Assembly (NCBI GenBank): GCA_030065755.1
Contig: JASJDA010000021.1
Coordinates: 1-63,067, forward strand
DNA: 63,067 nucleotides
From: Prochloraceae cyanobacterium
GTDB taxonomy: Bacteria > Cyanobacteriota > Cyanobacteriia > Cyanobacteriales > JASJDA01
Direction: 5' to 3'
A model generated the notes under the pieces. It saw only the letters and a program-made list of their open reading frames with translations. It searched no databases and was not told where the DNA came from. The position numbers were made by a program, and so were the translations under genes. Of the stretch, positions 1 through 63,067 are shown piece after piece (the first letter of the stretch is position 1; each line of letters begins with the position of its first letter).

Positions 1-303
1 AAATTCAGTCAGCAACCGATCGCGGGCAAAAACTACGCGAGGATGCCGTAAATTTCCTCGATTCCAGACTAAGTATAATTTGTTAGTTGGTGGATTTTCA
101 GGTTGATGCAGTAACACGAGCGATCCATTGTTAAGTTGGCTTTCGCACAAATATTTTGGCAATACTGAGTAGCCTTGTCCTGCTAACAATAAAGAGCGTA
201 CCATTCGCAAGTCGCTAACTGTAGCTGCTGCTTGAACCTTAATTTGGATGCTGAAAACTCGATCGAAGTATTCCCTAATTAAAGGAAGATCTTCGTCTAG
301 AAA
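1..303 (-). pseudogene. LysR-family regulator, 3' fragment
   Basis: The minus strand is open for 101 codons and encodes the C-terminal effector-binding domain of a LysR-type regulator. Recognisable stretches are ATVSDLRMVRSLLLAGQGYS, VLPKYLCESQL and LYLVWNRG. The frame is closed by TAG at 304-306, so the helix-turn-helix half is missing. In its place lies the end of a DJ-1/PfpI gene on the opposite strand. The gene continues left out of the window. I read it as a remnant of a divergent regulator/target pair that lost both promoters and starts in one deletion. The family assignment is from motif memory, not a search. Confidence 0.72.
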
Positions 304-461
304 CTAAATTGCGCGAACTTGGGGCAGATTTTCAAAGTGCCGATAACTTTCAAGAATTTGCGATCGCCGACGGCAATCTGATAACGGGTCAGAATCCAGC
401 TTCGTCAGGCCTTGTGGCGGATAAAGTTCTTGAAAAATTAGTTATTCTATCATCGAACTAA
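291..461 (+). pseudogene. DJ-1/PfpI type 1 glutamine amidotransferase, C-terminal fragment
   Basis: The plus strand reads LETKLRELGADF, then ADGNLITGQNPASS, then VADKVLEKL, and stops at 459-461. This is the usual C-terminal strand-helix end of DJ-1/PfpI-family amidotransferase-like proteins. The nucleophile-elbow cysteine region and the whole N-terminal part are absent, and there is no plausible start codon with a ribosome binding site. The fragment abuts the LysR remnant, which points to a deletion between the two divergent genes. The downstream gene at 480 was probably in the same transcription unit. Confidence 0.7.
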
Positions 462-479
462 TCTCGAGAGGAATTCAAG

Positions 480-1676
480 ATGAACAGAACTTATCGGCTG
501 CCTCTAATTACTGTAGGAATGCTAGTCTGTTTGACTGCTGTTGGTGAAATTACACTTCAAAGGCGTTTTTCTCTTAAAGGAATTGCTCTAGCGGGAGAAG
601 ATCGAACTTCTACCCAAAGCAATAAAAGTGAAAGGCAAGTCGGAGATCTCGAATTGGTTGCCGAGCTAAAAATTACTCCTGGTAATATTACCGTATCTCG
701 CGACGGTCGCATTTTTGCTAGCATTCACGGTATGCGTAGAGGCCCAGCTCAACTAGTCGAAATTTTTCCAGGCAGTGATAATTGGCGACCTTTCCCCAAT
801 GAATCTTGGAATGCCAAACCAGGTAGCGGGCCAAACGTTCTCAATACACCTCACGGTGTAATTATTGATTCGCAAAATCGCTTGTGGGTTATCGACCACG
901 GCAACTGGATGCCAGACGATCGACCTGTAGCTCAGCCAAAACTGATTGCCTTCGATATTAACTCTGGCAATTTGGTCTTCCGTATGGATTTTGACGAAAC
1001 CGCAGCTCCTGAAGGGCAAATTTTGCAAGATCTTGCTGTCGATGACTCTCGTGGATTTGTTTACATTGCCGATAGCGGCAATCGTAACGGTATTTTGGTT
1101 GTTGATACGAATAATAAGCGGACTTGGCGTTGGGAAAATCATCCTTCTCTTGATGCAGAAGATATAGACTTAGTGGTTGAGAATAAGCCTCTTGTCTTCC
1201 GTCGTCCTGATGGCACGATCGAGCCAGCCAGAATTGCGGTCAATCCCATTACTCTTTCAGCAGATGGAGAAACTTTATTCTACGGTGCTATGAACGGGCA
1301 AACTTGGTATGGGGTTTCCGCTCAACTTTTGCGAAAACAGGCTAACGATCGAGTTATTGCGCGATCTGTAAAGGTTGTAGGTGCAAAACCAGTTTCAGAT
1401 GGCATCAGCACCGATGCCGAAAACAACCACTTTATTACTAATCTCGGGGATAATGCGATTGACGTTCTGAGCCGAGATGGTAAATTGACAAGGCTAGTTC
1501 AAGACGATCGTTTTCTTTGGGCTGATAATGTCCGCTTTGGTTCCGATTCTTGGCTGTACATTAATATAAATCAGCTTAATCGCGCTCCAATCTTTACTGG
1601 TGCTGCGGATACTGGCAAACCACCCTATCGGATCTTCCGTGTCTGGACTGGGACTCAAGGAATGCCAGGACGTTAA
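480..1676 (+). CDS. Secreted major royal jelly (MRJP)/yellow-family protein
   Basis: This 398-residue protein has an N-terminal hydrophobic stretch (about residues 8-25) typical of a signal peptide, followed by a six-bladed-propeller-like MRJP domain. Family-like stretches are WVIDHGNW, FDINSGNLVF, DSRGFVYIADSGN and the ALSADGETLFYG-like LSADGETLFYGAMNG. Bacterial members are often annotated as L-dopachrome tautomerase-related or gluconolactonase-like, but the substrate is unknown. The ATG at 480 follows a GAGAGGA ribosome binding site at 466-472. It lies 18 bases after the stop of a broken DJ-1/PfpI gene, so its original promoter may have been lost in the upstream deletion. Confidence 0.8.
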   Translation: MNRTYRLPLITVGMLVCLTAVGEITLQRRFSLKGIALAGEDRTSTQSNKSERQVGDLELVAELKITPGNITVSRDGRIFASIHGMRRGPAQLVEIFPGSDNWRPFPNESWNAKPGSGPNVLNTPHGVIIDSQNRLWVIDHGNWMPDDRPVAQPKLIAFDINSGNLVFRMDFDETAAPEGQILQDLAVDDSRGFVYIADSGNRNGILVVDTNNKRTWRWENHPSLDAEDIDLVVENKPLVFRRPDGTIEPARIAVNPITLSADGETLFYGAMNGQTWYGVSAQLLRKQANDRVIARSVKVVGAKPVSDGISTDAENNHFITNLGDNAIDVLSRDGKLTRLVQDDRFLWADNVRFGSDSWLYININQLNRAPIFTGAADTGKPPYRIFRVWTGTQGMPGR

Positions 1677-1796
1677 GAGCGAACCTTTTTCAATCTAAAA
1701 TCTCGATTGAGGAACTCACTCAGCGAGCCAAAAAAATACGATGAATCAACTCTTTTCTTCACTAACCAATTTTGTATTAATTTTTCCGATATCTTC

Positions 1797-2000
1797 TGGT
1801 GTTTTAAAGGGAACAGGGAATAGGGAACAGGCAACGGTGACTAGTTTAGAAGAGGATTTAGACCTCTCCCAAACTTCTTCCGTCTTGAAAGACGGGGCTT
1901 CAGACCAAGGCAATGGGCAACAGTATTCCTCTGTTGCCTGTTGCCCGTTCCCTGTTCCCTCCGAGGCACTCACCTCGGTGAGAGGGTCAAAGTTTTTGAT
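1797..2000. repeat. Composite inverted STRR cassette A
   Basis: The left arm carries GGGAACAGGGAATAGGGAAC heptamer repeats from about 1810. The right arm (about 1932-1961) is their reverse complement. Between them are a small stem AGAGG..CCTCT and a hairpin CCGTCTTGAAAGACGG followed by GGCTTCAGACCAAGG (1880-1910). The right arm ends in a CGAGGC..TCACC tail that is shared with the cassette at 36178. Heptanucleotide short tandem repeats are known in cyanobacteria. Confidence 0.75.
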
Positions 2001-2103
2001 AACATTAATCCATAGTTTTTGATAACATTTTTTCGTAGGGCTTTGCCAATTTTATCTTCAATAACAAAAACTATTTATAAGGATGTGGGAAAGCCTCTAC
2101 TTC

Positions 2104-2128
2104 TTTCGTAAGTCGGGGAGTTACGAAA
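2104..2128. other. Perfect 8-bp hairpin
   Basis: TTTCGTAA (2104-2111) and TTACGAAA (2121-2128) form a perfect stem around a 9-base loop, 50 bases upstream of the HAS-barrel gene. No uridine tract follows, so it is not a typical terminator. It could be a leader structure or the end of a decayed insertion element. Confidence 0.4.
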
Positions 2129-2178
2129 AAGTCGATCGCCTATTTCTCCCTAACTAACCTACTTGTTTGTGAAATACT

Positions 2179-2844
2179 ATGCGTCTTCCTTTACCTCAGT
2201 TTGCAACCGACAATCGTCACCCCGATCGCATCGCTGAGGTGATCGAAACGGCGACAACGGAATTTTTAGCCGAATGTTTGGAACCTGAAGACTTAAGTTT
2301 TCCAGAAATGCCTCCTTTTGGCAGCTGGATTAAGTCAGTAGATGAAGAATCGGGTAATAAAATATTAGCTGTAGTTACCTACGTCACTACAAGTCCCATT
2401 GATTCGGTGCATCGGGCTAGGGCTTTGGGTTTATCTTTGGCAGAGTTGCGCGAACAGCAGCCGCAAATTTTTGCTATGCTGAAAACTGAGTTTAGAGCTG
2501 CTATTATCGGTTTTGAAACTCCCAATTCTTCTAATGGCAGCAGTCAAAAATTGGGAAGAGTATATCAATATTTACCCCCTCGTCCTCCCCAAATTCATCA
2601 AGCTGTTTATCAATGTCAGCCAGAAGAAATAATTCACTTTACTCAACAACTAGATTTTTTACGCACTCTTTTACAAGTTAGCAATATTCCTGTAGAATCT
2701 CTAACTGCAGCAGCAATTCGCGAAATTTATCGCTTGCGCAATGCCGATCGCAATTGGTTAGTCCAAGTAGGAAGAACTCTGAGTATTTTACTCAAAGACG
2801 ATTACGATCGCTTGAGATATATTCTCAGTCAAATTCATTTTTAA
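2179..2844 (+). CDS. HAS-barrel domain protein, conserved in cyanobacteria
   Basis: This 221-residue soluble protein matches a family conserved across cyanobacteria and usually annotated as HAS-barrel (the beta-barrel shared by HerA helicases and ATP synthase). Typical stretches are IAEVIETATTEFLAECL, PPFGSWIK, TTSPIDSVHRARALGLS, YLPPRPPQIH and LLKDDYDRLRYIL. There is no ATPase motif, so it is a barrel-only protein with a helical tail. Its function is not established. It ends one base before the stop of the convergent gene at 2845, so the two share a terminator region or overlap in their 3' ends. Confidence 0.75.
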   Translation: MRLPLPQFATDNRHPDRIAEVIETATTEFLAECLEPEDLSFPEMPPFGSWIKSVDEESGNKILAVVTYVTTSPIDSVHRARALGLSLAELREQQPQIFAMLKTEFRAAIIGFETPNSSNGSSQKLGRVYQYLPPRPPQIHQAVYQCQPEEIIHFTQQLDFLRTLLQVSNIPVESLTAAAIREIYRLRNADRNWLVQVGRTLSILLKDDYDRLRYILSQIHF

Positions 2845-3312
2845 TTAATTAAGATCGTCCTCTTCTTCTTGTTGGACTTCTTTTATCTTTGAGGCTAGTT
2901 TTTCTTTTTCTCTCATCAAATTTTCTTCTAACTCTTGTAGTTGTTCTCTATGAGTTTCTATTTCTAAAGATCTGCGAGTTAAATCCTGACTTGTCAAAGC
3001 TATTTCTTGTCTCCATTTTTCTACTCTTTCCTGTTCTTTTTGCACAAATTCAGGAGTAATACTATTGTTACTGAGATACTCTGTTACCAAACTTAAAATC
3101 CACTTTTTCGCTTCTTTAATTTTGATTATTTGAGCGTTATCATCTAGCTCTGCCAGCACCAATAAACCTTCATTAAGGGACTTCTCTTGGTTTAGAGGTA
3201 TGAATTTTGATTCGCTTACTTTCCAAATATGTTCTGATTTTTGGCGAGCAAGTAATTCTAATTCAATATCCCCTGAAATAATATTTTTTTTGACTTGAGC
3301 CAGGTATAACAT
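2845..3312 (-). CDS. Hypothetical protein with C-terminal coiled coil
   Basis: This 155-residue protein has a globular N-terminal half (about 1-80), followed by a highly charged helix (about 85-150). The helix has heptad-like leucines and runs such as REQLQELEENLMREKEKL, consistent with a coiled coil, and an acidic end. No signal peptide or membrane segment is seen. I do not recognise the family beyond similarity to unassigned cyanobacterial proteins. It lies 47 bases downstream of valS stop-to-start spacing on the same strand, but in this orientation it is upstream-independent: valS ends at 3360 and transcription could read through into it only from 6089 leftwards, making a valS-first operon possible. 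Confidence 0.6.
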   Translation of the reverse strand: MLYLAQVKKNIISGDIELELLARQKSEHIWKVSESKFIPLNQEKSLNEGLLVLAELDDNAQIIKIKEAKKWILSLVTEYLSNNSITPEFVQKEQERVEKWRQEIALTSQDLTRRSLEIETHREQLQELEENLMREKEKLASKIKEVQQEEEDDLN

Positions 3313-3359
3313 ACTCCTTTTATCTTTACTTACTTAGTCAATAGTAATTGGAATTAATT

Positions 3360-6089
3360 TCACTGTAAACGCTCTAAACGCTCCTTCAATATTTCTGACT
3401 GTTTTTGTGCTTCCGCAAGAGAATCTTTTGCTCCTTGTATCACTTCAGACGGGGCTTTGTTGACAAAACCTGGATTATTGAGACGACCAGTTAAGGATTT
3501 AACTTCCTTTTCTAATTTGTTGATATTTTTCTCTATTTTGGCACGCAGAGCCTCAATATCTGCAATACCAGTTAGAGGCATCAAAACTTGAGTTGTAGCA
3601 ATAACACCAGCAAATGCTCGCGTAGTATCGCTGCTGATGTTGGGTTTAATTGTTAACTGTTCTACTTTGGCTAGATCCTTAATATAAGTTTGACCTGCTT
3701 CCAATATTTGGCATTCGCGATCGCTTTCACTCTCTAAAATTACTGGCACTTTTACTCCTGGTTTTACTTCCGCTTCTGCTCTTAGATTGCGAATTGTGCG
3801 AATTGTTCCAATGAGAAGGTCAAATTTTTCTTCTAACGACCGATCGATCGCTGTTGTTGTTGCTTCTGGATAAGCCGATCGCGCCAGATATTCATTCTCT
3901 TTTTGCGTTAGAGTATGCCAAATTTCTTCGGTAATGTGAGGCATAAAGGGATGAAGTAGTTTGAGAATACCTTCTAAGACGTAAGCAAGAGTTTGCTGTG
4001 CCACTAGTTTAGAAATGGAAGTCTCTTCTTGCCACAATCTCGATTTAACTAACTCTATATACCAGTCGCAGAAATCGCCCCAGATAAAATCATAAAGTCC
4101 TTTGGCTGCTTCTCCTAAACCGTAGGTATCTAAATAATCTCTGGTTTGTTGCACTACCCTAGCAAAACGGGATAAGATCCAGCGATCGCTCAATTCCAGT
4201 TTCTCTATTTCGGGTTCGCCTAACTCCTGGGGTGTTTTTCCATCTAAATTCATCATGACAAACCGCGCAGCATTCCACAGTTTGTTGGCAAAATTTCGCG
4301 ATGCTTCTACCGACTCTGATTCGTCTTTTTGGCGATCGTACTGAAAGGTAATATCTTGACCCGCACCAGCTACTTCTCTAATTAGGGTATAGCGCAAAGC
4401 ATCCGTGCCGTATTTGTCTATCATTAATAAGGGATCGATGCCGTTACCCTTCGATTTAGACATCTTTTGACCCTTTTCATCTCGCACCAACCCGTGAATG
4501 TATACGTCTTTAAACGGCATCTCACCTGTAAAATGCCCTGCCATCATTGTCATTCTGGCAACCCAGAAGAAAATAATGTCAAAACCCGTAAATAGAGTCG
4601 TAGTGGGATAATATTTTTTTAAATCTACAGTTTCTTCTGGCCACCCCATAGTAGAAAAAGGCCACAACCCTGATGAAAACCAAGTATCCAGTACATCTGG
4701 ATCTCTTTCTAACTTGACATTCTCTCCATATTGTGCTTTTGCTTTTTCTTTGGCTTCTGCTTCGCTGTGGGCGACTACATAGGGGGTATTGTCCTTAATT
4801 TCCCCATCGGTTTCGCTAACTACATACCAAGCGGGAATTTGGTGTCCCCACCACAACTGACGGGAAATGCACCAGTCTTTTAATTTAAGCAACCAATCTC
4901 GATATACTTTTTTCCAGCGTTCTGGTACGAATCTAGGGGAGTTTTCTTCATCGAGACAGGATAAAGCTTTTTTTGCCAGGGGTTCTATTTTGACAAACCA
5001 CTGGGTAGATAGAAGAGGTTCGACAGCAACTTTACCGCGATCGCTATAGGGAACAGCGTGGCGATAGTTTTCTATTTTTACCAGAAATCCTTCTTCTTCT
5101 AATCGTTTAACAACATTTTGGCGTGCAACGAAACGATCTTCTCCTTCAAATTCTCCTGCATTTTCATTGAGGCTGCCATCTTTGTTCATAAGATTGATAA
5201 AAGGCAGTTGGTGACGCTGTCCCATTTCAAAATCGTTAGGATCGTGTGCGGGTGTCACCTTAACGCAACCGGTACCGAATTCTCGATCGACCAATTCGTC
5301 AGCGATAATCGGAATTTTTCGCCCCACGATCGGCAAGGTAACAGTTTCGCCTATTAAATGCTTGTAGCGATCGTCGTCGGGGTTAACTGCAACTGCGGTA
5401 TCTCCCAACATGGTTTCTGGACGAGTGGTTGCTACTTCCACGTAACCGCTACCATTTGTAAGAGGATAGCGAAAATGCCACAAATGCCCGTCTACCTCTT
5501 TATTTTCCACCTCTAAAGCGGATACTGCTGACTGAGATGCAGGACACCAATTTACTAGATAATTGCCGCGATATATTAATCCTTCTTCGTGGAGTCGAAC
5601 AAAGGCTTCTCTTACTGCTCTAGACAAGCCTTCGTCCATAGTAAATCTTTCTCGCGACCAATCTACCGATACTCCCAACCGTCGCAGTTGATTGACAATT
5701 TTGCCTCCTGATTCTTGTCTCCACTGCCAAGCGCGATCGAGATATTTTTCTCTTCCCACATCGTAACGGCTTTTACCTTCTTTTTTTAATTGGTTGTCTA
5801 AAATCGTACTGACAGCGATACTGGCGTGATCGACTCCTGGCAGCCAAAGGGTATTGCGTCCCGTCATTCGCTGGTAACGAGTCGTGGTATCCATCAAGGA
5901 CATATTCAAAGCGTGACCTATGTGCAAACTACCCGTAACGTTTGGCGGCGGAATTACGATGGAATAAGGTTCCCCAGGGCGATCGGGATCCGCTTGGAAG
6001 ACTTGATTTTCTTCCCAGTCTTTTTGCCATTTTGCTTCTGTAGTGGTGGGGTCGTATTTAGTTGGTAGACCAGGTGTGTTTGCTTTCAT
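3360..6089 (-). CDS. valS: Valine--tRNA ligase
   Basis: Charges tRNA-Val with valine and edits mischarged threonine. This class I synthetase is 909 residues, the normal length. The HIGH motif is at residues 56-59 (LHIGHALN) and KMSKS at 542-546 ([11 protein letters not shown]). Between them is the large editing domain ([15 protein letters not shown]). The anticodon-binding domain ([12 protein letters not shown]) follows, and a C-terminal coiled-coil arm from about residue 835 ([15 protein letters not shown]) that grips the tRNA. The ATG at 6089 starts the conserved N-terminus. The gene is divergent from the CBS-CP12 gene. It looks intact and is a core housekeeping gene. Confidence 0.97.
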
Positions 6090-6253
6090 TAAAAGAAAAC
6101 CAATTAAGAATCAGGAGTGCATTTTTATTTATCTTCAAATTTTGCCACAGGCTAGCAAATGTGTGGCTCAAATTGTCAAAATGAATTTAAAGATATAGTT
6201 AAAGCTTTTTCTGGAATAATAAATAATTATAAGAAACTGTTAAGGATAGAACG

Positions 6254-6868
6254 ATGGTGAAAGCTTCAGAAATTATGACCAAAGACGTAGTCACTATTCG
6301 CGGTTCGGCAACAGTGGCTGAAGCCGTTAAAGTGATGAAAGAGAAGAACTTGCGTGCTTTAATTGTAGATCGTCGTAACGATCTAGATGCTTACGGTATT
6401 GTTAACGAGATTGACATTATATACAAGGTAGCTGCTTTTGGCACAGATCCAAAACAAGTTAGGGTTTACGAAATTATGACTAAACCCTGCGTAGTAGTCA
6501 ATCCCGAACTCGAAGCTGAATATGTAGCGCGATTGTTTGCTAACACTGGCATTCGTAGCGCTCCAGTTATAAAAGGAGAATTGCTCGGTATAATATCAGC
6601 TAGCGACATTCTTCACAAAAGTAGTTTTGTCGAGCAACCTAAATCAGTTCTGCTCGAAAAAGAAATTCAGCAAGCAAGAGAAAATGCTCGCTCTATCTGT
6701 TCTGAAAAAGGAGCAACTTCTCCCGAATGTGCTGCTGCTTGGGATATAGTTGAGGAATTACAAGCAGAAGCCGCACATCAGCGAGCCAAAAAACCAGAAA
6801 AAACTTATTTTGAGGAATTCTGCGAAGAAAATCCCGATGCTTCTGAAGCGCGTATGTACGATTCTTAA
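6254..6868 (+). CDS. CBS-CP12 fusion protein
   Basis: A 204-residue fusion. Residues 1-130 are two CBS motifs (ASEIMTKDVVTI and YEIMTKPCVVV, each with a GIV/GIIS strand), which normally bind adenine nucleotides. Residues 138-204 are a CP12-like domain containing CAAAWDIVEELQAEAAHQR. Free CP12 is a redox switch that ties GAPDH and phosphoribulokinase together when Calvin-cycle flux is low; CBS-CP12 fusions are known mainly from cyanobacteria and their partners are less clear. The N-terminal cysteine pair is present (C149, C159). In the C-terminal pair only C190 remains, and residue 199 is alanine, so the C-terminal disulfide cannot form within one chain. ATG follows AGGATAGAACG. Confidence 0.9.
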   Translation: MVKASEIMTKDVVTIRGSATVAEAVKVMKEKNLRALIVDRRNDLDAYGIVNEIDIIYKVAAFGTDPKQVRVYEIMTKPCVVVNPELEAEYVARLFANTGIRSAPVIKGELLGIISASDILHKSSFVEQPKSVLLEKEIQQARENARSICSEKGATSPECAAAWDIVEELQAEAAHQRAKKPEKTYFEEFCEENPDASEARMYDS

Positions 6869-6875
6869 AGATAAC

Positions 6876-7035
6876 TCTGAAGCAGGGAATAGGGAATAGG
6901 GAATAGGGAACAGGGAATAGGGGATACGGGAAATAAACGCTCGTCAGAGAGTTAGAGTGAGTATAAATAGCCTAAAACATAATACTGTTTCCCCCTCTCC
7001 CCATCTCCCCCTCTCCCCACACTCCCCACATTCCC
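6876..7035. repeat. STRR cassette D
   Basis: GGGAATA/GGGAACA heptamers run from about 6880 to 6925. They are mirrored by C-rich tandem repeats (CTCCCC and CCCCAT types) at about 6991-7030. The inner part lacks the hairpin module seen in cassettes A and B. It fills the space between two convergent genes. Confidence 0.6.
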
Positions 7036-7056
7036 AACGAAGAAGGGAGCAAGAAA

Positions 7057-8118
7057 CTATTTTTGTCGTTGTAGAATTACAATATCTTTGCCAATGACGG
7101 GACTGCGGGCTAAGAGAGAACCTTTGGCATTGACGAATTCTATATTGCTGAAATTGAATTTTTCTGCTTGATAGAGCATTTTGTTAGCTATTTGGTTTTG
7201 GTTAGATGCACTCAAGTTGTACCAGTCATCTTTTAATTCCAAAATTAAACTATTATCGATAAAATTCGGTTTAATCGTCACAATTAAATCTTCAGAGTAA
7301 TCAGCGATCGCTCTATTTGCTTGTTGGTTAATTGTGGCAAGAAAGTTTTGCTCTGGGGTTGGTTCGGGTGGAGTAGTTGCGATCGCTTCTGTCTTGTTGG
7401 ACTCAGGAGTATTTGCTATTTGTTTGCTCGAACTGTGAGGTAATAAAAATACGGGTATGGCAATTAATAAAACCACGACTCCTACGAGAATACCTGTCAA
7501 AGCAGTATTGGAGAGATTGCCAACTAAAGATGCTGGTAAGATAGAGCGAATTGTTCCCAAAATACCCCCCTGTCCTGAGGATAGTTCGTCATCGTCGATC
7601 GCAGAAGTAAATCCTGCTGCGGAAGTACCTGTCTGCCTCTTCGCTTTATTTACCGAAGATGCTATCTTTTCAGTATTAGCTACCAAGTTTTCAAAAGAAT
7701 CCATTGACATCTGGTAGTCTATGTCTTCTTGTTTCAGTCGATCGACAATTTCTTGAAGCTTTTGAACGATCGCTTCGAGCAACTCTGTAGTTTTAGTCTT
7801 AGAAAAGGAAGAACTCTGTTCAATTGACTCAGGAGCCTCAGCATTTTGTTCTAAGTCTGTTTCGACGAGAGAGGCGATCGCCGATGAAAACCCTTCTGAT
7901 AAAGCACCTTTCTGCCCGTTGGCTTCATCTACCGAAGATGCTATCTTTTCAGTAGTAGCTACTAAGTTTTCAAAAGAAACCATTGACATTTGGTAGTCTA
8001 TGGGCTCTCTTTTCAGTTTATTGACAGCTTTTTGAAGTTTTTCAATAGTTCCTTGGAGCAGTTCTATAGTTTCAGCCTTAGAAAAAGACGAATTGTCCTG
8101 CTGTTGTTCTTCAGACAT
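7057..8118 (-). CDS. Single-pass membrane protein with duplicated N-terminal helical module
   Basis: A 353-residue protein of unrecognised function. Its N-terminal cytoplasmic part contains two copies of a roughly 75-residue module (about 12-88 and 101-177), each with the core IDYQMSM.SFENLVA.TEKIASSV. A single transmembrane helix (LTGILVGVVVLLIAIPVFLL) lies near residues 209-229, and a compact C-terminal domain of about 90 residues follows (QANRAIADYS to the end). The ATG at 8118 is preceded by a strong AGGAGG. Similar C-terminal domains occur in other cyanobacterial membrane proteins, as far as I recall. It may be an envelope or scaffold protein, but nothing visible settles the role. Confidence 0.7.
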   Translation of the reverse strand: MSEEQQQDNSSFSKAETIELLQGTIEKLQKAVNKLKREPIDYQMSMVSFENLVATTEKIASSVDEANGQKGALSEGFSSAIASLVETDLEQNAEAPESIEQSSSFSKTKTTELLEAIVQKLQEIVDRLKQEDIDYQMSMDSFENLVANTEKIASSVNKAKRQTGTSAAGFTSAIDDDELSSGQGGILGTIRSILPASLVGNLSNTALTGILVGVVVLLIAIPVFLLPHSSSKQIANTPESNKTEAIATTPPEPTPEQNFLATINQQANRAIADYSEDLIVTIKPNFIDNSLILELKDDWYNLSASNQNQIANKMLYQAEKFNFSNIEFVNAKGSLLARSPVIGKDIVILQRQK

Positions 8119-8233
8119 TCAATTCCTCCTGGCAGCATTTATATATATCTAAGGCATTGTACCGTTAAAACAAGACCGAGAGGAAGTTCGTGCAATAGAG
8201 GGAGGTTTGATTATTACACCTCCTTATTAGAAT

Positions 8234-8254
8234 CCCCCGTTTAAAAAACGGGGG
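8234..8254. other. GC-rich hairpin, possible terminator or IS end
   Basis: CCCCCGTTT (8234-8242) and AAACGGGGG (8246-8254) form a perfect 9-bp stem with a 3-base loop. It lies between two minus-strand genes, downstream of pilT. On the minus strand it is not followed by a clear T tract. The AGCAGTCAA tail resembles the hairpin ends of IS200/IS605-type elements. Confidence 0.45.
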
Positions 8255-8347
8255 AGCAGTCAAATGGAGCAGAAAGTTGAAAAACAAAGGTAATGCTGTT
8301 AATGCAATTTAAATGCTTAACAGCTTATTCGCAGCGATCGACTATTT

Positions 8348-9676
8348 TTAGATTCGACCTCGTAACATTTGAGCCATTTCGTTAGGTGTGGGCGATTTTT
8401 CTAGGGCAGTCTCCTCAGTAATACGTCCTTGTTGATAAAGATTAAACAGAGAAAGATTGCTGGTAATCATGCCGTCAAATTCACCTTCTTTCATCAGCTC
8501 AAAAATTTCGTCGTTTTTGCCTTGGCGAATATAATCTTTAATTGTTTCAGTATTAATCAGAATGTCGTGATAAGCGGCGCGTTTGCCATCAGTTGTACGG
8601 CACAATCCCTGAGAAATGATTGACACGATCGATTCAGACATGGCCATTCGCATTGCGTCTTGTTCTTCAGCACTATACAAACTGAGAATACGCTCTAATG
8701 TTTTTACTGCACTATTGGTGTGCAAGGTTCCCATCACTAAGTGACCTGTTTGAGCTGCTTTGAGAGCAGTGTTTACTGTTTCTCTATCCCTCATTTCCCC
8801 GATTAGAATCACGTCAGGGTCTTCCCGTAAGGCTGCTTTAAGGGCATTGTCAAATTTACGGGTGTGTATTCCTACTTCTCTTTGTTTAATCAGAGATTTG
8901 CGACTTTGGTGAATAAATTCAATTGGGTCTTCAATGGTGATGATATGTTTGGCATGATTTTTGTTAATATAGTCTACCATTGCTGCCATAGTGGTAGATT
9001 TACCCGAACCAGTTGGACCTGTTACTAAAATTAGACCTTTGTGTGCGTCAGATATTGCCTTGAAAACTTCTGGCGCTTTTAGCTGTTCGAGGGTCAAGAT
9101 TTTCAACGGAATTATGCGCATGACTATTGCTGGTCCTCTGAGAGTCTCGAAAATATTGATTCGTACCCTGGCAAAGTCGTATTGAGTTGCTCCGTCAAAT
9201 TCTAAAGTGGTTTTAAATTTCTGGATTTCTTCTTCTGTTAGTACTTCATACAGCCAGCTATTGAAGGTTCTCGTATCTGTTATGGGGTATTCAGTGAGAA
9301 TCATTTCGCCGCGATCGCGCATTCGAGGCACTTCATTGACTCCTAGATGAATGTCAGAATTTCCCGCTTTAAAAGCGTCGTAAATCAATTGCTTCAGTGT
9401 GGGATGACCTGGTGTTGGTTTAAGTTTCTCAGCAACTTTTAAATTTTTCGGGGATGGTGAGTGAGTTGGCTTAGCAGCCTTAGCACCTGGGGGAGGTGGT
9501 GGTGCAACCGCAACTTTTAAATTTTTCGGGGATGGTGAGTGAGTTGGCTTAGCAGTCTTAGCACCTGGGGGGGGTGGTGGTGCAACCGAGGGACGACGAA
9601 GTGGACGAGTTGACTCTCTAGTTCGTGCTGCTGTTTCTGGATCTCTGTTAGAGGGTGTCGGCAGTGATTCTGTCAT
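8348..9676 (-). CDS. pilT: PilT-family type IV pilus retraction ATPase (PilT2-like)
   Basis: A 442-residue secretion ATPase that would power pilus disassembly for twitching motility. From about residue 92 it follows the PilT plan: PAS-like N domain (SDIHLG), Walker A GPTGSGKST with K226, an Asp box (IITIEDPIEF), Walker B (DPDVILIGEMRD) and a His box (GHLVMGTLHTNSA). The first 85 residues are an unusual proline-rich tail with two near-identical 26-residue units (31-56 and 57-82). It is longer than canonical PilT and resembles the second PilT of cyanobacteria (PilT2), which has been tied to phototaxis. No pilB or pilC is adjacent, which fits an accessory motor. Confidence 0.85.
   Translation of the reverse strand: MTESLPTPSNRDPETAARTRESTRPLRRPSVAPPPPPGAKTAKPTHSPSPKNLKVAVAPPPPPGAKAAKPTHSPSPKNLKVAEKLKPTPGHPTLKQLIYDAFKAGNSDIHLGVNEVPRMRDRGEMILTEYPITDTRTFNSWLYEVLTEEEIQKFKTTLEFDGATQYDFARVRINIFETLRGPAIVMRIIPLKILTLEQLKAPEVFKAISDAHKGLILVTGPTGSGKSTTMAAMVDYINKNHAKHIITIEDPIEFIHQSRKSLIKQREVGIHTRKFDNALKAALREDPDVILIGEMRDRETVNTALKAAQTGHLVMGTLHTNSAVKTLERILSLYSAEEQDAMRMAMSESIVSIISQGLCRTTDGKRAAYHDILINTETIKDYIRQGKNDEIFELMKEGEFDGMITSNLSLFNLYQQGRITEETALEKSPTPNEMAQMLRGRI
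9431..9586. repeat. 78-bp tandem duplication inside pilT
   Basis: Two adjacent 78-base units (9431-9508 and 9509-9586) encode VAPPPPPGAK..KPTHSPSPKNLK and differ at only a few positions (for example Thr41 against Ala67). The duplication keeps the frame and doubles a proline-rich linker. The near identity suggests a recent origin by slippage or unequal crossover. Confidence 0.85.
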
Positions 9677-10113
9677 AATTTGGGCGATCGCAACTATATT
9701 AATGGTTAATTTTTCAATTTGCTTACCTCTACTCTTCCCAGAACTGGATTTTTCCTTATCAAGTCTTTTTGAGTTTTTCCTTCAAACTGCTTTCGGTAGT
9801 TTATGAGACTATTTTTTCTTTTTGTTAAGAAATGTCAAATATTTTTGCATTAATTCCTTTCTTTGAATTTATAATTTAAGGTTATCTCTTAAAAAAAGCC
9901 CAAAACTCCGTTCCACATCACACATAATCCTTATCCTGACAAGAAAGTTAAATGTAAACTATCGTAAATATATGTAACTGTATATAAAAAAAGCTTTATT
10001 TTTCCAGAAGAGCTTCTTATAGTAGTTTGTAAGGTAACCACCGAACGAACAGATTGTTCAACAAAAAAATTTAAACCTGTTGTCTTAAATAATCATTACT
10101 GGAGATAAAGAAC
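9677..10113. other. AT-rich spacer between divergent genes
   Basis: The 437 bases separate divergent pilT and the small membrane protein gene at 10114, so they must hold both promoters. I see AT-rich tracts but no repeat cassette, hairpin pair or RNA gene that I can name. The only clear signal is the GGAG at 10101-10104 in front of the GTG start. Confidence 0.4.
10101..10104 (+). promoter_or_regulatory. Ribosome binding site for a GTG start
   Basis: GGAG lies 9 bases before GTG at 10114, with no better in-frame ATG nearby. It supports GTG as the start of the small membrane protein. Confidence 0.6.
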
Positions 10114-10488
10114 GTGCAATTAGCAGATAAAAAAAATTGGGAAAAGAACGACTCTTTTGGCTTTATCAAAAACTTTTTAATCTGGACTTTTACATTAACA
10201 GTTAGTTTACTAGTAGTAGGTTTCCCTGTAGGTTTCGTATTAGTAAGTATTGGCGTTCTGATGGTAATTGTACTTCACTCCGTAGTGCCAGCTAGCGCAG
10301 TGTTGTTAGTTACAGGCGGTATCGTTGCTCTAAATATTTTAACCGTAATAGTAGGAGCAGCTATATTAACATTTAAAGGAATTAATCCTCGAGAAGTTTC
10401 TTGGTTAAGCTGGCTCCACGGCGATGCAGAACCTTCCCATGAGAGCGTATACGCATCTTGCCCTCTAACTTGCGAGCTAGATAAATAA
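10114..10488 (+). CDS. Small membrane protein, unknown function
   Basis: A 124-residue protein beginning with GTG. After a charged N-terminus it has two to three long hydrophobic segments: about residues 23-47 (FLIWTFTLTVSLLVVGFPV), 47-60, and 64-92 (VLLVTGGIVALNILTVIVGA). A soluble C-terminal tail contains WLSWLHGD and two cysteines (CPLTC). I do not recognise the family. It stands alone between pilT (divergent) and the epimerase gene, and is followed by a hairpin with a T tract, so it is probably a single-gene transcript. Confidence 0.6.
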   Translation: MQLADKKNWEKNDSFGFIKNFLIWTFTLTVSLLVVGFPVGFVLVSIGVLMVIVLHSVVPASAVLLVTGGIVALNILTVIVGAAILTFKGINPREVSWLSWLHGDAEPSHESVYASCPLTCELDK

Positions 10489-10561
10489 ATAACCGAGATA
10501 AAGGTTTGTGGTTTGTCGACCCTTATAAAGTTAAATAAATTGGAAAGATAAGGTTGCAGCT

Positions 10562-10583
10562 CCCCGTCAAAAACGGGGGTTTT
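10562..10583 (+). terminator. Intrinsic terminator candidate
   Basis: CCCCGT (10562-10567) pairs with ACGGGG (10573-10578), and GTTTT follows at 10579-10583. It is 74 bases after the stop of the small membrane protein gene and 55 bases before the epimerase start. The stem resembles that at 8234-8254. Confidence 0.6.
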
Positions 10584-10637
10584 CCATATTTATGCTCGGA
10601 ATTAAGATGGGAAAGTTCGCTGGGAAGATAAATATTC

Positions 10638-11753
10638 ATGACATTATCAAACTTCTCGATTTGCATTACTCTGGGAACCCGTCCTGAAGCAGTAAAGTTA
10701 GCTCCAGTAATTGAGCAATTTAGGCGATCGCCAGCATTTAAAACCCACGTAGTCTTGACCGGACAGCATAAAGAAATGGTCGAGCAAGTAATGAAACTAT
10801 TCGAGTTGAGTGCCGATCGAGACTTAGAAATCATGCAACCCAAGCAAACACTGACAGATATAACCTGTCGCAGTTTGCAGGGACTAGAAAAACTCTACCG
10901 AGAAATTCAGCCTAACCTACTCTTGGTTCAAGGAGACACCACCACTGCTTTTGCAGCAGCATTAGCGGCATTTTATCAAAAAATTCCTGTCGGTCACGTA
11001 GAAGCGGGTTTGCGCACCAACGATATATTTAATCCTTATCCAGAAGAAGCAAATCGTCGTTTAATTTCTCAAATTACTCGTCTACACTTTGCTCCAACTA
11101 AACTAGCGGCAGAAAATTTGAGAAGATCGAGTGTAACAGGAGCAATTCATCACACTGGCAATACAGTAATTGACGCTTTATTAAGCGTAGCAGAGCATCA
11201 GCCAGAATGTAACGTGCCTTCGTTAGATTGGAATTCTTATCGAGTCCTCTTAGCAACAGTACATCGACGAGAAAACTGGGGAAAACCACTGCAAGATATT
11301 TTGGCCGGATTTCAGCAGATTTTAGCTGAATTTCCCGATACCGCCTTATTATTACCAATGCACCGCAATCCTACTGTAAGAGAACCAATTAAAGCAGCTT
11401 TAGGGGAGCATCCGCGAGCTTTTTTAACCGAACCTCTAGATTACGCTCAATTGGTGGGAGCAATTCAGCGTTGCTATCTACTTTTAACTGATTCTGGGGG
11501 ACTGCAAGAAGAAGCACCCAGTTTGGGTAAACCAGTTTTGGTGTTGCGAGAAACTACTGAAAGACCAGAAGCGATCGAAGCAAGAACGGCTAAACTAATA
11601 GGAACTAACCCCGATCGCATTCTCAGTGAAGCAAGGGAATTATTAAATAATGCCGATAGTTATCAAAAGATGGCCACAGCAATTAATCCCTTTGGAGACG
11701 GTCGCGCTGCTGAGAGAATTTTAGGAATTGTTAAAGATTATTTGAAACAGTGA
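10638..11753 (+). CDS. wecB: UDP-N-acetylglucosamine 2-epimerase (non-hydrolysing)
   Basis: This 371-residue enzyme interconverts UDP-GlcNAc and UDP-ManNAc to supply ManNAc for surface polysaccharides. Diagnostic stretches are GTRPEAVKLAPVIEQF at the N-terminus, VVLTGQHKEMV, VQGDTTTAFAAALAAF, VGHVEAGLRT, NPYPEEANRRLI and LTDSGGLQEEAP near the C-terminus, with RETTERPEA. The length is normal and nothing looks broken. The ATG at 10638 begins right before the conserved first strand. It is not next to the exopolysaccharide cluster at 48.8-54.7 kb but may supply the same machinery. Confidence 0.95.
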   Translation: MTLSNFSICITLGTRPEAVKLAPVIEQFRRSPAFKTHVVLTGQHKEMVEQVMKLFELSADRDLEIMQPKQTLTDITCRSLQGLEKLYREIQPNLLLVQGDTTTAFAAALAAFYQKIPVGHVEAGLRTNDIFNPYPEEANRRLISQITRLHFAPTKLAAENLRRSSVTGAIHHTGNTVIDALLSVAEHQPECNVPSLDWNSYRVLLATVHRRENWGKPLQDILAGFQQILAEFPDTALLLPMHRNPTVREPIKAALGEHPRAFLTEPLDYAQLVGAIQRCYLLLTDSGGLQEEAPSLGKPVLVLRETTERPEAIEARTAKLIGTNPDRILSEARELLNNADSYQKMATAINPFGDGRAAERILGIVKDYLKQ

Positions 11754-11816
11754 GTTAACCTATAGAAAATAAGGGCGATTGCGCGATTGCGCAGCGCCAC
11801 TCGCTCGGAGCTGCAT

Positions 11817-12719
11817 CTAGAATTGTTCGACAAATTCAGAAACAACACCAACAAATTCATCAGTTGATTCGTAAGGAAGAACATTGCGACCGGAAATAAT
11901 CTTCCCTTGACCCTCGGCTAAATGCTTTAGGTATAAATCCAATCTTTGTTGTGGTGTTTCAGAAGCACCTGTACCGTCGATACTAGAAGCTTTTTCACCA
12001 AAAACGACCAGAGTAGGTTCGGAAATATTGGCGATCGATTCCTTATAATTCTGTCGCCAAAAGCCAGCCAAGAAAGAAAAAACTGCGTAGCGACTCTCAA
12101 GATTAACCGCTCCAATTTCAAGGTTATCGAGCCATTCAGCATCCACAGCTTCAGCTTCAGCAAATAGTTGACGTACGGAAAAAGATTCTATAAACTTACG
12201 ACGGCGTGCGTAGCGATAGAAAAGATCGCCAAGAAGAGAATCAAACAAAAGATTCCAGATTAGTTTTTGTTGTATGGGTTTTACTTGCTGGGTTATTAAC
12301 TTCCAAGAAGGAGGGCCAGCAAATACGAGTCCTTTGATTAAATTAGGTTGGGAAAGACTTTCTCTGAGCGCGATCGCAACTGGAGGTAATGCTCCTTGCG
12401 TCACTACAATTACTGGAGTTTTAACTACATTTTCGAGAAAGTAGTGTAATTGTTGTCCCCAGTCGCTAGGATAATAAGCAGCGCGAGGCATATCGCTATT
12501 CCCGCACCCCAACAAATCTGGGTTATAAATGGAGATGGAATTATCCAGCTCTAACCAAGCTTTGATAAAGCGATGCCAAAAACAACCCGACAAACCTACT
12601 CCGATCGGATGAATTAGCAGTAATGCTAAATTATCATCTGAAGATTTTTGAGGTGTGTGGACTTCATAAGCACAACGGAAGTTTTTCCAGGTATAAAATT
12701 TGGGAGTTGTTTCTAACAT
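11817..12719 (-). CDS. Alpha/beta-fold hydrolase
   Basis: A 300-residue soluble protein with the alpha/beta hydrolase layout: LLLIHPIGVGLSG for the HG-like oxyanion region, IYNPDLLGCGNSDMPR, and a C-terminal PTLVVFGEK strand. The nucleophile elbow reads VVTQGALPPVA, with glutamine where the catalytic serine of G-x-S-x-G is expected, so classic esterase activity may be lost; close cyanobacterial relatives that I recall share this divergence. The substrate is unknown. The gene converges with the wecB gene and is divergent from the oxidoreductase gene at 12806. Confidence 0.75.
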   Translation of the reverse strand: MLETTPKFYTWKNFRCAYEVHTPQKSSDDNLALLLIHPIGVGLSGCFWHRFIKAWLELDNSISIYNPDLLGCGNSDMPRAAYYPSDWGQQLHYFLENVVKTPVIVVTQGALPPVAIALRESLSQPNLIKGLVFAGPPSWKLITQQVKPIQQKLIWNLLFDSLLGDLFYRYARRRKFIESFSVRQLFAEAEAVDAEWLDNLEIGAVNLESRYAVFSFLAGFWRQNYKESIANISEPTLVVFGEKASSIDGTGASETPQQRLDLYLKHLAEGQGKIISGRNVLPYESTDEFVGVVSEFVEQF

Positions 12720-12805
12720 AATTTTTATTTTTTACTGGGGATATGCCGATTATATATATCTCAACAGATGAGATAATTTAACGGTTCAGAATTAGAGCGA
12801 GAAAG

Positions 12806-13810
12806 ATGAAAGCCATCGTCATCAGAGAATCTGGCGATCCTAGCGTTTTAAAACTTGAGGAGGTGCCAAAACCACAAATAGAAAAACCTACTGAAATTTT
12901 AGTAAAACTAAAAGCAGCAGGAGTCAACCCGATCGACACTAAATTACGTCGTCGAGGTACTTTTTATCCAGAGCAAATGCCAGCTATTTTAGGCTGTGAT
13001 GGCGCTGGGATAGTAGAGGCTGTTGGTGCATCGGTCGCTCGCTTTCAACCAGGGGATGGTGTCTACTTCTGTGCTGGAGGACTGGGTAAGCGAGGAACTG
13101 GTAATTACGCTCAGTTTACAGTAATAGAAGAAAAATTTGTTGCCCACAAACCATCTTCTCTTTCCTTTGCGGAAGCTGCTGCTGCACCTTTGGTGTTAAT
13201 TACTGCTTGGGAATCTTTATACGATCGCGGCAGACTTAAATCGGGACAGAAAGTATTGATTCACGGTGGTGCTGGTGGTGTGGGTCACGTTGCTATTCAA
13301 TTAGCAAAATTAGAAGGTGCTGAAGTTTGCACTACCGTTAGTTCTCCTGATAAAGCTAGATTAGCACGTAAGTTGGGTGCAGACTACCCTATTGTTTACA
13401 CAAATACTGATTTTGTGAAAGCTGTTTTAGACTGGACTCAAGGCCAAGGGGTAGATTTAGTTTTCGATACTGTAGGTGGTAAAACTTTCTACGATAGTTG
13501 TAACACTGTCAGATTTTATGGAGATATGGTGACTATTCTCGAACCATTACCCGAATTTGGCAATTTGAAAATAGCTCGCCAACGTAACTTGCGTATCAGT
13601 CTAGAATTGATGCTAACCCCAGCTCTTAAAGGACTTGTTCCCGCTCAACAACACCAAACAGAGATTCTCAAACAGTGTGCTAGTTGGATAGATGAGGGTA
13701 AGCTCAAAATTCACCTCTCTCAAACTTTTCGTCTCAAAGAAGCTGCTGCTGCTCACCAAGCGATCGAAACTGGCTCTACTACTGGCAAAATTGCTTTATT
13801 CGTTGATTGA
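12806..13810 (+). CDS. Zinc-free MDR-family quinone oxidoreductase/alcohol dehydrogenase
   Basis: A 334-residue medium-chain dehydrogenase/reductase. The N-terminal GroES-like domain reads GVNPIDTKLRRRG and ILGCDGAGIVEAVG. The Rossmann half has HGGAGGVGHVAIQLAK (about residues 151-166), a nucleotide-binding motif that prefers NADPH in the quinone reductase branch. The cysteine cluster of structural zinc is absent, which argues for an NADPH:quinone reductase or enoyl reductase activity. The true substrate cannot be told from sequence. It is likely monocistronic, followed by a hairpin at 13929. Confidence 0.82.
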   Translation: MKAIVIRESGDPSVLKLEEVPKPQIEKPTEILVKLKAAGVNPIDTKLRRRGTFYPEQMPAILGCDGAGIVEAVGASVARFQPGDGVYFCAGGLGKRGTGNYAQFTVIEEKFVAHKPSSLSFAEAAAAPLVLITAWESLYDRGRLKSGQKVLIHGGAGGVGHVAIQLAKLEGAEVCTTVSSPDKARLARKLGADYPIVYTNTDFVKAVLDWTQGQGVDLVFDTVGGKTFYDSCNTVRFYGDMVTILEPLPEFGNLKIARQRNLRISLELMLTPALKGLVPAQQHQTEILKQCASWIDEGKLKIHLSQTFRLKEAAAAHQAIETGSTTGKIALFVD

Positions 13811-14384
13811 GCAAAATAATTATTAATTTCTAAGATAATTTCTTGCATTGTTTTGTTAAGCAATTAATTCGTCATGTCAGCGCCTAACTTTTTTATCTAT
13901 CAATATCAGTAAAAATCAAAGTTAGCGAGAGATTAATTTCTAATAAAATTAATCTCCAAATTGACAATAAATGAAGCAAAAAAAACTTATTGCAAATAAT
14001 TATCAATAATTTGCTGTTCGAGTGGAGAGGTTTGAAGGCGATCGAAGTTGTCACCTCGTCAGCTTGAAATCACAAACAATAGGTACAAAGTAATAATTCA
14101 GCAAAATTCAACTTAAATACATTGACTAAGCTTTATAAAATATATATGATTTAAATAAAAAGAAATAGTTAGGTCATATTGAGAGCCCTATTAGTCCGAG
14201 CGACATCCCTTAACCATAAATTAATATCTGCAATTATTCTCCGTCTATATAAATCATTATTTTAGCGCTTTTAGAAATTATTTATTGTTGTAATTAGAAT
14301 TAGCTTTGTTAACTAAAATAATTATTAGAGCGCGAAATTATCCACCATCGAGTAAAACTATATAGTTATAATTATTGAAGAACC
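13811..14384. other. AT-rich spacer with one hairpin
   Basis: These 574 bases hold a perfect 11-bp hairpin (13929-13956) and otherwise AT-rich DNA. No convincing open frame, tRNA or repeat cassette is visible. The right part must carry the promoter for the GGDEF-like gene at 14385. Confidence 0.4.
13929..13956 (+). terminator. Hairpin after the oxidoreductase gene
   Basis: GAGATTAATTT (13929-13939) and AAATTAATCTC (13946-13956) form a perfect 11-bp stem around CTAATA, 119 bases after the stop at 13810. There is no T tract, so termination is likely inefficient or of another type. Confidence 0.4.
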
Positions 14385-15407
14385 ATGCATTTAGAATCTA
14401 CGGTTCAAGAATTAGACCTTTACTACTTTCAAATAGACGTTTCAGAATCAGTAAGCAGAATTACTAGCAGGTTTAAGTTTAATCCAGATCTACCAGGGGT
14501 AATTCTAAAAGAGAATAATAAATTTGTGGGGATGATATCTCAGAAAAATTATTGGAAATATATGAGTCTCCCATATAGTTTAGATTTAGCTGCGAAGCGA
14601 TCGGCAAAATATCTGTGCGAGCTTATTGATATAGAAAATTTAATTGTTTCCAGAAATACATTGATTGTGGAAGCAGTACAAAAATCTTTAGAAAGACCAG
14701 CAAAATTATTAGAAGAACCTATTGTTGTCAAATTTTCTCCTCGTACTTATAAATTAGTTGATATACATCAGCTACTAGTTGCTTATGCCAAAATTTATCA
14801 ATCGGCAACTAAACTGATACATAATATGTATAAAGAACTAGAAGAAAGTAACAAAAAACTAGAGGATGTTTCTAGATTAGATACAATAACTAATTTAGTC
14901 AATCGCAGGATATTTGAAGACTTTTTAAAAAAGAATTGGAAAATATCTGTAGATAAGAAGAGAAAAATTCTTATTTATCTAATTATGTTTGAAATAGATT
15001 GTTTTAAAGAATACAACGATATCTATGGTTATATAGAAGGAGATAAATGCTTGCGTAAGATAGCAGATATAATTAGTTCATATTTAGCAAATACAGGAGA
15101 TTTTGCTGCTCGTTATGGAGGATGTAAATTGGCAATAGTTTTATGTAATAAAAGTGGTATTCAAGCTAGTGCCATGGCGCAAAACATACGGGAGGAAATA
15201 AAAGAATTAAATTTAGTCAATCCTAGTTCTCAAGGTAAAAACTGCGTAACTGTAAGTTGCGGAATAGCAGGTATGATACCTTCTTTCTCTAATTCCCCCA
15301 ATACCTTAATCAGAGCAACAGAACAAGCTCTCGATCGAGCCAAGAAACTTGGAGGAAATCGCCAAATAATGTGGAATAACTCTTCTGCAACAACCCATGT
15401 AGTCTAA
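14385..15407 (+). CDS. CBS-like/degenerate GGDEF domain protein
   Basis: A 340-residue protein. Residues 20-130 resemble a CBS-type sensor module ([20 protein letters not shown]). A helical linker (about 135-165) leads into a GGDEF-fold domain that begins [17 protein letters not shown]. The catalytic signature is [11 protein letters not shown] at residues 243-253, so GGDEF has become GGCKL, with both the acidic metal ligand and glutamate gone. It should not make cyclic di-GMP and is better seen as a nucleotide sensor or a dimerisation partner. Its end overlaps the convergent frmA gene by 4 bases. The ATG at 14385 follows AAGAACC. Confidence 0.82.
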
Positions 15408-16513
15408 AACACAATTACACTACGAATAGATTGCCCCTTATGCATCAAGTCAAAAGCATCATTAATCTTTTCTAAGGGCATAACTTGAGTAATTAAATCG
15501 TCAATATTAATTTTTCCTTCCATATACCAATCTACAATTTTAGGCACGTCAGTGCGTCCTCTCGCACCTCCGAAAGCAGATCCTTGCCAAACTCTTCCCG
15601 TTACCAACTGAAAGGGACGGGTGCTAATTTCTTGACCTGCACCTGCAACACCTATAATCGTACAAACTCCCCAACCTTTGTGACAGCATTCTAAAGCTTG
15701 ACGCATCACATTTACATTGCCGATACACTCAAAACTATATTCTGCACCCCCATCAGTTAACTCCACCAGGTAAGAAACCAAATCCCCTTCTAATTCTTTA
15801 GGATTAACAAAATGAGTCATGCCAAATTTTTCTGCTATGGGGCGCTTGGCTGGATTAATATCTACTCCTACAATCTTATCTGCACCTACCATTTTTGCCC
15901 CTTGAATGACATTTAAACCGATGCCACCCAAACCAAATACCACCACATTTGCCCCTGGTTCAACTTTAGCGGTAAAAATAACTGCACCGATACCAGTAGT
16001 GACACCGCAGCCTATGTAACAAACCTTATCAAACGGAGCATCTTCTCTAATCTTGGCTAAGGCAATCTCAGGCAAAACTGTATAATTAGCAAAGGTTGAC
16101 GTTCCCATGTAGTGGTGGAGCATCTGACCGTTGAGAGAAAAGCGACTGGTACCGTCGGGCATTAAACCCTTGCCTTGGGTAGAACGAATCGCTTGACAAA
16201 GATTAGTTTTTCTGCTTAGACAATATTTGCACTGGCGGCATTCAGGAGTATAAAGAGGAATTACGCGATCGCCTGGTTTGAGGGTTTTGACCCCATCTCC
16301 AACTTCAACAACTACTCCAGCACCTTCATGTCCGAGAATTGCAGGAAACAGACCTTCAGGATCCGCACCAGAGAGAGTATAAGCATCGGTATGACAAACA
16401 CCAGTAGCTTTGATTTCTACCATTACTTCCCCTGTTTTGGGGCCTTCTAATTCTACTGTTTCGATACTGAGTGGTTTTCCCGCTTCAAAGGCGACTGCTG
16501 CTTTAACTTTCAT
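15404..16513 (-). CDS. frmA: S-(hydroxymethyl)glutathione dehydrogenase (class III alcohol dehydrogenase)
   Basis: A 369-residue zinc enzyme that oxidises the glutathione adduct of formaldehyde with NAD, the main formaldehyde detoxification step; it can also reduce S-nitrosoglutathione. The catalytic zinc region is [12 protein letters not shown] with GHEGAGVV, and the structural zinc region is ECRQCKYC..C. The class III signature is seen in [14 protein letters not shown] and YSFECIGNV. The length is standard and the start at 16513 gives the expected N-terminus [12 protein letters not shown], after AGAAGAGAAAG. It ends inside the last codons of the convergent GGDEF-like gene. Confidence 0.95.
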
Positions 16514-17460
16514 CTTTCTCTTCTGGTGGGTGTGTGGAGATACGATCGTAGTAATTCTAGCGCGTTACCAGATAGTAGAGATAACCGAGTACCTTAAATA
16601 TCTAATTCGGGAGAATATCGCTGTACCCAACCATAAATAGTAGTATGGTCAACTCCTAACCCCTTTCTTCCATATCTCTTCCAGGTGGCGATAACTGAGG
16701 GGATATCCAAGATACCTTGCCCTAAGTTTTGCTGCACAAATCTTCAAACCAAATTGTGACGTGAAGCTTGCTTTCTACAATCAAACAATAGCGACCAAGT
16801 CGATTCAAATTTTGACAAAAATTTATCCAAGTCTGTTTTTTTTGTTTTGAGAATGAAGGGCCTCTTTTAAATATCTTGTTTTTGAATGCCACTTGAGATT
16901 GAGTCCCTGTGAATAGTCGGCGTAGAGATACTTTTTCAGAGAAGTTAATAAATATCATAATTGATTTTTTTCAGCATTGTGATTCCCTACCAAAGATTTA
17001 TCTGAATTAAATACTTTATTATTATCTTGAAAAAAGAGATTTCATTCCTCAGCAAAACTACTGAAGATGTTTGAGACAATATAAGTAGATTTACAGAAGA
17101 GAAGCCTAGAGGTGACAAGAGTCACAAAGAAAATTTAAGACCGATCGCTTTCGTATTATTTTTGAGAATTCAAATAGTTCAAGAGTTCTATTTTGCTTAC
17201 AGCCTTATTCGACAATGATTACATCGGGTTGACGAATCAGCTCTAAAGTCTCGGCTGCTCTACACCGAGTGACGGTCAATTATCTAAGTTAAGGAATCAT
17301 TATTAAGTATTTTTGCTGATAAGTATTGGGTGTTTTTTTTAGCAATTTAAATAAATATACTCTCTACATTTAGAAATATATTTGTTAAATTCTTAGTACA
17401 TTGAAAATTTAACCTATTTAGCAAATATTGATTAATCAAATAATAAAAGAACAATTTAAA
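16514..17460. other. Long spacer with IS6 remnant
   Basis: This spacer of more than 900 bases holds a decayed IS6-type transposase fragment (16594-16729). The rest is AT-rich. A 78-codon open frame on the minus strand at 16722-16958 has no recognisable family or ribosome binding site, and I do not call it a gene. No RNA gene is recognised. Confidence 0.5.
16594..16729 (-). pseudogene. IS6-family transposase fragment, frameshifted
   Basis: On the minus strand one frame reads ARYLGYPLSYRHLEEIWKKG and then hits a stop. The next frame continues GVDHTTIYGWVQRYSPEL. Together these match the N-terminal helix-turn-helix of IS6/IS240-type transposases (RYPLSYRxLEE, DHTTIYRWVQ.YAPE). The DDE domain is missing. 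About 45 codons remain, split by a frameshift, so it is a dead relic. Confidence 0.75.
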
Positions 17461-18675
17461 ATGAGTCGTCCAGCCAGCAATATTGTTAAACAATTAACTT
17501 CTCTCATGCAGTGTGACTTTACAGGAACACTAGATATAAAATCAAGCAGCAGTAGACAGTGGAGACTTTTCTTTCGCCTGGGGAGATTAATTTGGGCTGC
17601 TAATAACTATCATCCTAATAGATTTTGTCGAAGACATCTAAAGAAATATTGTCCTCAGATAAATCTCAAAAAAATTCAGATTAGAAGTTCAGATGAAATC
17701 GAGTGTTATAATTATCAAATTCTCGCCATATTGTCGCAACGAAAACTGGTTAAAATTGAACAAGTTAAAGCACTGATTAAGAGTCAAGTTGAAGATATTA
17801 TTTTCGATCTAATTCAGCAAGAAATTACAGAAACGCTCTGCTACAAAGTATCTAACCTTTTAAGTGTTCCCGTACATGAGACAGCCTTAAAAACATCTTT
17901 TGCTCTAGTCAATGTAGAAGCAGCTTTAGAGTTAGCTCAAAAAAATTGGTTAGCCTGGTGTAAAAATGGTTTGATGTCAGTCAACCCAAATTTAGCACCA
18001 ATTATCAAAAATCCAGAACGACTGCGACAGGAAGTTTCAGAGATTGTTGACCAGAATTTTAGCGAGTTAATCGATGGTAATAAGACTCTGCGAGATTTAG
18101 CATTCGAGACTAAAAGTGATGTTGTGAAAGTTACTTATTCTTTGATTACTTACATCGACAAAGGGTTATTAGAATTAGTTGAAATCTCAGATATAAAACC
18201 GCCAATAGAACTAGTAAAACCTCCGGTAAAATTACCATTAATTCCAGTTAGTGTAGATAAACCATTAATTGCTTGTGTTGATGATAGTCCTTCGATCTGT
18301 CAAAGTATAGAACAGATTATCACTCAGCATGGTTATCGGTTTATTGGGATTCAGAATTCCTTTAAAGTGACTCTAACTCTTTTGAAGCAAAAACCCGATT
18401 TCATCTTTTTAGACCTGCTGATGCCGATAGTTAATGGTTATGAAATTTGTACTCAACTGCGAAGAGTGGCAACTTTTGAAAAGGTGCCGATTGTGATTCT
18501 TACGGGTAAAGATGGTTTAGTCGATCGGATGAGAGCTAAATTAGTCGGTTCTAATGACTTTTTATCTAAACCCGTGGAAGCAGAGCAGGTGCTCAAAATG
18601 ATCGAAAAACATTTAAAATTAGGACAGAGAACGGGAGAAAGGCGATCGAGACAGAAGCAAGTGATTCCCATGTAG
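17461..18675 (+). CDS. PATAN domain response regulator (PatA-like)
   Basis: A 404-residue two-domain regulator. The N-terminal DUF4388/PATAN part (about 1-250) begins with FTGTLDIKSSSSRQWRLFFR and GRLIWA. The C-terminal receiver domain (about 272-393) has ACVDDSPS for the acidic pocket, D318 in FLDLLMP as the phosphoacceptor, and a lysine in FLSKPVE. PatA-type regulators in cyanobacteria act in heterocyst patterning and, more widely, in phototaxis and pilus signalling. No kinase gene is adjacent. A TTG at 17428 would add 11 residues, but ATG at 17461 gives the usual MSRPASNIVKQL-like start, so I prefer it. Confidence 0.85.
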   Translation: MSRPASNIVKQLTSLMQCDFTGTLDIKSSSSRQWRLFFRLGRLIWAANNYHPNRFCRRHLKKYCPQINLKKIQIRSSDEIECYNYQILAILSQRKLVKIEQVKALIKSQVEDIIFDLIQQEITETLCYKVSNLLSVPVHETALKTSFALVNVEAALELAQKNWLAWCKNGLMSVNPNLAPIIKNPERLRQEVSEIVDQNFSELIDGNKTLRDLAFETKSDVVKVTYSLITYIDKGLLELVEISDIKPPIELVKPPVKLPLIPVSVDKPLIACVDDSPSICQSIEQIITQHGYRFIGIQNSFKVTLTLLKQKPDFIFLDLLMPIVNGYEICTQLRRVATFEKVPIVILTGKDGLVDRMRAKLVGSNDFLSKPVEAEQVLKMIEKHLKLGQRTGERRSRQKQVIPM

Positions 18676-18802
18676 TGGAAAATTTTCGATCGCCTCTTTA
18701 TTAGTACTAATCATAAAGCCAAAAATGAGTGTAAAAAATGCGGATTTCAATTTGTTATAAATAATATAAATTTTCAAATTACAAGGTATAAAACACATCC
18801 TC

Positions 18803-19150
18803 TTACGTATATTTAGATAAGATCTCGCTGAGAATAGATTGAACAATAGTTAGAGCAAACGAACCTAAAATCATACTCATTATTCCCCACCGCAATCTAA
18901 ACCCTTGTACTAACCAGGCTGCTAGTCCAAAAACGATCGCATTAACAATAAATCCAAACAAACCCAGTGTTAGTAGGTTAACCAATCCTAAAGCATTGAG
19001 AACAGGATTTACTAAAGCGTTGAGAATCCCAAAAACTATACCCGCAAAGAATGCTTTTCCAAAACTATCTACTTCAATTCCCAAGGGAACTTTAGAAATA
19101 ATTACTAAACTGACGGCAGTTACTAAAGCAGTAATTAAAAAGTCAACCAT
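18803..19150 (-). CDS. Phage holin family 4-like membrane protein (YvlD-like)
   Basis: A 115-residue very hydrophobic protein with four transmembrane helices: FLITALVTAVSLVII, FFAGIVFGILNALVNPVL, VNLLTLGLFGFIVNAIVFGL and IMSMILGSFALTIVQSIL. The ILNALVNPVL and TLGLFGFIVNA stretches are hallmarks of the phage_holin_4_2 (PF04020) family, common in non-phage genomes. Despite the name there is no phage context here and lysis is not implied. The longer frame from TTG at 19174 adds MSCKDTRA, which is not part of the family; ATG at 19150 is preferred. Confidence 0.8.
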   Translation of the reverse strand: MVDFLITALVTAVSLVIISKVPLGIEVDSFGKAFFAGIVFGILNALVNPVLNALGLVNLLTLGLFGFIVNAIVFGLAAWLVQGFRLRWGIMSMILGSFALTIVQSILSEILSKYT

Positions 19151-19299
19151 CGCTCGTGTATCCTTACAAGACAAAAGAAAAAAGCTATCTTACAAAATGC
19201 TCTCTTAGGCTTATCTTAACCCAATTGGTTAATATCGTTTTCCTCAATAGTTGTTGTATGAGATTCGATCGCGATCGCTAGCATCGTGAAAAAATCAAT

Positions 19300-19560
19300 C
19301 TATCCGCCACTAACTGGCGGAATCATCACCACTTCATCGCCATTTTGTAAAGGTGTCTGTGGATCGACAAATTGAAGATTGATACCAAAGCGAGTTAACG
19401 TGCGCCATTTTTCTAATTCAGGGCGATCGCTGAGTAATTGTTCTAATACTGCTTTTACTGGTGTCTGTGGCGGAAATTCTAGCTTTAATTCCGGTACGCC
19501 ATAGGCTTCTTGATAAGCAGCAAATAGTTTAACTGTAATAGTAATTGAAGATTCAGACAT
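19300..19560 (-). CDS. moaD: MoaD/ThiS family sulfur carrier
   Basis: An 86-residue ubiquitin-fold protein. It reads ITITVKLFAAYQEAYG at the start and GDEVVMIPPVSGG at the C-terminus, where the terminal Gly-Gly is adenylated and thiocarboxylated. It would be the small subunit of molybdopterin synthase, passing sulfur to precursor Z. No moaE is adjacent. The open frame reaches to 19593, but MSESSITITV at 19560 is the natural start. Its role could alternatively be another ThiS-like sulfur carrier, but the VSGG end and length fit MoaD best. Confidence 0.82.
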   Translation of the reverse strand: MSESSITITVKLFAAYQEAYGVPELKLEFPPQTPVKAVLEQLLSDRPELEKWRTLTRFGINLQFVDPQTPLQNGDEVVMIPPVSGG

Positions 19561-19598
19561 AAAAATTAGCTGTGAATAGCGATCGCTCGACAAAAATT

Positions 19599-19811
19599 AG
19601 AGACGTTTAGCTTCACGAAGTCAGAAGTATGAAGTCAGAAGTCAGAAGTTCTACCTCTGCTTGGTGCGCGACCCTTTTTGAAAAAATAGGTAGAAATTAT
19701 TGAATTATGTTTTTATATTTTCCTCATAAAATGAGGAGGCTTTATACCAACGTGCAGAGCATTACTTCTGACTTCTGACTTCTGATTTCTGACTTCATTG
19801 GTAACGTCTCT
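19599..19811. repeat. Composite inverted STRR cassette F (GTCAGAA type)
   Basis: An outer perfect 9-bp inverted repeat (AGAGACGTT 19599-19607, AACGTCTCT 19803-19811) encloses GAAGTCA heptamers (19618-19650) and their reverse complement ACTTCTG (19764-19796). The core has a hairpin CCTCATAAAATGAGG followed by AGGCTTTATACCAA (19722-19752). The whole 213 bases could fold into one long cruciform. Confidence 0.75.
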
Positions 19812-19818
19812 AGCTCAA

Positions 19819-21006
19819 TTAAACGTTGACTACATTAGTAAAGCGAATTTTAAGATAATCTTCTTCCATTTTTGCTCCTGCGGGGTTCAAAGCAGCTAGT
19901 GCTTGAGGTAAAACTAAATTGCGTCTGTGATTGCCAATTCTCACATTTAGTTCGTCACCAGTTTTATTTAATTGAATTTGCTCTTTCTGTATTCCAGGCA
20001 GATATAATTCCAAACTGTATTTATTTCCTTCTTGCACTACTCGAATCGTATTTTCTTTGTAATAAACTTGAGAAGGATCTTCATCTTGATAGAGAGTTTC
20101 TTTGAGTCTTTCTAAAGCAGCTATACCGCACATTTCCTCGGAGTAGAGAGGAACTTCTTTAACTGGCAAAGGATGGAAATTATCGTAAATTTCTTTTTTG
20201 TAGATCTGCTGGTTTTCTTTCCAACGCTGGAAAAAGGGGTCGGTTACTTCTTCTGGAATAATACGATTTGCTACTACTAAATCCGTCGCTACATTGTACA
20301 AACTTAAATAGGCATGGGCGCGTAAAGACTCTTTGATCACCATTTTTTCAGGATTGGTAACTAGACGCACCGAGGTTTTTTGATTGTCAGTCAAAACCTT
20401 TTCTAACTGTTCAATTTGCTCGTAAAATTCATAGGGAGCGTCCATGACTTCTTTATCTGGGAGGGAGAAACCAGCGATCGGCCTAAAAAGAGGTTCTACA
20501 AGGGGTCTGAGAGCAACGGACATCCCCTGTAAAGGCTTGTAAAACCTTCTCATATACCAGCCACCTACTTCGGGAATGCTCAACAGTCGCAAAGCAGTTC
20601 CAGTGGGAGCTGAATCGATAATCAAAACTTCAAAATCCCCTTCATCGTAGTGGCGTTTCATCCGCACTAAGCCGAAGATTTCGTCCATACCAGGTAAAAT
20701 AGCCAATTCTTCAGCTTGAACGCCATCTAGTCCCCGTGCTTGCAAAACTTGTGTAATATAGCGTTTAACAGCACCCCAGTTACCTTCTAATTCCATTAGT
20801 GCATCTAATTCTGCACCCCAAAGGTTGGGACGTACCTTTTTAGGTTCGTGTCCCAATTCTAAATCGAAACTATCCGCTAAAGAGTGAGCAGGATCGGTAC
20901 TGAGTACTAGGGTTTTATAACCGAGTTCGGCACAACGAAGACCAGTAGCAGCAGCAACAGAGGTTTTACCTACTCCTCCTTTGCCAGTCATAAGGATTAC
21001 GCGCAT
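19819..21006 (-). CDS. ArsA/Get3-family ATPase with C-terminal HSP20-like domain
   Basis: A 395-residue P-loop ATPase. Residues 8-15 are the deviant Walker A GKGGVGKT, followed by [13 protein letters not shown] (switch I) and [14 protein letters not shown] (switch II), all typical of ArsA/Get3. The last 90 residues ([20 protein letters not shown], then [16 protein letters not shown]) match the alpha-crystallin-like domain found at the C-terminus of cyanobacterial and chloroplast ArsA homologues. No arsenite efflux or arsR gene is nearby, so a chaperone-like, Get3-type role is more likely than arsenic resistance. The start [11 protein letters not shown] at 21006 is chosen over a longer frame from 21111, which would overlap the upstream DUF2358 gene. 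Confidence 0.88.
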
Positions 21007-21043
21007 GTGTGTGAGGGATCGAGTGTTTTTCAGAAATTTTACA

Positions 21044-21457
21044 TTACGTATCCTTATTATCTCCATTAATTTCCCTGTTGGGGGGAAAGATATTTTGTTT
21101 GAGAAGGTCAAAGCGGGAAATGTGCCAGTAGTCGATATGAGAAATAATTAATTCGTCTCGGTTAACTTTTAATTCGCTTCTACCAGGGATAGCAAGGCGA
21201 GGTTTCCACGGTAAGGGAGAATTCATGTTTAAAGTCCACTCCGTGTGAATTATGTCTAAATCGCGACGAATCTCGTGAAGGTCTAATTTAATATCTTGAA
21301 ACCAAGTGGCGATGAGATTTATATTCTGCTTGTAGCGATCGACTCCCCGAAATTCGTTTAAAGGATCTTTGAAATAGACATCTTCAATGTATATACTATA
21401 AGTTTGATCGTTAGGAAAACGCTGATAATCTTGTTTGATAATTTCTATTATTTCCAT
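21044..21457 (-). CDS. DUF2358 domain protein
   Basis: A 137-residue protein with the DUF2358 pattern of cyanobacteria and plastids: an N-terminal [18 protein letters not shown], then [19 protein letters not shown] and a C-terminal beta-rich part ([18 protein letters not shown]). The fold is predicted to be a SnoaL/NTF2-like cone, with unknown ligand. It sits 37 bases before the arsA start on the same strand, so the two are probably cotranscribed. It overlaps slightly with the divergent small gene's spurious upstream extension only. Confidence 0.82.
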
Positions 21458-21512
21458 ACTTTTTGTTGTTATACTTAGTATTAATTTAGCAACTTATTAT
21501 TTATTTCAGAGT

Positions 21513-21857
21513 ATGAAACTAATATTTGTCTATAATGCCGATAGCGGTTTTATTAACACTCTTATAGATATAGGACATAAAGCAATTAGCCCTCAGACTT
21601 ATCAATGCAATCTGTGCGATCTGACTTTTGGGTTACTTAAGGAACGCAAACAGTGGAAGAAATTTAGAGAACAATCAAAGACAGAGATGGAGTTTTTGCA
21701 CAGAGATGAATTTGAAGAAAAATACGGACAAAAATTTGAGTATCCATTGATTCTCAAAGAGGACAAAGATCTTAGTGTCATGATTTCTAAGGTACAATTA
21801 AACGAGATTAAAACACTAGATAAGTTGATTTCTAAAGTTAATTCTTTGGTTGAATGA
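21513..21857 (+). CDS. Conserved small protein with CxxC motif
   Basis: A 114-residue protein starting MKLIFVYNADSGFINTLIDI. It has a CNLCDLTFG motif near residue 28 and the stretch KTEMEFLHRDEFEEKYG. Close relatives are widely found in bacteria and, as I recall, often called hypothetical or misannotated as GTPase; there is no P-loop here. The CxxC could be redox active or bind a metal. The longer frame from 21435 adds a hydrophobic leader that overlaps the divergent DUF2358 start, so ATG at 21513 is preferred. It is 52 bases from the following gene. Confidence 0.65.
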   Translation: MKLIFVYNADSGFINTLIDIGHKAISPQTYQCNLCDLTFGLLKERKQWKKFREQSKTEMEFLHRDEFEEKYGQKFEYPLILKEDKDLSVMISKVQLNEIKTLDKLISKVNSLVE

Positions 21858-21909
21858 GTTAATCTTAATTTGTCATCATCGATCGAGGAAGAGGACAACT
21901 AACTATTTA

Positions 21910-22362
21910 ATGTATAGCTTCCAAATTGAAAGCGAACTAAACGCTAGTAGCGATCGAGTAGCCGAACAGTGCTTGACAATGAATGGTGTCAACTATGAGT
22001 TACTACCAATTGCTAAAATGACTGTTGCAAGAGAGTGGAAACTCAAGCCACTTACTGATTGGCCTGTGAATGATTATATTTGTTATAGCCTTATATTATT
22101 GTTTGGATTTTTGCCAGTAGATGTTCATAGATTTAAATTTTTATCTATAAGTGAAACTGGATTTTGCGAAGCCTCTACATCTCTTACTCACAAACTTTGG
22201 AATCATAAAAGAGAAATTGTAGCAGTAGGAGATAAAACTAAAATTATAGACAAAATAAACTACGTACCAAGAATTAATGTAATTGGTAACTTATTAAAAC
22301 CAATTTACAAGTTTATTTTCGAGCGCCGACATAAACGTTTACTAGCTAAGTTTGGAAAGTAA
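21910..22362 (+). CDS. SRPBCC-like protein, unknown
   Basis: A 150-residue protein beginning MYSFQIESELNASSDRVAEQC. The pattern of an early beta strand, a helix, many strands, and a long C-terminal helix (LKPIYKFIFERRHKRLLAKFG) after INYVPRINVIGNLL resembles START/SRPBCC ligand-binding proteins. The assignment is by pattern only and no ligand residue is known. It follows the CxxC protein on the same strand, so a two-gene unit is plausible. An upstream start at 21850 would overlap the previous gene by 8 bases; neither start has a strong ribosome binding site. Confidence 0.55.
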   Translation: MYSFQIESELNASSDRVAEQCLTMNGVNYELLPIAKMTVAREWKLKPLTDWPVNDYICYSLILLFGFLPVDVHRFKFLSISETGFCEASTSLTHKLWNHKREIVAVGDKTKIIDKINYVPRINVIGNLLKPIYKFIFERRHKRLLAKFGK

Positions 22363-23200
22363 ATTGAAACACCAAAATCAATAAGTATAGAACTCAAAAA
22401 AGGTTTCTAAAGGTGTATCTATCTGAAGAATTCCTTTAGATAAATCAAAACTTTCTAAGTGCCAATTTAAAAAACCTCTAGAGAGACCCAGAAAAATAAT
22501 TTCAAGTTGTAGCGTATTATTAAAACTTCTATATCGATCGCATTTCAGGACTTATTACCTATTACCTTCTCAAGATTAGACAACCAAGCTAATAAATCGT
22601 CGGCTAGTCCATCACCCCCCTCTCCCACAATTTACTTAGCCCAAGTATCGTGCCATTTAACTAGCAATTCTCATTTTAAGATTTCATGAGATTAAAACCC
22701 TTGTACCAAGAGGGGTTGATAATTCTTAACAATTATGGGGGTCGCTGAAATAGCACAAACTCGTTTCAAAATGAGAATTGCTGGAATGCAACACTAGATT
22801 TTCACATGAAAAATTGTTAAATTTTTAGAAAGATTCTTAGGATAGAGGCGGAACCCCAAACGTAAGGAAATTGTTTCCATATCGTACCTAAGACAAGATT
22901 GGCAAAGTGAAGACGAGATTTAGAAAGGATATGTTCCCCTGTTAAGATTTTTCTAACAAAAGTTAAAAAAATCCCCTAACTCATGACGAGTGAAATTTTT
23001 CTGGGATCAACCAGAGAGATGAAAGCAATCAACAGTCACCCATTATCAGTTATTAAGGTAATTCCAAGGGATTTAGACCCCAAGAAAAACCTTCCACTGA
23101 CTGTGTTGATTTAGGCGATTGTGCGGGAAGACTTACTGCCGGCTATGTTGTCTTAATGCTTTAATATTCAACTAATTTTTTTTAAAAAATAGGAATGGCT
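22363..23200. other. Long spacer with a MITE-like element
   Basis: More than 800 bases with no confident gene. It contains a 120-base element with perfect 15-bp inverted ends (22663-22782). A 57-codon open stretch on the minus strand (22377-22548) starts without a start codon and matches nothing I know. The right 300 bases (about 22850-23190) could carry a leader or small RNA for the gene at 23201, but I recognise no riboswitch class. Confidence 0.4.
22663..22782. mobile_element. MITE-like element with 15-bp terminal inverted repeats
   Basis: AGCAATTCTCATTTT (22663-22677) and AAAATGAGAATTGCT (22768-22782) are a perfect inverted pair bounding 120 bases with no coding capacity. The size, perfect ends and AT-rich interior fit a miniature inverted-repeat transposable element. 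A target duplication is not obvious, and the parent transposase is not in the window. Confidence 0.6.
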
Positions 23201-23452
23201 ATGAGTTCAATTTTTTTTCCAGCTATTTTAGACCCTTGTCTTTTTGAGATTGTGGACAAATTAAAAGTCGAAGCTATTGCTAGAAAAGCATTAAGAGAAA
23301 GTTGTCCTACTTACTTAATTTTTCTTAAGCTTTTAGAACAACCTTATTTTCTCAAAAAAACTCGTGATTTGGGCAGAAAAATGACCCTTAAGCTAATATC
23401 TGAACTTCTAGAAGAAGCTCTTGAAAAAGAGCATTTTGCTAAGCTCTCTTAA
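23201..23452 (+). CDS. Small hypothetical protein
   Basis: An 83-residue helical protein (MSSIFFPAILDPCLFEIVD) with repeated leucines and charged residues. There is no signal peptide, no membrane helix and no family that I recognise. AGGA at 23191-23194 lies 6 bases before ATG at 23201 and directly touches another ATG at 23195, so the later start is favoured. It is isolated between two MITE-like elements (22663-22782 and 23466-23592), which raises the chance of an accessory gene or a leftover. Confidence 0.45.
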   Translation: MSSIFFPAILDPCLFEIVDKLKVEAIARKALRESCPTYLIFLKLLEQPYFLKKTRDLGRKMTLKLISELLEEALEKEHFAKLS

Positions 23453-23465
23453 TTATCCTAATGCT

Positions 23466-23592
23466 CTAGAATACTGATTCAGTAATCCCAAAAGCTACTT
23501 TTCCAGACATAAAGTCAACGAAATCTCGCATGTTGAGAAACAGCGAAACCTTTGAGTTGGACTTGATTCTGATTACTGAATCGGTGTTCTAG
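23466..23592. mobile_element. MITE-like element with 22-bp terminal inverted repeats
   Basis: CTAGAATACTGATTCAGTAATC (23466-23487) pairs with the reverse complement at 23571-23592 with only two mismatches. The enclosed 127 bases do not code. The ends carry the palindrome CTAG, which may be part of the inverted repeat or of the target. It begins 14 bases after the stop of the small gene. Confidence 0.65.
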
Positions 23593-23642
23593 TTAGTGTT
23601 GCGCTTCTTACCTTTTTGACTTTTGACTTCTCTCTCAATTCC

Positions 23643-24215
23643 CTAATCTGGTTCTACTTCTGACCACAGACGTTGTAATTGATATTGCCATGCAGCTATA
23701 AACTTATCTCTTTCTTCGGGGACTTGCTCTAAACCTCCAAGCATTCCTTCTCGATAGAGACGTTCTATACTTTTGAGAGTGACTTCTAAGCTTTGCTTTT
23801 GTGATTTTGCTGCTTTAATAATTTCTCGAATACGCCCTTCTATGATGCTATTGAAAAATTCAGAAAGACCTTTGTCCCGCAAAGAAACCGCAGAGGCGAT
23901 CGCGCTTTTGAAGTCCGAATCGGTTAAAGTTTCAATAGTGTGGCAATAAACTGCCCATAATACTCCCTGATTCGATGCATAGCGAAGTTGTTGGGTCGAT
24001 TCAAAATTAGCTTCGAGAATTTGTTGTAAAAAAGGTTGGGCATCTTTGGTTGGCACGATCGGAACTAACAGACGCAACCAAGAAGCATCTTGAGAAAGAA
24101 TGACTAATAATCGCAGTCGATCGGTACTGACTTGCCAACAATCGAAACTTTTACGCTCGACAGCATTATCGCCGAATATGTCGGTAAGAATAGTAGTAAT
24201 TTCTTCTGGTTTCAT
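23643..24215 (-). CDS. Conserved hypothetical protein
   Basis: A 190-residue soluble protein. Its first 110 residues alternate strands and helices (RLRLLVILSQDASWLRLLV, RYASNQGVLWAVYCH) in a way that recalls YbjN or type III chaperone-like folds; this is inference only. The C-terminal half is helical and charged (EGRIREIIKAAKSQKQSLE, QVPEERDKFIAAWQYQLQRL). It starts 37 bases after the permease stop on the same strand, so it may be the last gene of the efflux operon. Confidence 0.65.
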   Translation of the reverse strand: MKPEEITTILTDIFGDNAVERKSFDCWQVSTDRLRLLVILSQDASWLRLLVPIVPTKDAQPFLQQILEANFESTQQLRYASNQGVLWAVYCHTIETLTDSDFKSAIASAVSLRDKGLSEFFNSIIEGRIREIIKAAKSQKQSLEVTLKSIERLYREGMLGGLEQVPEERDKFIAAWQYQLQRLWSEVEPD

Positions 24216-24252
24216 CTATTTGGTTTATTTGGGCATTCATTGACTTTTTATA

Positions 24253-25476
24253 CTAGCTCCTCAACGCCACAATTGGATCTAAACGAGCAGCATTGCGGGC
24301 AGGAAATATACCAAATCCCAAACCAATGGCTCCAGATACCCCAACTGCCAAAATAATAGCTGTTGGAGTGATAACGGCTTCTAGAGGGCTGAATAGAGTG
24401 AGAATTAAGGTACCACTCAATCCCAGTAAAATCCCGAAGCTTCCCCCCACTAAAGAGAGTATTACTGCTTCAGTTGTAAATTGGATCGTGATATCTGTTT
24501 GATTTGCCCCGATCGCCTTGCGCAATCCAATTTCGCGAGTACGCTCGACTACAGATACTAACATAATATTCATGATTCCGATGCCCCCAACTAACAAAGA
24601 AATCCCTGATGTTGCGGCGAGCAAAATTACCAGCATTCCCGTAACGCTATTAGCAGTGCGCAATAAGTCTTGTTGAGAGCGAACGGTAAAATCATTTTCT
24701 CCTTTTTGAATGTTGTGGCGCAAGCGTAACAAATTAGTAATCTGATATTGAGCAGCGCTAGTACTTTCAGGCGATCGGGCTGAAATGGCAATAGTTTGGA
24801 CTGTGGGACTAGTACGAGAATTATCTTGACCTGTGAGTTGGTTTGCCATTATTGCAATTGAAATGAAAACGACCTCATCTTGATTAATTCCCAGAGAAGA
24901 GCCTTTTTCTTCCATCACCCCAATTACCCGAAAGCTCAAATTGCCAATACGGATTTTCTCTCCAATAGGGTCTCGACTGCCAAATAAAGTTTGGGCGCTT
25001 GCGCTACCCAAAAGAGCAACTTTTTGCTCCATCTCCAACTGGCTAAAAAAATGCCCTCTAGCTACTCCAGCATTGCGAACAATAGGATACTCAGGAGTAG
25101 TACCAACTACATTAACTTGAGTGTCTCGATCGGCCCAAGTAACGCGAAAACGCTGGGTCTTTTCTGGGGCAACATTAGCAACTGCTGGAACTTGAGAAGC
25201 GATCGCCTCCGCATCTGCTAAAACCAAAGTATGGGCAGGTGCTGTTTGCGATCGGGGTCCACCCCGATCGACTCCTGGAACCACAAACAAGAGATTAGTT
25301 CCCAAAGATTCAAACTGCTGACTGACGAACTTTTGGGCTCCTTGTCCCACGGAAATCATGGCAATTACTGACCCATTGCCAATAATAATACCCAACATGG
25401 TCAGACAACTGCGCATTTTATTAGCGGCCAAGGTTCGCGCCGCCATATTGAGGTTTTCTAGAAAATATCTACTCAT
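24253..25476 (-). CDS. MacB-like/FtsX-family ABC transporter permease
   Basis: A 407-residue inner membrane subunit with the MacB topology: one N-terminal helix (CLTMLGIIIGNGSVIAMISV), a large periplasmic domain (about 45-280) and three C-terminal helices (VILLAATSGISLLVGGIGI, AVILSLVGGSFGILLGLSG, TAIILAVGVSGAIGLGFGI). The coupling signature GIMNIMLVSVVERTREIGLR is intact. MacB-type exporters work with a periplasmic adaptor and an outer membrane channel, but this protein lacks the fused N-terminal ATPase of MacB. Its ATG overlaps the adaptor's stop as ATGA, a tight translational link. Confidence 0.9.
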   Translation of the reverse strand: MSRYFLENLNMAARTLAANKMRSCLTMLGIIIGNGSVIAMISVGQGAQKFVSQQFESLGTNLLFVVPGVDRGGPRSQTAPAHTLVLADAEAIASQVPAVANVAPEKTQRFRVTWADRDTQVNVVGTTPEYPIVRNAGVARGHFFSQLEMEQKVALLGSASAQTLFGSRDPIGEKIRIGNLSFRVIGVMEEKGSSLGINQDEVVFISIAIMANQLTGQDNSRTSPTVQTIAISARSPESTSAAQYQITNLLRLRHNIQKGENDFTVRSQQDLLRTANSVTGMLVILLAATSGISLLVGGIGIMNIMLVSVVERTREIGLRKAIGANQTDITIQFTTEAVILSLVGGSFGILLGLSGTLILTLFSPLEAVITPTAIILAVGVSGAIGLGFGIFPARNAARLDPIVALRS

Positions 25477-26741
25477 TCTGCAATCCCTTCAGGAAAATCA
25501 ATAAATACTCGCTCTTTTGCTGTTAGACCTTGGATAATTTGGGTCTTACCTTCCTGAGTAACGCCAACTGTAACAGGTTGGAATTTTGCCCGACCTCCTT
25601 CGTCTGCTACTAACACTCCCATACGATTGTTGCGGGTAGTAATGGCTACTGTGGGCACCATTAGAGCATCAGTTACAGACTTACCTATGAAAATCGCGTC
25701 CGCATTCATCCCAGATAGCAACTCGGATTTTCCTGTTATTAATTCCACCCGTATTTGAAACGAAGTTACATTGTTCTCTACTACTGCTTCTGGGGCAATC
25801 TGGCGCACCCTTCCTTCAAAAGCGCGATCGGGATAGGAATCTGCCACAATTTCTACTCGTTGCCCCAGTTTAATCCGAGATATATTTGCTTCTGGTACTT
25901 CTGCTAAGATTTCTAGACCTTTTGTCAGAGTTAAAATCGAACTCGAAGTTGCCGAGGCTGTTGCAGAAGCAGAAGTAGTAGGGGTAACGATCGCTCCCAC
26001 ACTGGCATATTTTTGAGTGACTATACCGTCAAAAGGTGCCCTAATTACAGTTCCATCCAATTGTGCTTCGATCTGCTGAATTTGGGCGCGATATGACCGT
26101 ACTCGTGCTGCTGCTTGCTGAACGTCTTCTTTTCGATACCCACTCTTAAGTTCCTGTAATTTTTGCTCTGCTTCGAGCAAACCAGCGCGAGTAGTTTCGT
26201 CTTCGCTAATTACTTCATCCAATTTATCTCTCGCTTCTGCTCCTTGTTCGACTAAATAGCGGTAGCGATCGACTCGTTTAGCAGTTAAAGTCACTTTCGA
26301 TCTAGCGCTAGTAACCTGTGCTTTCGCTCGTTCTATCTCTTCGCTGCGGTTTCCCGATCGCAATTTGCTATGCTCAGCTCTAGCTTCAGCTAATTGTGCC
26401 TTAGCCTGAGCTAATCTAGCTTCTAGCTCCGTAGAGCGCATTCGAGCCAGAATTTGACCAGTTTTAACCCGATCGCCTCGATCGACATAAAGAGCTACTA
26501 AGCGTCCGGATAACTCTGGGCTAATATTGACAGTTTCGATCGGCACCACAGTTCCGCTCGCTTCAACTCTAATAGTTAGTGTTTTACTTTCTACTGCCAC
26601 TGTTAAATCCTTTACAGTGGTTCTAATAGCAGTGCGTTGTCGAATTCTCAAGAACGTCCCCGTGCCAATCAATCCGACGATCGTTACCACTAAAAGTATC
26701 CGCAAAGAATCGATTTTAAAACTTTTCTGAACTATCTCCAT
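25473..26741 (-). CDS. Periplasmic adaptor subunit (MacA/HlyD-like)
   Basis: A 422-residue membrane fusion protein linking the permease to an outer membrane channel. It has an N-terminal membrane anchor (LRILLVVTIVGLIGTGTFL), a barrel-lipoyl half (VSPELSGRL-like NISPELSGRLVALYVDRGD), a long coiled-coil hairpin (about 110-220), the second lipoyl half (GTVIRAPFDGIVTQKYASVG) and a beta-barrel domain (VEIVADSYPDRAFEGRVRQI). The frame is open up to 26897, but its first 52 codons are a translated GGAGCA-type tandem repeat, and MEIVQKSF at 26741 is the natural start. The stop overlaps the permease start. Confidence 0.88.
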   Translation of the reverse strand: MEIVQKSFKIDSLRILLVVTIVGLIGTGTFLRIRQRTAIRTTVKDLTVAVESKTLTIRVEASGTVVPIETVNISPELSGRLVALYVDRGDRVKTGQILARMRSTELEARLAQAKAQLAEARAEHSKLRSGNRSEEIERAKAQVTSARSKVTLTAKRVDRYRYLVEQGAEARDKLDEVISEDETTRAGLLEAEQKLQELKSGYRKEDVQQAAARVRSYRAQIQQIEAQLDGTVIRAPFDGIVTQKYASVGAIVTPTTSASATASATSSSILTLTKGLEILAEVPEANISRIKLGQRVEIVADSYPDRAFEGRVRQIAPEAVVENNVTSFQIRVELITGKSELLSGMNADAIFIGKSVTDALMVPTVAITTRNNRMGVLVADEGGRAKFQPVTVGVTQEGKTQIIQGLTAKERVFIDFPEGIAE

Positions 26742-26769
26742 ATCTCTTTGTTTCGAGCAAAAAATTTGC

Positions 26770-26890
26770 ATATAAAAATCCCCCTCCCCATCGTGAGTGT
26801 GGGGGGTGTGGGAGGACAATTTATTTTCAAGTTCAACTCCCCTCTCTTCCCCCTCTCCCCCTGCTCCCCCTGCTCCCCCTGCTCCCCTAC
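26770..26890. repeat. C-rich short tandem repeats before the adaptor gene
   Basis: CTCCCC/GCTCCCCCT units at about 26837-26888 face a GTGGGGGG-rich stretch at 26775-26812, giving an imperfect inverted pair. The repeat is open in one frame and creates a false GAGGAGGAGG N-terminus for the adaptor protein. It separates the Spy-like gene from the adaptor gene. Confidence 0.6.
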
Positions 26891-27310
26891 TTACCATCTG
26901 CGTCCTCGTCTCGATCGCATTTGCTGACGAAGCTGTTGGCGCTGTTCCTCAGTCAGAATATTTTGTACCTTCTGTCTGTGAGACTGCATAATAGAAAGCG
27001 CTTTAGACTTTTGGCTGGGTGAAAAATCTATCGATCGCACTGCTTGTTGTATAGATTTACCAGAGGCGATCGAACTTTGAAATGTTTCTCTTTGTGCTGG
27101 GGTGAGAATTGTCTGCATTTGAGAGCGAGTTTCCCGTCCTATTTGTTGCAACTGAGCTTGTTGCTCTGAGGTTAGATTTAGGTTGGATAAAGCGTCTTGA
27201 TATCTTTGCCGAAATTGTTGGCGATTTGACTGAGCGTTAGCTGCGATCGGCGCAGTTAAAACAGTTATAGTAGCTATACTAAGTATTACAGAAAAGAATT
27301 TAAGTTTCAT
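26891..27310 (-). CDS. Spy/CpxP-like LTXXQ periplasmic protein
   Basis: A 139-residue protein with a clear signal peptide (FFSVILSIATITVLTAPIAANA) and then two LTxxQ-type motifs, LTSEQQAQLQQI and LTPAQRETF, plus LTEEQRQQLRQQM near an arginine-rich end. Such proteins in enterobacteria are small periplasmic chaperones or sensors of envelope stress. Here it heads a minus-strand unit with the adaptor and permease, suggesting that the exporter responds to or protects against envelope damage, possibly by metals. That link is inference from position. Confidence 0.8.
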   Translation of the reverse strand: MKLKFFSVILSIATITVLTAPIAANAQSNRQQFRQRYQDALSNLNLTSEQQAQLQQIGRETRSQMQTILTPAQRETFQSSIASGKSIQQAVRSIDFSPSQKSKALSIMQSHRQKVQNILTEEQRQQLRQQMRSRRGRRW

Positions 27311-27397
27311 AATGCTTTTTTTTAGTGTGAATATCTCTCACTAGAAGACTTTGTCTTTTACACTCGATATTAGAGGACAAAACCATCGAAGCACATG

Positions 27398-27436
27398 AGG
27401 CTCAACTCCTAAATTTATATAGGACTCAAGTCCTAT
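27398..27436. promoter_or_regulatory. Candidate operator: two AGG(A)CTCAA(G)TCCT boxes
   Basis: ATAGGACT-CA-AGTCCTAT (27419-27436) is a perfect 8-bp palindrome. A related box, AGGCTCAACTCCT, lies at about 27398-27410. The spacing of about 23 bases puts the two boxes on nearly the same face of the helix. They lie 88-126 bases upstream of the Spy-like gene start and could bind the regulator of the efflux operon. Confidence 0.45.
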
Positions 27437-27469
27437 TAATTAGTTATAAATTTTATTGATAATCTTAAA

Positions 27470-27600
27470 AGGGAAAAGGGAAGAGGGAACAGGGAACAGG
27501 GAAGAAACAACAGAAAATAGACTTTTCCCTTAATGAATTAAATTTTACTGTTTCCCGTTCCCCGTTCCCTCTTCCCTCCAGCCGGAGGCTGGGTAAAAAA
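27470..27600. repeat. Composite inverted STRR cassette C
   Basis: GGGAAAAGGGAAGAGGGAAC-type heptamers begin at about 27472 and are mirrored by CCCGTTCCCCGTTCCCTCTT up to about 27577. The tail contains the small palindrome AGCCGGAGGCT. The hairpin core found in cassettes A, B, E and F is absent. Confidence 0.65.
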
Positions 27601-27619
27601 TAACTAGACAAAAAAGAAT

Positions 27620-28339
27620 TTGCTTTATCGATTAGTCGTCAAACAAGATTCCAACGGACAAATTGTTTTGACACCAGAGCAACAACACTATCTCAAAAAA
27701 GTATTGCGAATGGGGTCAGGAGATCGCTTCATCGCACTCGACGGACGAGGAAAATCCTGGATAGCTCGAATAAAAGGAACTTCAGCTGAAATTGTCGAGC
27801 CACTGAATCTATCAACTGAATTGCCAATAACAGCCACGTTGGTAATAGCTTTACCAAAAGGAAATGCTTTTGACGAAGTAGTGCGCTGCACCACAGAATT
27901 GGGAGTAACAACAATAGTGCCAGTAATAAGCGATCGCACCATTATTAAACCCAGTCCCCACAAATTAGAACGCTGGCGCAGAATTGCTACTGAAGCCGCA
28001 GAACAATCAGAACGTCAGATTGTTCCTAATATTACCGAGCCTGTGAAATTTGTAACAGCTTTAGCAGATCTAGTCAATTTAGAAACAGATTGTTATATTT
28101 GTGTTGCTCGGAGCGATGGCAAAAGTTTATTCGATTGTTTGCAAAATAAACAAGCAAGGAATACAGTCATTGCTACTGGGCCCGAAGGTGGCTTTTCTCC
28201 AAAAGAGATAGAAACAGCAAAGGCTGCTGGTTTCCAGGCTGTTTCACTGGGTCGTCGTATCCTGCGAGCTGTGACTGCACCAATTGCTGCTCTATCCCTT
28301 TTAGCTGCAATAGCTCAAACAAATAACCAGAATTCATAA
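27620..28339 (+). CDS. rsmE: 16S rRNA (uracil1498-N3)-methyltransferase
   Basis: A 239-residue SPOUT methyltransferase that modifies U1498 of 16S rRNA in the assembled 30S subunit. It has an N-terminal PUA-like domain (HYLKKVLRMGSGDRFIALDG) and the SPOUT knot motifs EQSERQIVPNI, ATGPEGGFSPKEI and LGRRILRAVTAPIAAL near the C-terminus. No ATG precedes the conserved sequence and an in-frame stop lies just upstream, so TTG at 27620 is the likely start, preceded by AAAAAAGAA. The gene is 39 bases before the TPR protein gene, which may be cotranscribed. Confidence 0.92.
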   Translation: MLYRLVVKQDSNGQIVLTPEQQHYLKKVLRMGSGDRFIALDGRGKSWIARIKGTSAEIVEPLNLSTELPITATLVIALPKGNAFDEVVRCTTELGVTTIVPVISDRTIIKPSPHKLERWRRIATEAAEQSERQIVPNITEPVKFVTALADLVNLETDCYICVARSDGKSLFDCLQNKQARNTVIATGPEGGFSPKEIETAKAAGFQAVSLGRRILRAVTAPIAALSLLAAIAQTNNQNS

Positions 28340-28378
28340 CTTAAAGCAGCAAAAGGTACTTTTACAAGAGGTCTGATA

Positions 28379-29464
28379 ATGATAGAGCAAATTGAGAGGG
28401 CGATCGAGCGCCAAGATTACCCAGGTGCAACCTCATTGCTACAAAAATTAATGCAGCAAGAACCAGAAAACCCCTGGAGCGATTATTATGTAGCGCGGCT
28501 GCAAGAAGCTAATGGGGAATTACAAACTGCGATAGAAAGCTATCGTCTATTACTTCGTGTCGCTCTCAATCCGACTATTACTTCTAAAGCCAGACAAAGA
28601 ATCGATCGCATAACAAAAATTAAGCAACAACAACGAGAAAAAGCACTTGCTAATTCTTTAGCCGAACCAGGTAATAGCGAAATAGGAGTGTTAATTTTAG
28701 AGAAGATTTCTCCTGAATTAAAACAAACCGCTGCACAAAAATTCGCGAAAATTATGAGTATAGATCCTTATAATGCTCGCTTGCAATTGCCCAGTCGCAG
28801 TTGGCGTTTATATCGTACTGGAAAGCTAGGGGAATTAAAATTTTACAGTTCGTCTCTAAAAAAAGCAGAAATTCCCTGTTTTTACGCTTCTCTTGCCGAA
28901 ATAGATCGACTTAAAATTTATCAAGTAAATTATTTTGAGTCAACTATTCCCAAAGTCACCGTTGTCTGTTATGGTAGACGCGGACAACAGAATAAATTAA
29001 TCTTTGATTGGCAAGAAGTAGCTCAACAAGTAGAAGGGTTACTACCTGTTTTTGATGCATCTTTGCACTCAGATGTCAGGGGAAAAATTTATCGCAAAAG
29101 TGAAACTATAGATTATGTGCAACTTCGCGACCTGCATTTACCAGGAAAGAAAATTATTCTCCGCTTGTGCGATCGAAACTACCAGTTTAAAAAAGGAATA
29201 AGTTTTGCTAAGAAATCTTCGATCGAGCCAGCAACAACCAGAATCAATTGGAATAACTTAAATAAGTTTTTGCAGCAAAACTTATCTGAGATTCCTATTC
29301 AGTCAGATTTTACTCCTTTTGCCGAAACAGCAATAGATTTTGAGGAAATACTCCGCCGAATCGAACCTAATATCAATTTACTTCGTCGAGAAGATAGTTT
29401 TTGGGATGCTGCTTTTGAACTTTATAGCGGTTTGATTTTTCTCAGAAATTTTCAGCTACACTAA
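28379..29464 (+). CDS. TPR-repeat protein, conserved in cyanobacteria
   Basis: A 361-residue soluble protein. The first 85 residues form about two tetratricopeptide repeats (IERQDYPGATSLLQKLMQQE, ARLQEANGELQTAIESYRLL). The remainder is a mixed alpha/beta region with KFAKIMSIDPYNARLQLPS and YQVNYFESTIPKVTVVCYGR that I do not recognise as a known enzyme. It follows rsmE closely, with AAGAGGT before the ATG at 28379. A ribosome-linked or assembly role is possible, but only the neighbour suggests it. Confidence 0.7.
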   Translation: MIEQIERAIERQDYPGATSLLQKLMQQEPENPWSDYYVARLQEANGELQTAIESYRLLLRVALNPTITSKARQRIDRITKIKQQQREKALANSLAEPGNSEIGVLILEKISPELKQTAAQKFAKIMSIDPYNARLQLPSRSWRLYRTGKLGELKFYSSSLKKAEIPCFYASLAEIDRLKIYQVNYFESTIPKVTVVCYGRRGQQNKLIFDWQEVAQQVEGLLPVFDASLHSDVRGKIYRKSETIDYVQLRDLHLPGKKIILRLCDRNYQFKKGISFAKKSSIEPATTRINWNNLNKFLQQNLSEIPIQSDFTPFAETAIDFEEILRRIEPNINLLRREDSFWDAAFELYSGLIFLRNFQLH

Positions 29465-29633
29465 CCAGTACTTTGATAGAATATTTGATGAATGTTGTCA
29501 CATAAATTTGCCAATTAATTGTGCTGTAGACATCATTGCCAAGAAAAGAATATCTGATAAAATCGTATTTGTTGTAGAAATCTATAATGACTGCGAAAGT
29601 AAAGGGAAAGAAGAAAAATTCGCCTTTTTCAAA

Positions 29634-29828
29634 AAGTCAGAAGTCAGAAGTCAGAAGTCAGAAGTATTTTTTTAGTTGGGGATTATAACCGCTAACTAAA
29701 AATATGCCGCTAAACATAATTAAGCTATGGGGTCTTAAACCCACAGCTCGAACCAAAAAATAAAATGTCTAAAGTCAAAAGTTAAAAATATTTAACTTCT
29801 GACTTCTGACTTCACACTTCTGACTTCG
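29634..29828. repeat. Composite inverted STRR cassette G (GTCAGAA type)
   Basis: Four GTCAGAA heptamers at 29637-29665 are mirrored by ACTTCTG repeats at about 29792-29826. The centre contains TATGGGGTCTTAAACCC, which resembles the hairpin core of cassette E. The rest of the spacer 29465-29889 holds nothing else that I recognise. Confidence 0.65.
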
Positions 29829-29876
29829 AGCGAGAGTAATTATAATAGCTATCTATTAAGTAAAATTAATGCTTGC

Positions 29877-29883
29877 GAGGAGG
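29877..29883 (+). promoter_or_regulatory. Strong ribosome binding site deciding the DUF3747 start
   Basis: GAGGAGG lies 6 bases before ATG at 29890. It shows that an upstream in-frame ATG at 29869 is not used. Confidence 0.75.
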
Positions 29884-29889
29884 CAAAAA

Positions 29890-30609
29890 ATGAAACTTTC
29901 ACTACCAGTAAAATTACTTGCTTTAGCTACTACAGCACTAGCTAGCATGCTCGTTTGTAGTCGAGTCGAAGCCTCAGTTTTTGGCGAAGAAAACGTAGAC
30001 GAAAATCAAATTATTGCTGTGGCTGCACCTTATGGTTACGATCAATACAATTTACTGGTCATAGAACAAATTCCCGATGGAGAACAATGTTGGAGTGAAA
30101 GTGGAAGCAACCCAGTTATGGTCGAACCACTACTAGTAAATTTTGATTTCACCGGACATTGTCGTCGCAGCGTTGATAGCAACGGTTACTCCGTTCGTAT
30201 CGACGGTCAAGATTACAGTTCGAATTATCTTCTAAGAATTATCAAAAAGGATGGGGAACTACATCTAGTTGGCAGCTCTCGCAACCCCAGTCAACCAGAT
30301 ATTATTATTGGGGAGACCAACGGCTTGGAAAAAGGTTTTATGGAGATTGTTCTCAACCCTGGTTGGCATTTCAGCAAAAGAACCTTTGACGGAAGAACCC
30401 TAGGTCACGTTTACTTTAGTGGGAATTCTCAAGCGATCGGTATTTCACAAGATTCCACTCATGTCAACTCCGATCGAACCGATAATTCCTTCGATAGTTC
30501 CTCTGAAAACGCCATTGAGATACCAGTTGAACCTCCCGCAGATAATTCCCTTAATAACTCCTCCGAAAGTTTGATTTACACTCCTCCGACTTATCAAATG
30601 CCTCGGTAG
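29890..30609 (+). CDS. Secreted DUF3747 domain protein
   Basis: A 239-residue exported protein. The signal peptide is about residues 1-29 (KLLALATTALASMLVCS, cleaved near VEAS). The DUF3747 domain includes YNLLVIEQIPDGEQCW, LLVNFDFTGHCRRS, GYSVRIDGQDYSSNYLLRI and GRTLGHVYFSGNS, a set shared among cyanobacteria. The last 60 residues are low complexity and rich in asparagine, serine and proline, probably a cell-wall or surface linker. Function is unknown. The start is fixed by GAGGAGG at 29877. Confidence 0.85.
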   Translation: MKLSLPVKLLALATTALASMLVCSRVEASVFGEENVDENQIIAVAAPYGYDQYNLLVIEQIPDGEQCWSESGSNPVMVEPLLVNFDFTGHCRRSVDSNGYSVRIDGQDYSSNYLLRIIKKDGELHLVGSSRNPSQPDIIIGETNGLEKGFMEIVLNPGWHFSKRTFDGRTLGHVYFSGNSQAIGISQDSTHVNSDRTDNSFDSSSENAIEIPVEPPADNSLNNSSESLIYTPPTYQMPR

Positions 30610-30690
30610 AAGAGGCAGGGGAGCAGGGGGAGCAGGGGAGCAGGGGAGCAGGGGGAGATGGGGGAGATGGGGGAGAAATAAATAGCAAAT
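30610..30690. repeat. GCAGGGGA/GGGGGAGAT tandem repeats
   Basis: GGGGAGCA-type octamers and GGGGGAGAT nonamers run directly from the stop codon of the DUF3747 gene to about 30679. There is no mirrored arm, unlike the composite cassettes. Confidence 0.65.
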
Positions 30691-30836
30691 AGCTAACAGC
30701 CAACAGCAAGACCAGGGAGAAAATTAAGATATTCCAGAAATATCAGTAATAACACAGAGGCGATCGGACACTAAAAGGGACTACTGACAAACAGAGCGTA
30801 CAGCCGCCCAAAAAGATCTCAAGGTTTCTAATAACT

Positions 30837-32417
30837 ATGGCAAAGGTTCTCGTATCCGATCCTATAGACAAAGCAGGAATTGAAATTCTCTCCCAAGTTG
30901 CTCAAGTTGACGAAAAAACAAAGCTTCCTATTGAGGAACTGATCGCAATTATTCCTGAATACGATGCTTTAATGGTTCGTTCTGGTACTAAAGTAACCCA
31001 AGAAGTTATCGAAGCTGCTAGTCAACTGAAAATAATCGGACGTGCAGGGGTAGGAGTAGATAATATTGACGTAAGCGCGGCAACTCGTAAAGGAATTGTG
31101 GTAGTTAATTCCCCTGAAGGTAACACAATTGCCGCAGCAGAACACGCTTTAGCGATGATGCTCTCTTTGTCCCGTCACATACCCGATGCGAACCATTCGC
31201 TTAAAAACAAGCAATGGGATCGCAAGCGCTTCATGGGTTCAGAAGTTTATAAGAAAACTTTGGGCTTGGTGGGTTTAGGCAAAATAGGCTCTCACGTAGC
31301 TAAAGTAGCCCGAACTATGGGGATGAAAATACTTGCTTACGATCCATTTATCTCCAAAGAACGCGCCGAACAATTGGGTTGTTCCCTGGTAGATTTAGAT
31401 TTACTCTTTAGTGAAGCTGATTACATCTCTCTTCACGTTCCTAAAACTCCAGAAACCACTCACATAATTAATGCTGATGCGTTAGCAAAAATGAAACCCA
31501 CCGCTAGGATTATAAACTGCGCTCGCGGCGGTATTGTAGACGAAGACGCATTAGCAGAAGCTTTAGAAGAAGGAAAAATTGGGGGTGCGGCTTTAGACGT
31601 GTTTGAGAGCGAACCCTTAGCAGAATCGAAATTGCGGGAATTAGGTTCTAATGTCATTCTCACCCCTCATTTGGGAGCATCCACCGCAGAAGCTCAAGTC
31701 AATGTAGCAATTGACGTAGCAGAGCAAATTCGGGACGTATTATTAGGACTCCCTGCTCGATCGGCGGTAAATATCCCAGGATTGAACCCCGATGTCATGG
31801 AGAAACTCAGACCCTATTTACAACTAGCTGAAACCCTAGGTAATTTAGTCGGTCAACTAGCAGGGGGAAGGATAGATTTGCTAGAAGTGCGACTGCAAGG
31901 AGAATTAGCCAATATTGACGGTCAGCCGATCGTGGTAGCTTCCCTCAAAGGACTCCTCTCTCCAGCTTTACGGGAGCGGGTTAATTACGTTAATGCCTGT
32001 ATAGAGGCAAAAGAAAGAGGAATTCGCGTGATTGAAACCAAAGATGCCTCAATTCGCGATTATTCTGGCTCTCTTCATCTAGAAGCGCGAGGTTCGATGG
32101 GCAAACATTCCGTAAGCGGATCTTTGCTTTCTGACGGAGAAATTCGCATCACAAATCTCGACGATTTTCCCATTAACGTACCCCCCAGCAACTATATGTT
32201 ATTCACCCTTCACCGAGATATGCCTGGAATTATCGGTAAAATAGGCTCTCTGTTGGGTAGTTTTAATGTAAACATAGCCAGCATGCAGGTAGGAAGGAAG
32301 ATTGTTCGAGGTGAAGCGGTAATGGTACTGAGTTTAGACGACCCTCTACCAGAAGGAATTCTCTCAGAAATTACTAAAGTCTCTGGTATTAGAGACGCAT
32401 ATACGGTCAAACTGTAA
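30837..32417 (+). CDS. serA: D-3-phosphoglycerate dehydrogenase
   Basis: First step of serine synthesis: oxidises 3-phosphoglycerate with NAD. The 526-residue long form has a catalytic and Rossmann part (GLVGLGKIGSHVAKVARTMG; catalytic NCARGGIVDEDAL with Arg, and TPHLGASTAEAQ with His), an intervening ASB domain (about 320-450) and a C-terminal ACT domain (LFTLHRDMPGIIGKIGSLLG). The ACT domain normally gives serine feedback inhibition. The start MAKVLVSDPIDKAG is typical. It sits 52 bases before prmA, a pairing seen in many cyanobacteria. Confidence 0.96.
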   Translation: MAKVLVSDPIDKAGIEILSQVAQVDEKTKLPIEELIAIIPEYDALMVRSGTKVTQEVIEAASQLKIIGRAGVGVDNIDVSAATRKGIVVVNSPEGNTIAAAEHALAMMLSLSRHIPDANHSLKNKQWDRKRFMGSEVYKKTLGLVGLGKIGSHVAKVARTMGMKILAYDPFISKERAEQLGCSLVDLDLLFSEADYISLHVPKTPETTHIINADALAKMKPTARIINCARGGIVDEDALAEALEEGKIGGAALDVFESEPLAESKLRELGSNVILTPHLGASTAEAQVNVAIDVAEQIRDVLLGLPARSAVNIPGLNPDVMEKLRPYLQLAETLGNLVGQLAGGRIDLLEVRLQGELANIDGQPIVVASLKGLLSPALRERVNYVNACIEAKERGIRVIETKDASIRDYSGSLHLEARGSMGKHSVSGSLLSDGEIRITNLDDFPINVPPSNYMLFTLHRDMPGIIGKIGSLLGSFNVNIASMQVGRKIVRGEAVMVLSLDDPLPEGILSEITKVSGIRDAYTVKL

Positions 32418-32469
32418 TAAAGTAAATCTAATGACCGCTTTTGCACGATAAAAAAACCATTGACCTCAT

Positions 32470-33396
32470 ATGTCAGATAGCTGGTGGGAAATGAGAATCT
32501 TCTGCGATAGCTTCCAAGAAGAGTCAATTTATTGGCGACTAGAAACTTGGGGTAGTCGAGGAACAGCTACGGAGGTCAAAGGCAAAAATTGTCTAATACG
32601 GGCCTATATTCCTGAAGCTGAGGCTCAATTATCCAAATTTAAAGAGATCGATCGAGCATTGCATCTAGATGCGGTGGAACTCGAACTCGATCCTCCCGAG
32701 ATCCTCTGGAAGTTAATAGAAGAAGAAGATTGGGCAAGTAGTTGGAAGCAATATTGGGAACCGACAGAAATTGGCGATCGCTTCCTAATTTACCCTGGTT
32801 GGTTGAGCGTACCAAAAAACTTAGAGCGCTCGATTTTGCTTCTCGATCCTGGTGCTGCTTTCGGGACTGGAACTCATCCTACTACCCAGTTGTGTATCGA
32901 ATCTCTAGAAATGCGCTTGGGATTTTCTCAAACTAACAAAGATGTTTTAGTGGATGTGGGTTGCGGCTCTGGGATTCTCTCGGTCGCTGCGCTTTTACTG
33001 GGAGCCAAACACGTCTATTCTTTAGATGTGGATCCCCTTGCTGTTAGCTCTGCTGCCGAAAATCGGGGTCTAAATTCCATTAATCCCGAAAAAATGACAA
33101 TTATAGAAGGAACTTTAGAAGATTTAACAGAACTAAAACAACAAAAAGTAGACGGTATTATCTGCAATATACTCGCAGAACCGATCGTCGAAATGATTCC
33201 TCAGTTTAACGCGATCGCCAATGCCAATACTTGGGGTGTCCTCAGCGGAATTTTGTTAGATAAGGCAAAAAGAGTTGCTGATGCTCTCGAAAGCAATGGC
33301 TGGATAGTTGCCACCCTCTGGAAGCGAGGAGAATGGTGTTGTTTAAATATTCGGCGAGCGGACAAACCGATCGCCAAAAATCAAAAATCAATTTAA
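32470..33396 (+). CDS. prmA: Ribosomal protein L11 methyltransferase
   Basis: A 308-residue SAM-dependent enzyme that trimethylates ribosomal protein L11. It has the N-terminal substrate-binding domain, a linker with PGAAFGTGTHPTT, the SAM motif VDVGCGSGILSVAAL and the catalytic ICNILAEPIV (an NxxxxP-type motif). Length and motifs are normal. It follows serA with a short gap on the same strand and probably shares its transcript. The ATG at 32470 starts MSDSWWEMRIF, as expected for the family. Confidence 0.95.
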   Translation: MSDSWWEMRIFCDSFQEESIYWRLETWGSRGTATEVKGKNCLIRAYIPEAEAQLSKFKEIDRALHLDAVELELDPPEILWKLIEEEDWASSWKQYWEPTEIGDRFLIYPGWLSVPKNLERSILLLDPGAAFGTGTHPTTQLCIESLEMRLGFSQTNKDVLVDVGCGSGILSVAALLLGAKHVYSLDVDPLAVSSAAENRGLNSINPEKMTIIEGTLEDLTELKQQKVDGIICNILAEPIVEMIPQFNAIANANTWGVLSGILLDKAKRVADALESNGWIVATLWKRGEWCCLNIRRADKPIAKNQKSI

Positions 33397-33440
33397 ATTT
33401 GTTAAATTAACTCGTTCTTCTCGATATAGTCTATCGCTTC

Positions 33441-33490
33441 TGGCTAGGCGCTGCGCTCGCCGCTACGCGGATCTCTTCGAGATCGCTGCC
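33441..33490. repeat. GC-rich palindromic repeat
   Basis: GGCGCTGCGCTCGCCGCTAC is followed by GATCTC-TTC-GAGATC (33470-33484) and a HIP1-like end. Such GCTGCGCTCGCCGCTACGCG blocks are a familiar interspersed repeat in cyanobacterial spacers. Weaker relatives occur near 11780 and 38115. Confidence 0.5.
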
Positions 33491-33534
33491 GAATTCAACA
33501 AAAATCAAGCAGGATTCTCCCTCTAAATTTTTAG

Positions 33535-33942
33535 TTAATTAAAGCTGCTAAGGGCGATAATGTTGGAATAGCGATGGAAAATCTAGAAGGTATTCGCAAA
33601 AGAAGCAAAAGAAACAATAAGACTATGCGAACTTGGCTAAATAGCTGGGCATTCTATCAACTTCGAGAGCAAGTTAACTATAAAGCTACTATCGCAGGAG
33701 TAAGAGTAGAATTTGTTAACCCAGCATATTCTAGCCAAGTTTGTAGCAACTGTTTGCACATCCATCCAGAGAAAGGAAAAAGCTATCGAAACGGGAAACG
33801 TTTTGATTGCGGTCATTGTGGCGCTTCCTTGGATGCAGATGTGAACGGAGCGCGTAACATTGCTAGTCTTGGGGCTGTTATAAACCAGCCTAAAAACTCG
33901 AAGCTCAGATGCTCACTAACAGCATTTGAAGGACAGGGTTAA
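33535..33942 (+). pseudogene. tnpB: TnpB C-terminal remnant
   Basis: A TnpB (IS200/IS605-associated RNA-guided nuclease) truncated to its last 135 codons. It starts directly after an in-frame stop and keeps the RuvC-II glutamate in AMENLEGIRKR, the zinc finger CSNCLHIHPEK..CGHCG, and the RuvC-III aspartate in LDADVNGARNI. The RuvC-I DxG strand and the whole N-terminal wedge are lost, so it cannot cut DNA. It is followed by several hairpins (33943-34052) that look like the matching right end. Confidence 0.85.
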
Positions 33943-34052
33943 AACCCCTTCCATGCTCGTCATGGGAGGGGTAGTTTATTGACAGCAAAAAGGGAGATTT
34001 ATAAGTTGTCACATTCCCCTGCGCTTATGGCGAGGGGATTCTTCGATCCCCA
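33943..34052 (+). other. IS605-type right-end hairpins / omega-RNA remnant
   Basis: Three hairpins follow the tnpB remnant: CCCCTTCCATG..CATGGGAGGGG (33948-33971), TCCCC..GGGGA (about 34015-34038) and GGGGAT..ATCCCC (34034-34051). Right ends of tnpB elements are hairpin-rich and template the guide RNA scaffold. Here it lies 90 bases upstream of the Rieske oxidoreductase gene. Confidence 0.5.
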
Positions 34053-34142
34053 ACTATTAGGCGGCAAGGCTTAAAACGATTATTTTTGGTACAATCCCCC
34101 ACAGACACAATAAATATCGCAGGAGTAAAATTACAGGAATAA

Positions 34143-36086
34143 ATGAGCCAATCGTCAAATTTTTCTATCGTACCGCCTATTTCGCGACGAACAGCCTTAA
34201 AATTACTCGGTGTGGGGGCAGTAGGCGGATTAGTCGGATATTCCCGTATTTCCAAACCTCAACCAGTTGTGTTTCAAGAAGATACCCTCGATTTACCTAC
34301 TCAACTCAACGCTCGAAAGACAGTAGTGGTAGTAGGGGCTGGTTTAGCTGGGTTGGCCTGTGCCTATGAATTAAGTCAAAGGGGTTTTGCCGTCACCCTA
34401 TTAGAGCGATCGCCCAACCTGGGGGGCAAAATCGCTAATTGGAAAATCCAGGTAGGTGAAGACGCATTTATGATGGAACACGGTTTCCACGGCTTCTTCC
34501 CTCAGTATTACAACCTCAAAAGCTTAGTAAAAGAACTAGATATTGTTGACAATTTTAAATCTTTAAAGTTCTATTCTCTAGTTTTCAGGGACGGTAGATA
34601 CGATCCAGAAGTATTTCGTCCCACTCATTCGGCTTTTCCTTGGAATATAGTTGACTTGGCGATCGCTTCTCCTAATAGATTTAGTTGGGGAATCAACCTA
34701 ACTAAAGTTTCTCACTGGAAAGTTTTTCACGCTATTACCAGTTTTCAGATTCCTAGAAGTTTTAACCGTCTCGACGATATTTCGGTAGCTGATTGGGTAG
34801 GAAACGATTTTCCCCAAGGACTCTACGACCTCTATTTTCTGCCCTTTGCAAAATCTAGTCTCAACGCTCCGGACGTACTCAGTACTGGTGAATTATTACA
34901 GTTTTTTCACTTCTACTTCTTTGGCAACCCAGAAGGATTAGCTTTTAATGGCACTGTAGACGATATGGGAACTAGCTTAGTCCAACCCATAGCTAGAGCA
35001 ATTGAGAGAAATGGGGGTCGAGTTATTACTGAAGCTTCAGTAAGTAATATCGTGCTCGATCGAGATGGAATTCAATCCCTTACCTATCAGCAAGGTAGCG
35101 ATCGAACTGAAGTCCCATTCACGGTCGATCGCAACTTGTTACTCAGCGACGAAGAACAAGAATATTACGGTGCTGGCGATCGGGTATTTTATTCTTCTGC
35201 AGAAAGTAATGAGGCTACTTCTCTCACTTGTACTCATCAAGGCTGTACGGTAGGAAGACAAGACGATGGCACATTCCTCTGTCCCTGTCACGGAACATTG
35301 TACGATCGCGACGGTAAAGTAATTAAAGGCCCAGCTAAAAGAGATTTACCCCACTATAAAATTACTCAGCGTACTGAAGACCGAGTGCAGTTAGTAGCCG
35401 ATCGACCTTCTCAACCAACAAACCTCGAAAAAATTGAAGCAGACTACTACGTTATCGCCACTGACGTACCTGGTGCTAAACACTTATTCGAGTTAATGAA
35501 TGGGGAAGTAAATCAAAAAGTCAAGACACAGATAGAAAAATTACCACTTGCCGATCCTTTTGCTGTGGCCCGCTTTTGGTTCGATCGCGATTTTGAATGG
35601 GAACACAGCGACTTTACTTCTCTGTCTGGCTACTCTCTCACCGACAGTATCACCCTCTATCATAAAATTCAAACACAATTTATCGAGTGGTCCCAGCGTA
35701 CTGGGGGTAGTGTCGTCGAATTACACGCCTACTGTTACAAAGAAAAAGAATTTCCTACTCAAAAAGCGCTATTGACTACTTTCGAGCAAGAACTATATGA
35801 AATTGTTCCAGAATTAGCAAACGCTAAGATTTTACATAAAGAATTAGTCAACCAGAAGAATTTTTCTGGTTATCCTCCTGGTAGTTATAGCGATCGACCA
35901 GAAACTAATTCCGAAATCTCTAATTTAGTTTTTGCTGGAGACTGGGTTAAAATGCCTTTTCCTTGCGGTTTGATGGAAAGAGCTGTTAGTAGTGGAATGC
36001 TTGCGGCAAATTCTATTTTGCATAGAGAAGGCTTGCAAAGAAGGAAGCTTTTATCAGTTATGCCTGAAGGAGTTTTAAAAATTTAG
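34143..36086 (+). CDS. FAD-dependent carotenoid-desaturase-like oxidoreductase with inserted Rieske domain
   Basis: A 647-residue redox enzyme. A twin-arginine signal (ISRRTALKLLGVGAVGG) is followed by the FAD dinucleotide fold VVVVGAGLAGLACAYELSQRG and an amine-oxidase/phytoene-desaturase-type body (MEHGFHGFFPQYYNL, FHFYFFGNPEGLAFNG). A Rieske 2Fe-2S insert follows: C363-T-H365 in CTHQGC and C380-P-C-H383. The FAD domain resumes and ends VFAGDWVKMPFPCGLMERAV. The body recalls CrtU/CruE enzymes, which make aromatic carotenoid rings, but the substrate is not proven. Tat export would place it in the thylakoid lumen or periplasm. The start has AGGA at 34136. Confidence 0.8.
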   Translation: MSQSSNFSIVPPISRRTALKLLGVGAVGGLVGYSRISKPQPVVFQEDTLDLPTQLNARKTVVVVGAGLAGLACAYELSQRGFAVTLLERSPNLGGKIANWKIQVGEDAFMMEHGFHGFFPQYYNLKSLVKELDIVDNFKSLKFYSLVFRDGRYDPEVFRPTHSAFPWNIVDLAIASPNRFSWGINLTKVSHWKVFHAITSFQIPRSFNRLDDISVADWVGNDFPQGLYDLYFLPFAKSSLNAPDVLSTGELLQFFHFYFFGNPEGLAFNGTVDDMGTSLVQPIARAIERNGGRVITEASVSNIVLDRDGIQSLTYQQGSDRTEVPFTVDRNLLLSDEEQEYYGAGDRVFYSSAESNEATSLTCTHQGCTVGRQDDGTFLCPCHGTLYDRDGKVIKGPAKRDLPHYKITQRTEDRVQLVADRPSQPTNLEKIEADYYVIATDVPGAKHLFELMNGEVNQKVKTQIEKLPLADPFAVARFWFDRDFEWEHSDFTSLSGYSLTDSITLYHKIQTQFIEWSQRTGGSVVELHAYCYKEKEFPTQKALLTTFEQELYEIVPELANAKILHKELVNQKNFSGYPPGSYSDRPETNSEISNLVFAGDWVKMPFPCGLMERAVSSGMLAANSILHREGLQRRKLLSVMPEGVLKI

Positions 36087-36177
36087 CAACTAGATATACG
36101 CATTTACACTCCCACGTCTGACTCGATCGCTTTTGACGTGGGACGATCGTTTTTAGGGTAAGATTAGATGGTATTTT

Positions 36178-36360
36178 TTTAAGGGGAACAGGGAATAGGG
36201 AATAGGGAACAGTGAATTGTTTAGAGGAGGATTTAGACCTCCCCCTTTCCCTATTCCGTCTTAAAAAACGAGGCTTCAAACCAAGGTATAAGGGAAAAGG
36301 TATTTTCTGTTCCCCGTTCCCTGTTCCCTCTTCCCTTCGAGGCTTTCACCGAGGTCAAAA
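36178..36360. repeat. Composite inverted STRR cassette B
   Basis: GGGGAACAGGGAATAGGGAA heptamers (36182-36212) are mirrored by TTCCCCGTTCCCTGTTCCCT (about 36309-36335). The core holds GGAGG..CCTCC and CCGTCTTAAAAAACGAGGCTT followed by CAAACCAAGG (36256-36285). The tail CGAGGC..TCACC..GGTCAAA matches cassette A. A short open frame at 36212-36430 is only a reading of this repeat. Confidence 0.75.
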
Positions 36361-36398
36361 TATTAGGAGAGTGCAAGCGAAAATAGTAAAGCTATTAA

Positions 36399-36734
36399 AT
36401 GGTAGAGTTTCAAGATATTATTATTGCTGAAAATATTAATACTCCCGCTCAGCAATTAAAAGAATTAGCAGATAAGACGGATGATTATGTAAGAGAAGCA
36501 GTAGCTGGGAATAATAACACACCTATTTTTGTTTTAGAACAATTAGCAACTGACGAAAATTGGTGTGTTAGGGAAGCAGTAGCCGAACACAAAAAAACAC
36601 CTATTTTTGTTTTAGAAAAATTAGCAAATGATGAAGATAGGAATGTAAGAGAAGCAGTAGCAAAAAATCAGAATACACCTAAAGACTGGATTGTAAGAAT
36701 AAGAATAGCTAAAAATATAAATACTAATGATTAA
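36399..36734 (+). CDS. Short LRV-repeat protein
   Basis: A 111-residue protein of about four leucine-rich-repeat-variant (LRV) units of 24 residues, with the pattern NTPIFVLEQLATDENWCVREAV. It begins with the same 25-residue leader (MVE.QDIIIAENINTPAQQL) as the next gene, and its stop TAA touches the next ATG. It ends abruptly after DWIVRIRIAKNINTND. It appears to be a truncated tandem copy of the downstream gene. LRV solenoids bind proteins or nucleic acids; the 4Fe-4S module of the Azotobacter LRV protein is absent. Confidence 0.75.
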   Translation: MVEFQDIIIAENINTPAQQLKELADKTDDYVREAVAGNNNTPIFVLEQLATDENWCVREAVAEHKKTPIFVLEKLANDEDRNVREAVAKNQNTPKDWIVRIRIAKNINTND

Positions 36735-38090
36735 ATGGTAGAGTCTCAAGATATTATTATTGCTGAAAATATTAATACTCCCGCACAGCAGTTAAGAGAA
36801 TTAGCAGATAAGACGAGCGATCGTACAGTACTTGCTGCTATTGCTAGAAACCCTAATACGCCGATCGATTTAATAGTAAAATTAGCTGGCGAACACTTAG
36901 ATGAAATAGGAAATAACCCTGCTTTATCTCTTTTCTTAATTGAAAATCCTAATTTTATTGCCGACATATATTACAATAATTTTGGCAAAAGAAACCGAGA
37001 ATTTTCTTTATTAAAATCGCTACCAGATTGGTTTTTAAAGTCAGGATATTTGCATTCAAATTCTAAAATTAGAGCTTTTATAGCCAAAAATAAGCATACT
37101 CCTGCTTCATATTTGAAACACTTAGCAACCGATCGAGATGATGATGTTAGATACGAAGTAGCTTGGAATCAAAATACACCTATTTATGCTTTAGAAAAAT
37201 TGGCTGACGATCGAGATAAATATGTCAGAGAAGGAGTAGCTCGGAACGAAAAGATATCTATAAATATTTTAGAAAAATTGGCTGACGATCGAGAGTGCAA
37301 TGTTAGAACAGAAGTAGCAAACCACAAGCAAACACCTATTCGCATTCTAAAAAAACTGGCTTGCGATCGAGATAAGTATGTTAGAGCAGCAGTAGCAAGC
37401 CACAAGCAAACACCTATTTGTGTTCTAGAAAAATTAGGTATTGATGCAGATGAGTATGTTAGACTAGTAGTAGTAGAAAATAAAAATACACCTGTTTTTG
37501 TTTTAGAAAAATTAGCTAGCGATCGAGATAAGTATGTTAGAGAAGCAGTAGCAAAGAATAAAAATACTCCCATAAATATTTTAGAAAAATTAGCTAATGA
37601 TGAAGAACTTATTGTTAGACAATGTGCAAGAAAACAACTAGCTGTCGATCGAAATACTGCTATATCTGTTTTAAAATTATGCTCTACAGATGAAAATGAA
37701 AGTGTCAGGTGGAGAGTGGCTGAAAATATAAATACTCCTGTCTCTGTTTTAAAATTATTAGCTACAGATGAATACTGGGGTGTAAGAAAAGGAGTTGCTG
37801 CTAATATAAGTACTCCTGTTTCTGTTTTAGAATTATTAGCTAACGACGAACACGAATATGTAAGATCTTGGGTGGCTGAGAATAAAAATGCTCCTTCAGT
37901 TGTTTTAGAAACATTGGCTGGCGATCGCGATCGATTTGTCAAAAAAGCAGTCGCTCAAAATCCCAATACTACTTTATCAATTTTAAAAATGTTAGCTGAC
38001 GATGAAAATAGCAGTGTCAGGTTAATAGTACATAAAAAAATAAAGACTATTTTATCTGCTTTTAAGTTCTTCTCAATGGCATCTATTTAG
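36735..38090 (+). CDS. LRV/HEAT-like repeat protein
   Basis: A 451-residue alpha solenoid of about 14 LRV units of 24 residues, e.g. NTPIYALEKLADDRDKYVRE and STPVSVLELLANDEHEYVRS, with one irregular insert at about 62-110. It has no enzyme domain, signal peptide or membrane helix, so it is probably a cytoplasmic binding scaffold. The starting 80 bases are nearly identical to those of the preceding gene. The genes have no intervening spacer and are likely translationally coupled. No partner gene is obvious next to them. Confidence 0.78.
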   Translation: MVESQDIIIAENINTPAQQLRELADKTSDRTVLAAIARNPNTPIDLIVKLAGEHLDEIGNNPALSLFLIENPNFIADIYYNNFGKRNREFSLLKSLPDWFLKSGYLHSNSKIRAFIAKNKHTPASYLKHLATDRDDDVRYEVAWNQNTPIYALEKLADDRDKYVREGVARNEKISINILEKLADDRECNVRTEVANHKQTPIRILKKLACDRDKYVRAAVASHKQTPICVLEKLGIDADEYVRLVVVENKNTPVFVLEKLASDRDKYVREAVAKNKNTPINILEKLANDEELIVRQCARKQLAVDRNTAISVLKLCSTDENESVRWRVAENINTPVSVLKLLATDEYWGVRKGVAANISTPVSVLELLANDEHEYVRSWVAENKNAPSVVLETLAGDRDRFVKKAVAQNPNTTLSILKMLADDENSSVRLIVHKKIKTILSAFKFFSMASI

Positions 38091-38529
38091 TCTCAATTTT
38101 ATCTTATGATATCGTTGATGCGCTTCGCGCGGGAGTGGGGAATGGGGAATGGGGAGTGGGGACACTTTTATGATTAGAGGGGAAGGGAAAAAAATTTTAT
38201 ACAAAGATTTTTATTTCCCTTTTATACTAACTCGACGCTCCCTACCTGAAAATCGATCCCTGATGCTTACCTCTAACTTCTGACCTCCTATAGGCTAATT
38301 TTTCAACCGTAGTTCATATTATTTCGACTTGGTTGTTGTCTATTTTTTTCAAATATACTTTTCATACTTTTTCCCATTTACTGTCAAGCAAAAAAAGTAT
38401 GAAAAGTATGTATAAAAAGTATGAAATGTATAAAAGGTATATTCTTTTACTGTTATTATTGCCATCACTATTACTTTTTTTTTATAGTGATTTTAGTACA
38501 CCTCAATAAGAAGAATTCATATCAAGATT
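38091..38529. other. Spacer with G-rich repeats and a strong inverted repeat
   Basis: It begins with GGGGAATG/GGGGAGTG tandem repeats (38129-38162), then AT-rich DNA with the inverted and direct AAAAGTATG repeats (38355-38440) about 100 bases before the RTX-like gene. Confidence 0.55.
38355..38440. promoter_or_regulatory. 18-bp inverted repeat with iterated AAAGTATG boxes
   Basis: ATACTTTTCATACTTTTT (38355-38372) is perfectly mirrored by AAAAAGTATGAAAAGTAT (38392-38409) across a 19-base gap. The right arm continues as further AAAAGTATG/AAATGTATA units to about 38440. The repeated box in both orientations, 90-175 bases before the RTX-like gene, looks like a multi-site operator. Confidence 0.5.
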
Positions 38530-39834
38530 ATGGCTACAATTACTGGAAACAATAACCCAAATACTTTGTTCGGAACTGGAAGTGCAGATAGTATTTATGG
38601 CTATGGTGGTAATGACAGAATGTACGGCTATGGTGGGAATGATTATCTCAACGGCGGTACAGGTGATGACACTATGTACGGCGGCACGGGAAACGATCGC
38701 TTTGTAGTCGACAGTGCTGGGGACAAAGTCATTGAATATAGCAGTCAAGGTACTGATACCGTTTATTCTTACATTTCCAGTTATACTCTTGGGAATAATT
38801 TAGAAAACTTACGCGTTTACAGCAATAACGCTGTTAGTTCTGGCTATGGCAATGCATCTAACAACAGAATCTGGGGTAATAGCAAAAACAATTATCTCTA
38901 CGGTAGAGACGGTAACGACAGAATGTACGGCTATGGTGGGAATGATTATCTCCACGGCGGTAAAGGTGATGACACTATGTACGGTGGTACGGGAAACGAT
39001 CGCTTTGTAGTCGACAGTGCTGGGGATAAAGTCATTGAATATAGCGGTCAAGGAACTGATACTGTTTATTCTTACATCTCCAGTTATACCCTTGGGGATA
39101 ATGTAGAAAACTTACGCGTTTACAGCAATAACGCTGTTAGTTCTGGCTATGGCAATGCATCTAACAACAGAATCTGGGGTAATAACAAAAATAATTATCT
39201 CTACGGCAAAGACGGTAATGACACTATGTACGGCTATGGTGGTAATGATTATCTCAACGGCGGTAAAGGTAATGACACTATGTACGGCGGCACGGGAAAC
39301 GATCGCTTTGTAGTCGATAGTTTTGGCGATCGAGTAATTGAATATAGTAGTCAAGGTAATGATACCGTTTACTCTTACGTCACTAGTTATAGTCTTGGAG
39401 ATAATGTAGAAAACTTGGGCGTCTATAGCAATAACGCTACTAGTTTTGGCTATGGTAATGCTTCTAATAATAGAATTTGGGGTAATAACAAAAACAATTA
39501 TCTCTACGGCAGAGACGGTAACGACATTATGTACGGCTATGGTGGTAATGATTATCTCAAAGGCGGTAGTGGTGACGACAGTATGTACGGTGGAAGTGGT
39601 GCCGATCGTTTCGCCTTTAATTCAGTTTCTGATGGAATTGATACTATCTTTGACTTCAATAGACTTCAAGGAGATACAATTCAGATTAATCGGAGTTTCG
39701 GTGCAACCAGTACTAGTCAGTTTAATTTTAATGCAGCCAATGGAGCTCTTTTCTACGAGCAACAGCAAATAGCTACTTTAGAGAATATTAATGCTGGTGA
39801 ATTCAATGTTTCTACCGACATTATCATTCTCTAG
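38530..39834 (+). CDS. RTX-like calcium-binding protein with triplicated 101-residue unit
   Basis: A 434-residue extracellular-type protein. It is built from three near-identical units of 101 residues, each containing GG.G.D.-type nonapeptides (GYGGNDYLNGG, GTGDDTMYGGTGNDRF) that bind calcium in a beta-roll, then VVDSAGDKVIEY, YSYISSYTLG and NNRIWGN. A non-repetitive C-terminal end (FDFNRLQGDTIQINRSFG) resembles the type I secretion signal region, and there is no N-terminal signal peptide. It would be exported by an ABC-type secretion system. The units are also nearly identical in DNA, so the copy number may vary. Confidence 0.85.
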   Translation: MATITGNNNPNTLFGTGSADSIYGYGGNDRMYGYGGNDYLNGGTGDDTMYGGTGNDRFVVDSAGDKVIEYSSQGTDTVYSYISSYTLGNNLENLRVYSNNAVSSGYGNASNNRIWGNSKNNYLYGRDGNDRMYGYGGNDYLHGGKGDDTMYGGTGNDRFVVDSAGDKVIEYSGQGTDTVYSYISSYTLGDNVENLRVYSNNAVSSGYGNASNNRIWGNNKNNYLYGKDGNDTMYGYGGNDYLNGGKGNDTMYGGTGNDRFVVDSFGDRVIEYSSQGNDTVYSYVTSYSLGDNVENLGVYSNNATSFGYGNASNNRIWGNNKNNYLYGRDGNDIMYGYGGNDYLKGGSGDDSMYGGSGADRFAFNSVSDGIDTIFDFNRLQGDTIQINRSFGATSTSQFNFNAANGALFYEQQQIATLENINAGEFNVSTDIIIL

Positions 39835-39850
39835 TTCTTAAGATCGAGCT

Positions 39851-39876
39851 AATCCTGCCTTTGCAAAGGCAGGATT
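39851..39876. terminator. Bidirectional terminator
   Basis: AATCCTGCCTTTG and CAAAGGCAGGATT form a perfect 13-bp palindrome between the convergent stops at 39834 and 39879, followed by TTT on the plus strand. Confidence 0.75.
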
Positions 39877-39878
39877 TA

Positions 39879-42431
39879 TCAAAACCAATTTCCAACCAAC
39901 ACAAAAGCAGCCCAATAATAGGGATGCTTGTAACGATTGGAGTTTAATAGAGACAGCTGAGCATTTCGCAATGCTTCAGCTTTATTAACTCCAGGCTGTT
40001 TCAGCACCGAATATAATTCAGTCATTAGTTCAGCAGTAGATTGGTCTTGTATCGACCAAAGAGAAGCGATGGTGCTGCGCGCGCCAGATCGAACTGCTAC
40101 TCCTGCTAGTCCCAAAGCTGCTCGTCTGTCTCCTTTTGCTGTTTGACAAGCGCTCAAGATCAGCAATTCGATCGGATTTCGCACTCGACGCTCTCGCGAT
40201 CGCAATAATAAATCTAAATCTTTAACTTCGATCTGACCGTCCCAAGCAAGTAAAAAGGTATTTTCAGCATTGGAAGAAAACTGTCCGTGAGTTGCTAAAT
40301 GGACTATCGGGAAAGGTCTAGCTTCGATTTCAGCTTCTAGACGATCGCGGGTAAATTGCTGGTTGAGAAGCACTTGAGTGGGAACTAACTGAGAAATATC
40401 TCGAACTTCGTTTTCAACTGCTGGTAAGGGAGGAAAGCCTTGACGAGATTCAATCACACCTGCAGCGATCGCTCTCAAATTGCTTGGGGACAGGGTGCGA
40501 GGTTTTAATAACTGCAATCCTGGAGTGAGGACGAGGTTATATTTTTCTATCACATATCGCTCGCCATCGTGAAGTGCTGCTACTGGAACTCGCCGTAAAA
40601 CCCCGTCTAAAACAAATACTAAGGTTTTAATGTCATTTCTTCTCAGTTCAGCACTTAGGGGACGAACTAACCAATTGTAGAGTTGCTGATTGGGTTTTAA
40701 AAGATCCCTCGTGACGATAAACGGATTTAATCTCACATAGAGACTATCTATAACTCGCCCTATTTTTTCCTCTCCTTCTTCGAGAGGAATGGAATAATAA
40801 CTCAGGGGTTGTTCTGTGCTAGATAAAATGAGAGCTAGACGATCGGGCAAAATAATTGAGTAGACAACAGCAGCTTTGCGATCGATCTGGTCTATTTGTT
40901 GGGGTTGAGTATCCAAGCAGGCTTCTCGGAAGAAGTTATCCAGCTGCGCTAACTGAAGTGATTCGATCGTTTCTCTGGCTTGAGAGAGGTTATCTTGAGT
41001 AGGGCGATCGGAAGATAAGAGTAAATTAACTAGCTCGCGATAAACTGGTTCTACACTTTCGCGAAAGGTAAACTGAACTTCATCGCTAATAGCAACTAAG
41101 TCTCCTCGAAGTAATTGGAGGTTGTTAACTGCTTGAGTGTAAGCCGAAATTGCTTTTTGTGGCTGGGCTTTTTGTTGAAAAATTCTGCCTAATTGCCATT
41201 CCCATTGATATAGTAAATCTGGAGCGTTGAGGCTTTGAGATAAGATAGTTGCTTGTTCGGTTAATGTTTGGGCTTCTTCGTAGCGTTGATACTGTTCGTA
41301 CAACCTACCTAAATTTCCTAAAGCATAAGCTTCTGCTCTTTTGTCTCCCAATTTTTGTGCAAGAGAGATCGCGCTTGTTAGTAGTTGGTAAGTTTGACGA
41401 GTTGTAATGCTTTGGGCTCGAGCGTCTAAATATTTCATTAAATTTCGAGCCAAATTTATTTGGGCGTAAATTTTTGTGCGACCAGGAGGCAATTGTGCGA
41501 TTTTAGAGTCGATGTCTTCTACTAATTCTCCCCACCATTCGCCGGAATCGCTCAATATAGTGAACTGATTTAATTTTGCTTCTATTTCTATCTCTGTTGA
41601 AGCAGATATTTCTATTGCTTGTTGATAATAACTTAAGGCTCGATCGTTGTTTTGTTTTACTCTAGCAGTATTGCCTAAACTCAGTAATATTTCCGCGATC
41701 GCATTTCTATCTTCACTTTTTCGGGCAATTTCTAAACCTTGTTGCAAGACTGTTTCTGCACTGTTTAAGTCTCCGACTTTCCGCAATACATTTCCCAGAC
41801 TTTCTAGGGCTTTTACCTTTACTAAATCGTCTGCTTTCTCTTCAAGTTTTTTTTGCAATGCTAATAAGTTTTTTCTAGCTAGATCGTATAATCCCAATGT
41901 TTGTAGAGCTATTGTTTCGTTTATTTCTGCTCTAGTTAAACCTTCAATATCGCCAATTGCCTGATAAATTTTTCCCGATCGCCTCCAACTTTCTAATGCT
42001 TGTTTTGACTTTCCGCTAGCAAGTTGAATCTGTCCGTATACATCTAGACTTTGTGCTTCTAGAGTCTTACTTATCTGAATTCCTTCTATAGTTTCAATGC
42101 GATTCAGACTCTGTTCGATCGAGCTTTTTGCCTGCTCCCACTCACCGGCTCTTTGATAGACTAAAGCTAAATTTCTGCGAGCATTTACCTCACCGACAAC
42201 ATCTCCTCTAGAAGTATAATTAACGATCGCTTCTTCTAGTGCAGAAATAGCTTCTAAATACTGTCCTCGTTCGTATAAATTCCGAGCTTCTTTTTCTAAA
42301 TCACTTTTTTTTCCTGTTTTTTCAAATATTTCTATGTTTAAGGGTAAAGATTTTAATCCCAGGACTGAGCAATTATTAAATACTCCATAAAATCCCAACA
42401 AACAAATAGTAAACAAAGATATTTTTTTCAT
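39879..42431 (-). CDS. TPR-CHAT (caspase-like) protein with signal peptide
   Basis: An 850-residue protein. It has a hydrophobic N-terminal signal (SLFTICLLGFYGVFNNC; a lipobox-like Cys is possible), about ten tetratricopeptide repeats (45-450), and a C-terminal CHAT domain, a caspase/separase-related peptidase fold. The dyad is visible: H715 in VHLATHGQFSS and C762 in LILSACQTAKGD. The C-terminal AGVAVRSGARSTIASLW and YKHPYYWAAFVLVG are typical of the family. It is 54 bases after the TpsB gene in an operon, a pairing frequent in cyanobacteria. It probably acts in the periplasm or outside. The target is unknown. Confidence 0.9.
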   Translation of the reverse strand: MKKISLFTICLLGFYGVFNNCSVLGLKSLPLNIEIFEKTGKKSDLEKEARNLYERGQYLEAISALEEAIVNYTSRGDVVGEVNARRNLALVYQRAGEWEQAKSSIEQSLNRIETIEGIQISKTLEAQSLDVYGQIQLASGKSKQALESWRRSGKIYQAIGDIEGLTRAEINETIALQTLGLYDLARKNLLALQKKLEEKADDLVKVKALESLGNVLRKVGDLNSAETVLQQGLEIARKSEDRNAIAEILLSLGNTARVKQNNDRALSYYQQAIEISASTEIEIEAKLNQFTILSDSGEWWGELVEDIDSKIAQLPPGRTKIYAQINLARNLMKYLDARAQSITTRQTYQLLTSAISLAQKLGDKRAEAYALGNLGRLYEQYQRYEEAQTLTEQATILSQSLNAPDLLYQWEWQLGRIFQQKAQPQKAISAYTQAVNNLQLLRGDLVAISDEVQFTFRESVEPVYRELVNLLLSSDRPTQDNLSQARETIESLQLAQLDNFFREACLDTQPQQIDQIDRKAAVVYSIILPDRLALILSSTEQPLSYYSIPLEEGEEKIGRVIDSLYVRLNPFIVTRDLLKPNQQLYNWLVRPLSAELRRNDIKTLVFVLDGVLRRVPVAALHDGERYVIEKYNLVLTPGLQLLKPRTLSPSNLRAIAAGVIESRQGFPPLPAVENEVRDISQLVPTQVLLNQQFTRDRLEAEIEARPFPIVHLATHGQFSSNAENTFLLAWDGQIEVKDLDLLLRSRERRVRNPIELLILSACQTAKGDRRAALGLAGVAVRSGARSTIASLWSIQDQSTAELMTELYSVLKQPGVNKAEALRNAQLSLLNSNRYKHPYYWAAFVLVGNWF

Positions 42432-42485
42432 TATCTGCTACCTTATCTATTATTTAAACCTCGCTCGAACAACCTCTAACTAATC

Positions 42486-44426
42486 CTAAAAAGGTCTATA
42501 TCGAACTTGAAAATAAACCCCCTTTTCTTGCAAAGTTCTTTTTGGCCCGTCTAAACTTTCTACAGGAATCCCCAAATCCACTCGCATGTCGAAATCATCT
42601 CTCAGAAGAAAGCGCAAACCAACACCAAAAGAAGCCAGTTGCGATCGCGTAATTTCCAAGCCAATTATTTCATTAAAGGTTTCAGTACTAATATCATTCC
42701 AAACCCTACCATAATCGATAAATGGAATTAATTCTAAGGTAATATTTTTCTGTGCAGAATAGAAAATGGGAGTGCGAAGTTCTACTGAAGCAAAAAAACC
42801 TTTATCTCCTAACAAAGCATCCTGACGATAACCTCTAACACTCTGTTGCCCTCCAATGCTAAACTGTTCTTGTGGTAGTAAACTATCGTTAGACAATTGT
42901 AAATCAGCTCGAAACAACAAAGCAGGATGTGGAGCTTGTTCGCTTAGCAAGCGCAGATATTGTGCTTGTCCTCGCCAACTAAAAAATTGACTGTCTGGCA
43001 ACAATCTATTATTTGGAATATCTATAATATCTTTATTGTCCGTAGCATCAAAAGCATCAATACCCAGACTTAATAAAGAAAACAGAGCAAATACTTGTTG
43101 GCGATCGCGCTTGACATACTCTTGAGAGAAGCGCAAAGCCGAAATTTTGATTCTCCCTTCCTCATCTGCTTCTCGGTTAATTTTACGAGATGGCTCACCC
43201 GCTAAGAAATTTTGCGATTCTCGTCTCGAACCAATTAATCCCAAAGAGAATTCTGTGTTAGGAGTTTGATAGAGAGGTTGACGGAAACTAAGTTCATACT
43301 CTCTACTATCTGACTCAATATCTAGTAAGTTAAAAGGTTCTTCAACAATTTCATTTTTGGTGCGGTTGTGTGCGAGAGTTACGGTTCCGTTGCGGGGGTT
43401 GACGGGAATGGTATATCTGAGATTGTCGAGAGCATCAGTTCCCTCAGTCTTATAGTAACTGAACTCAAAGCGATCGCCAATCCCAATTAAGTTAATGTGT
43501 CTGACATTTAATATCCCGCGCACGCTACCTAAACTAGGCGATCGTCGGTTATCGGTACTCAACTCTAATTCAAAAGCATCCGCTTCTTCTACATCTATAT
43601 TGAGGTTGCTAATACCAGGACTCGCTTCCGATGCCAATTCTGCTGAGAGTCGCTCGATTAAGGGATCGAGCTGCAGTAATTGCAAAGCTAGCAATAAATC
43701 GTCTCTATTAAAGGGGGTTTTCGTACCCAGAACAACGCGACTGCGGACATATTCTGAATTGAGTCGGTCTAAACCAGTAATGTTAAGATCTTTTATTTTT
43801 CCTTCTATTACTTGGATCTTAACTATGCCATCGCGTATTTCTTGAGGAGGAATAAACGCACCAGAAGTAATATAGCCCTTTTCTAAATATAGTCGAGAAA
43901 CAGCATCTTGAGCTGCTAGTAATTCGGTGAAAGTCAGAGTGCGATTGGTAAAAGGTTTGAGAACTTCAGCCAATTCAGTTTCGCTGAAGACAGTACTACC
44001 GAGAACAGAGAATTGTTTTACACTAATTTGCTGAAGAGGTTCTTGTATAAAAGGTGGAGTTGGTCGATCGCGCGGAATTCTTAGAGGAGGTAATAAATCT
44101 TCGGGAGCGGGTAATGGTTCTACTTCAGGAATTGGTCTAGGTCTGGGTGGTGTTATGAGAGGTTGAGGAATTCTAGGTTCTCTGGGTGCAACTGGTCTAG
44201 GAGAAGGTTGAGCCCAACTCGATAGAGGAAAAAAGGGCAAAATAATTATGGCTAAGAAAAGAGGTTTAGCTAAATGAGTTGACTTCAATCCCTTTGTTTT
44301 TTTCTTCGCGATCGCTCTGTTGAATATATTTAGTACGAATTTTTTGAACTCCACGAGCTCACCTATGTTAAAGAGCCTTAATTGTCTAGATGGATTGATA
44401 TTGTCACTTAGCCTTTGACATTTCAC
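42486..44426 (-). CDS. TpsB/ShlB/FhaC-family outer membrane secretion protein
   Basis: A 646-residue two-partner secretion transporter. After a signal peptide (LFLAIIILPFFPLSSWAQ, about residues 55-72) come a proline-rich linker, POTRA domains (VKQFSVLGSTVFSETELAEV; LTGLDRLNSEYVRSR-like ITGLDRLNSEYVRSRV) and the 16-strand barrel with the VRGY motif in QQSVRGYRQDALLGDKGF. It would thread a TpsA exoprotein across the outer membrane, but no TpsA is in the window. The start is uncertain: the frame begins with GTG at 44426, leaving a long leader before the signal peptide, so a later GTG is possible. Confidence 0.88.
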   Translation of the reverse strand: MKCQRLSDNINPSRQLRLFNIGELVEFKKFVLNIFNRAIAKKKTKGLKSTHLAKPLFLAIIILPFFPLSSWAQPSPRPVAPREPRIPQPLITPPRPRPIPEVEPLPAPEDLLPPLRIPRDRPTPPFIQEPLQQISVKQFSVLGSTVFSETELAEVLKPFTNRTLTFTELLAAQDAVSRLYLEKGYITSGAFIPPQEIRDGIVKIQVIEGKIKDLNITGLDRLNSEYVRSRVVLGTKTPFNRDDLLLALQLLQLDPLIERLSAELASEASPGISNLNIDVEEADAFELELSTDNRRSPSLGSVRGILNVRHINLIGIGDRFEFSYYKTEGTDALDNLRYTIPVNPRNGTVTLAHNRTKNEIVEEPFNLLDIESDSREYELSFRQPLYQTPNTEFSLGLIGSRRESQNFLAGEPSRKINREADEEGRIKISALRFSQEYVKRDRQQVFALFSLLSLGIDAFDATDNKDIIDIPNNRLLPDSQFFSWRGQAQYLRLLSEQAPHPALLFRADLQLSNDSLLPQEQFSIGGQQSVRGYRQDALLGDKGFFASVELRTPIFYSAQKNITLELIPFIDYGRVWNDISTETFNEIIGLEITRSQLASFGVGLRFLLRDDFDMRVDLGIPVESLDGPKRTLQEKGVYFQVRYRPF

Positions 44427-44882
44427 TTGTATCTCAGTCTGGAGTTTAAATTACCAGATTGACTTTTAGTCAAATAAGAAATTATTGTTAGGATTTTTCT
44501 GCTGAACGCCGATGCCTGTGCGTCTGAGTTAACAGATATTGGATGCGTTGCCGATTTACTTCCTCTTTTTCGATCGTTTTAAGCTTTTCCCAGTAACAAA
44601 AATATAAATTTAGATATTTATTTGATTTGCCACTAAATCAGTTTTCTCCTCAAAGATCTTAAATTACCCTATTTTTAATCTTAAAATCGGAAACAGTCCA
44701 AAAACCAGAAATTAACTGACAATTAGGTTAAAATTTGCTGTTTACCCTCTTATGCGATCGCCTCACAGACTTTGACTGTCAAGAATATACTTATAAATAG
44801 CTATACTTTATAATAAAAACTGACAAAAATAACTATAATTATTAAATGAGTTTTTGGGTTTGTGAAATAAGGAGTAATAAAA
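44427..44882. other. Divergent promoter region
   Basis: These 456 AT-rich bases separate the TpsB-CHAT unit from the COP23 unit and must hold both promoters. Apart from one HIP1-like GCGATCGC and the TAAGGAG at 44868-44874, I see no repeat or named motif. Confidence 0.45.
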
Positions 44883-45464
44883 ATGAAAATAAAATATATC
44901 CTAGCAGCTTTATTAACAACAGCAACAAGTATAGCTCTAGGAAGTAAAGTTAACTTTGCTCAAGAGCAATCCCAATCTCCTCAAAAGGTAACATTCTCTT
45001 GTCAGCAGACCAAAGACTGGAGAAGTAGAGAAAATGTACTCACTACAGTAGCTTGGGTTCCTCGGCGCGAGGCACACGTTCCTATTTTTCGTTGGAAACC
45101 CGAGTTATCCAAGCAGTTAGGTTTAGACAATCTAGAGCAATGCGAAACCATATCCAATAAAATTCAGGAATATTACGATCGAGGCGAACTAAAGTATATT
45201 ACCTATGGCAGAGTTGGGGGATATCCGGTCATATGTGCTGTAAATGGTATCAATGGAACTTGCAACCAATCCAACATATTATTTACTCTCAAAAATAGCG
45301 ATAATCCCCAAGCAGTAATGATTGCATTAATAGATATTATAGCTAGCAGAAGTGGAAATGCTGACTTCCTAGAGTTAACCTCAGAAGAACAAGCACAATT
45401 GTATGTATCTCTAAACGAGTTGTTACAAATAGCATTGACAATTGATGTAGACCAATATAATTAA
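44883..45464 (+). CDS. COP23 domain protein
   Basis: A 193-residue exported protein. The signal peptide (LAALLTTATSIALGS) ends near NFAQ. The COP23 domain contains FSCQQTKDWRSRENVLTT, IFRWKPELSKQLG, YITYGRVGGYPVICA and a terminal SEEQAQLYVSLNELL. COP23 was named from a circadian-regulated membrane-associated protein of cyanobacteria; its function is unknown. There are four cysteines that may pair (C in FSCQQ, EQCET, VICA, TCNQ). The TAAGGAG at 44868 gives a strong start. It sits just before the trypsin-like/TPR gene, a neighbourhood that I recall for COP23 genes elsewhere. Confidence 0.85.
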   Translation: MKIKYILAALLTTATSIALGSKVNFAQEQSQSPQKVTFSCQQTKDWRSRENVLTTVAWVPRREAHVPIFRWKPELSKQLGLDNLEQCETISNKIQEYYDRGELKYITYGRVGGYPVICAVNGINGTCNQSNILFTLKNSDNPQAVMIALIDIIASRSGNADFLELTSEEQAQLYVSLNELLQIALTIDVDQYN

Positions 45465-45474
45465 TTGAAAAAAA

Positions 45475-45519
45475 CTGCAGAAAACAGGGGCGGAGGGGAA
45501 AAAAAGAAATTTTCTGCAG
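45475..45519 (+). terminator. Hairpin between COP23 and protease genes
   Basis: CTGCAGAAAA (45475-45484) and TTTTCTGCAG (45510-45519) are perfectly complementary across a 25-base loop and are followed by ATTTTT. This may attenuate read-through from COP23 into the protease gene. Confidence 0.45.
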
Positions 45520-45566
45520 ATTTTTCAGAGAAAAAATTGAATAAATAAAAAAATAACAAAAATCCT

Positions 45567-48416
45567 ATGAAATACTTAGAGTTTTTAATTATTTTAGTAT
45601 CTATATTGCCAGAAGCAAGTTTAGCCTTTAATAAAAAAAGTCATATAATTACGCTTCCTGAAAAACAAAACACCAATATATTGGCAGAACAAAGAGAGTC
45701 AATAAACTTTCTTTCTGCCAAAAAACTACAAGAGATAGCAGCTTCAATTACAGTAAAAATAATTAGCGATCGAAACAATAGTTTTGTTTCAGGAACTATT
45801 ATTGGTAAATCAGAACAAACTTATCTAATAGCAGCCGAAGCCAGCACCATAGCAAAGCATGGGAACCTGCGGTTACAAACTAATGACGGTCAAATCCATA
45901 GAGCAGAATTAGTAAAAGATGTTGTCACGGAAAATAGTAATTTAGCCTTACTAAAATTTAACAGCCAGAATAACTATCAAGTAGCTAATTTAGACACAAA
46001 GACTTTCTTAAGAAAAGGGTATGAAGTATTTGCAGCAGGTTTTTCTGAAGAGACAAGTTTAGTATTTTCACGGGGAAAAATATCTAAAATACTCGACCAA
46101 GCATTACAACAAGAATACCAAATTGCTTACAGCAGCGATCGAGAAGAGGAAACAAGAGGAGGTCCAATTCTGAATGTAGCTAACGGCAAATTAATTGGGA
46201 TTAATGGAAAAAAAACAGATTCGATCGGAATAAATTCTTACTACTACGAAGATAATTCTCCAGTTCCTCAAGAAATAATCAAAAATATAGAAGGCTCTAA
46301 TTGGGGCATTACTATTGAAAATATTTTAGCTAAATCCAGTCCAGAAATAATAGCAAAATTCCAACTACCAGAGCCGAAAACAACTGCACCTAAACTGGCA
46401 GGAAAAGCAGCAGAAATAGATAAGATAGCTAGAAAAATCACAGTAAGAATTGAACGAGCAAACGGACAAAATGGAACGGGAGTAATAGTCGATCGGCAAA
46501 ATGATACGTATTACGTATTAACTGCTTTTCACGTGGTGAAAGATAAAAATATAAAATATGAAATTATCGCTCCAGACGGACAGCGCTATGGAGTAGACTA
46601 TAGCAAAGTAAAAAGCGAGCCAAAAATAGATTTAGCAGTAGTACAGTTTACCAGCAAGAATAATTACCGAGTAGGAGTATTAGCAGATTATAAATTAGGA
46701 GTAGATCAGAAAAGATGGGTTTTTGTAGCAGGCTGGCCTCAACCAGAAAACGTACAATTAAGAAACTGGAAGTTTAGTTCGGGAATGTTATTATCTAAAG
46801 AACTGGGCTTGACAGTAGCAAAAAATTACGTTTCTTTCAGTAATGGTTACGACTTAGTTTATAGCGATATAACTGTCAAAGGAATGAGTGGCGGGCCAGT
46901 TTTAGATAGCCTAGGGCGAGTAATTGGCATTCACGGAAGAGCAGAAGGAGAAGTAATAATAGACCAGGCGGCAACAGAGAGATTTGAGCTGCAGTTAGGT
47001 TTTAGTTTGGGAATTCCAGTCAGGAGATTTCTAAGTTTTGCCAGCCAATTCCAATTAAATCGAGATTGGTTGAATGTAGAACAATCTTTGCCACCAAAAT
47101 TAGATGCGGGACAAATGGAGTCTTTACGTAAAAGTGCCAGAGAAAAATTAGAAGCCCCACAAGAAAATGCTAGTGCTACTCAATGGCTGAGGTGGGGGAA
47201 TCAATTATGGCGCTTGGATAGAGCTAGGGAAGCAGTTGAGGCATACAATAGAGCCCTCGCCCTCAATCCGCCCTTTGCAGCTCAGGTGTATTATGCCAAA
47301 GGTTTAGCACTAATTCAAGCAGAAAAATATCGAGATGCAATTAGTGTTTTAGACAAAGCACTGTCTTTAAAACCGGATTTTTACGAAGCTAGGCGCTGGC
47401 AAGCTAGAATGCTCATGCAATTGCAGCAATACCCAGAAGCCTTGGCATCCGTAGAGAAAGCGATCGCCCTCAACAAGCGAGATTTTCTTTCTTACTATTT
47501 ACAAGGGGAATTGCTCGCAGTTTTAAAACGCTACTCCGAAGCAGTAGAGGCATACACAGAAGCAATAAGATACAAACCAGATTATGGAATTGCTTACAAT
47601 AGTAGAGGTCTGGCTCGCAGTCAATTAGGAGACGTAACCAATGCGATCGCAGACTATACCAGAGCGATCGCAATTAGAGCAGATGATGTCGATGCTTACT
47701 CCAATAGAGCGATCGCTCGCAATCAGTTGAAAGATTTTCAAGGGGCTATTGCGGATCTAAGCCAAGCAATCAAATACAAACCAGATATGATAGTCGCATA
47801 TTACCTGCGGGGTACAGCTCGTGCTAGATTAGAAGACTTTCGAGGAGCTATTTCAGATTATAATTCTGCTCTTAAATACGATCGCCAATATGCCCCAGCC
47901 TACTTCAACCGAGGTAATGTCTATTATAAGTTAGGTGATTTCCGCAGAGCAATTGAAGACTATTCTTCGGCGATCGCATATAGACCCCATTTAGCAATCG
48001 CTTACTATAACCGAGGAAATGCTCGCTATCGTATAGGAAATTTACAAGGAGCAATTAACGATTACAACTCCACTATCAAAATTAAACCCGATTACGTTAA
48101 AGCTTATAACAATATAGGCCTAGTACAATATGAAAAAGGCTCAGTAGACGAAGCCATTGCCCAATGGCAGCAAACTACTAAAATAACAAGTGACTTTGCA
48201 GAAGCACAATTAGCACTGGCTGTAGCTTTATATAGCAAAGGAGAGACCGAAAAAGCCTTCGAGATAGGACAAATAGCCTTAGCCTCAGATAAACGCTTGA
48301 CCAATCTAAACTATCTCAAAGAACAATATCTTTGGGGCGATCGGCTCAGAAAAGACGCGCAAAAACTCTTCTCCAACCCTAGAATACAAGCATTCTTGTC
48401 AAATAATTTCCCATAA
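45567..48416 (+). CDS. Tandem trypsin-like (S1C) domain / TPR protein; first domain dead, second intact
   Basis: A 949-residue exported protein. After a signal peptide (FLIILVSILPEASLA) there are two trypsin-like domains. Domain 1 (about 50-260) keeps the fold but has E91, N125 and R197 at the His, Asp and Ser positions (AAEAS, SNLALLKF, TRGGPI). Domain 2 (about 285-490) has the full triad: H322 in TAFHVV, D355 in IDLAVVQF, S441 in GMSGGP. From about 525 to 920 come around ten TPRs (AIADYTRAIAIRADDVDAYS). Domain 1 is probably a regulatory or substrate-binding pseudoprotease. The next gene starts 2 bases after its stop. Confidence 0.9.
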   Translation: MKYLEFLIILVSILPEASLAFNKKSHIITLPEKQNTNILAEQRESINFLSAKKLQEIAASITVKIISDRNNSFVSGTIIGKSEQTYLIAAEASTIAKHGNLRLQTNDGQIHRAELVKDVVTENSNLALLKFNSQNNYQVANLDTKTFLRKGYEVFAAGFSEETSLVFSRGKISKILDQALQQEYQIAYSSDREEETRGGPILNVANGKLIGINGKKTDSIGINSYYYEDNSPVPQEIIKNIEGSNWGITIENILAKSSPEIIAKFQLPEPKTTAPKLAGKAAEIDKIARKITVRIERANGQNGTGVIVDRQNDTYYVLTAFHVVKDKNIKYEIIAPDGQRYGVDYSKVKSEPKIDLAVVQFTSKNNYRVGVLADYKLGVDQKRWVFVAGWPQPENVQLRNWKFSSGMLLSKELGLTVAKNYVSFSNGYDLVYSDITVKGMSGGPVLDSLGRVIGIHGRAEGEVIIDQAATERFELQLGFSLGIPVRRFLSFASQFQLNRDWLNVEQSLPPKLDAGQMESLRKSAREKLEAPQENASATQWLRWGNQLWRLDRAREAVEAYNRALALNPPFAAQVYYAKGLALIQAEKYRDAISVLDKALSLKPDFYEARRWQARMLMQLQQYPEALASVEKAIALNKRDFLSYYLQGELLAVLKRYSEAVEAYTEAIRYKPDYGIAYNSRGLARSQLGDVTNAIADYTRAIAIRADDVDAYSNRAIARNQLKDFQGAIADLSQAIKYKPDMIVAYYLRGTARARLEDFRGAISDYNSALKYDRQYAPAYFNRGNVYYKLGDFRRAIEDYSSAIAYRPHLAIAYYNRGNARYRIGNLQGAINDYNSTIKIKPDYVKAYNNIGLVQYEKGSVDEAIAQWQQTTKITSDFAEAQLALAVALYSKGETEKAFEIGQIALASDKRLTNLNYLKEQYLWGDRLRKDAQKLFSNPRIQAFLSNNFP

Positions 48417-48418
48417 TT

Positions 48419-48715
48419 ATGACCTCAACAGCCGATCGAGACCAAAAACACCCCCAAGAAAAAAACGATCGCCAAATAGTGGAAAATCTTTTACAAAAAG
48501 GAATCAATGACTTCAATTTGGTTGAATTAGCTCGACTCCAAATTCGCTATCGTAACTTTCCTGGAGCCAGAGAGATGCAACGAGATCTCGACCTATTAAT
48601 CAAACAGTGGGGATTGACAGAAGAAGAACTTTATGCTATGACACGCGAGTTACACTCTAAAGCTAAAATTTATCAAAATCGAGGTGGAGGAAAAGAACAA
48701 GAAGATTGGAGTTAG
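48419..48715 (+). CDS. DUF3288 family protein
   Basis: A 98-residue soluble protein matching DUF3288, found in cyanobacteria: HPQEKNDRQIVENLL, NLVELARLQIRYRNFPGAR and WGLTEEELYAMTRELH. It is probably a three-helix fold with no enzyme motif. It begins 2 bases after the protease stop, so it is translated from the same message. Whether it works with the protease is unclear because it has no signal peptide and should stay in the cytoplasm. Confidence 0.82.
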   Translation: MTSTADRDQKHPQEKNDRQIVENLLQKGINDFNLVELARLQIRYRNFPGAREMQRDLDLLIKQWGLTEEELYAMTRELHSKAKIYQNRGGGKEQEDWS

Positions 48716-48795
48716 CTTTTGCTTTTATTGAAAAAAAATAGCCATCCTACTTGAAAAACTCAAGCAAGATAGCTTCCCAATTCAAAGCAATTAAA

Positions 48796-49743
48796 CTAAT
48801 TTAAACTATCAGCGTTTTGTCGATACCAATCGATAGTATTTTTCAAACCCTGCTTGAACTCTACCTGGGCTGTAAAACCAAAAGATTCTTTTGCCCTAGC
48901 CGTATCCAAACAACGACGGGGTTGACCGTTGGGTTTGTCAGTTTCCCAGACAATTTCCCCGTCAAATTCCATCAACTCGCAGATTAACTCTACTAAATTG
49001 CGGATAGAAATTTCATAATTAGTGCCCAGATTAACTGGTTCGGGGTCGTTATATTTCTGAGTTGCCATCACAATTCCCAGGGCTGCATCTGTGGAGTAGA
49101 GAAACTCGCGGGTTGGACTGCCATCGCCCCAAACCGGAAGCTTTTTCTCTCCTTTCTGCTGCGCTTCATGTATCTTATGAATCAAAGCTGGAATAACGTG
49201 GGAACTGCGGGGGTCGAAGTTATCTTCTGGGCCGTACAAATTTACTGGTAACAGATAGATACCGTTGAAACCGTATTGCTGGCGATATGACTGAAGTTGA
49301 ACTAGAAGAGCCTTCTTAGCAATGCCGTAGGGTGCATTAGTTTCTTCTGGATAGCCATTCCACAAGTCGTCTTCTTTAAAAGGTACGGGAGTGAATTTAG
49401 GATAAGCACAAATAGTACCGACGCAAACGAACTTTTCTACCCCTCCTTCATAAGCAGCGTGAATTAGCTGCGCCCCCATCATCAAGTTATCGTAAAACAG
49501 TTCTGCTGGCTTTTCCCTATTTAAACCAATACCGCCCACGTGAGCAGCTAAATGAACAATAATATCGATTCCTATAACTGCTTTTTGGCAACTTTCTAGG
49601 ACGCGCAGGTCGCAATCCCGCGATCGAGGCACGGTAATATTTTCCGATTTTGCTCCTGCTTTCTCAAGTTGTTCTACTACTTGCTTTCCTAGAAATCCAG
49701 CCCCGCCAGTTACTAAAAATTTTTTTTCGCTCAAATCTAACAT
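48796..49743 (-). CDS. fcl: GDP-L-fucose synthase
   Basis: A 315-residue SDR epimerase/reductase that converts GDP-4-keto-6-deoxymannose to GDP-L-fucose with NADPH. It has [15 protein letters not shown] at the N-terminus, [12 protein letters not shown], the catalytic Y-x3-K in [10 protein letters not shown], and [20 protein letters not shown]. The length is normal. It completes the pathway begun by gmd, which lies 1.4 kb upstream on the same strand; a tnpB insertion separates them. Its start lies within 20 bases of the insertion's right end, so its transcription may now depend on the element. Confidence 0.94.
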
Positions 49744-49749
49744 TTTGGT

Positions 49750-51130
49750 TGAGTCCTTGAATTTCGCACTGAGTGACCTCTCCTACGCTGACCTGTCGGT
49801 ACAGTCGTAGGCTTCCAACCCTCACGAATTGGCATTTCTGGATCGGCACTTATCTAGATACTTTATCCCCGACAGTACGCCATTACCAGACAGTTTCCAT
49901 TCCCCGCAGTCCACGGGTACTACAGATTCTATTCCTCGATTTAAAATTACTCTTCCACTGGCATGGTCTCTACTTGTTGTATAATCACATTCACTACAAA
50001 TATGAACTCGTTCAGAGAGTTCTTTTTTGCCCGTGTGCGCTCCGCACTCAGGACAAATTTGACTAGTGTATTTGTGGTCAACAGTAGCAAAATATTTGCC
50101 TCGCTTCCAACAAACCCAAGACAGCAGTTGTCGAAACTGCCCGAAGCCACCGTCAAGCATTTGTTTCCTCAAAAAACCTTTAGCGCAGAAGCGAAAATCG
50201 ATATCTTCAGCAAATATCATGTCAGCTTGGTCGCAAAGCAAATGGCTAGGCGCGAAAGTGAAAGTTTTTTCGAGTATTAGATATTTGATGGTGAAGACGA
50301 GCGACTTTAAGCTGCGCTTTTTCCCAATTCTTAGACCGTTTATTTTTACGAGATGCTCTTCGTTGCAGCACTTTAAGCCTACTTTGAAGTTCAAGAAAAA
50401 ACTTGGCGGGTTCAATTCGGAAATTGTCGCTAGTTACCAAAAACGACTCCAGCCCAATGTCAACTCCTATCCCTCGACCCAATGGCAATGGCTCGGGAAC
50501 TTTGACATCGCACTGAATAGTTACTACTGCATACCAAATGGTTCCTCTGGCTCTAGCTACAATCCTTACTCCTTTGACTTTGAAACCTTCAGGGATCGAT
50601 CGATGGCAATTGATTGTCAATTTTCCAATCTTTGGAAGTTTGACTTGATTACCAGAGATTGGATTTTCCTTGAATTGAGGAAACAAAAAAGATTGATATC
50701 TGCCAAATTTCTTATAGCGAGGAAATCCGTAACCTCTTGCTTTAAAAGCTTCCCAAGTATTATGAAGTCTTTTGACTACATCTTGAGTTACTTGAGAATG
50801 AACAGCTTTATACCAAGGATTATCTTTTTTCCACTGGGTAAGTTGTCGTTTCTGCTCCAAATAATCAGGAAAAGGCGTATCGGGGGACATAATATATTCC
50901 CGATTCAAAGAGCAAGAAAACAAACTACATTTTCTCGAATTAATCCAATCTTTCATGTTGCGCAAACAATGATTGTAAAGTCGTCTGCACGTTTCCAACC
51001 ATTCAAGCATCAAAGCTTGTTGGTCAGCAGTTGGATAAATTCGATACGTGTAATTCATGGTAAGCATACTCCTCTGTTACCATAATTTTTAGCGCAATTC
51101 ATCTCGACGCTAAAATCAAAGATTTATAGC
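49750..51130 (-). mobile_element. IS200/IS605-type insertion (tnpB only) between gmd and fcl
   Basis: The tnpB pseudogene is bracketed by hairpins. On the left is CCTACG..CGTAGG (about 49782-49812). On the right is TTTTAGCG..CGCTAAAA (about 51089-51118). No tnpA is present. The element splits what is normally an adjacent gmd-fcl pair. Exact ends cannot be fixed without an empty-site comparison. Confidence 0.65.
49822..51067 (-). pseudogene. tnpB: TnpB, split by a frameshift
   Basis: The N-terminal frame (50246-51067) begins YTYRIYPTADQQALMLEWLE and carries the RuvC-I aspartate in GVDIGLESFLVTSD. It stops after NTRKNFHFRA. The other frame resumes FAPSHLLCDQADMIFAEDID, with the RuvC-II glutamate, then has the zinc finger CPECGAHTGKK..CSECDY and the RuvC-III aspartate in SRDHASGRV. 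One extra base near 50252-50257 restores the join. All catalytic residues survive, so the inactivation looks recent. The ORF starts at 51067 or at MNYTYRIYP a few codons later. Confidence 0.88.
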
Positions 51131-51173
51131 GTGAGGCTTCTTGCGCATATAGCTAAAGCTTTAACTGTACCCT

Positions 51174-52259
51174 TTAATCCACCATCTTACCTACCTGTTG
51201 GCGAAGAGCGAAAGCATCTTGTAGAGGTTGTTCTTTGATACCGCTTCCATTGGGAGAACAAAGACCCAAAGCAGCTAAATCAGAATCTACCATTATGTGT
51301 ACTAGTTCTTCAAAAGTAACTGAGGGTTTCCAATTTAATTTTTGTTGGGCTTTAGCTGGATCTCCTATCAGTAAATCCACTTCTGTAGGACGCAAGTAGC
51401 GTTTGTCAAATTCTACGTAGTCTTGCCAATCGAGATTGACGTACTTGAAGGCAACATCGAGGAATTCTTTCACGGAGTGGGTTTCTCCTGTAGCTACTAC
51501 ATAATCGTCTGGCTGCTCTTGCTGTAGCATTAACCACATTGCCTCTACGTAATCTTTAGCGTAACCCCAGTCTCTTTTCGCATCCAGGTTGCCCATGTAA
51601 ATTTTCTTTTGTTTGCCCGCAATAATCCTGGCGATCGCTCTAGTTATCTTACGGGTGACAAAGGTTTCTCCTCGACGTGGCGACTCGTGATTGAAGAGAA
51701 TGCCATTACAAGCAAACATGTTGTATGCTTCCCGATAGTTGAGGGTTTGCCAGTAAGCATATACCTTAGCACAAGCGTAGGGACTGCGAGGATAAAAGGG
51801 GGTTGTTTCTTTCTGCGGTACTTCTTGGACTCTTCCGTACATTTCTGAAGAACCTGCTTGATAGAAGCGCACTCGAATACCCGTACGGCGTTGGTAATCT
51901 CTAATTGCTTCTAGCAACCGTAAAGTTCCCATTCCTACCGTATCTACGGTATATTCTGGGGAATCGAAACTTACTCTTACGTGAGATTGAGCTCCTAAGT
52001 TATATATTTCTATTGGCTGAACTTCTTCTAAAATTCGCCGCAGGGTAGTCCCGTCCGTTAAGTCTCCGTAGTGTAAAAATAACCTGGCCTCTGGACGGTG
52101 AGAGTCTATATATAGGTGATCGATGCGATCTGTATTAAATGTAGAACTTCGGCGAATAATACCGTGAACTTCGTAACCTTTCTCTAGTAATAATTCACTT
52201 AAATAGGAACCATCTTGACCGGTAATCCCTGTAATTAATGCTCGCTTGGATTGATTCAT
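51174..52259 (-). CDS. gmd: GDP-mannose 4,6-dehydratase
   Basis: A 361-residue SDR enzyme that makes GDP-4-keto-6-deoxy-D-mannose, the precursor of GDP-L-fucose and GDP-rhamnose. Features are [20 protein letters not shown] (NADP site), [28 protein letters not shown], the Y-x3-K in [29 protein letters not shown] and [16 protein letters not shown]. The length is normal. With fcl it forms the fucose branch of the surface-polysaccharide cluster. Confidence 0.96.
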
Positions 52260-52695
52260 ACTGTACTTTTTCCCTATACTTAATAGCTAATTTTGTAGTT
52301 GTATGTATTAGTATTCAACTCTTTTAGCAGCCACAATATCGTCATTTTATTTTCACTCAAAATTAACTAATAAAACTGATTTAGTAACGATGGCGATTGC
52401 TCGCCAAGTTGTCAATTTATCTGTTTATAGATTAACTTGCTCTAAATATCTGTCTATATCGCTTTGATTTTGATTTTGCTCCTAAGTCTGACGTATTTAT
52501 GACACTTACCCCATTATAGTTACGATTTATCCTCGATTCATATAAAAATGTCTTTATCTTCAAGCGCCTAATTTAAATTTAATTTAAAGTTAACTTTTTT
52601 GATGTTTTGTATTCGTCCCACAGTTTCACAACTATGGGACGAATATTGATTTGTTAGTAGGTTATGTCGGTAAATTCTCTGAGGGCGAGAATTTC
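52260..52695. other. Spacer upstream of gmd
   Basis: These 436 AT-rich bases hold one hairpin, ATTCGTCCCA (52611-52620) with TGGGACGAAT (52635-52644), about 50 bases past the stop of the sugar transferase on the minus strand. This is a reasonable transcription end. The rest probably contains the gmd promoter. No gene is seen. Confidence 0.5.
52611..52644 (-). terminator. Hairpin after the sugar transferase gene
   Basis: A perfect 10-bp stem (ATTCGTCCCA/TGGGACGAAT) with a 14-base loop. No strong T tract follows on the minus strand, so confidence is moderate. Confidence 0.5.
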
Positions 52696-53427
52696 TCAGT
52701 AAGCACCATTGTTATGAGGAAAAATCATCACGCCAAATGTTTTAAATACGATCGACATATCTAACCACCAGGTACGACACTTGACATAATAAACGTCAAT
52801 TTGAACCCTTAGAGGATAGGGAATGTCGTTGCGTCCCGATACTTGCCACAAACCTGTAATTCCTGGTCGAATTGTCAGCACTTTGTCCATGCGGGTTCCG
52901 TATTTATGCAATTCTTCTGGAACCAATGGTCGAGGTCCGACAACGCTCATATCTCCTTTGAGAACATTCAAAAACTGAGGAAATTCGTCGAGACTGGTCA
53001 TTCGTAAAAATTTTCCGATTTTAGTCACCCTAGGATCTTGCTTTAACTTGAAATTATTTTCAAATTCTTCGCGTACTTGGGGCGATTGCTCCATCATCGC
53101 TTGAAAAACTTCGTCGGCATTGTTAACCATTGTCCTGAATTTAATACAGCCAAACTTCTTATAGTCTTTTCCTACCCTTTGCTGAACGTAAAAAATTGGT
53201 CCAGGCGAACTCAGAGCAATTAATAAAGCTAACAAAAGATAAACCGGAGAAAACAAAATCAAAACCAATAAGGAAAAAACAATATCAAACAAGCGTTTGG
53301 CAAAACTTCCGTCTAAAGCTTTCAAGAATAAATCCTTGTGCTTTTTTGGAGCAACTAGGGATTTAAAGCCTCGCTTAATTAAGCTTGGCAAAAGCTTGAC
53401 GGAGATAAGTTCGCTATGAGCAGTCAT
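52696..53427 (-). CDS. Polyprenyl-phosphate sugar-1-phosphate transferase (bacterial sugar transferase)
   Basis: A 243-residue initiating enzyme that links the first sugar phosphate to undecaprenyl phosphate for exopolysaccharide assembly. It has one membrane-embedded hydrophobic hairpin (LFDIVFSLLVLILFSPVYLL), the KFRTMVNNAD motif, TSLDEFPQFLNVLKGDMSVV with GPRPLVPEE, and IRPGITGLWQVSGRND. It is the short form with only the catalytic domain, lacking the N-terminal multi-span domain of WcaJ/WbaP. A strong AAGGAG precedes the start. It lies 72 bases after the glycosyltransferase. Confidence 0.93.
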   Translation of the reverse strand: MTAHSELISVKLLPSLIKRGFKSLVAPKKHKDLFLKALDGSFAKRLFDIVFSLLVLILFSPVYLLLALLIALSSPGPIFYVQQRVGKDYKKFGCIKFRTMVNNADEVFQAMMEQSPQVREEFENNFKLKQDPRVTKIGKFLRMTSLDEFPQFLNVLKGDMSVVGPRPLVPEELHKYGTRMDKVLTIRPGITGLWQVSGRNDIPYPLRVQIDVYYVKCRTWWLDMSIVFKTFGVMIFPHNNGAY

Positions 53428-53499
53428 CTTACTCCTTCATTTCTCATCACACCACACAGTCCCAATAATAAAGCTAGAATGCCAAATTGGCGATCGAAA

Positions 53500-54651
53500 T
53501 CAAAATTTTGTTCTTAAAATAGTAGCCCTCCATTCTTGGTAAGACTGTTCGAGGAAGCCTAAATAGGATTTTTTAAACGTTGGAGTATCAAACTTAGCAG
53601 CCTGCAAGCGGCAGTTTTCTGGATTGAGTAGATTTTGATACTGGGAAAAAGTTTCCACTGCTTCGATTAAGGCTTCTGGTTTTTGGGGAAAAAATAGTAA
53701 CCCCGTTCCCATTTTGGAATCGTCTCTAATATCGATAACTGTTTCTAAAGCACCACCTCCTTTATAGGCAATAACTGGGGTTCCACTCGCTTGTGCTTCG
53801 ACTAGAGCAATACCGAAGTCTTCGCAACCAGCATATACAAATGCTTTGGCATTTGCCATATATTGTTCGATCGCTGAATCGGTTTGTGCCCCAAGTACTT
53901 GCACGTTGGATTTGGCAAGTTGACGAATTCGTTCCAATTCTGGCCCGTCACCAATGACAACTAAGGGTTTTCCTAGTTGATTAAAGGCTCTCACAATTAA
54001 AGAGACCTTTTTATAAGATACCAACCGACAGACCGTTAGATAAAAATCCTCTTTTTGCGACTGCATCTTAAAGCGCTCGATATTAACTGGAGGATAGATA
54101 ACTTTTGCTTTTCGACGATAACAGCGCCAAATTCGACGAGCAGTATGAGAAGAGTTGGCAATAAAATAATCTACTCGATTAGCAGAAATTACGTCCCACT
54201 GGCGCAGCTGGTGTAAAAGATATCGAGTGAAGATTCCTGGTATACCGCCTCCGAGAGAGCTATTATTGAGGTAATCAAAGGTCAAATCCCAGGCGTAGCG
54301 CATGGGGCTGTGACAATAGCAGACGTGCAATTGTTGAGGATTGCTGAGAACTCCTTTAGCAACCGCATGGGAAGATGAAAGAATTACATCGTAGTCTTTT
54401 AAGTCAAGCTGTTCGATCGCCAAAGGAAGTAAGGGTAAGTATTTTTGAGGGCCGTTCCTAGCTAAAGGAAAGTGTTGTAAAAAAGTCGTACCAATCGATC
54501 GTCCGAATAAATAGCTCTGGGGATTTACAGATTCAAAGTCAATAAGAGCATAAAGATCGGCATCAATATGTTCTAAAATTTCTTTGACTACTAATTCTGA
54601 ACCGCCAGTGGCTTTTGGCGTTAACCACTCATGTACCAGAGCATATTTCAT
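53500..54651 (-). CDS. Glycosyltransferase family 4 protein
   Basis: A 383-residue GT-B glycosyltransferase: an N-terminal acceptor domain (HEWLTPKATGGSELVVKEIL, CYCHSPMRYAWDL) and a C-terminal donor domain (YLTVCRLVSYKKVSLIVRAF, VVIGDGPELERIRQLA, and the catalytic region FGIALVEAQASGTPVIAYK with the E-x7-E motif). It is likely a mannosyltransferase, since relatives share the HEWL..GGSE start; this is inference. It is the first gene of the minus-strand polysaccharide unit. Confidence 0.9.
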   Translation of the reverse strand: MKYALVHEWLTPKATGGSELVVKEILEHIDADLYALIDFESVNPQSYLFGRSIGTTFLQHFPLARNGPQKYLPLLPLAIEQLDLKDYDVILSSSHAVAKGVLSNPQQLHVCYCHSPMRYAWDLTFDYLNNSSLGGGIPGIFTRYLLHQLRQWDVISANRVDYFIANSSHTARRIWRCYRRKAKVIYPPVNIERFKMQSQKEDFYLTVCRLVSYKKVSLIVRAFNQLGKPLVVIGDGPELERIRQLAKSNVQVLGAQTDSAIEQYMANAKAFVYAGCEDFGIALVEAQASGTPVIAYKGGGALETVIDIRDDSKMGTGLLFFPQKPEALIEAVETFSQYQNLLNPENCRLQAAKFDTPTFKKSYLGFLEQSYQEWRATILRTKF

Positions 54652-54821
54652 AATTTAAGAACTAAATTTTGAGAAAATCACGTTTTCTTTAGTTTAATCA
54701 TTGAAAAATACTAAGCACTAACAAGTATTTATCCTCAACTGTTTTAAGGATAGTTTTTACGAGCTTATTTCTTTTTGTTCGAGATCGGAGTTTACGAAAT
54801 AACCAAATAACTAGTTCAAAG

Positions 54822-54999
54822 GCAAAAGGCAAGAGGCAAAAGGCAAAAGTCACCCGTTGAAAAGGGGACTTTACCCCTCCTCAACCAGTTTCCCCTTATA
54901 GAAGGGGAGGTCTTAAACCAAGGTATTAGTAAGTAGTGAACGAACTAAACTTTTGCCTCTTGCCTATTGCCTTTTGCCTCGGAGGCAATAGCCGACGAT
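54822..54999. repeat. Composite inverted STRR cassette E (GGCAAAA type)
   Basis: GGCAAAAGGCAAGAGGCAAA heptamers (54822-54850) are mirrored by TTTTGCCTCTTGCCTATTGC (about 54952-54979). The core has GGGG..CCCC and the hairpin CCCCTTATAGAAGGGG followed by AGGTCTTAAACCAAGG (54892-54923). The tail is CGGAGGC..GCCGACGATAAAAAG. The spacer 54652-55099 holds nothing else that I recognise. Confidence 0.75.
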
Positions 55000-55099
55000 A
55001 AAAAGAAAATAAAACCACTAAGTTTAGCTACTCAGGTATGTAAATAATAGGTACGAGTTGAATTATTTTTCTGCTTTCAGAAATGGAGATAAACTATCC

Positions 55100-56200
55100 A
55101 TGAAACTCACTTTTTTTCAAGGCTTGACTTCAAAACTAAAACATATATTAACATTTGCTTTATGTTTTTGTTTGAGCGTCTTATTTTCATTTGGCTTTTT
55201 GAACGAACCCGCTCGAGCACAAGCTTTCTTTGAAAGTCCGAAGCAGTTTGTGGTCAAAACATCTTGTATTGCTACCAGATCGATTAGAAAAGGAACTGAC
55301 CCTGTTGAATTAACGGTTGATGAGATTTATACTGCATTAGGAGAAAATAAAATTCCTGGCGGTACTCACGCTTATATAGAGGTCGAAGGGACTAGAAAGT
55401 GGGTAGCTCTTTCCTGCGGTCAATATGAAGGAGAAGTAGCTACTACTCCTCCCACAGAGGAACCAAAGGATTTTCTGCCTTTCTTCGATGAAATTGACAA
55501 TCCAATCCCCCTAAGAGTTGGAGGAATTGCTGACATTACACCCGTTCCTCCTCAACTAAATAAATTCGATCGAGCTGTTGTCAAAGCCTGTGGCGAACCA
55601 GGAAAAAGAGTAAGTCGGCGCGAATTTGTGGATCTAATGAACGATAATCCTGAGGTTCTCGAACAGGTTAAAGAATTTGTTGGCGATCGAGTATTTGCTA
55701 ATCGTCCTAGCAGTACCTCTTCTTCTGATTTCCTACAAGATCTAACCGATGCTTGGTTTAGCAATGCAGAAGGCTTTAATCATATCTTCTGCGGCGAACC
55801 CGTACCAGGAGGTAAAATTGGCGGTTTGCACTTCTGGGGTCGTTATCTAGAACTTCAAGAAGCGAGTTTAGCTGGTCGTCTACCTGGTAACACGTCTAGA
55901 GAAGAGGTAGTGCCTGGTACAATCTATACTCTAGGTGTTGAAATGAGTGTAGATGGTGGCATTGCCTCATCTAAAATTAAAGGATACGGTCTTACTTTAT
56001 CTGCAGAAGATATCCTCAAATTTGTCACCAAAGCTTTCCGCGATAACCCGACAAGAAGCAGCAGAAGCAGTGCTTGTCTCCTTGATGTAGAAGATGAGGG
56101 GAAAGAATTTAAAGCAGTATTTGTCAGAAGAGCGAGTGGTATACGCACTTTTTATCCTGATGCTACTCCTAGAAGCAACACTTCACAGTGTCAGGTTTAA
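55100..56200 (+). CDS. Secreted EndoU/XendoU-like endoribonuclease
   Basis: A 366-residue exported protein with a signal peptide (LTFALCFCLSVLFSFGFL, cleaved near ARAQA). The C-terminal half matches the XendoU fold: GFNHIFCGE with H228 and E233, then KIGGLHFWGRYLELQEA with H244, and SSKIKGYG with K292/K294. In Xenopus XendoU the catalytic H162, E167, H178 and K224 have nearly the same spacing; the Glu preceding H162 is Asn here. The end VFVRRASGIRTFYPDA is also family-like. It should cut RNA, perhaps at uridines, outside the cytoplasm. An upstream start at 55058 is possible, but GGAG at 55085 and the signal peptide favour 55100. Confidence 0.82.
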   Translation: MKLTFFQGLTSKLKHILTFALCFCLSVLFSFGFLNEPARAQAFFESPKQFVVKTSCIATRSIRKGTDPVELTVDEIYTALGENKIPGGTHAYIEVEGTRKWVALSCGQYEGEVATTPPTEEPKDFLPFFDEIDNPIPLRVGGIADITPVPPQLNKFDRAVVKACGEPGKRVSRREFVDLMNDNPEVLEQVKEFVGDRVFANRPSSTSSSDFLQDLTDAWFSNAEGFNHIFCGEPVPGGKIGGLHFWGRYLELQEASLAGRLPGNTSREEVVPGTIYTLGVEMSVDGGIASSKIKGYGLTLSAEDILKFVTKAFRDNPTRSSRSSACLLDVEDEGKEFKAVFVRRASGIRTFYPDATPRSNTSQCQV

Positions 56201-56232
56201 TGGCGGTCACTCTTCAGATGAGCTGTTGACTT

Positions 56233-56607
56233 TTAAAAGAAATCACTCTCGTTACTACTGTATTGGTTCATAGCGTTGGGGTTGTTATCTTTCTTCGACC
56301 CCAATAAATCTAGTTTATCTACTTTAATTACTGGTCTGGAACGCTGCGCGCCAGTATTAGAATCGTTCCAGGTCTCAATCTTTAAATAGCCTTGAATTCC
56401 GATTAAACTGCCCTTACGAACGTAGTTACCAGCTACTTCTGCTGTTTTTCCCCATATCTCTAGGTTAAACCAGTCTGGTTTATCGCTTTTGCTTGTCGGA
56501 CGATTTACAGCCAGGGAGAGGGTACATTTGACACTGCCAGATTCAAAATATTTTATGTCCGGATCTTTTCCAGCACGACCGACAAGATGAACTATATTTA
56601 CACTCAT
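56233..56607 (-). CDS. ssb: Single-stranded DNA-binding protein
   Basis: A 124-residue OB-fold protein: VHLVGRAGKDPDIKYFESG, CTLSLAVNR, WFNLEIWGKTAEVAGNYVRK and GIQGYLKIETW. It protects single-stranded DNA in replication and repair. It is short: the flexible tail is only about 20 residues and ends ESDFF. This is a reduced version of the acidic DDDIPF-type tip that recruits partner proteins, but still acidic-aromatic. Cyanobacteria often have two SSB-like proteins, so this may be the main or the accessory one. Confidence 0.9.
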   Translation of the reverse strand: MSVNIVHLVGRAGKDPDIKYFESGSVKCTLSLAVNRPTSKSDKPDWFNLEIWGKTAEVAGNYVRKGSLIGIQGYLKIETWNDSNTGAQRSRPVIKVDKLDLLGSKKDNNPNAMNQYSSNESDFF

Positions 56608-56759
56608 GGTACTTTACACGTCCTCGATAGTACTAATGTATATTAACACTGCTCGCGGGAAGTCTCCTAATAAGTGAATCGCTGGTTCGGAGATAAGAAC
56701 GAGCACATTCATTGATTTCACGAAAAAAGTGTTATACAATACAATACTAAGATAGAGTA

Positions 56760-56883
56760 AGTGTCACTTATGTGAGCAAAACCTCTGGACGCTGAGTAAG
56801 ACCAAAAAGAGTCTCGTACTGTTAAAGGCATAGGCGGGAAACAGGAATTCCCGACTAAGGCTGTGCCGCAAGTCGTGGGTAGT
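56760..56883. other. Possible decayed IS605-type end
   Basis: GCGGGAA-ACAGGAA-TTCCCGAC and GTGGGTAGTTTACA precede the HAD gene's 3' end. GGGTAGTTTA also follows the hairpin at 33971. I read this as a possible degraded insertion end, with low confidence. Confidence 0.25.
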
Positions 56884-57666
56884 TTACACTTTTTGTTTTA
56901 AGAGATGGCGTACGCTAGAGAGTAAGTTGGCGTAGAAATAATCGGGCTGGAATTGTTTTAAATACTTATAGCTGCGAATGCCGCAAGTTAGAGCGATCGC
57001 GGGTATTCCCAGTTTTTTAGCTGCTAGGATATCTGCTTCTGTATCTCCGATCGTATAGGCTGAGGTACGATCGCCAAAATCGGTGCTAGCTTTTTTTAAT
57101 AGTTCGGTTTTAAGTGCAGCTTTATTTTGATAAGCGCTTTCGCAATCTTTTCTCCCATATATGCCAGAAAAAAGATGTTTGATATTTTGTTTTTCTAAAA
57201 TATTTTCTACTTGTGAGGTCGATCGTAGGGTTACTAATACTAGTTGAACTCCTTTTAAATGGAGCATTCCTAAAGCCCAGTTTACTCCTGGCTGTATTTT
57301 GTCTTGTTCTAGGAGCATTGGATGGTTGACTATTTTTTGAACTTGCTCTAGGAAAAAGTCAATTTGTTGTCCTTGTAAACCAGAAATTTTAGTAATCTCA
57401 ACATCGTCGATCCGATCTTGTTTCATCTGCCAGAATTGAGCTTTACTCAATTGCTTGGGAATTAATTTTTTCCCTTGTTCCTTATAATAGGAGATGGTTC
57501 TCATTAATCCGAGTTTGTACGTGCTGTAATAGCGATCGGAAACATCTACAATTGGACCATCGAAATCACAAAATATGGTTAATTCTTGTTCCCATTTAGG
57601 AAAGCAAACTTCTCTATTAAAGAAAGAATGAGTTGGTAATTTTAAAATAGCAGAGTTTGTCATCAT
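56884..57666 (-). CDS. HAD-family hydrolase (phosphoglycolate-phosphatase-like)
   Basis: A 260-residue HAD phosphatase. Motif I is FCDFDGPIVDV (nucleophile and acid/base Asp), motif II is VLVTLRSTS, and motif IV is YTIGDTEADILAAKKLGIP. The cap domain lies between. The end matches Gph-like enzymes, which remove phosphate from 2-phosphoglycolate or similar small molecules; the substrate is not determined. The open frame extends to a TTG at 57711, but ATG at 57666 (or 57663) is more likely. It is monocistronic as far as visible. Confidence 0.85.
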   Translation of the reverse strand: MMTNSAILKLPTHSFFNREVCFPKWEQELTIFCDFDGPIVDVSDRYYSTYKLGLMRTISYYKEQGKKLIPKQLSKAQFWQMKQDRIDDVEITKISGLQGQQIDFFLEQVQKIVNHPMLLEQDKIQPGVNWALGMLHLKGVQLVLVTLRSTSQVENILEKQNIKHLFSGIYGRKDCESAYQNKAALKTELLKKASTDFGDRTSAYTIGDTEADILAAKKLGIPAIALTCGIRSYKYLKQFQPDYFYANLLSSVRHLLKQKV

Positions 57667-57917
57667 AAAGTCCGGTTTATACGATAGATAAGCTATAAAA
57701 AACCTTGTCAATAAAAAAAATCAATTCCATTTACTGCTTTTAGATTAGCGACAAAAAGTGACAAAACTGAGACTCAACATTAAAACAATTGGAACAATAT
57801 TTTTTTTGAGAAAAGATGTTGTGCAGATCAGTTAATTAATCATTTATTGATGATTTTTATACTACTCCAATAACTGAGTAGACACTTTTTCTCAAGTTTT
57901 TGTTCCTGCTATAAGTA

Positions 57918-59810
57918 TTAAACAATCTTATCTTTTTGATCAGTTTTCTTAAATAGATCGTCTTGTTCGTGGGGGAATTTAGGAATAGAGTCAATCAGAG
58001 TGCGAGTATAGTCGGTGTTAGGATCTTCTAGAATTCGTCTAGCTGCGTCAATTTCTTCTATTTTTCCCTGGTTCATAACCATAATGCGATCGCTCATAAA
58101 ATTGACTACGCTGAGGTCGTGAGAGATAAAAATATAAGTTAAATTAAACTCTTCTTGTAATTCTTTTAATAAATTCAGTACTTGCGCTTGCACCGATACA
58201 TCTAAGGCTGATACTGATTCGTCGCAGATAATAAATTTAGGATTGAGAGCTAATGCTCTGGCGATACAAACCCTTTGCCGTTGACCTCCAGATAATTCGT
58301 GAGGATAGCGATTAGTCCACTCAGCATTTAAACCGACTCGATTTAATAAATATTTTACTCTTTCATTGCGCTGATTTGGATTAGTTTCTGTTTGGTGAAT
58401 GACCATAGGTTCGACGATCGCTTTACCAATAGTCATGCGAGGGTTGAGAGAATTGTAAGGGTTCTGAAAAACAATTTGCATATCCTGACGCAATTTTCTC
58501 AGAGATTCCTTATCTATATTGATAATATCTTTCCCTTCAAAGCGAATTTTCCCAGCATAAGCGGGAATCAAAAGTAAAATGGTACGAGCTAAAGTAGATT
58601 TACCGCAGCCTGATTCTCCTACTAATCCTAAGGTTTCTCCTGGATAAACGTCAAAAGATAGATCGTGGACTGCCATAAAGTACTCTTTTGTCCTACCAAA
58701 CATTCCGCGCTTGGGAAAACCAACAGAAAGTTTTTCTACTGAGAGTAAAGGCTTTTGTTCTTGTAATTGGGAAAGTCGTTCTTTTTCTTCTTCAGGAGTG
58801 AAGATCTGACTTTCTCGAGTCTCTTCTCTATCTGGTTTCGAGTCTTCGCCCTGCTGCTCTTCTTCGATAAAATCAGATACGGTGAGCAAGTATTTCAAGC
58901 GTTCGTCTAGGGGAGGACGACAAGCTAAAAGACCCTGGGTATAAGGATGTTGGGGATGGAATAAAATCTGGTTTTTTTCACCTTTCTCGACAATTTTTCC
59001 CTTGCGCATTACTACTATATGGTCAGCAATGTTAGCAATTACGCTCAAGTCGTGGGATATGAAGATGGTGGACATACCCCTTTTGGTGCATAGTTCTTGA
59101 AGTAGATCGAGAATGGTTGCTTGCACGGTCACGTCAAGAGCAGTTGTGGGTTCGTCAGCAATTAAAATTACAGGATCGCAAGAAATTGCCATGGCGATCG
59201 TCACCCTTTGCAATTGACCTCCAGAGAGTTGATGGGGATAGCGATCGAGTATTGCTTGCTTTCGTTGTTTGATGTAGTCAAGTATCTTGAGATTCGCTCG
59301 ATTTCTTCCTTTTTTTTCTGTTTCTTCGAGATATTGTTGTTCTAGTTGTTCGTTAGTGGGAAAAAGTTTTACTTCCTGTAACAGCGAGATCGCTTGTTCT
59401 CTTGCTTGTTCTTCGGTAACATTCTGATGAAGTAAAATTGCTTCAGTGAGCTGAAAGCCAATTGTGTAGACTGGATTGAGCGCACTCATGGGTTCTTGGA
59501 AAATCATAGCAATTTTATTGCCACGATAATGACGCATTTGCTTTGGCTTTAAACTCAAAAGGTCGATTGGTTCTGCCTCAGTTGTTTCCTGAAAGCGAAT
59601 TTCACCACCTTCCCTAACTTTACCAGGACTGGATATCAAACCCATAATTGCTAGAGAAGAGACTGATTTACCGGATCCCGACTCCCCTACAATACCCAGA
59701 GTTTTGCCTCGTTTAAGTTGAAAATCAATGCGATCGACTGCGGTAACGAGAGAAAGATCGGTTGCAAATTCAACTGTGAGGTTGCGAACGTCGAGAACAG
59801 TATCACTCAT
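57918..59810 (-). CDS. Double-ATPase ABC transporter subunit for peptides (DppD-DppF/YejF-like)
   Basis: A 630-residue fusion of two ABC ATPases. Each half has a Walker A (GESGSGKS and GESGCGKS), a signature (LSGGQLQRV and LSGGQRQRV), Walker B (ILIADEPTTALDV and FIICDESVSALDV) and a His switch (ISHDLSVI, ISHDLSVV). The C-terminal zone of half 1 (PYTQGLLACRPPL) is typical of oligopeptide/dipeptide/nickel importers. A 60-residue charged linker joins the halves. No permease or binding-protein genes are in the window. The frame extends to 59852, overlapping tnpB; ATG at 59810 with AGAGATAATT is preferred. Confidence 0.92.
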   Translation of the reverse strand: MSDTVLDVRNLTVEFATDLSLVTAVDRIDFQLKRGKTLGIVGESGSGKSVSSLAIMGLISSPGKVREGGEIRFQETTEAEPIDLLSLKPKQMRHYRGNKIAMIFQEPMSALNPVYTIGFQLTEAILLHQNVTEEQAREQAISLLQEVKLFPTNEQLEQQYLEETEKKGRNRANLKILDYIKQRKQAILDRYPHQLSGGQLQRVTIAMAISCDPVILIADEPTTALDVTVQATILDLLQELCTKRGMSTIFISHDLSVIANIADHIVVMRKGKIVEKGEKNQILFHPQHPYTQGLLACRPPLDERLKYLLTVSDFIEEEQQGEDSKPDREETRESQIFTPEEEKERLSQLQEQKPLLSVEKLSVGFPKRGMFGRTKEYFMAVHDLSFDVYPGETLGLVGESGCGKSTLARTILLLIPAYAGKIRFEGKDIINIDKESLRKLRQDMQIVFQNPYNSLNPRMTIGKAIVEPMVIHQTETNPNQRNERVKYLLNRVGLNAEWTNRYPHELSGGQRQRVCIARALALNPKFIICDESVSALDVSVQAQVLNLLKELQEEFNLTYIFISHDLSVVNFMSDRIMVMNQGKIEEIDAARRILEDPNTDYTRTLIDSIPKFPHEQDDLFKKTDQKDKIV

Positions 59811-59842
59811 AATTATCTCTAATATAAATTTAATTGACATCT

Positions 59843-59866
59843 CTAAGAACAAGCTGTCGCTATGGT
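59843..59866 (-). repeat. 24-base direct repeat, tnpB 3' copy
   Basis: On the plus strand this reads CTAAGAACAAGCTGTCGCTA and onward. It matches 61240-61263 at 21 of 24 positions and encodes the tail TIATACS-stop of the tnpB. Confidence 0.7.
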
Positions 59867-61147
59867 CTTAGATTCAAAAGATCGAATCCTTTTAGGTTGT
59901 GTCAAGCAACCACTAATACGTTGAATCATTTTCAGATCCTTCGCTTTACTTAACCCTAGATGTTTTCTTAATATATTTAGCGCACCGTTGGCATCAGCAT
60001 TAATTAACTGACCGCTTTTGGTTTTGTATAAACCTCTTTTAATGCGTTTGCCGCTAAACACATATTTTTTTGTATCGTTAGGATTATAATTGGGAATGTT
60101 ATCTGCATCTAATGCGCTAGCTTTAGAGGTATAAGATTCTTCGATTTCAATGTATTCAAGTCCTACTCTCTCACAGAGGCTTTCCAGCTTGAGTCGAAAA
60201 GTAGATATTGGAATTTGGACAAAGTTTTGATTGTTGCGAGTACCCAGATTGGCATCTTGTTTGATACCAGGGTTGTAGCCCACAACCACTTTGCTAATTC
60301 CCGTATTTAAACAACGATTGACAATAAATCTAACTGATTTATTTAGATAATCTTGAATTTGATTAGATCTTTTATCGAGTAGAGAAGCTTGTTGGTTAGT
60401 CGTCCCTTCAATACCTTGAATATCTTTAATCGATTGCAATTTTGCATTACGTTTGTTATACCATTGGTTTAATGTTTTTAACCGTTTTCCATCAATAATA
60501 AACGATTCTCCATTGGTGGCAACGCAGGTAGCAAGATTGTTAAGACCAACATCGATACCGATTACATCAGATCCTACGGCCAGCTTTTCTTCTACTTGCT
60601 CGTAAACATAAGCTACATCAAAAAACCTCGCTTTATATTTGGGTAAAATTCTAATCTCTTTAACCTGCTTATTTCTAATTTTTTCAGGAATTGTTAACGT
60701 CACAGAGCCAAAGCTTCGTTTAAAAGGTCTAGACATTGGAATTGAAAATTGCCACTCCTTGTCCTTTAGCTTGTCCCAATCTCGCGCTCGTATTGGGATA
60801 ATAAGCGCAAAAAAACCATCTTTTGGCAAATATCCAGGCAATCTCACTTTGGCGTTATACTGTCCAGCATTTTTCAACTTGATTAAATTGAAAAACCCAC
60901 GAAAAGCTCGATCGACAACCTTTAAAGTTTGCTGTCCGATATCCGTTGGTAGCAATATATAGTTTTCGTTTGATTTGCTGTAATGATAAGAACTTTCATA
61001 ACGAAGAAACTTCCTTTCGGCAAAAAAGTACTGACGAACATTATAAAGACCTACGTTGAATAAATTCTTTGAAAGTCTGCACAATGCTTTTAACGCATCA
61101 TTTTCATCCCGATTTAGTTTTAATCGATTCGTCAGTGTTAACAGCAT
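59843..61147 (-). CDS. tnpB: TnpB-family RNA-guided nuclease, apparently intact
   Basis: A 434-residue protein with the TnpB layout: N-terminal wedge/REC (KLNRDENDALKALCRLSKNL), RuvC-I aspartate in VIGIDVGLNNLATCV, RuvC-II glutamate in YIEIEESYTSKASALD, and RuvC-III aspartate in LINADANGALNILRK. The Cys4 zinc finger expected between II and III is absent: that region (YVFSGKRIKRGLYKTKSGQ) has no cysteines. It resembles IS607-linked TnpB rather than the other tnpB types here. No tnpA lies next to it. The ORF reads to 61198, but MLLTLTNRLKLN at 61147 is the natural start. Its stop is 33 bases before the ABC subunit start. Confidence 0.85.
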   Translation of the reverse strand: MLLTLTNRLKLNRDENDALKALCRLSKNLFNVGLYNVRQYFFAERKFLRYESSYHYSKSNENYILLPTDIGQQTLKVVDRAFRGFFNLIKLKNAGQYNAKVRLPGYLPKDGFFALIIPIRARDWDKLKDKEWQFSIPMSRPFKRSFGSVTLTIPEKIRNKQVKEIRILPKYKARFFDVAYVYEQVEEKLAVGSDVIGIDVGLNNLATCVATNGESFIIDGKRLKTLNQWYNKRNAKLQSIKDIQGIEGTTNQQASLLDKRSNQIQDYLNKSVRFIVNRCLNTGISKVVVGYNPGIKQDANLGTRNNQNFVQIPISTFRLKLESLCERVGLEYIEIEESYTSKASALDADNIPNYNPNDTKKYVFSGKRIKRGLYKTKSGQLINADANGALNILRKHLGLSKAKDLKMIQRISGCLTQPKRIRSFESKTIATACS

Positions 61148-61239
61148 AAAAATAAATCCGTCATATATAAATGATATAACGAAATTAAAACTTGTCAACT
61201 ATCAGTTACAAGTAATATAAGGGCTTCACCTCAATTCCC

Positions 61240-61263
61240 CTAAAACCAAGCTCTCGCTATGGT
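61240..61263 (-). repeat. 24-base direct repeat, upstream copy (TnpB tail relic)
   Basis: CTAAAACCAAGCTCTCGCTA and onward matches the last codons of the neighbouring tnpB at 59843-59866 with three differences. Translated on the minus strand it gives AGTATIARAWF-stop. It is probably the end of a lost second TnpB. Confidence 0.6.
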
Positions 61264-61330
61264 TGCAGTACCCGCAGATCGCAATTACGATGGATTGTAA
61301 CTTACCTCACGCAAAAACGGTGTCTGAAGC

Positions 61331-61349
61331 CCCGTCCTAGAAGGACGGC
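61331..61349. other. IS-end-like hairpin
   Basis: CTGAAGCCCCGTCCTAGAAG and GACGG form a 7-bp stem. The context TCTGAAGCCCCGTC..GACGG is the same as the reverse complement of the core of cassette A (1880-1905), linking the STRR cassettes to tnpB-type elements. Confidence 0.6.
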
Positions 61350-61499
61350 ATTTATTTATTTTCTAATACTAAACTTATTGTTTTTTTTAGTATTATCAAT
61401 ATTAAGTATTATAAATCATCGAGTTTATAAGAATTCTTAAACTCTTGTAATTCAAGAGTTATTAGCTTATAATTATAGTTGAGTTGTTAAATAAAAAAA

Positions 61500-61711
61500 A
61501 TGAAAGCTAGATTTAAGTATCGTATTTATGCTAAACCACATCAAATATTACCACTGGCGAAAGCTTTTGGTTGTGCTAGAGTAGTTTGGAACGATGCACT
61601 AGCTATTTATAAAAAAGCTTGGAAAGAGGGAAAACCCCGACCAAAAAATGTTGATAAACGAGTAATTACTCAAGCCAAGAAAACTGAAGAAAGAGCTTGG
61701 TTATCTGATGT
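61500..61711 (+). pseudogene. TnpB N-terminal fragment
   Basis: About 71 codons beginning MKARFKYRIYAKPHQILPLA and continuing GCARVVWNDALAIYKKAW and ITQAKKTEERAWLSDV. This is the well-known N-terminus of the IS891/IS1341-type TnpB. After residue 71 the frame leaves TnpB sequence and runs into IS607 tnpA DNA in another frame. It was cut by insertion of, or deletion next to, the IS607-type element. Confidence 0.85.
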
Positions 61712-61981
61712 TTGGGAATCAGTTATACGACTCCATGGAGGATGTGGAAGAAAGCAGAACTCGATGCCTATCAACTACCCAGTGGAACTATCATTGTAAA
61801 AGATGATGAGGAGTCAGTAACAAAATTAGCTGAAACTGTTTGCATATGTGCGAGAGTATCAAGTTCTGAGAACAAAGACAACTTAAAAAGACAGTCACCT
61901 CGATTGTATGGTTTGAGGAGAGCTAAAAGAAAAACAGAGAAGATTATCGCCGAACTTGAAAGTAGTAAGGTCGAAGATTAA
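61712..61981 (+). pseudogene. tnpA: IS607-type serine recombinase TnpA, internally deleted
   Basis: Eighty-nine codons remain of a protein normally near 190-200. The MerR-like DNA-binding part is present (LGISYTTPWRMWKKAELDAY, QLPSGTIIVKDD), followed by the serine recombinase start VCICARVSSSENKDNLKRQ, with the catalytic serine in the SSS stretch. Then it jumps directly to the normal C-terminal tail RLYGLRRAKRKTEKIIAEL. The roughly 100 residues of catalytic core between are gone while the frame is kept. The first 10 or so residues are also missing. The stop overlaps the tnpB start by one base (TAATG), as in IS607. Confidence 0.82.
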
Positions 61982-62985
61982 TGAAATTAGTAGAGAGACA
62001 TATTATCAAAAGAGGTCATAGGTTTTTTGATGAGTGTGACTCTCTATGCTTTAGCTCTAAAAATCTCTATAATTTAGCTAATTATAATATTCGTCAAGGC
62101 TTTATTTATGCTAAGACTTACTCTAATTACAATTTACTAGACAAAGCTCTAAAGCAGACACAAGAATATAAAGCTTTACCTGCTAAAGTCGCTCAACAAG
62201 TATTAAGAGTTCTAGAAAGAAACTGGTCTAGTTTCTTTGCTGCACTATCAGAATGGAAGAAAATGCCAGATAAATTTACAGGTCGTCCCAAGCTACCTAA
62301 ATACAAGGATAAACAAAAAGGACGAAATATTCTCGTTTATACTATTCAGGCAGTTAGCCAAGTCTGGTTGAAAAAAGGAATAGTTGCCCCATCTAAAACT
62401 AACATCAAAATCCCTACCAAAATAGCTCCTGAATCTATCAAAGAAGTCAGAATAGTACCCCATACTGATTGTTATATTATTGAGGTAATTTATGAAAAGC
62501 TAATTAGTAGCATCAAAGACAATGAACTTATAGCTAGTATAGATCTGGGATTGAACAACTTAATAGCGCTAACTTCAAATCGAGCAGGTTTTCAACCTAT
62601 TTTGGTTAACGGGCGACCTTTAAAAAGTATCAATCAATTTTATAACAAGAGAAAAGCTAGTCTGCAAGAACAATTACCGCGCTTTACTTATAGCTCTAAA
62701 CGAATACTTCGACTAACTCGTCGTCGCAATCAAAAGATTAACAATTACTTACATCATGCCAGTAATCAGATTGTTAACACTTTGCGCGATAACTCAATTG
62801 GAACGTTGCTAATCGGTCAAAATAAACACCAAAAACAATCGATTAATATGGGCAAGACTAACAATCAAAACTTTGTCAATATTTCCCATTCTAAACTGAT
62901 TGCAAAATTGACTTATAAGTGTGAATTAGTATCCAACCCTACGGAAACAAATCCGAGCATGGCTAAAAGCTGGTGTTATGGATAA
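61981..62985 (+). pseudogene. tnpB: IS607-type TnpB, 3' truncated
   Basis: The open frame has 334 codons; the first 315 or so are TnpB. It starts MKLVERHIIKRGHRFFDECD, has YNLANYNIRQGF, the RuvC-I aspartate in SIDLGLNNLIALTSN and FYNKRKASLQ, and reaches NNQNFVNISHSKLIAKL. It then breaks near 62930, before the RuvC-II glutamate and RuvC-III aspartate. The last codons are out-of-frame group II intron DNA. It belongs to the same subgroup as the tnpB at 59843, to judge from shared NLYN/NIRQ and GLNNL..FYNKR patterns. It is inactive as a nuclease. Confidence 0.85.
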
Positions 62986-63067
62986 GAAAGAGTTCTCCGA
63001 AACATTCGAGGGTACACCACAAGGAGGCGTGATATCACCTCTATTGGCAAATATCGCCCTCCACGGC
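62930..63067 (+). pseudogene. Group II intron reverse transcriptase/maturase, internal fragment
   Basis: The last 46 codons of the window read YPTLRKQIRAWLKAGVMD, then EFSETFEGTPQGG and VISPLLANIALHG. This is RT block 4 of bacterial group II intron maturases; the catalytic YADD block would lie beyond the window. An in-frame TAG lies directly upstream and the first 200 or so residues of the maturase are missing, so the copy is 5'-truncated where it joins the tnpB. Whether the 3' half and intron RNA are intact cannot be seen. Confidence 0.88.

What the first reader, a model, noticed from the sequence alone, without database searches (positions are those of the whole stretch)
55100..56200. Secreted XendoU-type ribonuclease with the animal-like catalytic spacing
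H228 and H244 are 16 residues apart and E233 follows H228 by 5, exactly as H162, H178 and E167 in Xenopus XendoU; K292/K294 sits close to the expected K224 position. Bacterial EndoU domains are mostly toxin tips, but this is a free-standing exported protein. The long N-terminal region (about residues 35-145) is unfamiliar and no immunity gene is adjacent.
Basis: partly seen in the sequence, partly recalled or inferred. Interest (0 to 1): 0.6.

Follow-up and report, generated by a model that had tools for sequence, protein, structure and literature searches.

The report
Exported SH3-EndoU ribonuclease of a cyanobacterium
A cyanobacterial gene encodes an exported RNA-cutting enzyme whose catalytic core is a common bacterial relative of animal EndoU, joined to a small, unnamed SH3-like head that turns up on several unrelated exported nucleases, so it looks like an RNA scavenger rather than a toxin.

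Summary
An intact 366-residue ORF (window 55100-56200, +) has a signal peptide and H228/E233/H244 at the stated positions. It is an EndoU: Pfam EndoU_bacteria E=4e-29, AlphaFold pLDDT 90.7, and EndoU structures are the top PDB fold matches. Three parts of the interpretation change. (1) It is not XendoU-type: PF09412 scores only 16.7 bits (cut-off 32.3). The 16-residue His-His spacing is general EndoU (15 in human, 17 in a bacterial toxin, 15-19 among its own relatives). K294, not K292, is the conserved lysine. (2) Free-standing is the rule in this order: 80 of 293 genomes have EndoU_bacteria and 83 of 84 hits lie in ORFs under 500 aa. (3) The 'unfamiliar' N-terminus is an SH3-like module (residues 49-110) that no Pfam model covers, followed by a conserved lobe (124-203). 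In the order sample the module occurs 30 times, always on nucleases: EndoU, RNase T2 and one EEP nuclease. The SH3-EndoU form also occurs in Thiothrix, Hyphomicrobium, Aquabacterium and Desulfosediminicola. No immunity gene is conserved nearby. Best reading: an exported His-His-Lys ribonuclease degrading extracellular RNA, probably for nutrient recovery. The fold and active site are well supported; activity and role are inferred.

The parts
55100..56200 (+). SH3-EndoU gene, 366 aa plus stop
   Evidence: ORF listing and translation; Pfam PF14436 E=4.4e-29; only EndoU_bacteria gene in the genome
55100..55219 (+). Likely Sec signal peptide, residues 1-40, cleavage after ARA
   Evidence: Sequence inspection; model shows helix 6-32; relatives carry the same AxA-Q site
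55244..55429 (+). SH3-like N-terminal module, residues 49-110 (C56 and C106 conserved in relatives), no Pfam model
   Evidence: Beta-strand fold in model; Foldseek matches to SH3 and ALE-1/lysostaphin cell-wall-targeting domains; weak HMM hit to SH3 repeats of amidase 4epc; no SH3 Pfam match in 17 members; shared with RNase T2 and EEP nucleases
55469..55708 (+). Conserved N-terminal lobe, residues 124-203 (PFFD..NP..DITP..CG)
   Evidence: Invariant F128, F129, D130, D145, C164, G168; not aligned with XendoU in profile-profile comparison
55709..56170 (+). EndoU catalytic domain, residues 204-357
   Evidence: Pfam stretch 223-355; profile-profile match to PF09412-type proteins from residue 207 on; core model pLDDT 96 with EndoU PDB matches
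55781..55783 (+). H228, first catalytic histidine
   Evidence: 61 of 61 relatives; aligned with XendoU-type histidine
55796..55798 (+). E233, active-site glutamate, +5 from H228
   Evidence: 57 of 61 relatives, spacing 5 in all 61; equivalent to human E290
55829..55831 (+). H244, second catalytic histidine
   Evidence: 61 of 61 relatives
55979..55981 (+). K294, catalytic lysine (rather than K292)
   Evidence: 60 of 61 relatives; K292 is not conserved
56147..56155 (+). T350-F-Y352, probable base-recognition T/Y pair
   Evidence: T350 in 61 and Y352 in 60 of 61 relatives; aligned with IRSFFP of XendoU-type proteins

Best explanation
The protein is exported by the Sec route and folds as an N-terminal SH3-like module, a family-specific lobe and a C-terminal EndoU catalytic domain. 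H228 and H244 act as acid/base pair, K294 stabilises the transition state, and the T350/Y352 strand helps choose the base. This gives RNase A-like cleavage of RNA leaving 2',3'-cyclic phosphate, probably with preference for uridine. The SH3-like module is proposed to hold the enzyme to cell wall, exopolysaccharide or RNA outside the cytoplasm. The protein works as a periplasmic or extracellular RNA-degrading enzyme that helps recover phosphate, nitrogen or nucleosides, or clears extracellular RNA. The producer's own RNA is spared because the enzyme is outside the cytoplasm and probably needs disulphides, so no immunity gene is required. Shown: ORF, family, predicted fold, conserved active site, SH3-like head, distribution, lack of a conserved neighbour. 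Inferred: secretion (signal peptide by eye), cleavage chemistry, base preference, disulphides, anchoring role, nutritional role.
For: EndoU_bacteria E=4.4e-29; confident models, pLDDT 90.7 and 96.0, whose top PDB matches are EndoU enzymes; active-site residues conserved in 61 relatives. The same SH3-like module sits at the N-terminus of RNase T2 proteins and one EEP nuclease, with no non-nuclease host seen among 30 hits in the order, the classified hits of the phylum sample and 20 genomes reached through relatives. No conserved immunity-like neighbour in 17 plus 23 loci. C164 and C231 are invariant and C326 and C364 nearly so, as expected of an exported disulphide protein. An EndoU-like protein, All2314, was found in the Anabaena exoproteome (PMC10957091). 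Extracellular nuclease NucH of cyanobacteria is phosphate-regulated (PMC1906773), and 11 of 23 genes of a sister EndoU clade carry Pho-box-like triple repeats versus about 1% of shuffles.
Against: No activity data. The window gene itself has no Pho-box-like site: best score 17 of 24, near the shuffle mean of its clade. EndoU and RNase T2 do not significantly exclude each other across genomes (6 of 33 T2 genomes also have EndoU, about 9 expected), so they are not shown to be substitutes. The function of the SH3-like head is unknown. I did not verify that All2314 belongs to this branch. Only 27% of the order's genomes carry the family, so it is not essential.
Confidence: 0.6

Rival explanations
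1. It is an exported antimicrobial or anti-predator ribonuclease: a diffusible or surface-bound effector that kills competitors or grazers, with the producer protected by compartment rather than by an immunity gene.
For: Characterised bacterial EndoU_bacteria proteins are mostly antibacterial toxins (PMC9990079, PMC9086364). SH3 domains target cell walls in the bacteriolytic enzymes ALE-1 and lysostaphin, and these are among the Foldseek matches of the model. One toxin-tip-like EndoU ORF (3780 aa) exists in the order.
Against: No adjacent or conserved immunity gene; no pre-toxin, HINT, RHS or delivery domain; conserved full-length sequence across phyla rather than a diversifying tip; the head is shared with degradative RNase T2.
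Confidence: 0.22
2. It is an animal-type XendoU acquired from a eukaryote, using the same metal-dependent RNA-processing mechanism.
For: His/Glu/His spacing identical to XendoU; XendoU 2c1w is the top Foldseek match of the full model; weak PF09412 match, E=0.0043; local HMM alignment with human and frog EndoU from the helix before the first histidine.
Against: PF09412 score 16.7 bits against a cut-off of 32.3. With the core model XendoU is no longer among the listed matches. Profile-profile alignment with PF09412 proteins covers the catalytic part only, not the N-terminal lobe. True PF09412 genes occur separately in cyanobacteria. The window nests in a bacterial clade (no eukaryotes were in that tree).
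Confidence: 0.03
3. It is a catalytically inactive or moonlighting exported RNA-binding protein.
For: No activity test exists for this branch in the papers found.
Against: Active-site residues are among the most conserved positions of the family; the frame is intact.
Confidence: 0.05

Closest known systems
EndoU_bacteria (Pfam PF14436), free-standing exported cyanobacterial members such as those of Nostoc and Calothrix
   Same: Catalytic domain, active-site residues, N-terminal FFD...CG lobe, free-standing architecture
   Different: Most carry no SH3-like head, or another N-terminal domain (SEGFESG type)
SH3-EndoU proteins of Thiothrix, Candidatus Venteria, Hyphomicrobium, Aquabacterium, Cellvibrio and Desulfosediminicola
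   Same: Same full architecture; the window nests with them and three other cyanobacterial sequences in a clade of 20 rows with 99% support
   Different: 43-53% identity over the best segment; these non-cyanobacterial rows form their own sub-clade
Cyanobacterial RNase T2 (PF00445) with the same N-terminal module
   Same: Signal peptide plus the same SH3-like module
   Different: Unrelated catalytic fold
XendoU / eukaryotic EndoU (PF09412; PDB 2c1w, 9ftw)
   Same: Homologous catalytic domain, His/Glu/His/Lys site and T/Y strand
   Different: Different N-terminal region; Ca2+ or Mn2+ dependent (PMC11275989); the window protein is below the family cut-off
EndoU tips of CDI and related polymorphic toxins (e.g. 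CdiA-CT STECO31)
   Same: EndoU catalytic domain of PF14436; His-His-Lys triad (PMC9086364)
   Different: Those are C-terminal tips of large delivery proteins with an adjacent immunity gene; neither feature is present here

Membership tests
EndoU_bacteria (PF14436) | Score above the curated Pfam cut-off | tested here: met
   101.9 bits against 25.3, model positions 2-129 of 129
EndoU_bacteria (PF14436) | Two catalytic histidines and a lysine | tested here: met
   H228, H244 in 61/61 and K294 in 60/61 relatives
EndoU_bacteria (PF14436) | EndoU fold | tested here: met
   Predicted structure; top PDB matches XendoU and Nsp15
EndoU superfamily enzymes | Endoribonuclease activity leaving 2',3'-cyclic phosphate | not testable with these tools
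   Needs a biochemical assay
XendoU (PF09412) | Score above the curated Pfam cut-off | tested here: not met
   16.7 bits against 32.3; none in the whole genome at E<=0.001
XendoU (PF09412) | XendoU-type N-terminal extension (Ca2+ sensing in human EndoU) | tested here: not met
   Profile-profile alignment starts at residue 207; the lobe 124-203 is not aligned. The full-model Foldseek match was longer (224 columns) but the core model did not reproduce it
XendoU (PF09412) | Divalent-metal dependence | not testable with these tools
   Needs an assay
Polymorphic / CDI toxin | Toxin domain at the C-terminus of a large delivery protein | tested here: not met
   366 aa, no delivery domain
Polymorphic / CDI toxin | Adjacent immunity gene | tested here: not met
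   Neighbours are GT and SSB; no conserved immunity-like neighbour in relatives
Bacterial SH3 (SH3b) domains | SH3 beta-barrel fold | tested here: met
   Foldseek matches to SH3 domains, TM normalised by target about 0.6-0.7 for many; E-values are weak (0.03-0.1) because the module is a small part of the query
Bacterial SH3 (SH3b) domains | Match to a curated SH3 sequence family | tested here: not met
   No SH3 Pfam family for any of 17 members

The most novel reading that the evidence does not exclude
An undescribed SH3-like module (CxA...N...W...CG) serves as a common head for at least three unrelated exported nuclease folds (EndoU, RNase T2, EEP). It places them on a shared extracellular target (cell wall, exopolysaccharide or RNA), and the SH3-EndoU cassette has moved between cyanobacteria and proteobacteria.
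Probability: 0.45. Interest if true: 0.5.

Novelty: new variant of a known kind. Interest (0 to 1): 0.36.

Why it matters
EndoU in bacteria is discussed in the papers read here almost only as a weapon. This gene belongs to a common, exported, free-standing branch with no sign of a toxin-immunity arrangement, so EndoU may also be an ordinary extracellular RNA-degrading enzyme, as RNase T2 is. The SH3-like head, shared by otherwise unrelated exported nucleases and covered by no Pfam model, is a concrete handle for asking how such enzymes are held at the cell surface. Cyanobacteria also carry real XendoU genes, which gives a bacterial system for comparing the two EndoU types.

Tried and rejected
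Animal-type XendoU: rejected on the Pfam cut-off and profile alignment. Homology of the N-terminal lobe to the XendoU N-terminal extension: suggested by the 224-column Foldseek match of the full model but not reproduced with the core model or by profile alignment, so dropped. Toxin-immunity pair: no candidate immunity gene; a small membrane protein next to some EndoU genes lies beside ilvC and is probably synteny. EndoU as a strict replacement for RNase T2: the own genome lacks RNase T2 but the overlap across genomes (6 seen, about 9 expected) is no significant exclusion. Pho-box regulation of the window gene: no site found. A genome-contig search with the single protein found nothing; with the alignment it worked. 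Two key EndoU papers (Michalska 2018, Mushegian 2020) are not held. First Pfam/PDB calls used a coordinate off by one base and failed.

Full report
OBSERVATION. The ORF starting at ATG 55100 and ending at 56200 encodes 366 residues. Pfam EndoU_bacteria (PF14436) matches residues 223-355 at E=4.4e-29, 101.9 bits against a cut-off of 25.3. XendoU (PF09412) matches weakly, 16.7 bits against 32.3. NCBIfam has no match. It is the only PF14436 gene in the 8.46 Mb genome.

ACTIVE SITE. In 61 aligned sequences of the family H228, H244 and T350 are invariant, E233 is kept in 57, K294 in 60 and Y352 in 60. K292 varies freely, so K294 is the catalytic lysine candidate. H-to-E spacing is 5 in all. H-to-H spacing is 16 in 47, 15 in 10, 17 in 3 and 19 in 1. 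Published residue numbers give 16 in XendoU (H162, H178; PMC3482391), 15 in human EndoU (H285, H300; PMC11275989) and 17 in the bacterial toxin CdiA-CT STECO31 (H187, H204; PMC9086364). The spacing is therefore general EndoU and not an animal mark.

STRUCTURE. The full model has mean pLDDT 90.7. XendoU 2c1w is its best PDB match (E=1.7e-6, 224 columns), followed by coronaviral Nsp15. The core model (residues 121-366, pLDDT 96) again matches EndoU enzymes best, here Nsp15, but XendoU is not among the listed matches. Profile-profile comparison with real PF09412 proteins of cyanobacteria aligns the catalytic part only, from residue 207 to the T/Y strand. The lobe at residues 124-203 is thus family-specific as far as these tests go.

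N-TERMINAL MODULE. Residues 49-110 form a beta module that Foldseek places with SH3 domains, including cell-wall-targeting domains of ALE-1 and lysostaphin; sequence profiles give weak hits to the SH3 repeats of amidase 4epc. None of 17 module sequences matches an SH3 Pfam family. In 286 genomes of the order the module occurs 30 times: 14 intact EndoU proteins, 2 broken or split EndoU genes, 13 RNase T2 proteins and 1 EEP-type nuclease. In a phylum sample the new hits are four RNase T2 (one by Pfam, the others by their HGLWP and HEWxKHGTC motifs), one EndoU from another order, and one broken ORF that I could not classify. In 20 genomes reached through relatives it occurs once each, in ORFs of the size of the EndoU ORFs.

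DISTRIBUTION AND TREE. 80 of 293 genomes of the order have PF14436. Of 84 hits, 83 lie in ORFs under 500 aa and one in a 3780-aa ORF. Full SH3-EndoU proteins also occur in Thiothrix, Candidatus Venteria, Hyphomicrobium, Aquabacterium, Cellvibrio and Desulfosediminicola. In the tree the window sits in a 20-row SH3-EndoU clade (99% SH-aLRT), inside which 16 non-cyanobacterial rows form one sub-clade (100%); a transfer between cyanobacteria and proteobacteria is likely but its direction is not resolved.

NEIGHBOURHOOD. In the window the gene is flanked by a divergent glycosyltransferase and a convergent single-strand-binding protein. No neighbour is shared across the 17 loci of the first set or the 23 SH3-EndoU loci apart from local synteny (ilvC and an amidase, named from sequence by eye; an AmpG-like transporter in four Thiothrix-group loci). 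No sigma-70 or terminator signal exceeds chance.

FUNCTION. An EndoU-like protein, All2314, was detected in the Anabaena exoproteome (PMC10957091); whether it belongs to this branch was not checked. In a sister clade of Nostoc-type genes with another N-terminal domain, 11 of 23 upstream regions hold triple repeats such as TTTAACTTataTTTAATCAaaaTTTAATAG, against about 1% of shuffles; these fit the cyanobacterial Pho-box layout (PMC1906773). The sequences are related, so these are not independent events, and the window gene lacks such a site. Together with the shared head on RNase T2, exported location and absence of immunity genes, this favours RNA scavenging over warfare. Activity, base preference and the role of the head remain untested.

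VERDICT. A real, well-formed exported EndoU ribonuclease of the bacterial family, with an SH3-like head. The enzyme is a known kind; the head and its sharing among unrelated exported nucleases are the part I found no description of in the papers held.

Noticed in passing
L190, L191, L192, L193: Bona fide XendoU family (PF09412) genes occur in 4 of 386 cyanobacterial genomes; L190 and L191 end in a Lamin Tail Domain (L190 just under the Pfam cut-off) and show no signal peptide by eye; L192 is broken.
   Followed up: partly
L099, L101, L105-L108, L110, L113-L115, L131, upstream of the EndoU gene: Pho-box-like triple 8-bp repeats upstream of a sister EndoU clade, suggesting phosphate control.
   Followed up: partly
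L009, L014, L018 and other Nostoc-type loci: Sister EndoU proteins carry a different N-terminal domain (SEGFESG type, weak F5/8 type C match), so the N-terminal part is exchanged.
   Followed up: no
L044, L060, L129, L136: EndoU genes or their module appear split over two frames in some genomes, possibly pseudogenes or assembly errors.
   Followed up: no
49822-51067: An IS605 OrfB (TnpB-like) gene is split into two overlapping reading frames, probably a frameshifted copy; further OrfB genes lie at 59843-61198 and 61981-62985.
   Followed up: no
54818-54980: Short 7-bp tandem repeats AAAGGCA and, about 100 bases on, roughly their inverse TTGCCTC upstream of the EndoU gene.
   Followed up: no
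G165:C100:14456-14824 (outside the window): The single toxin-tip-like EndoU in the order sample, in a 3780-aa ORF.
   Followed up: no
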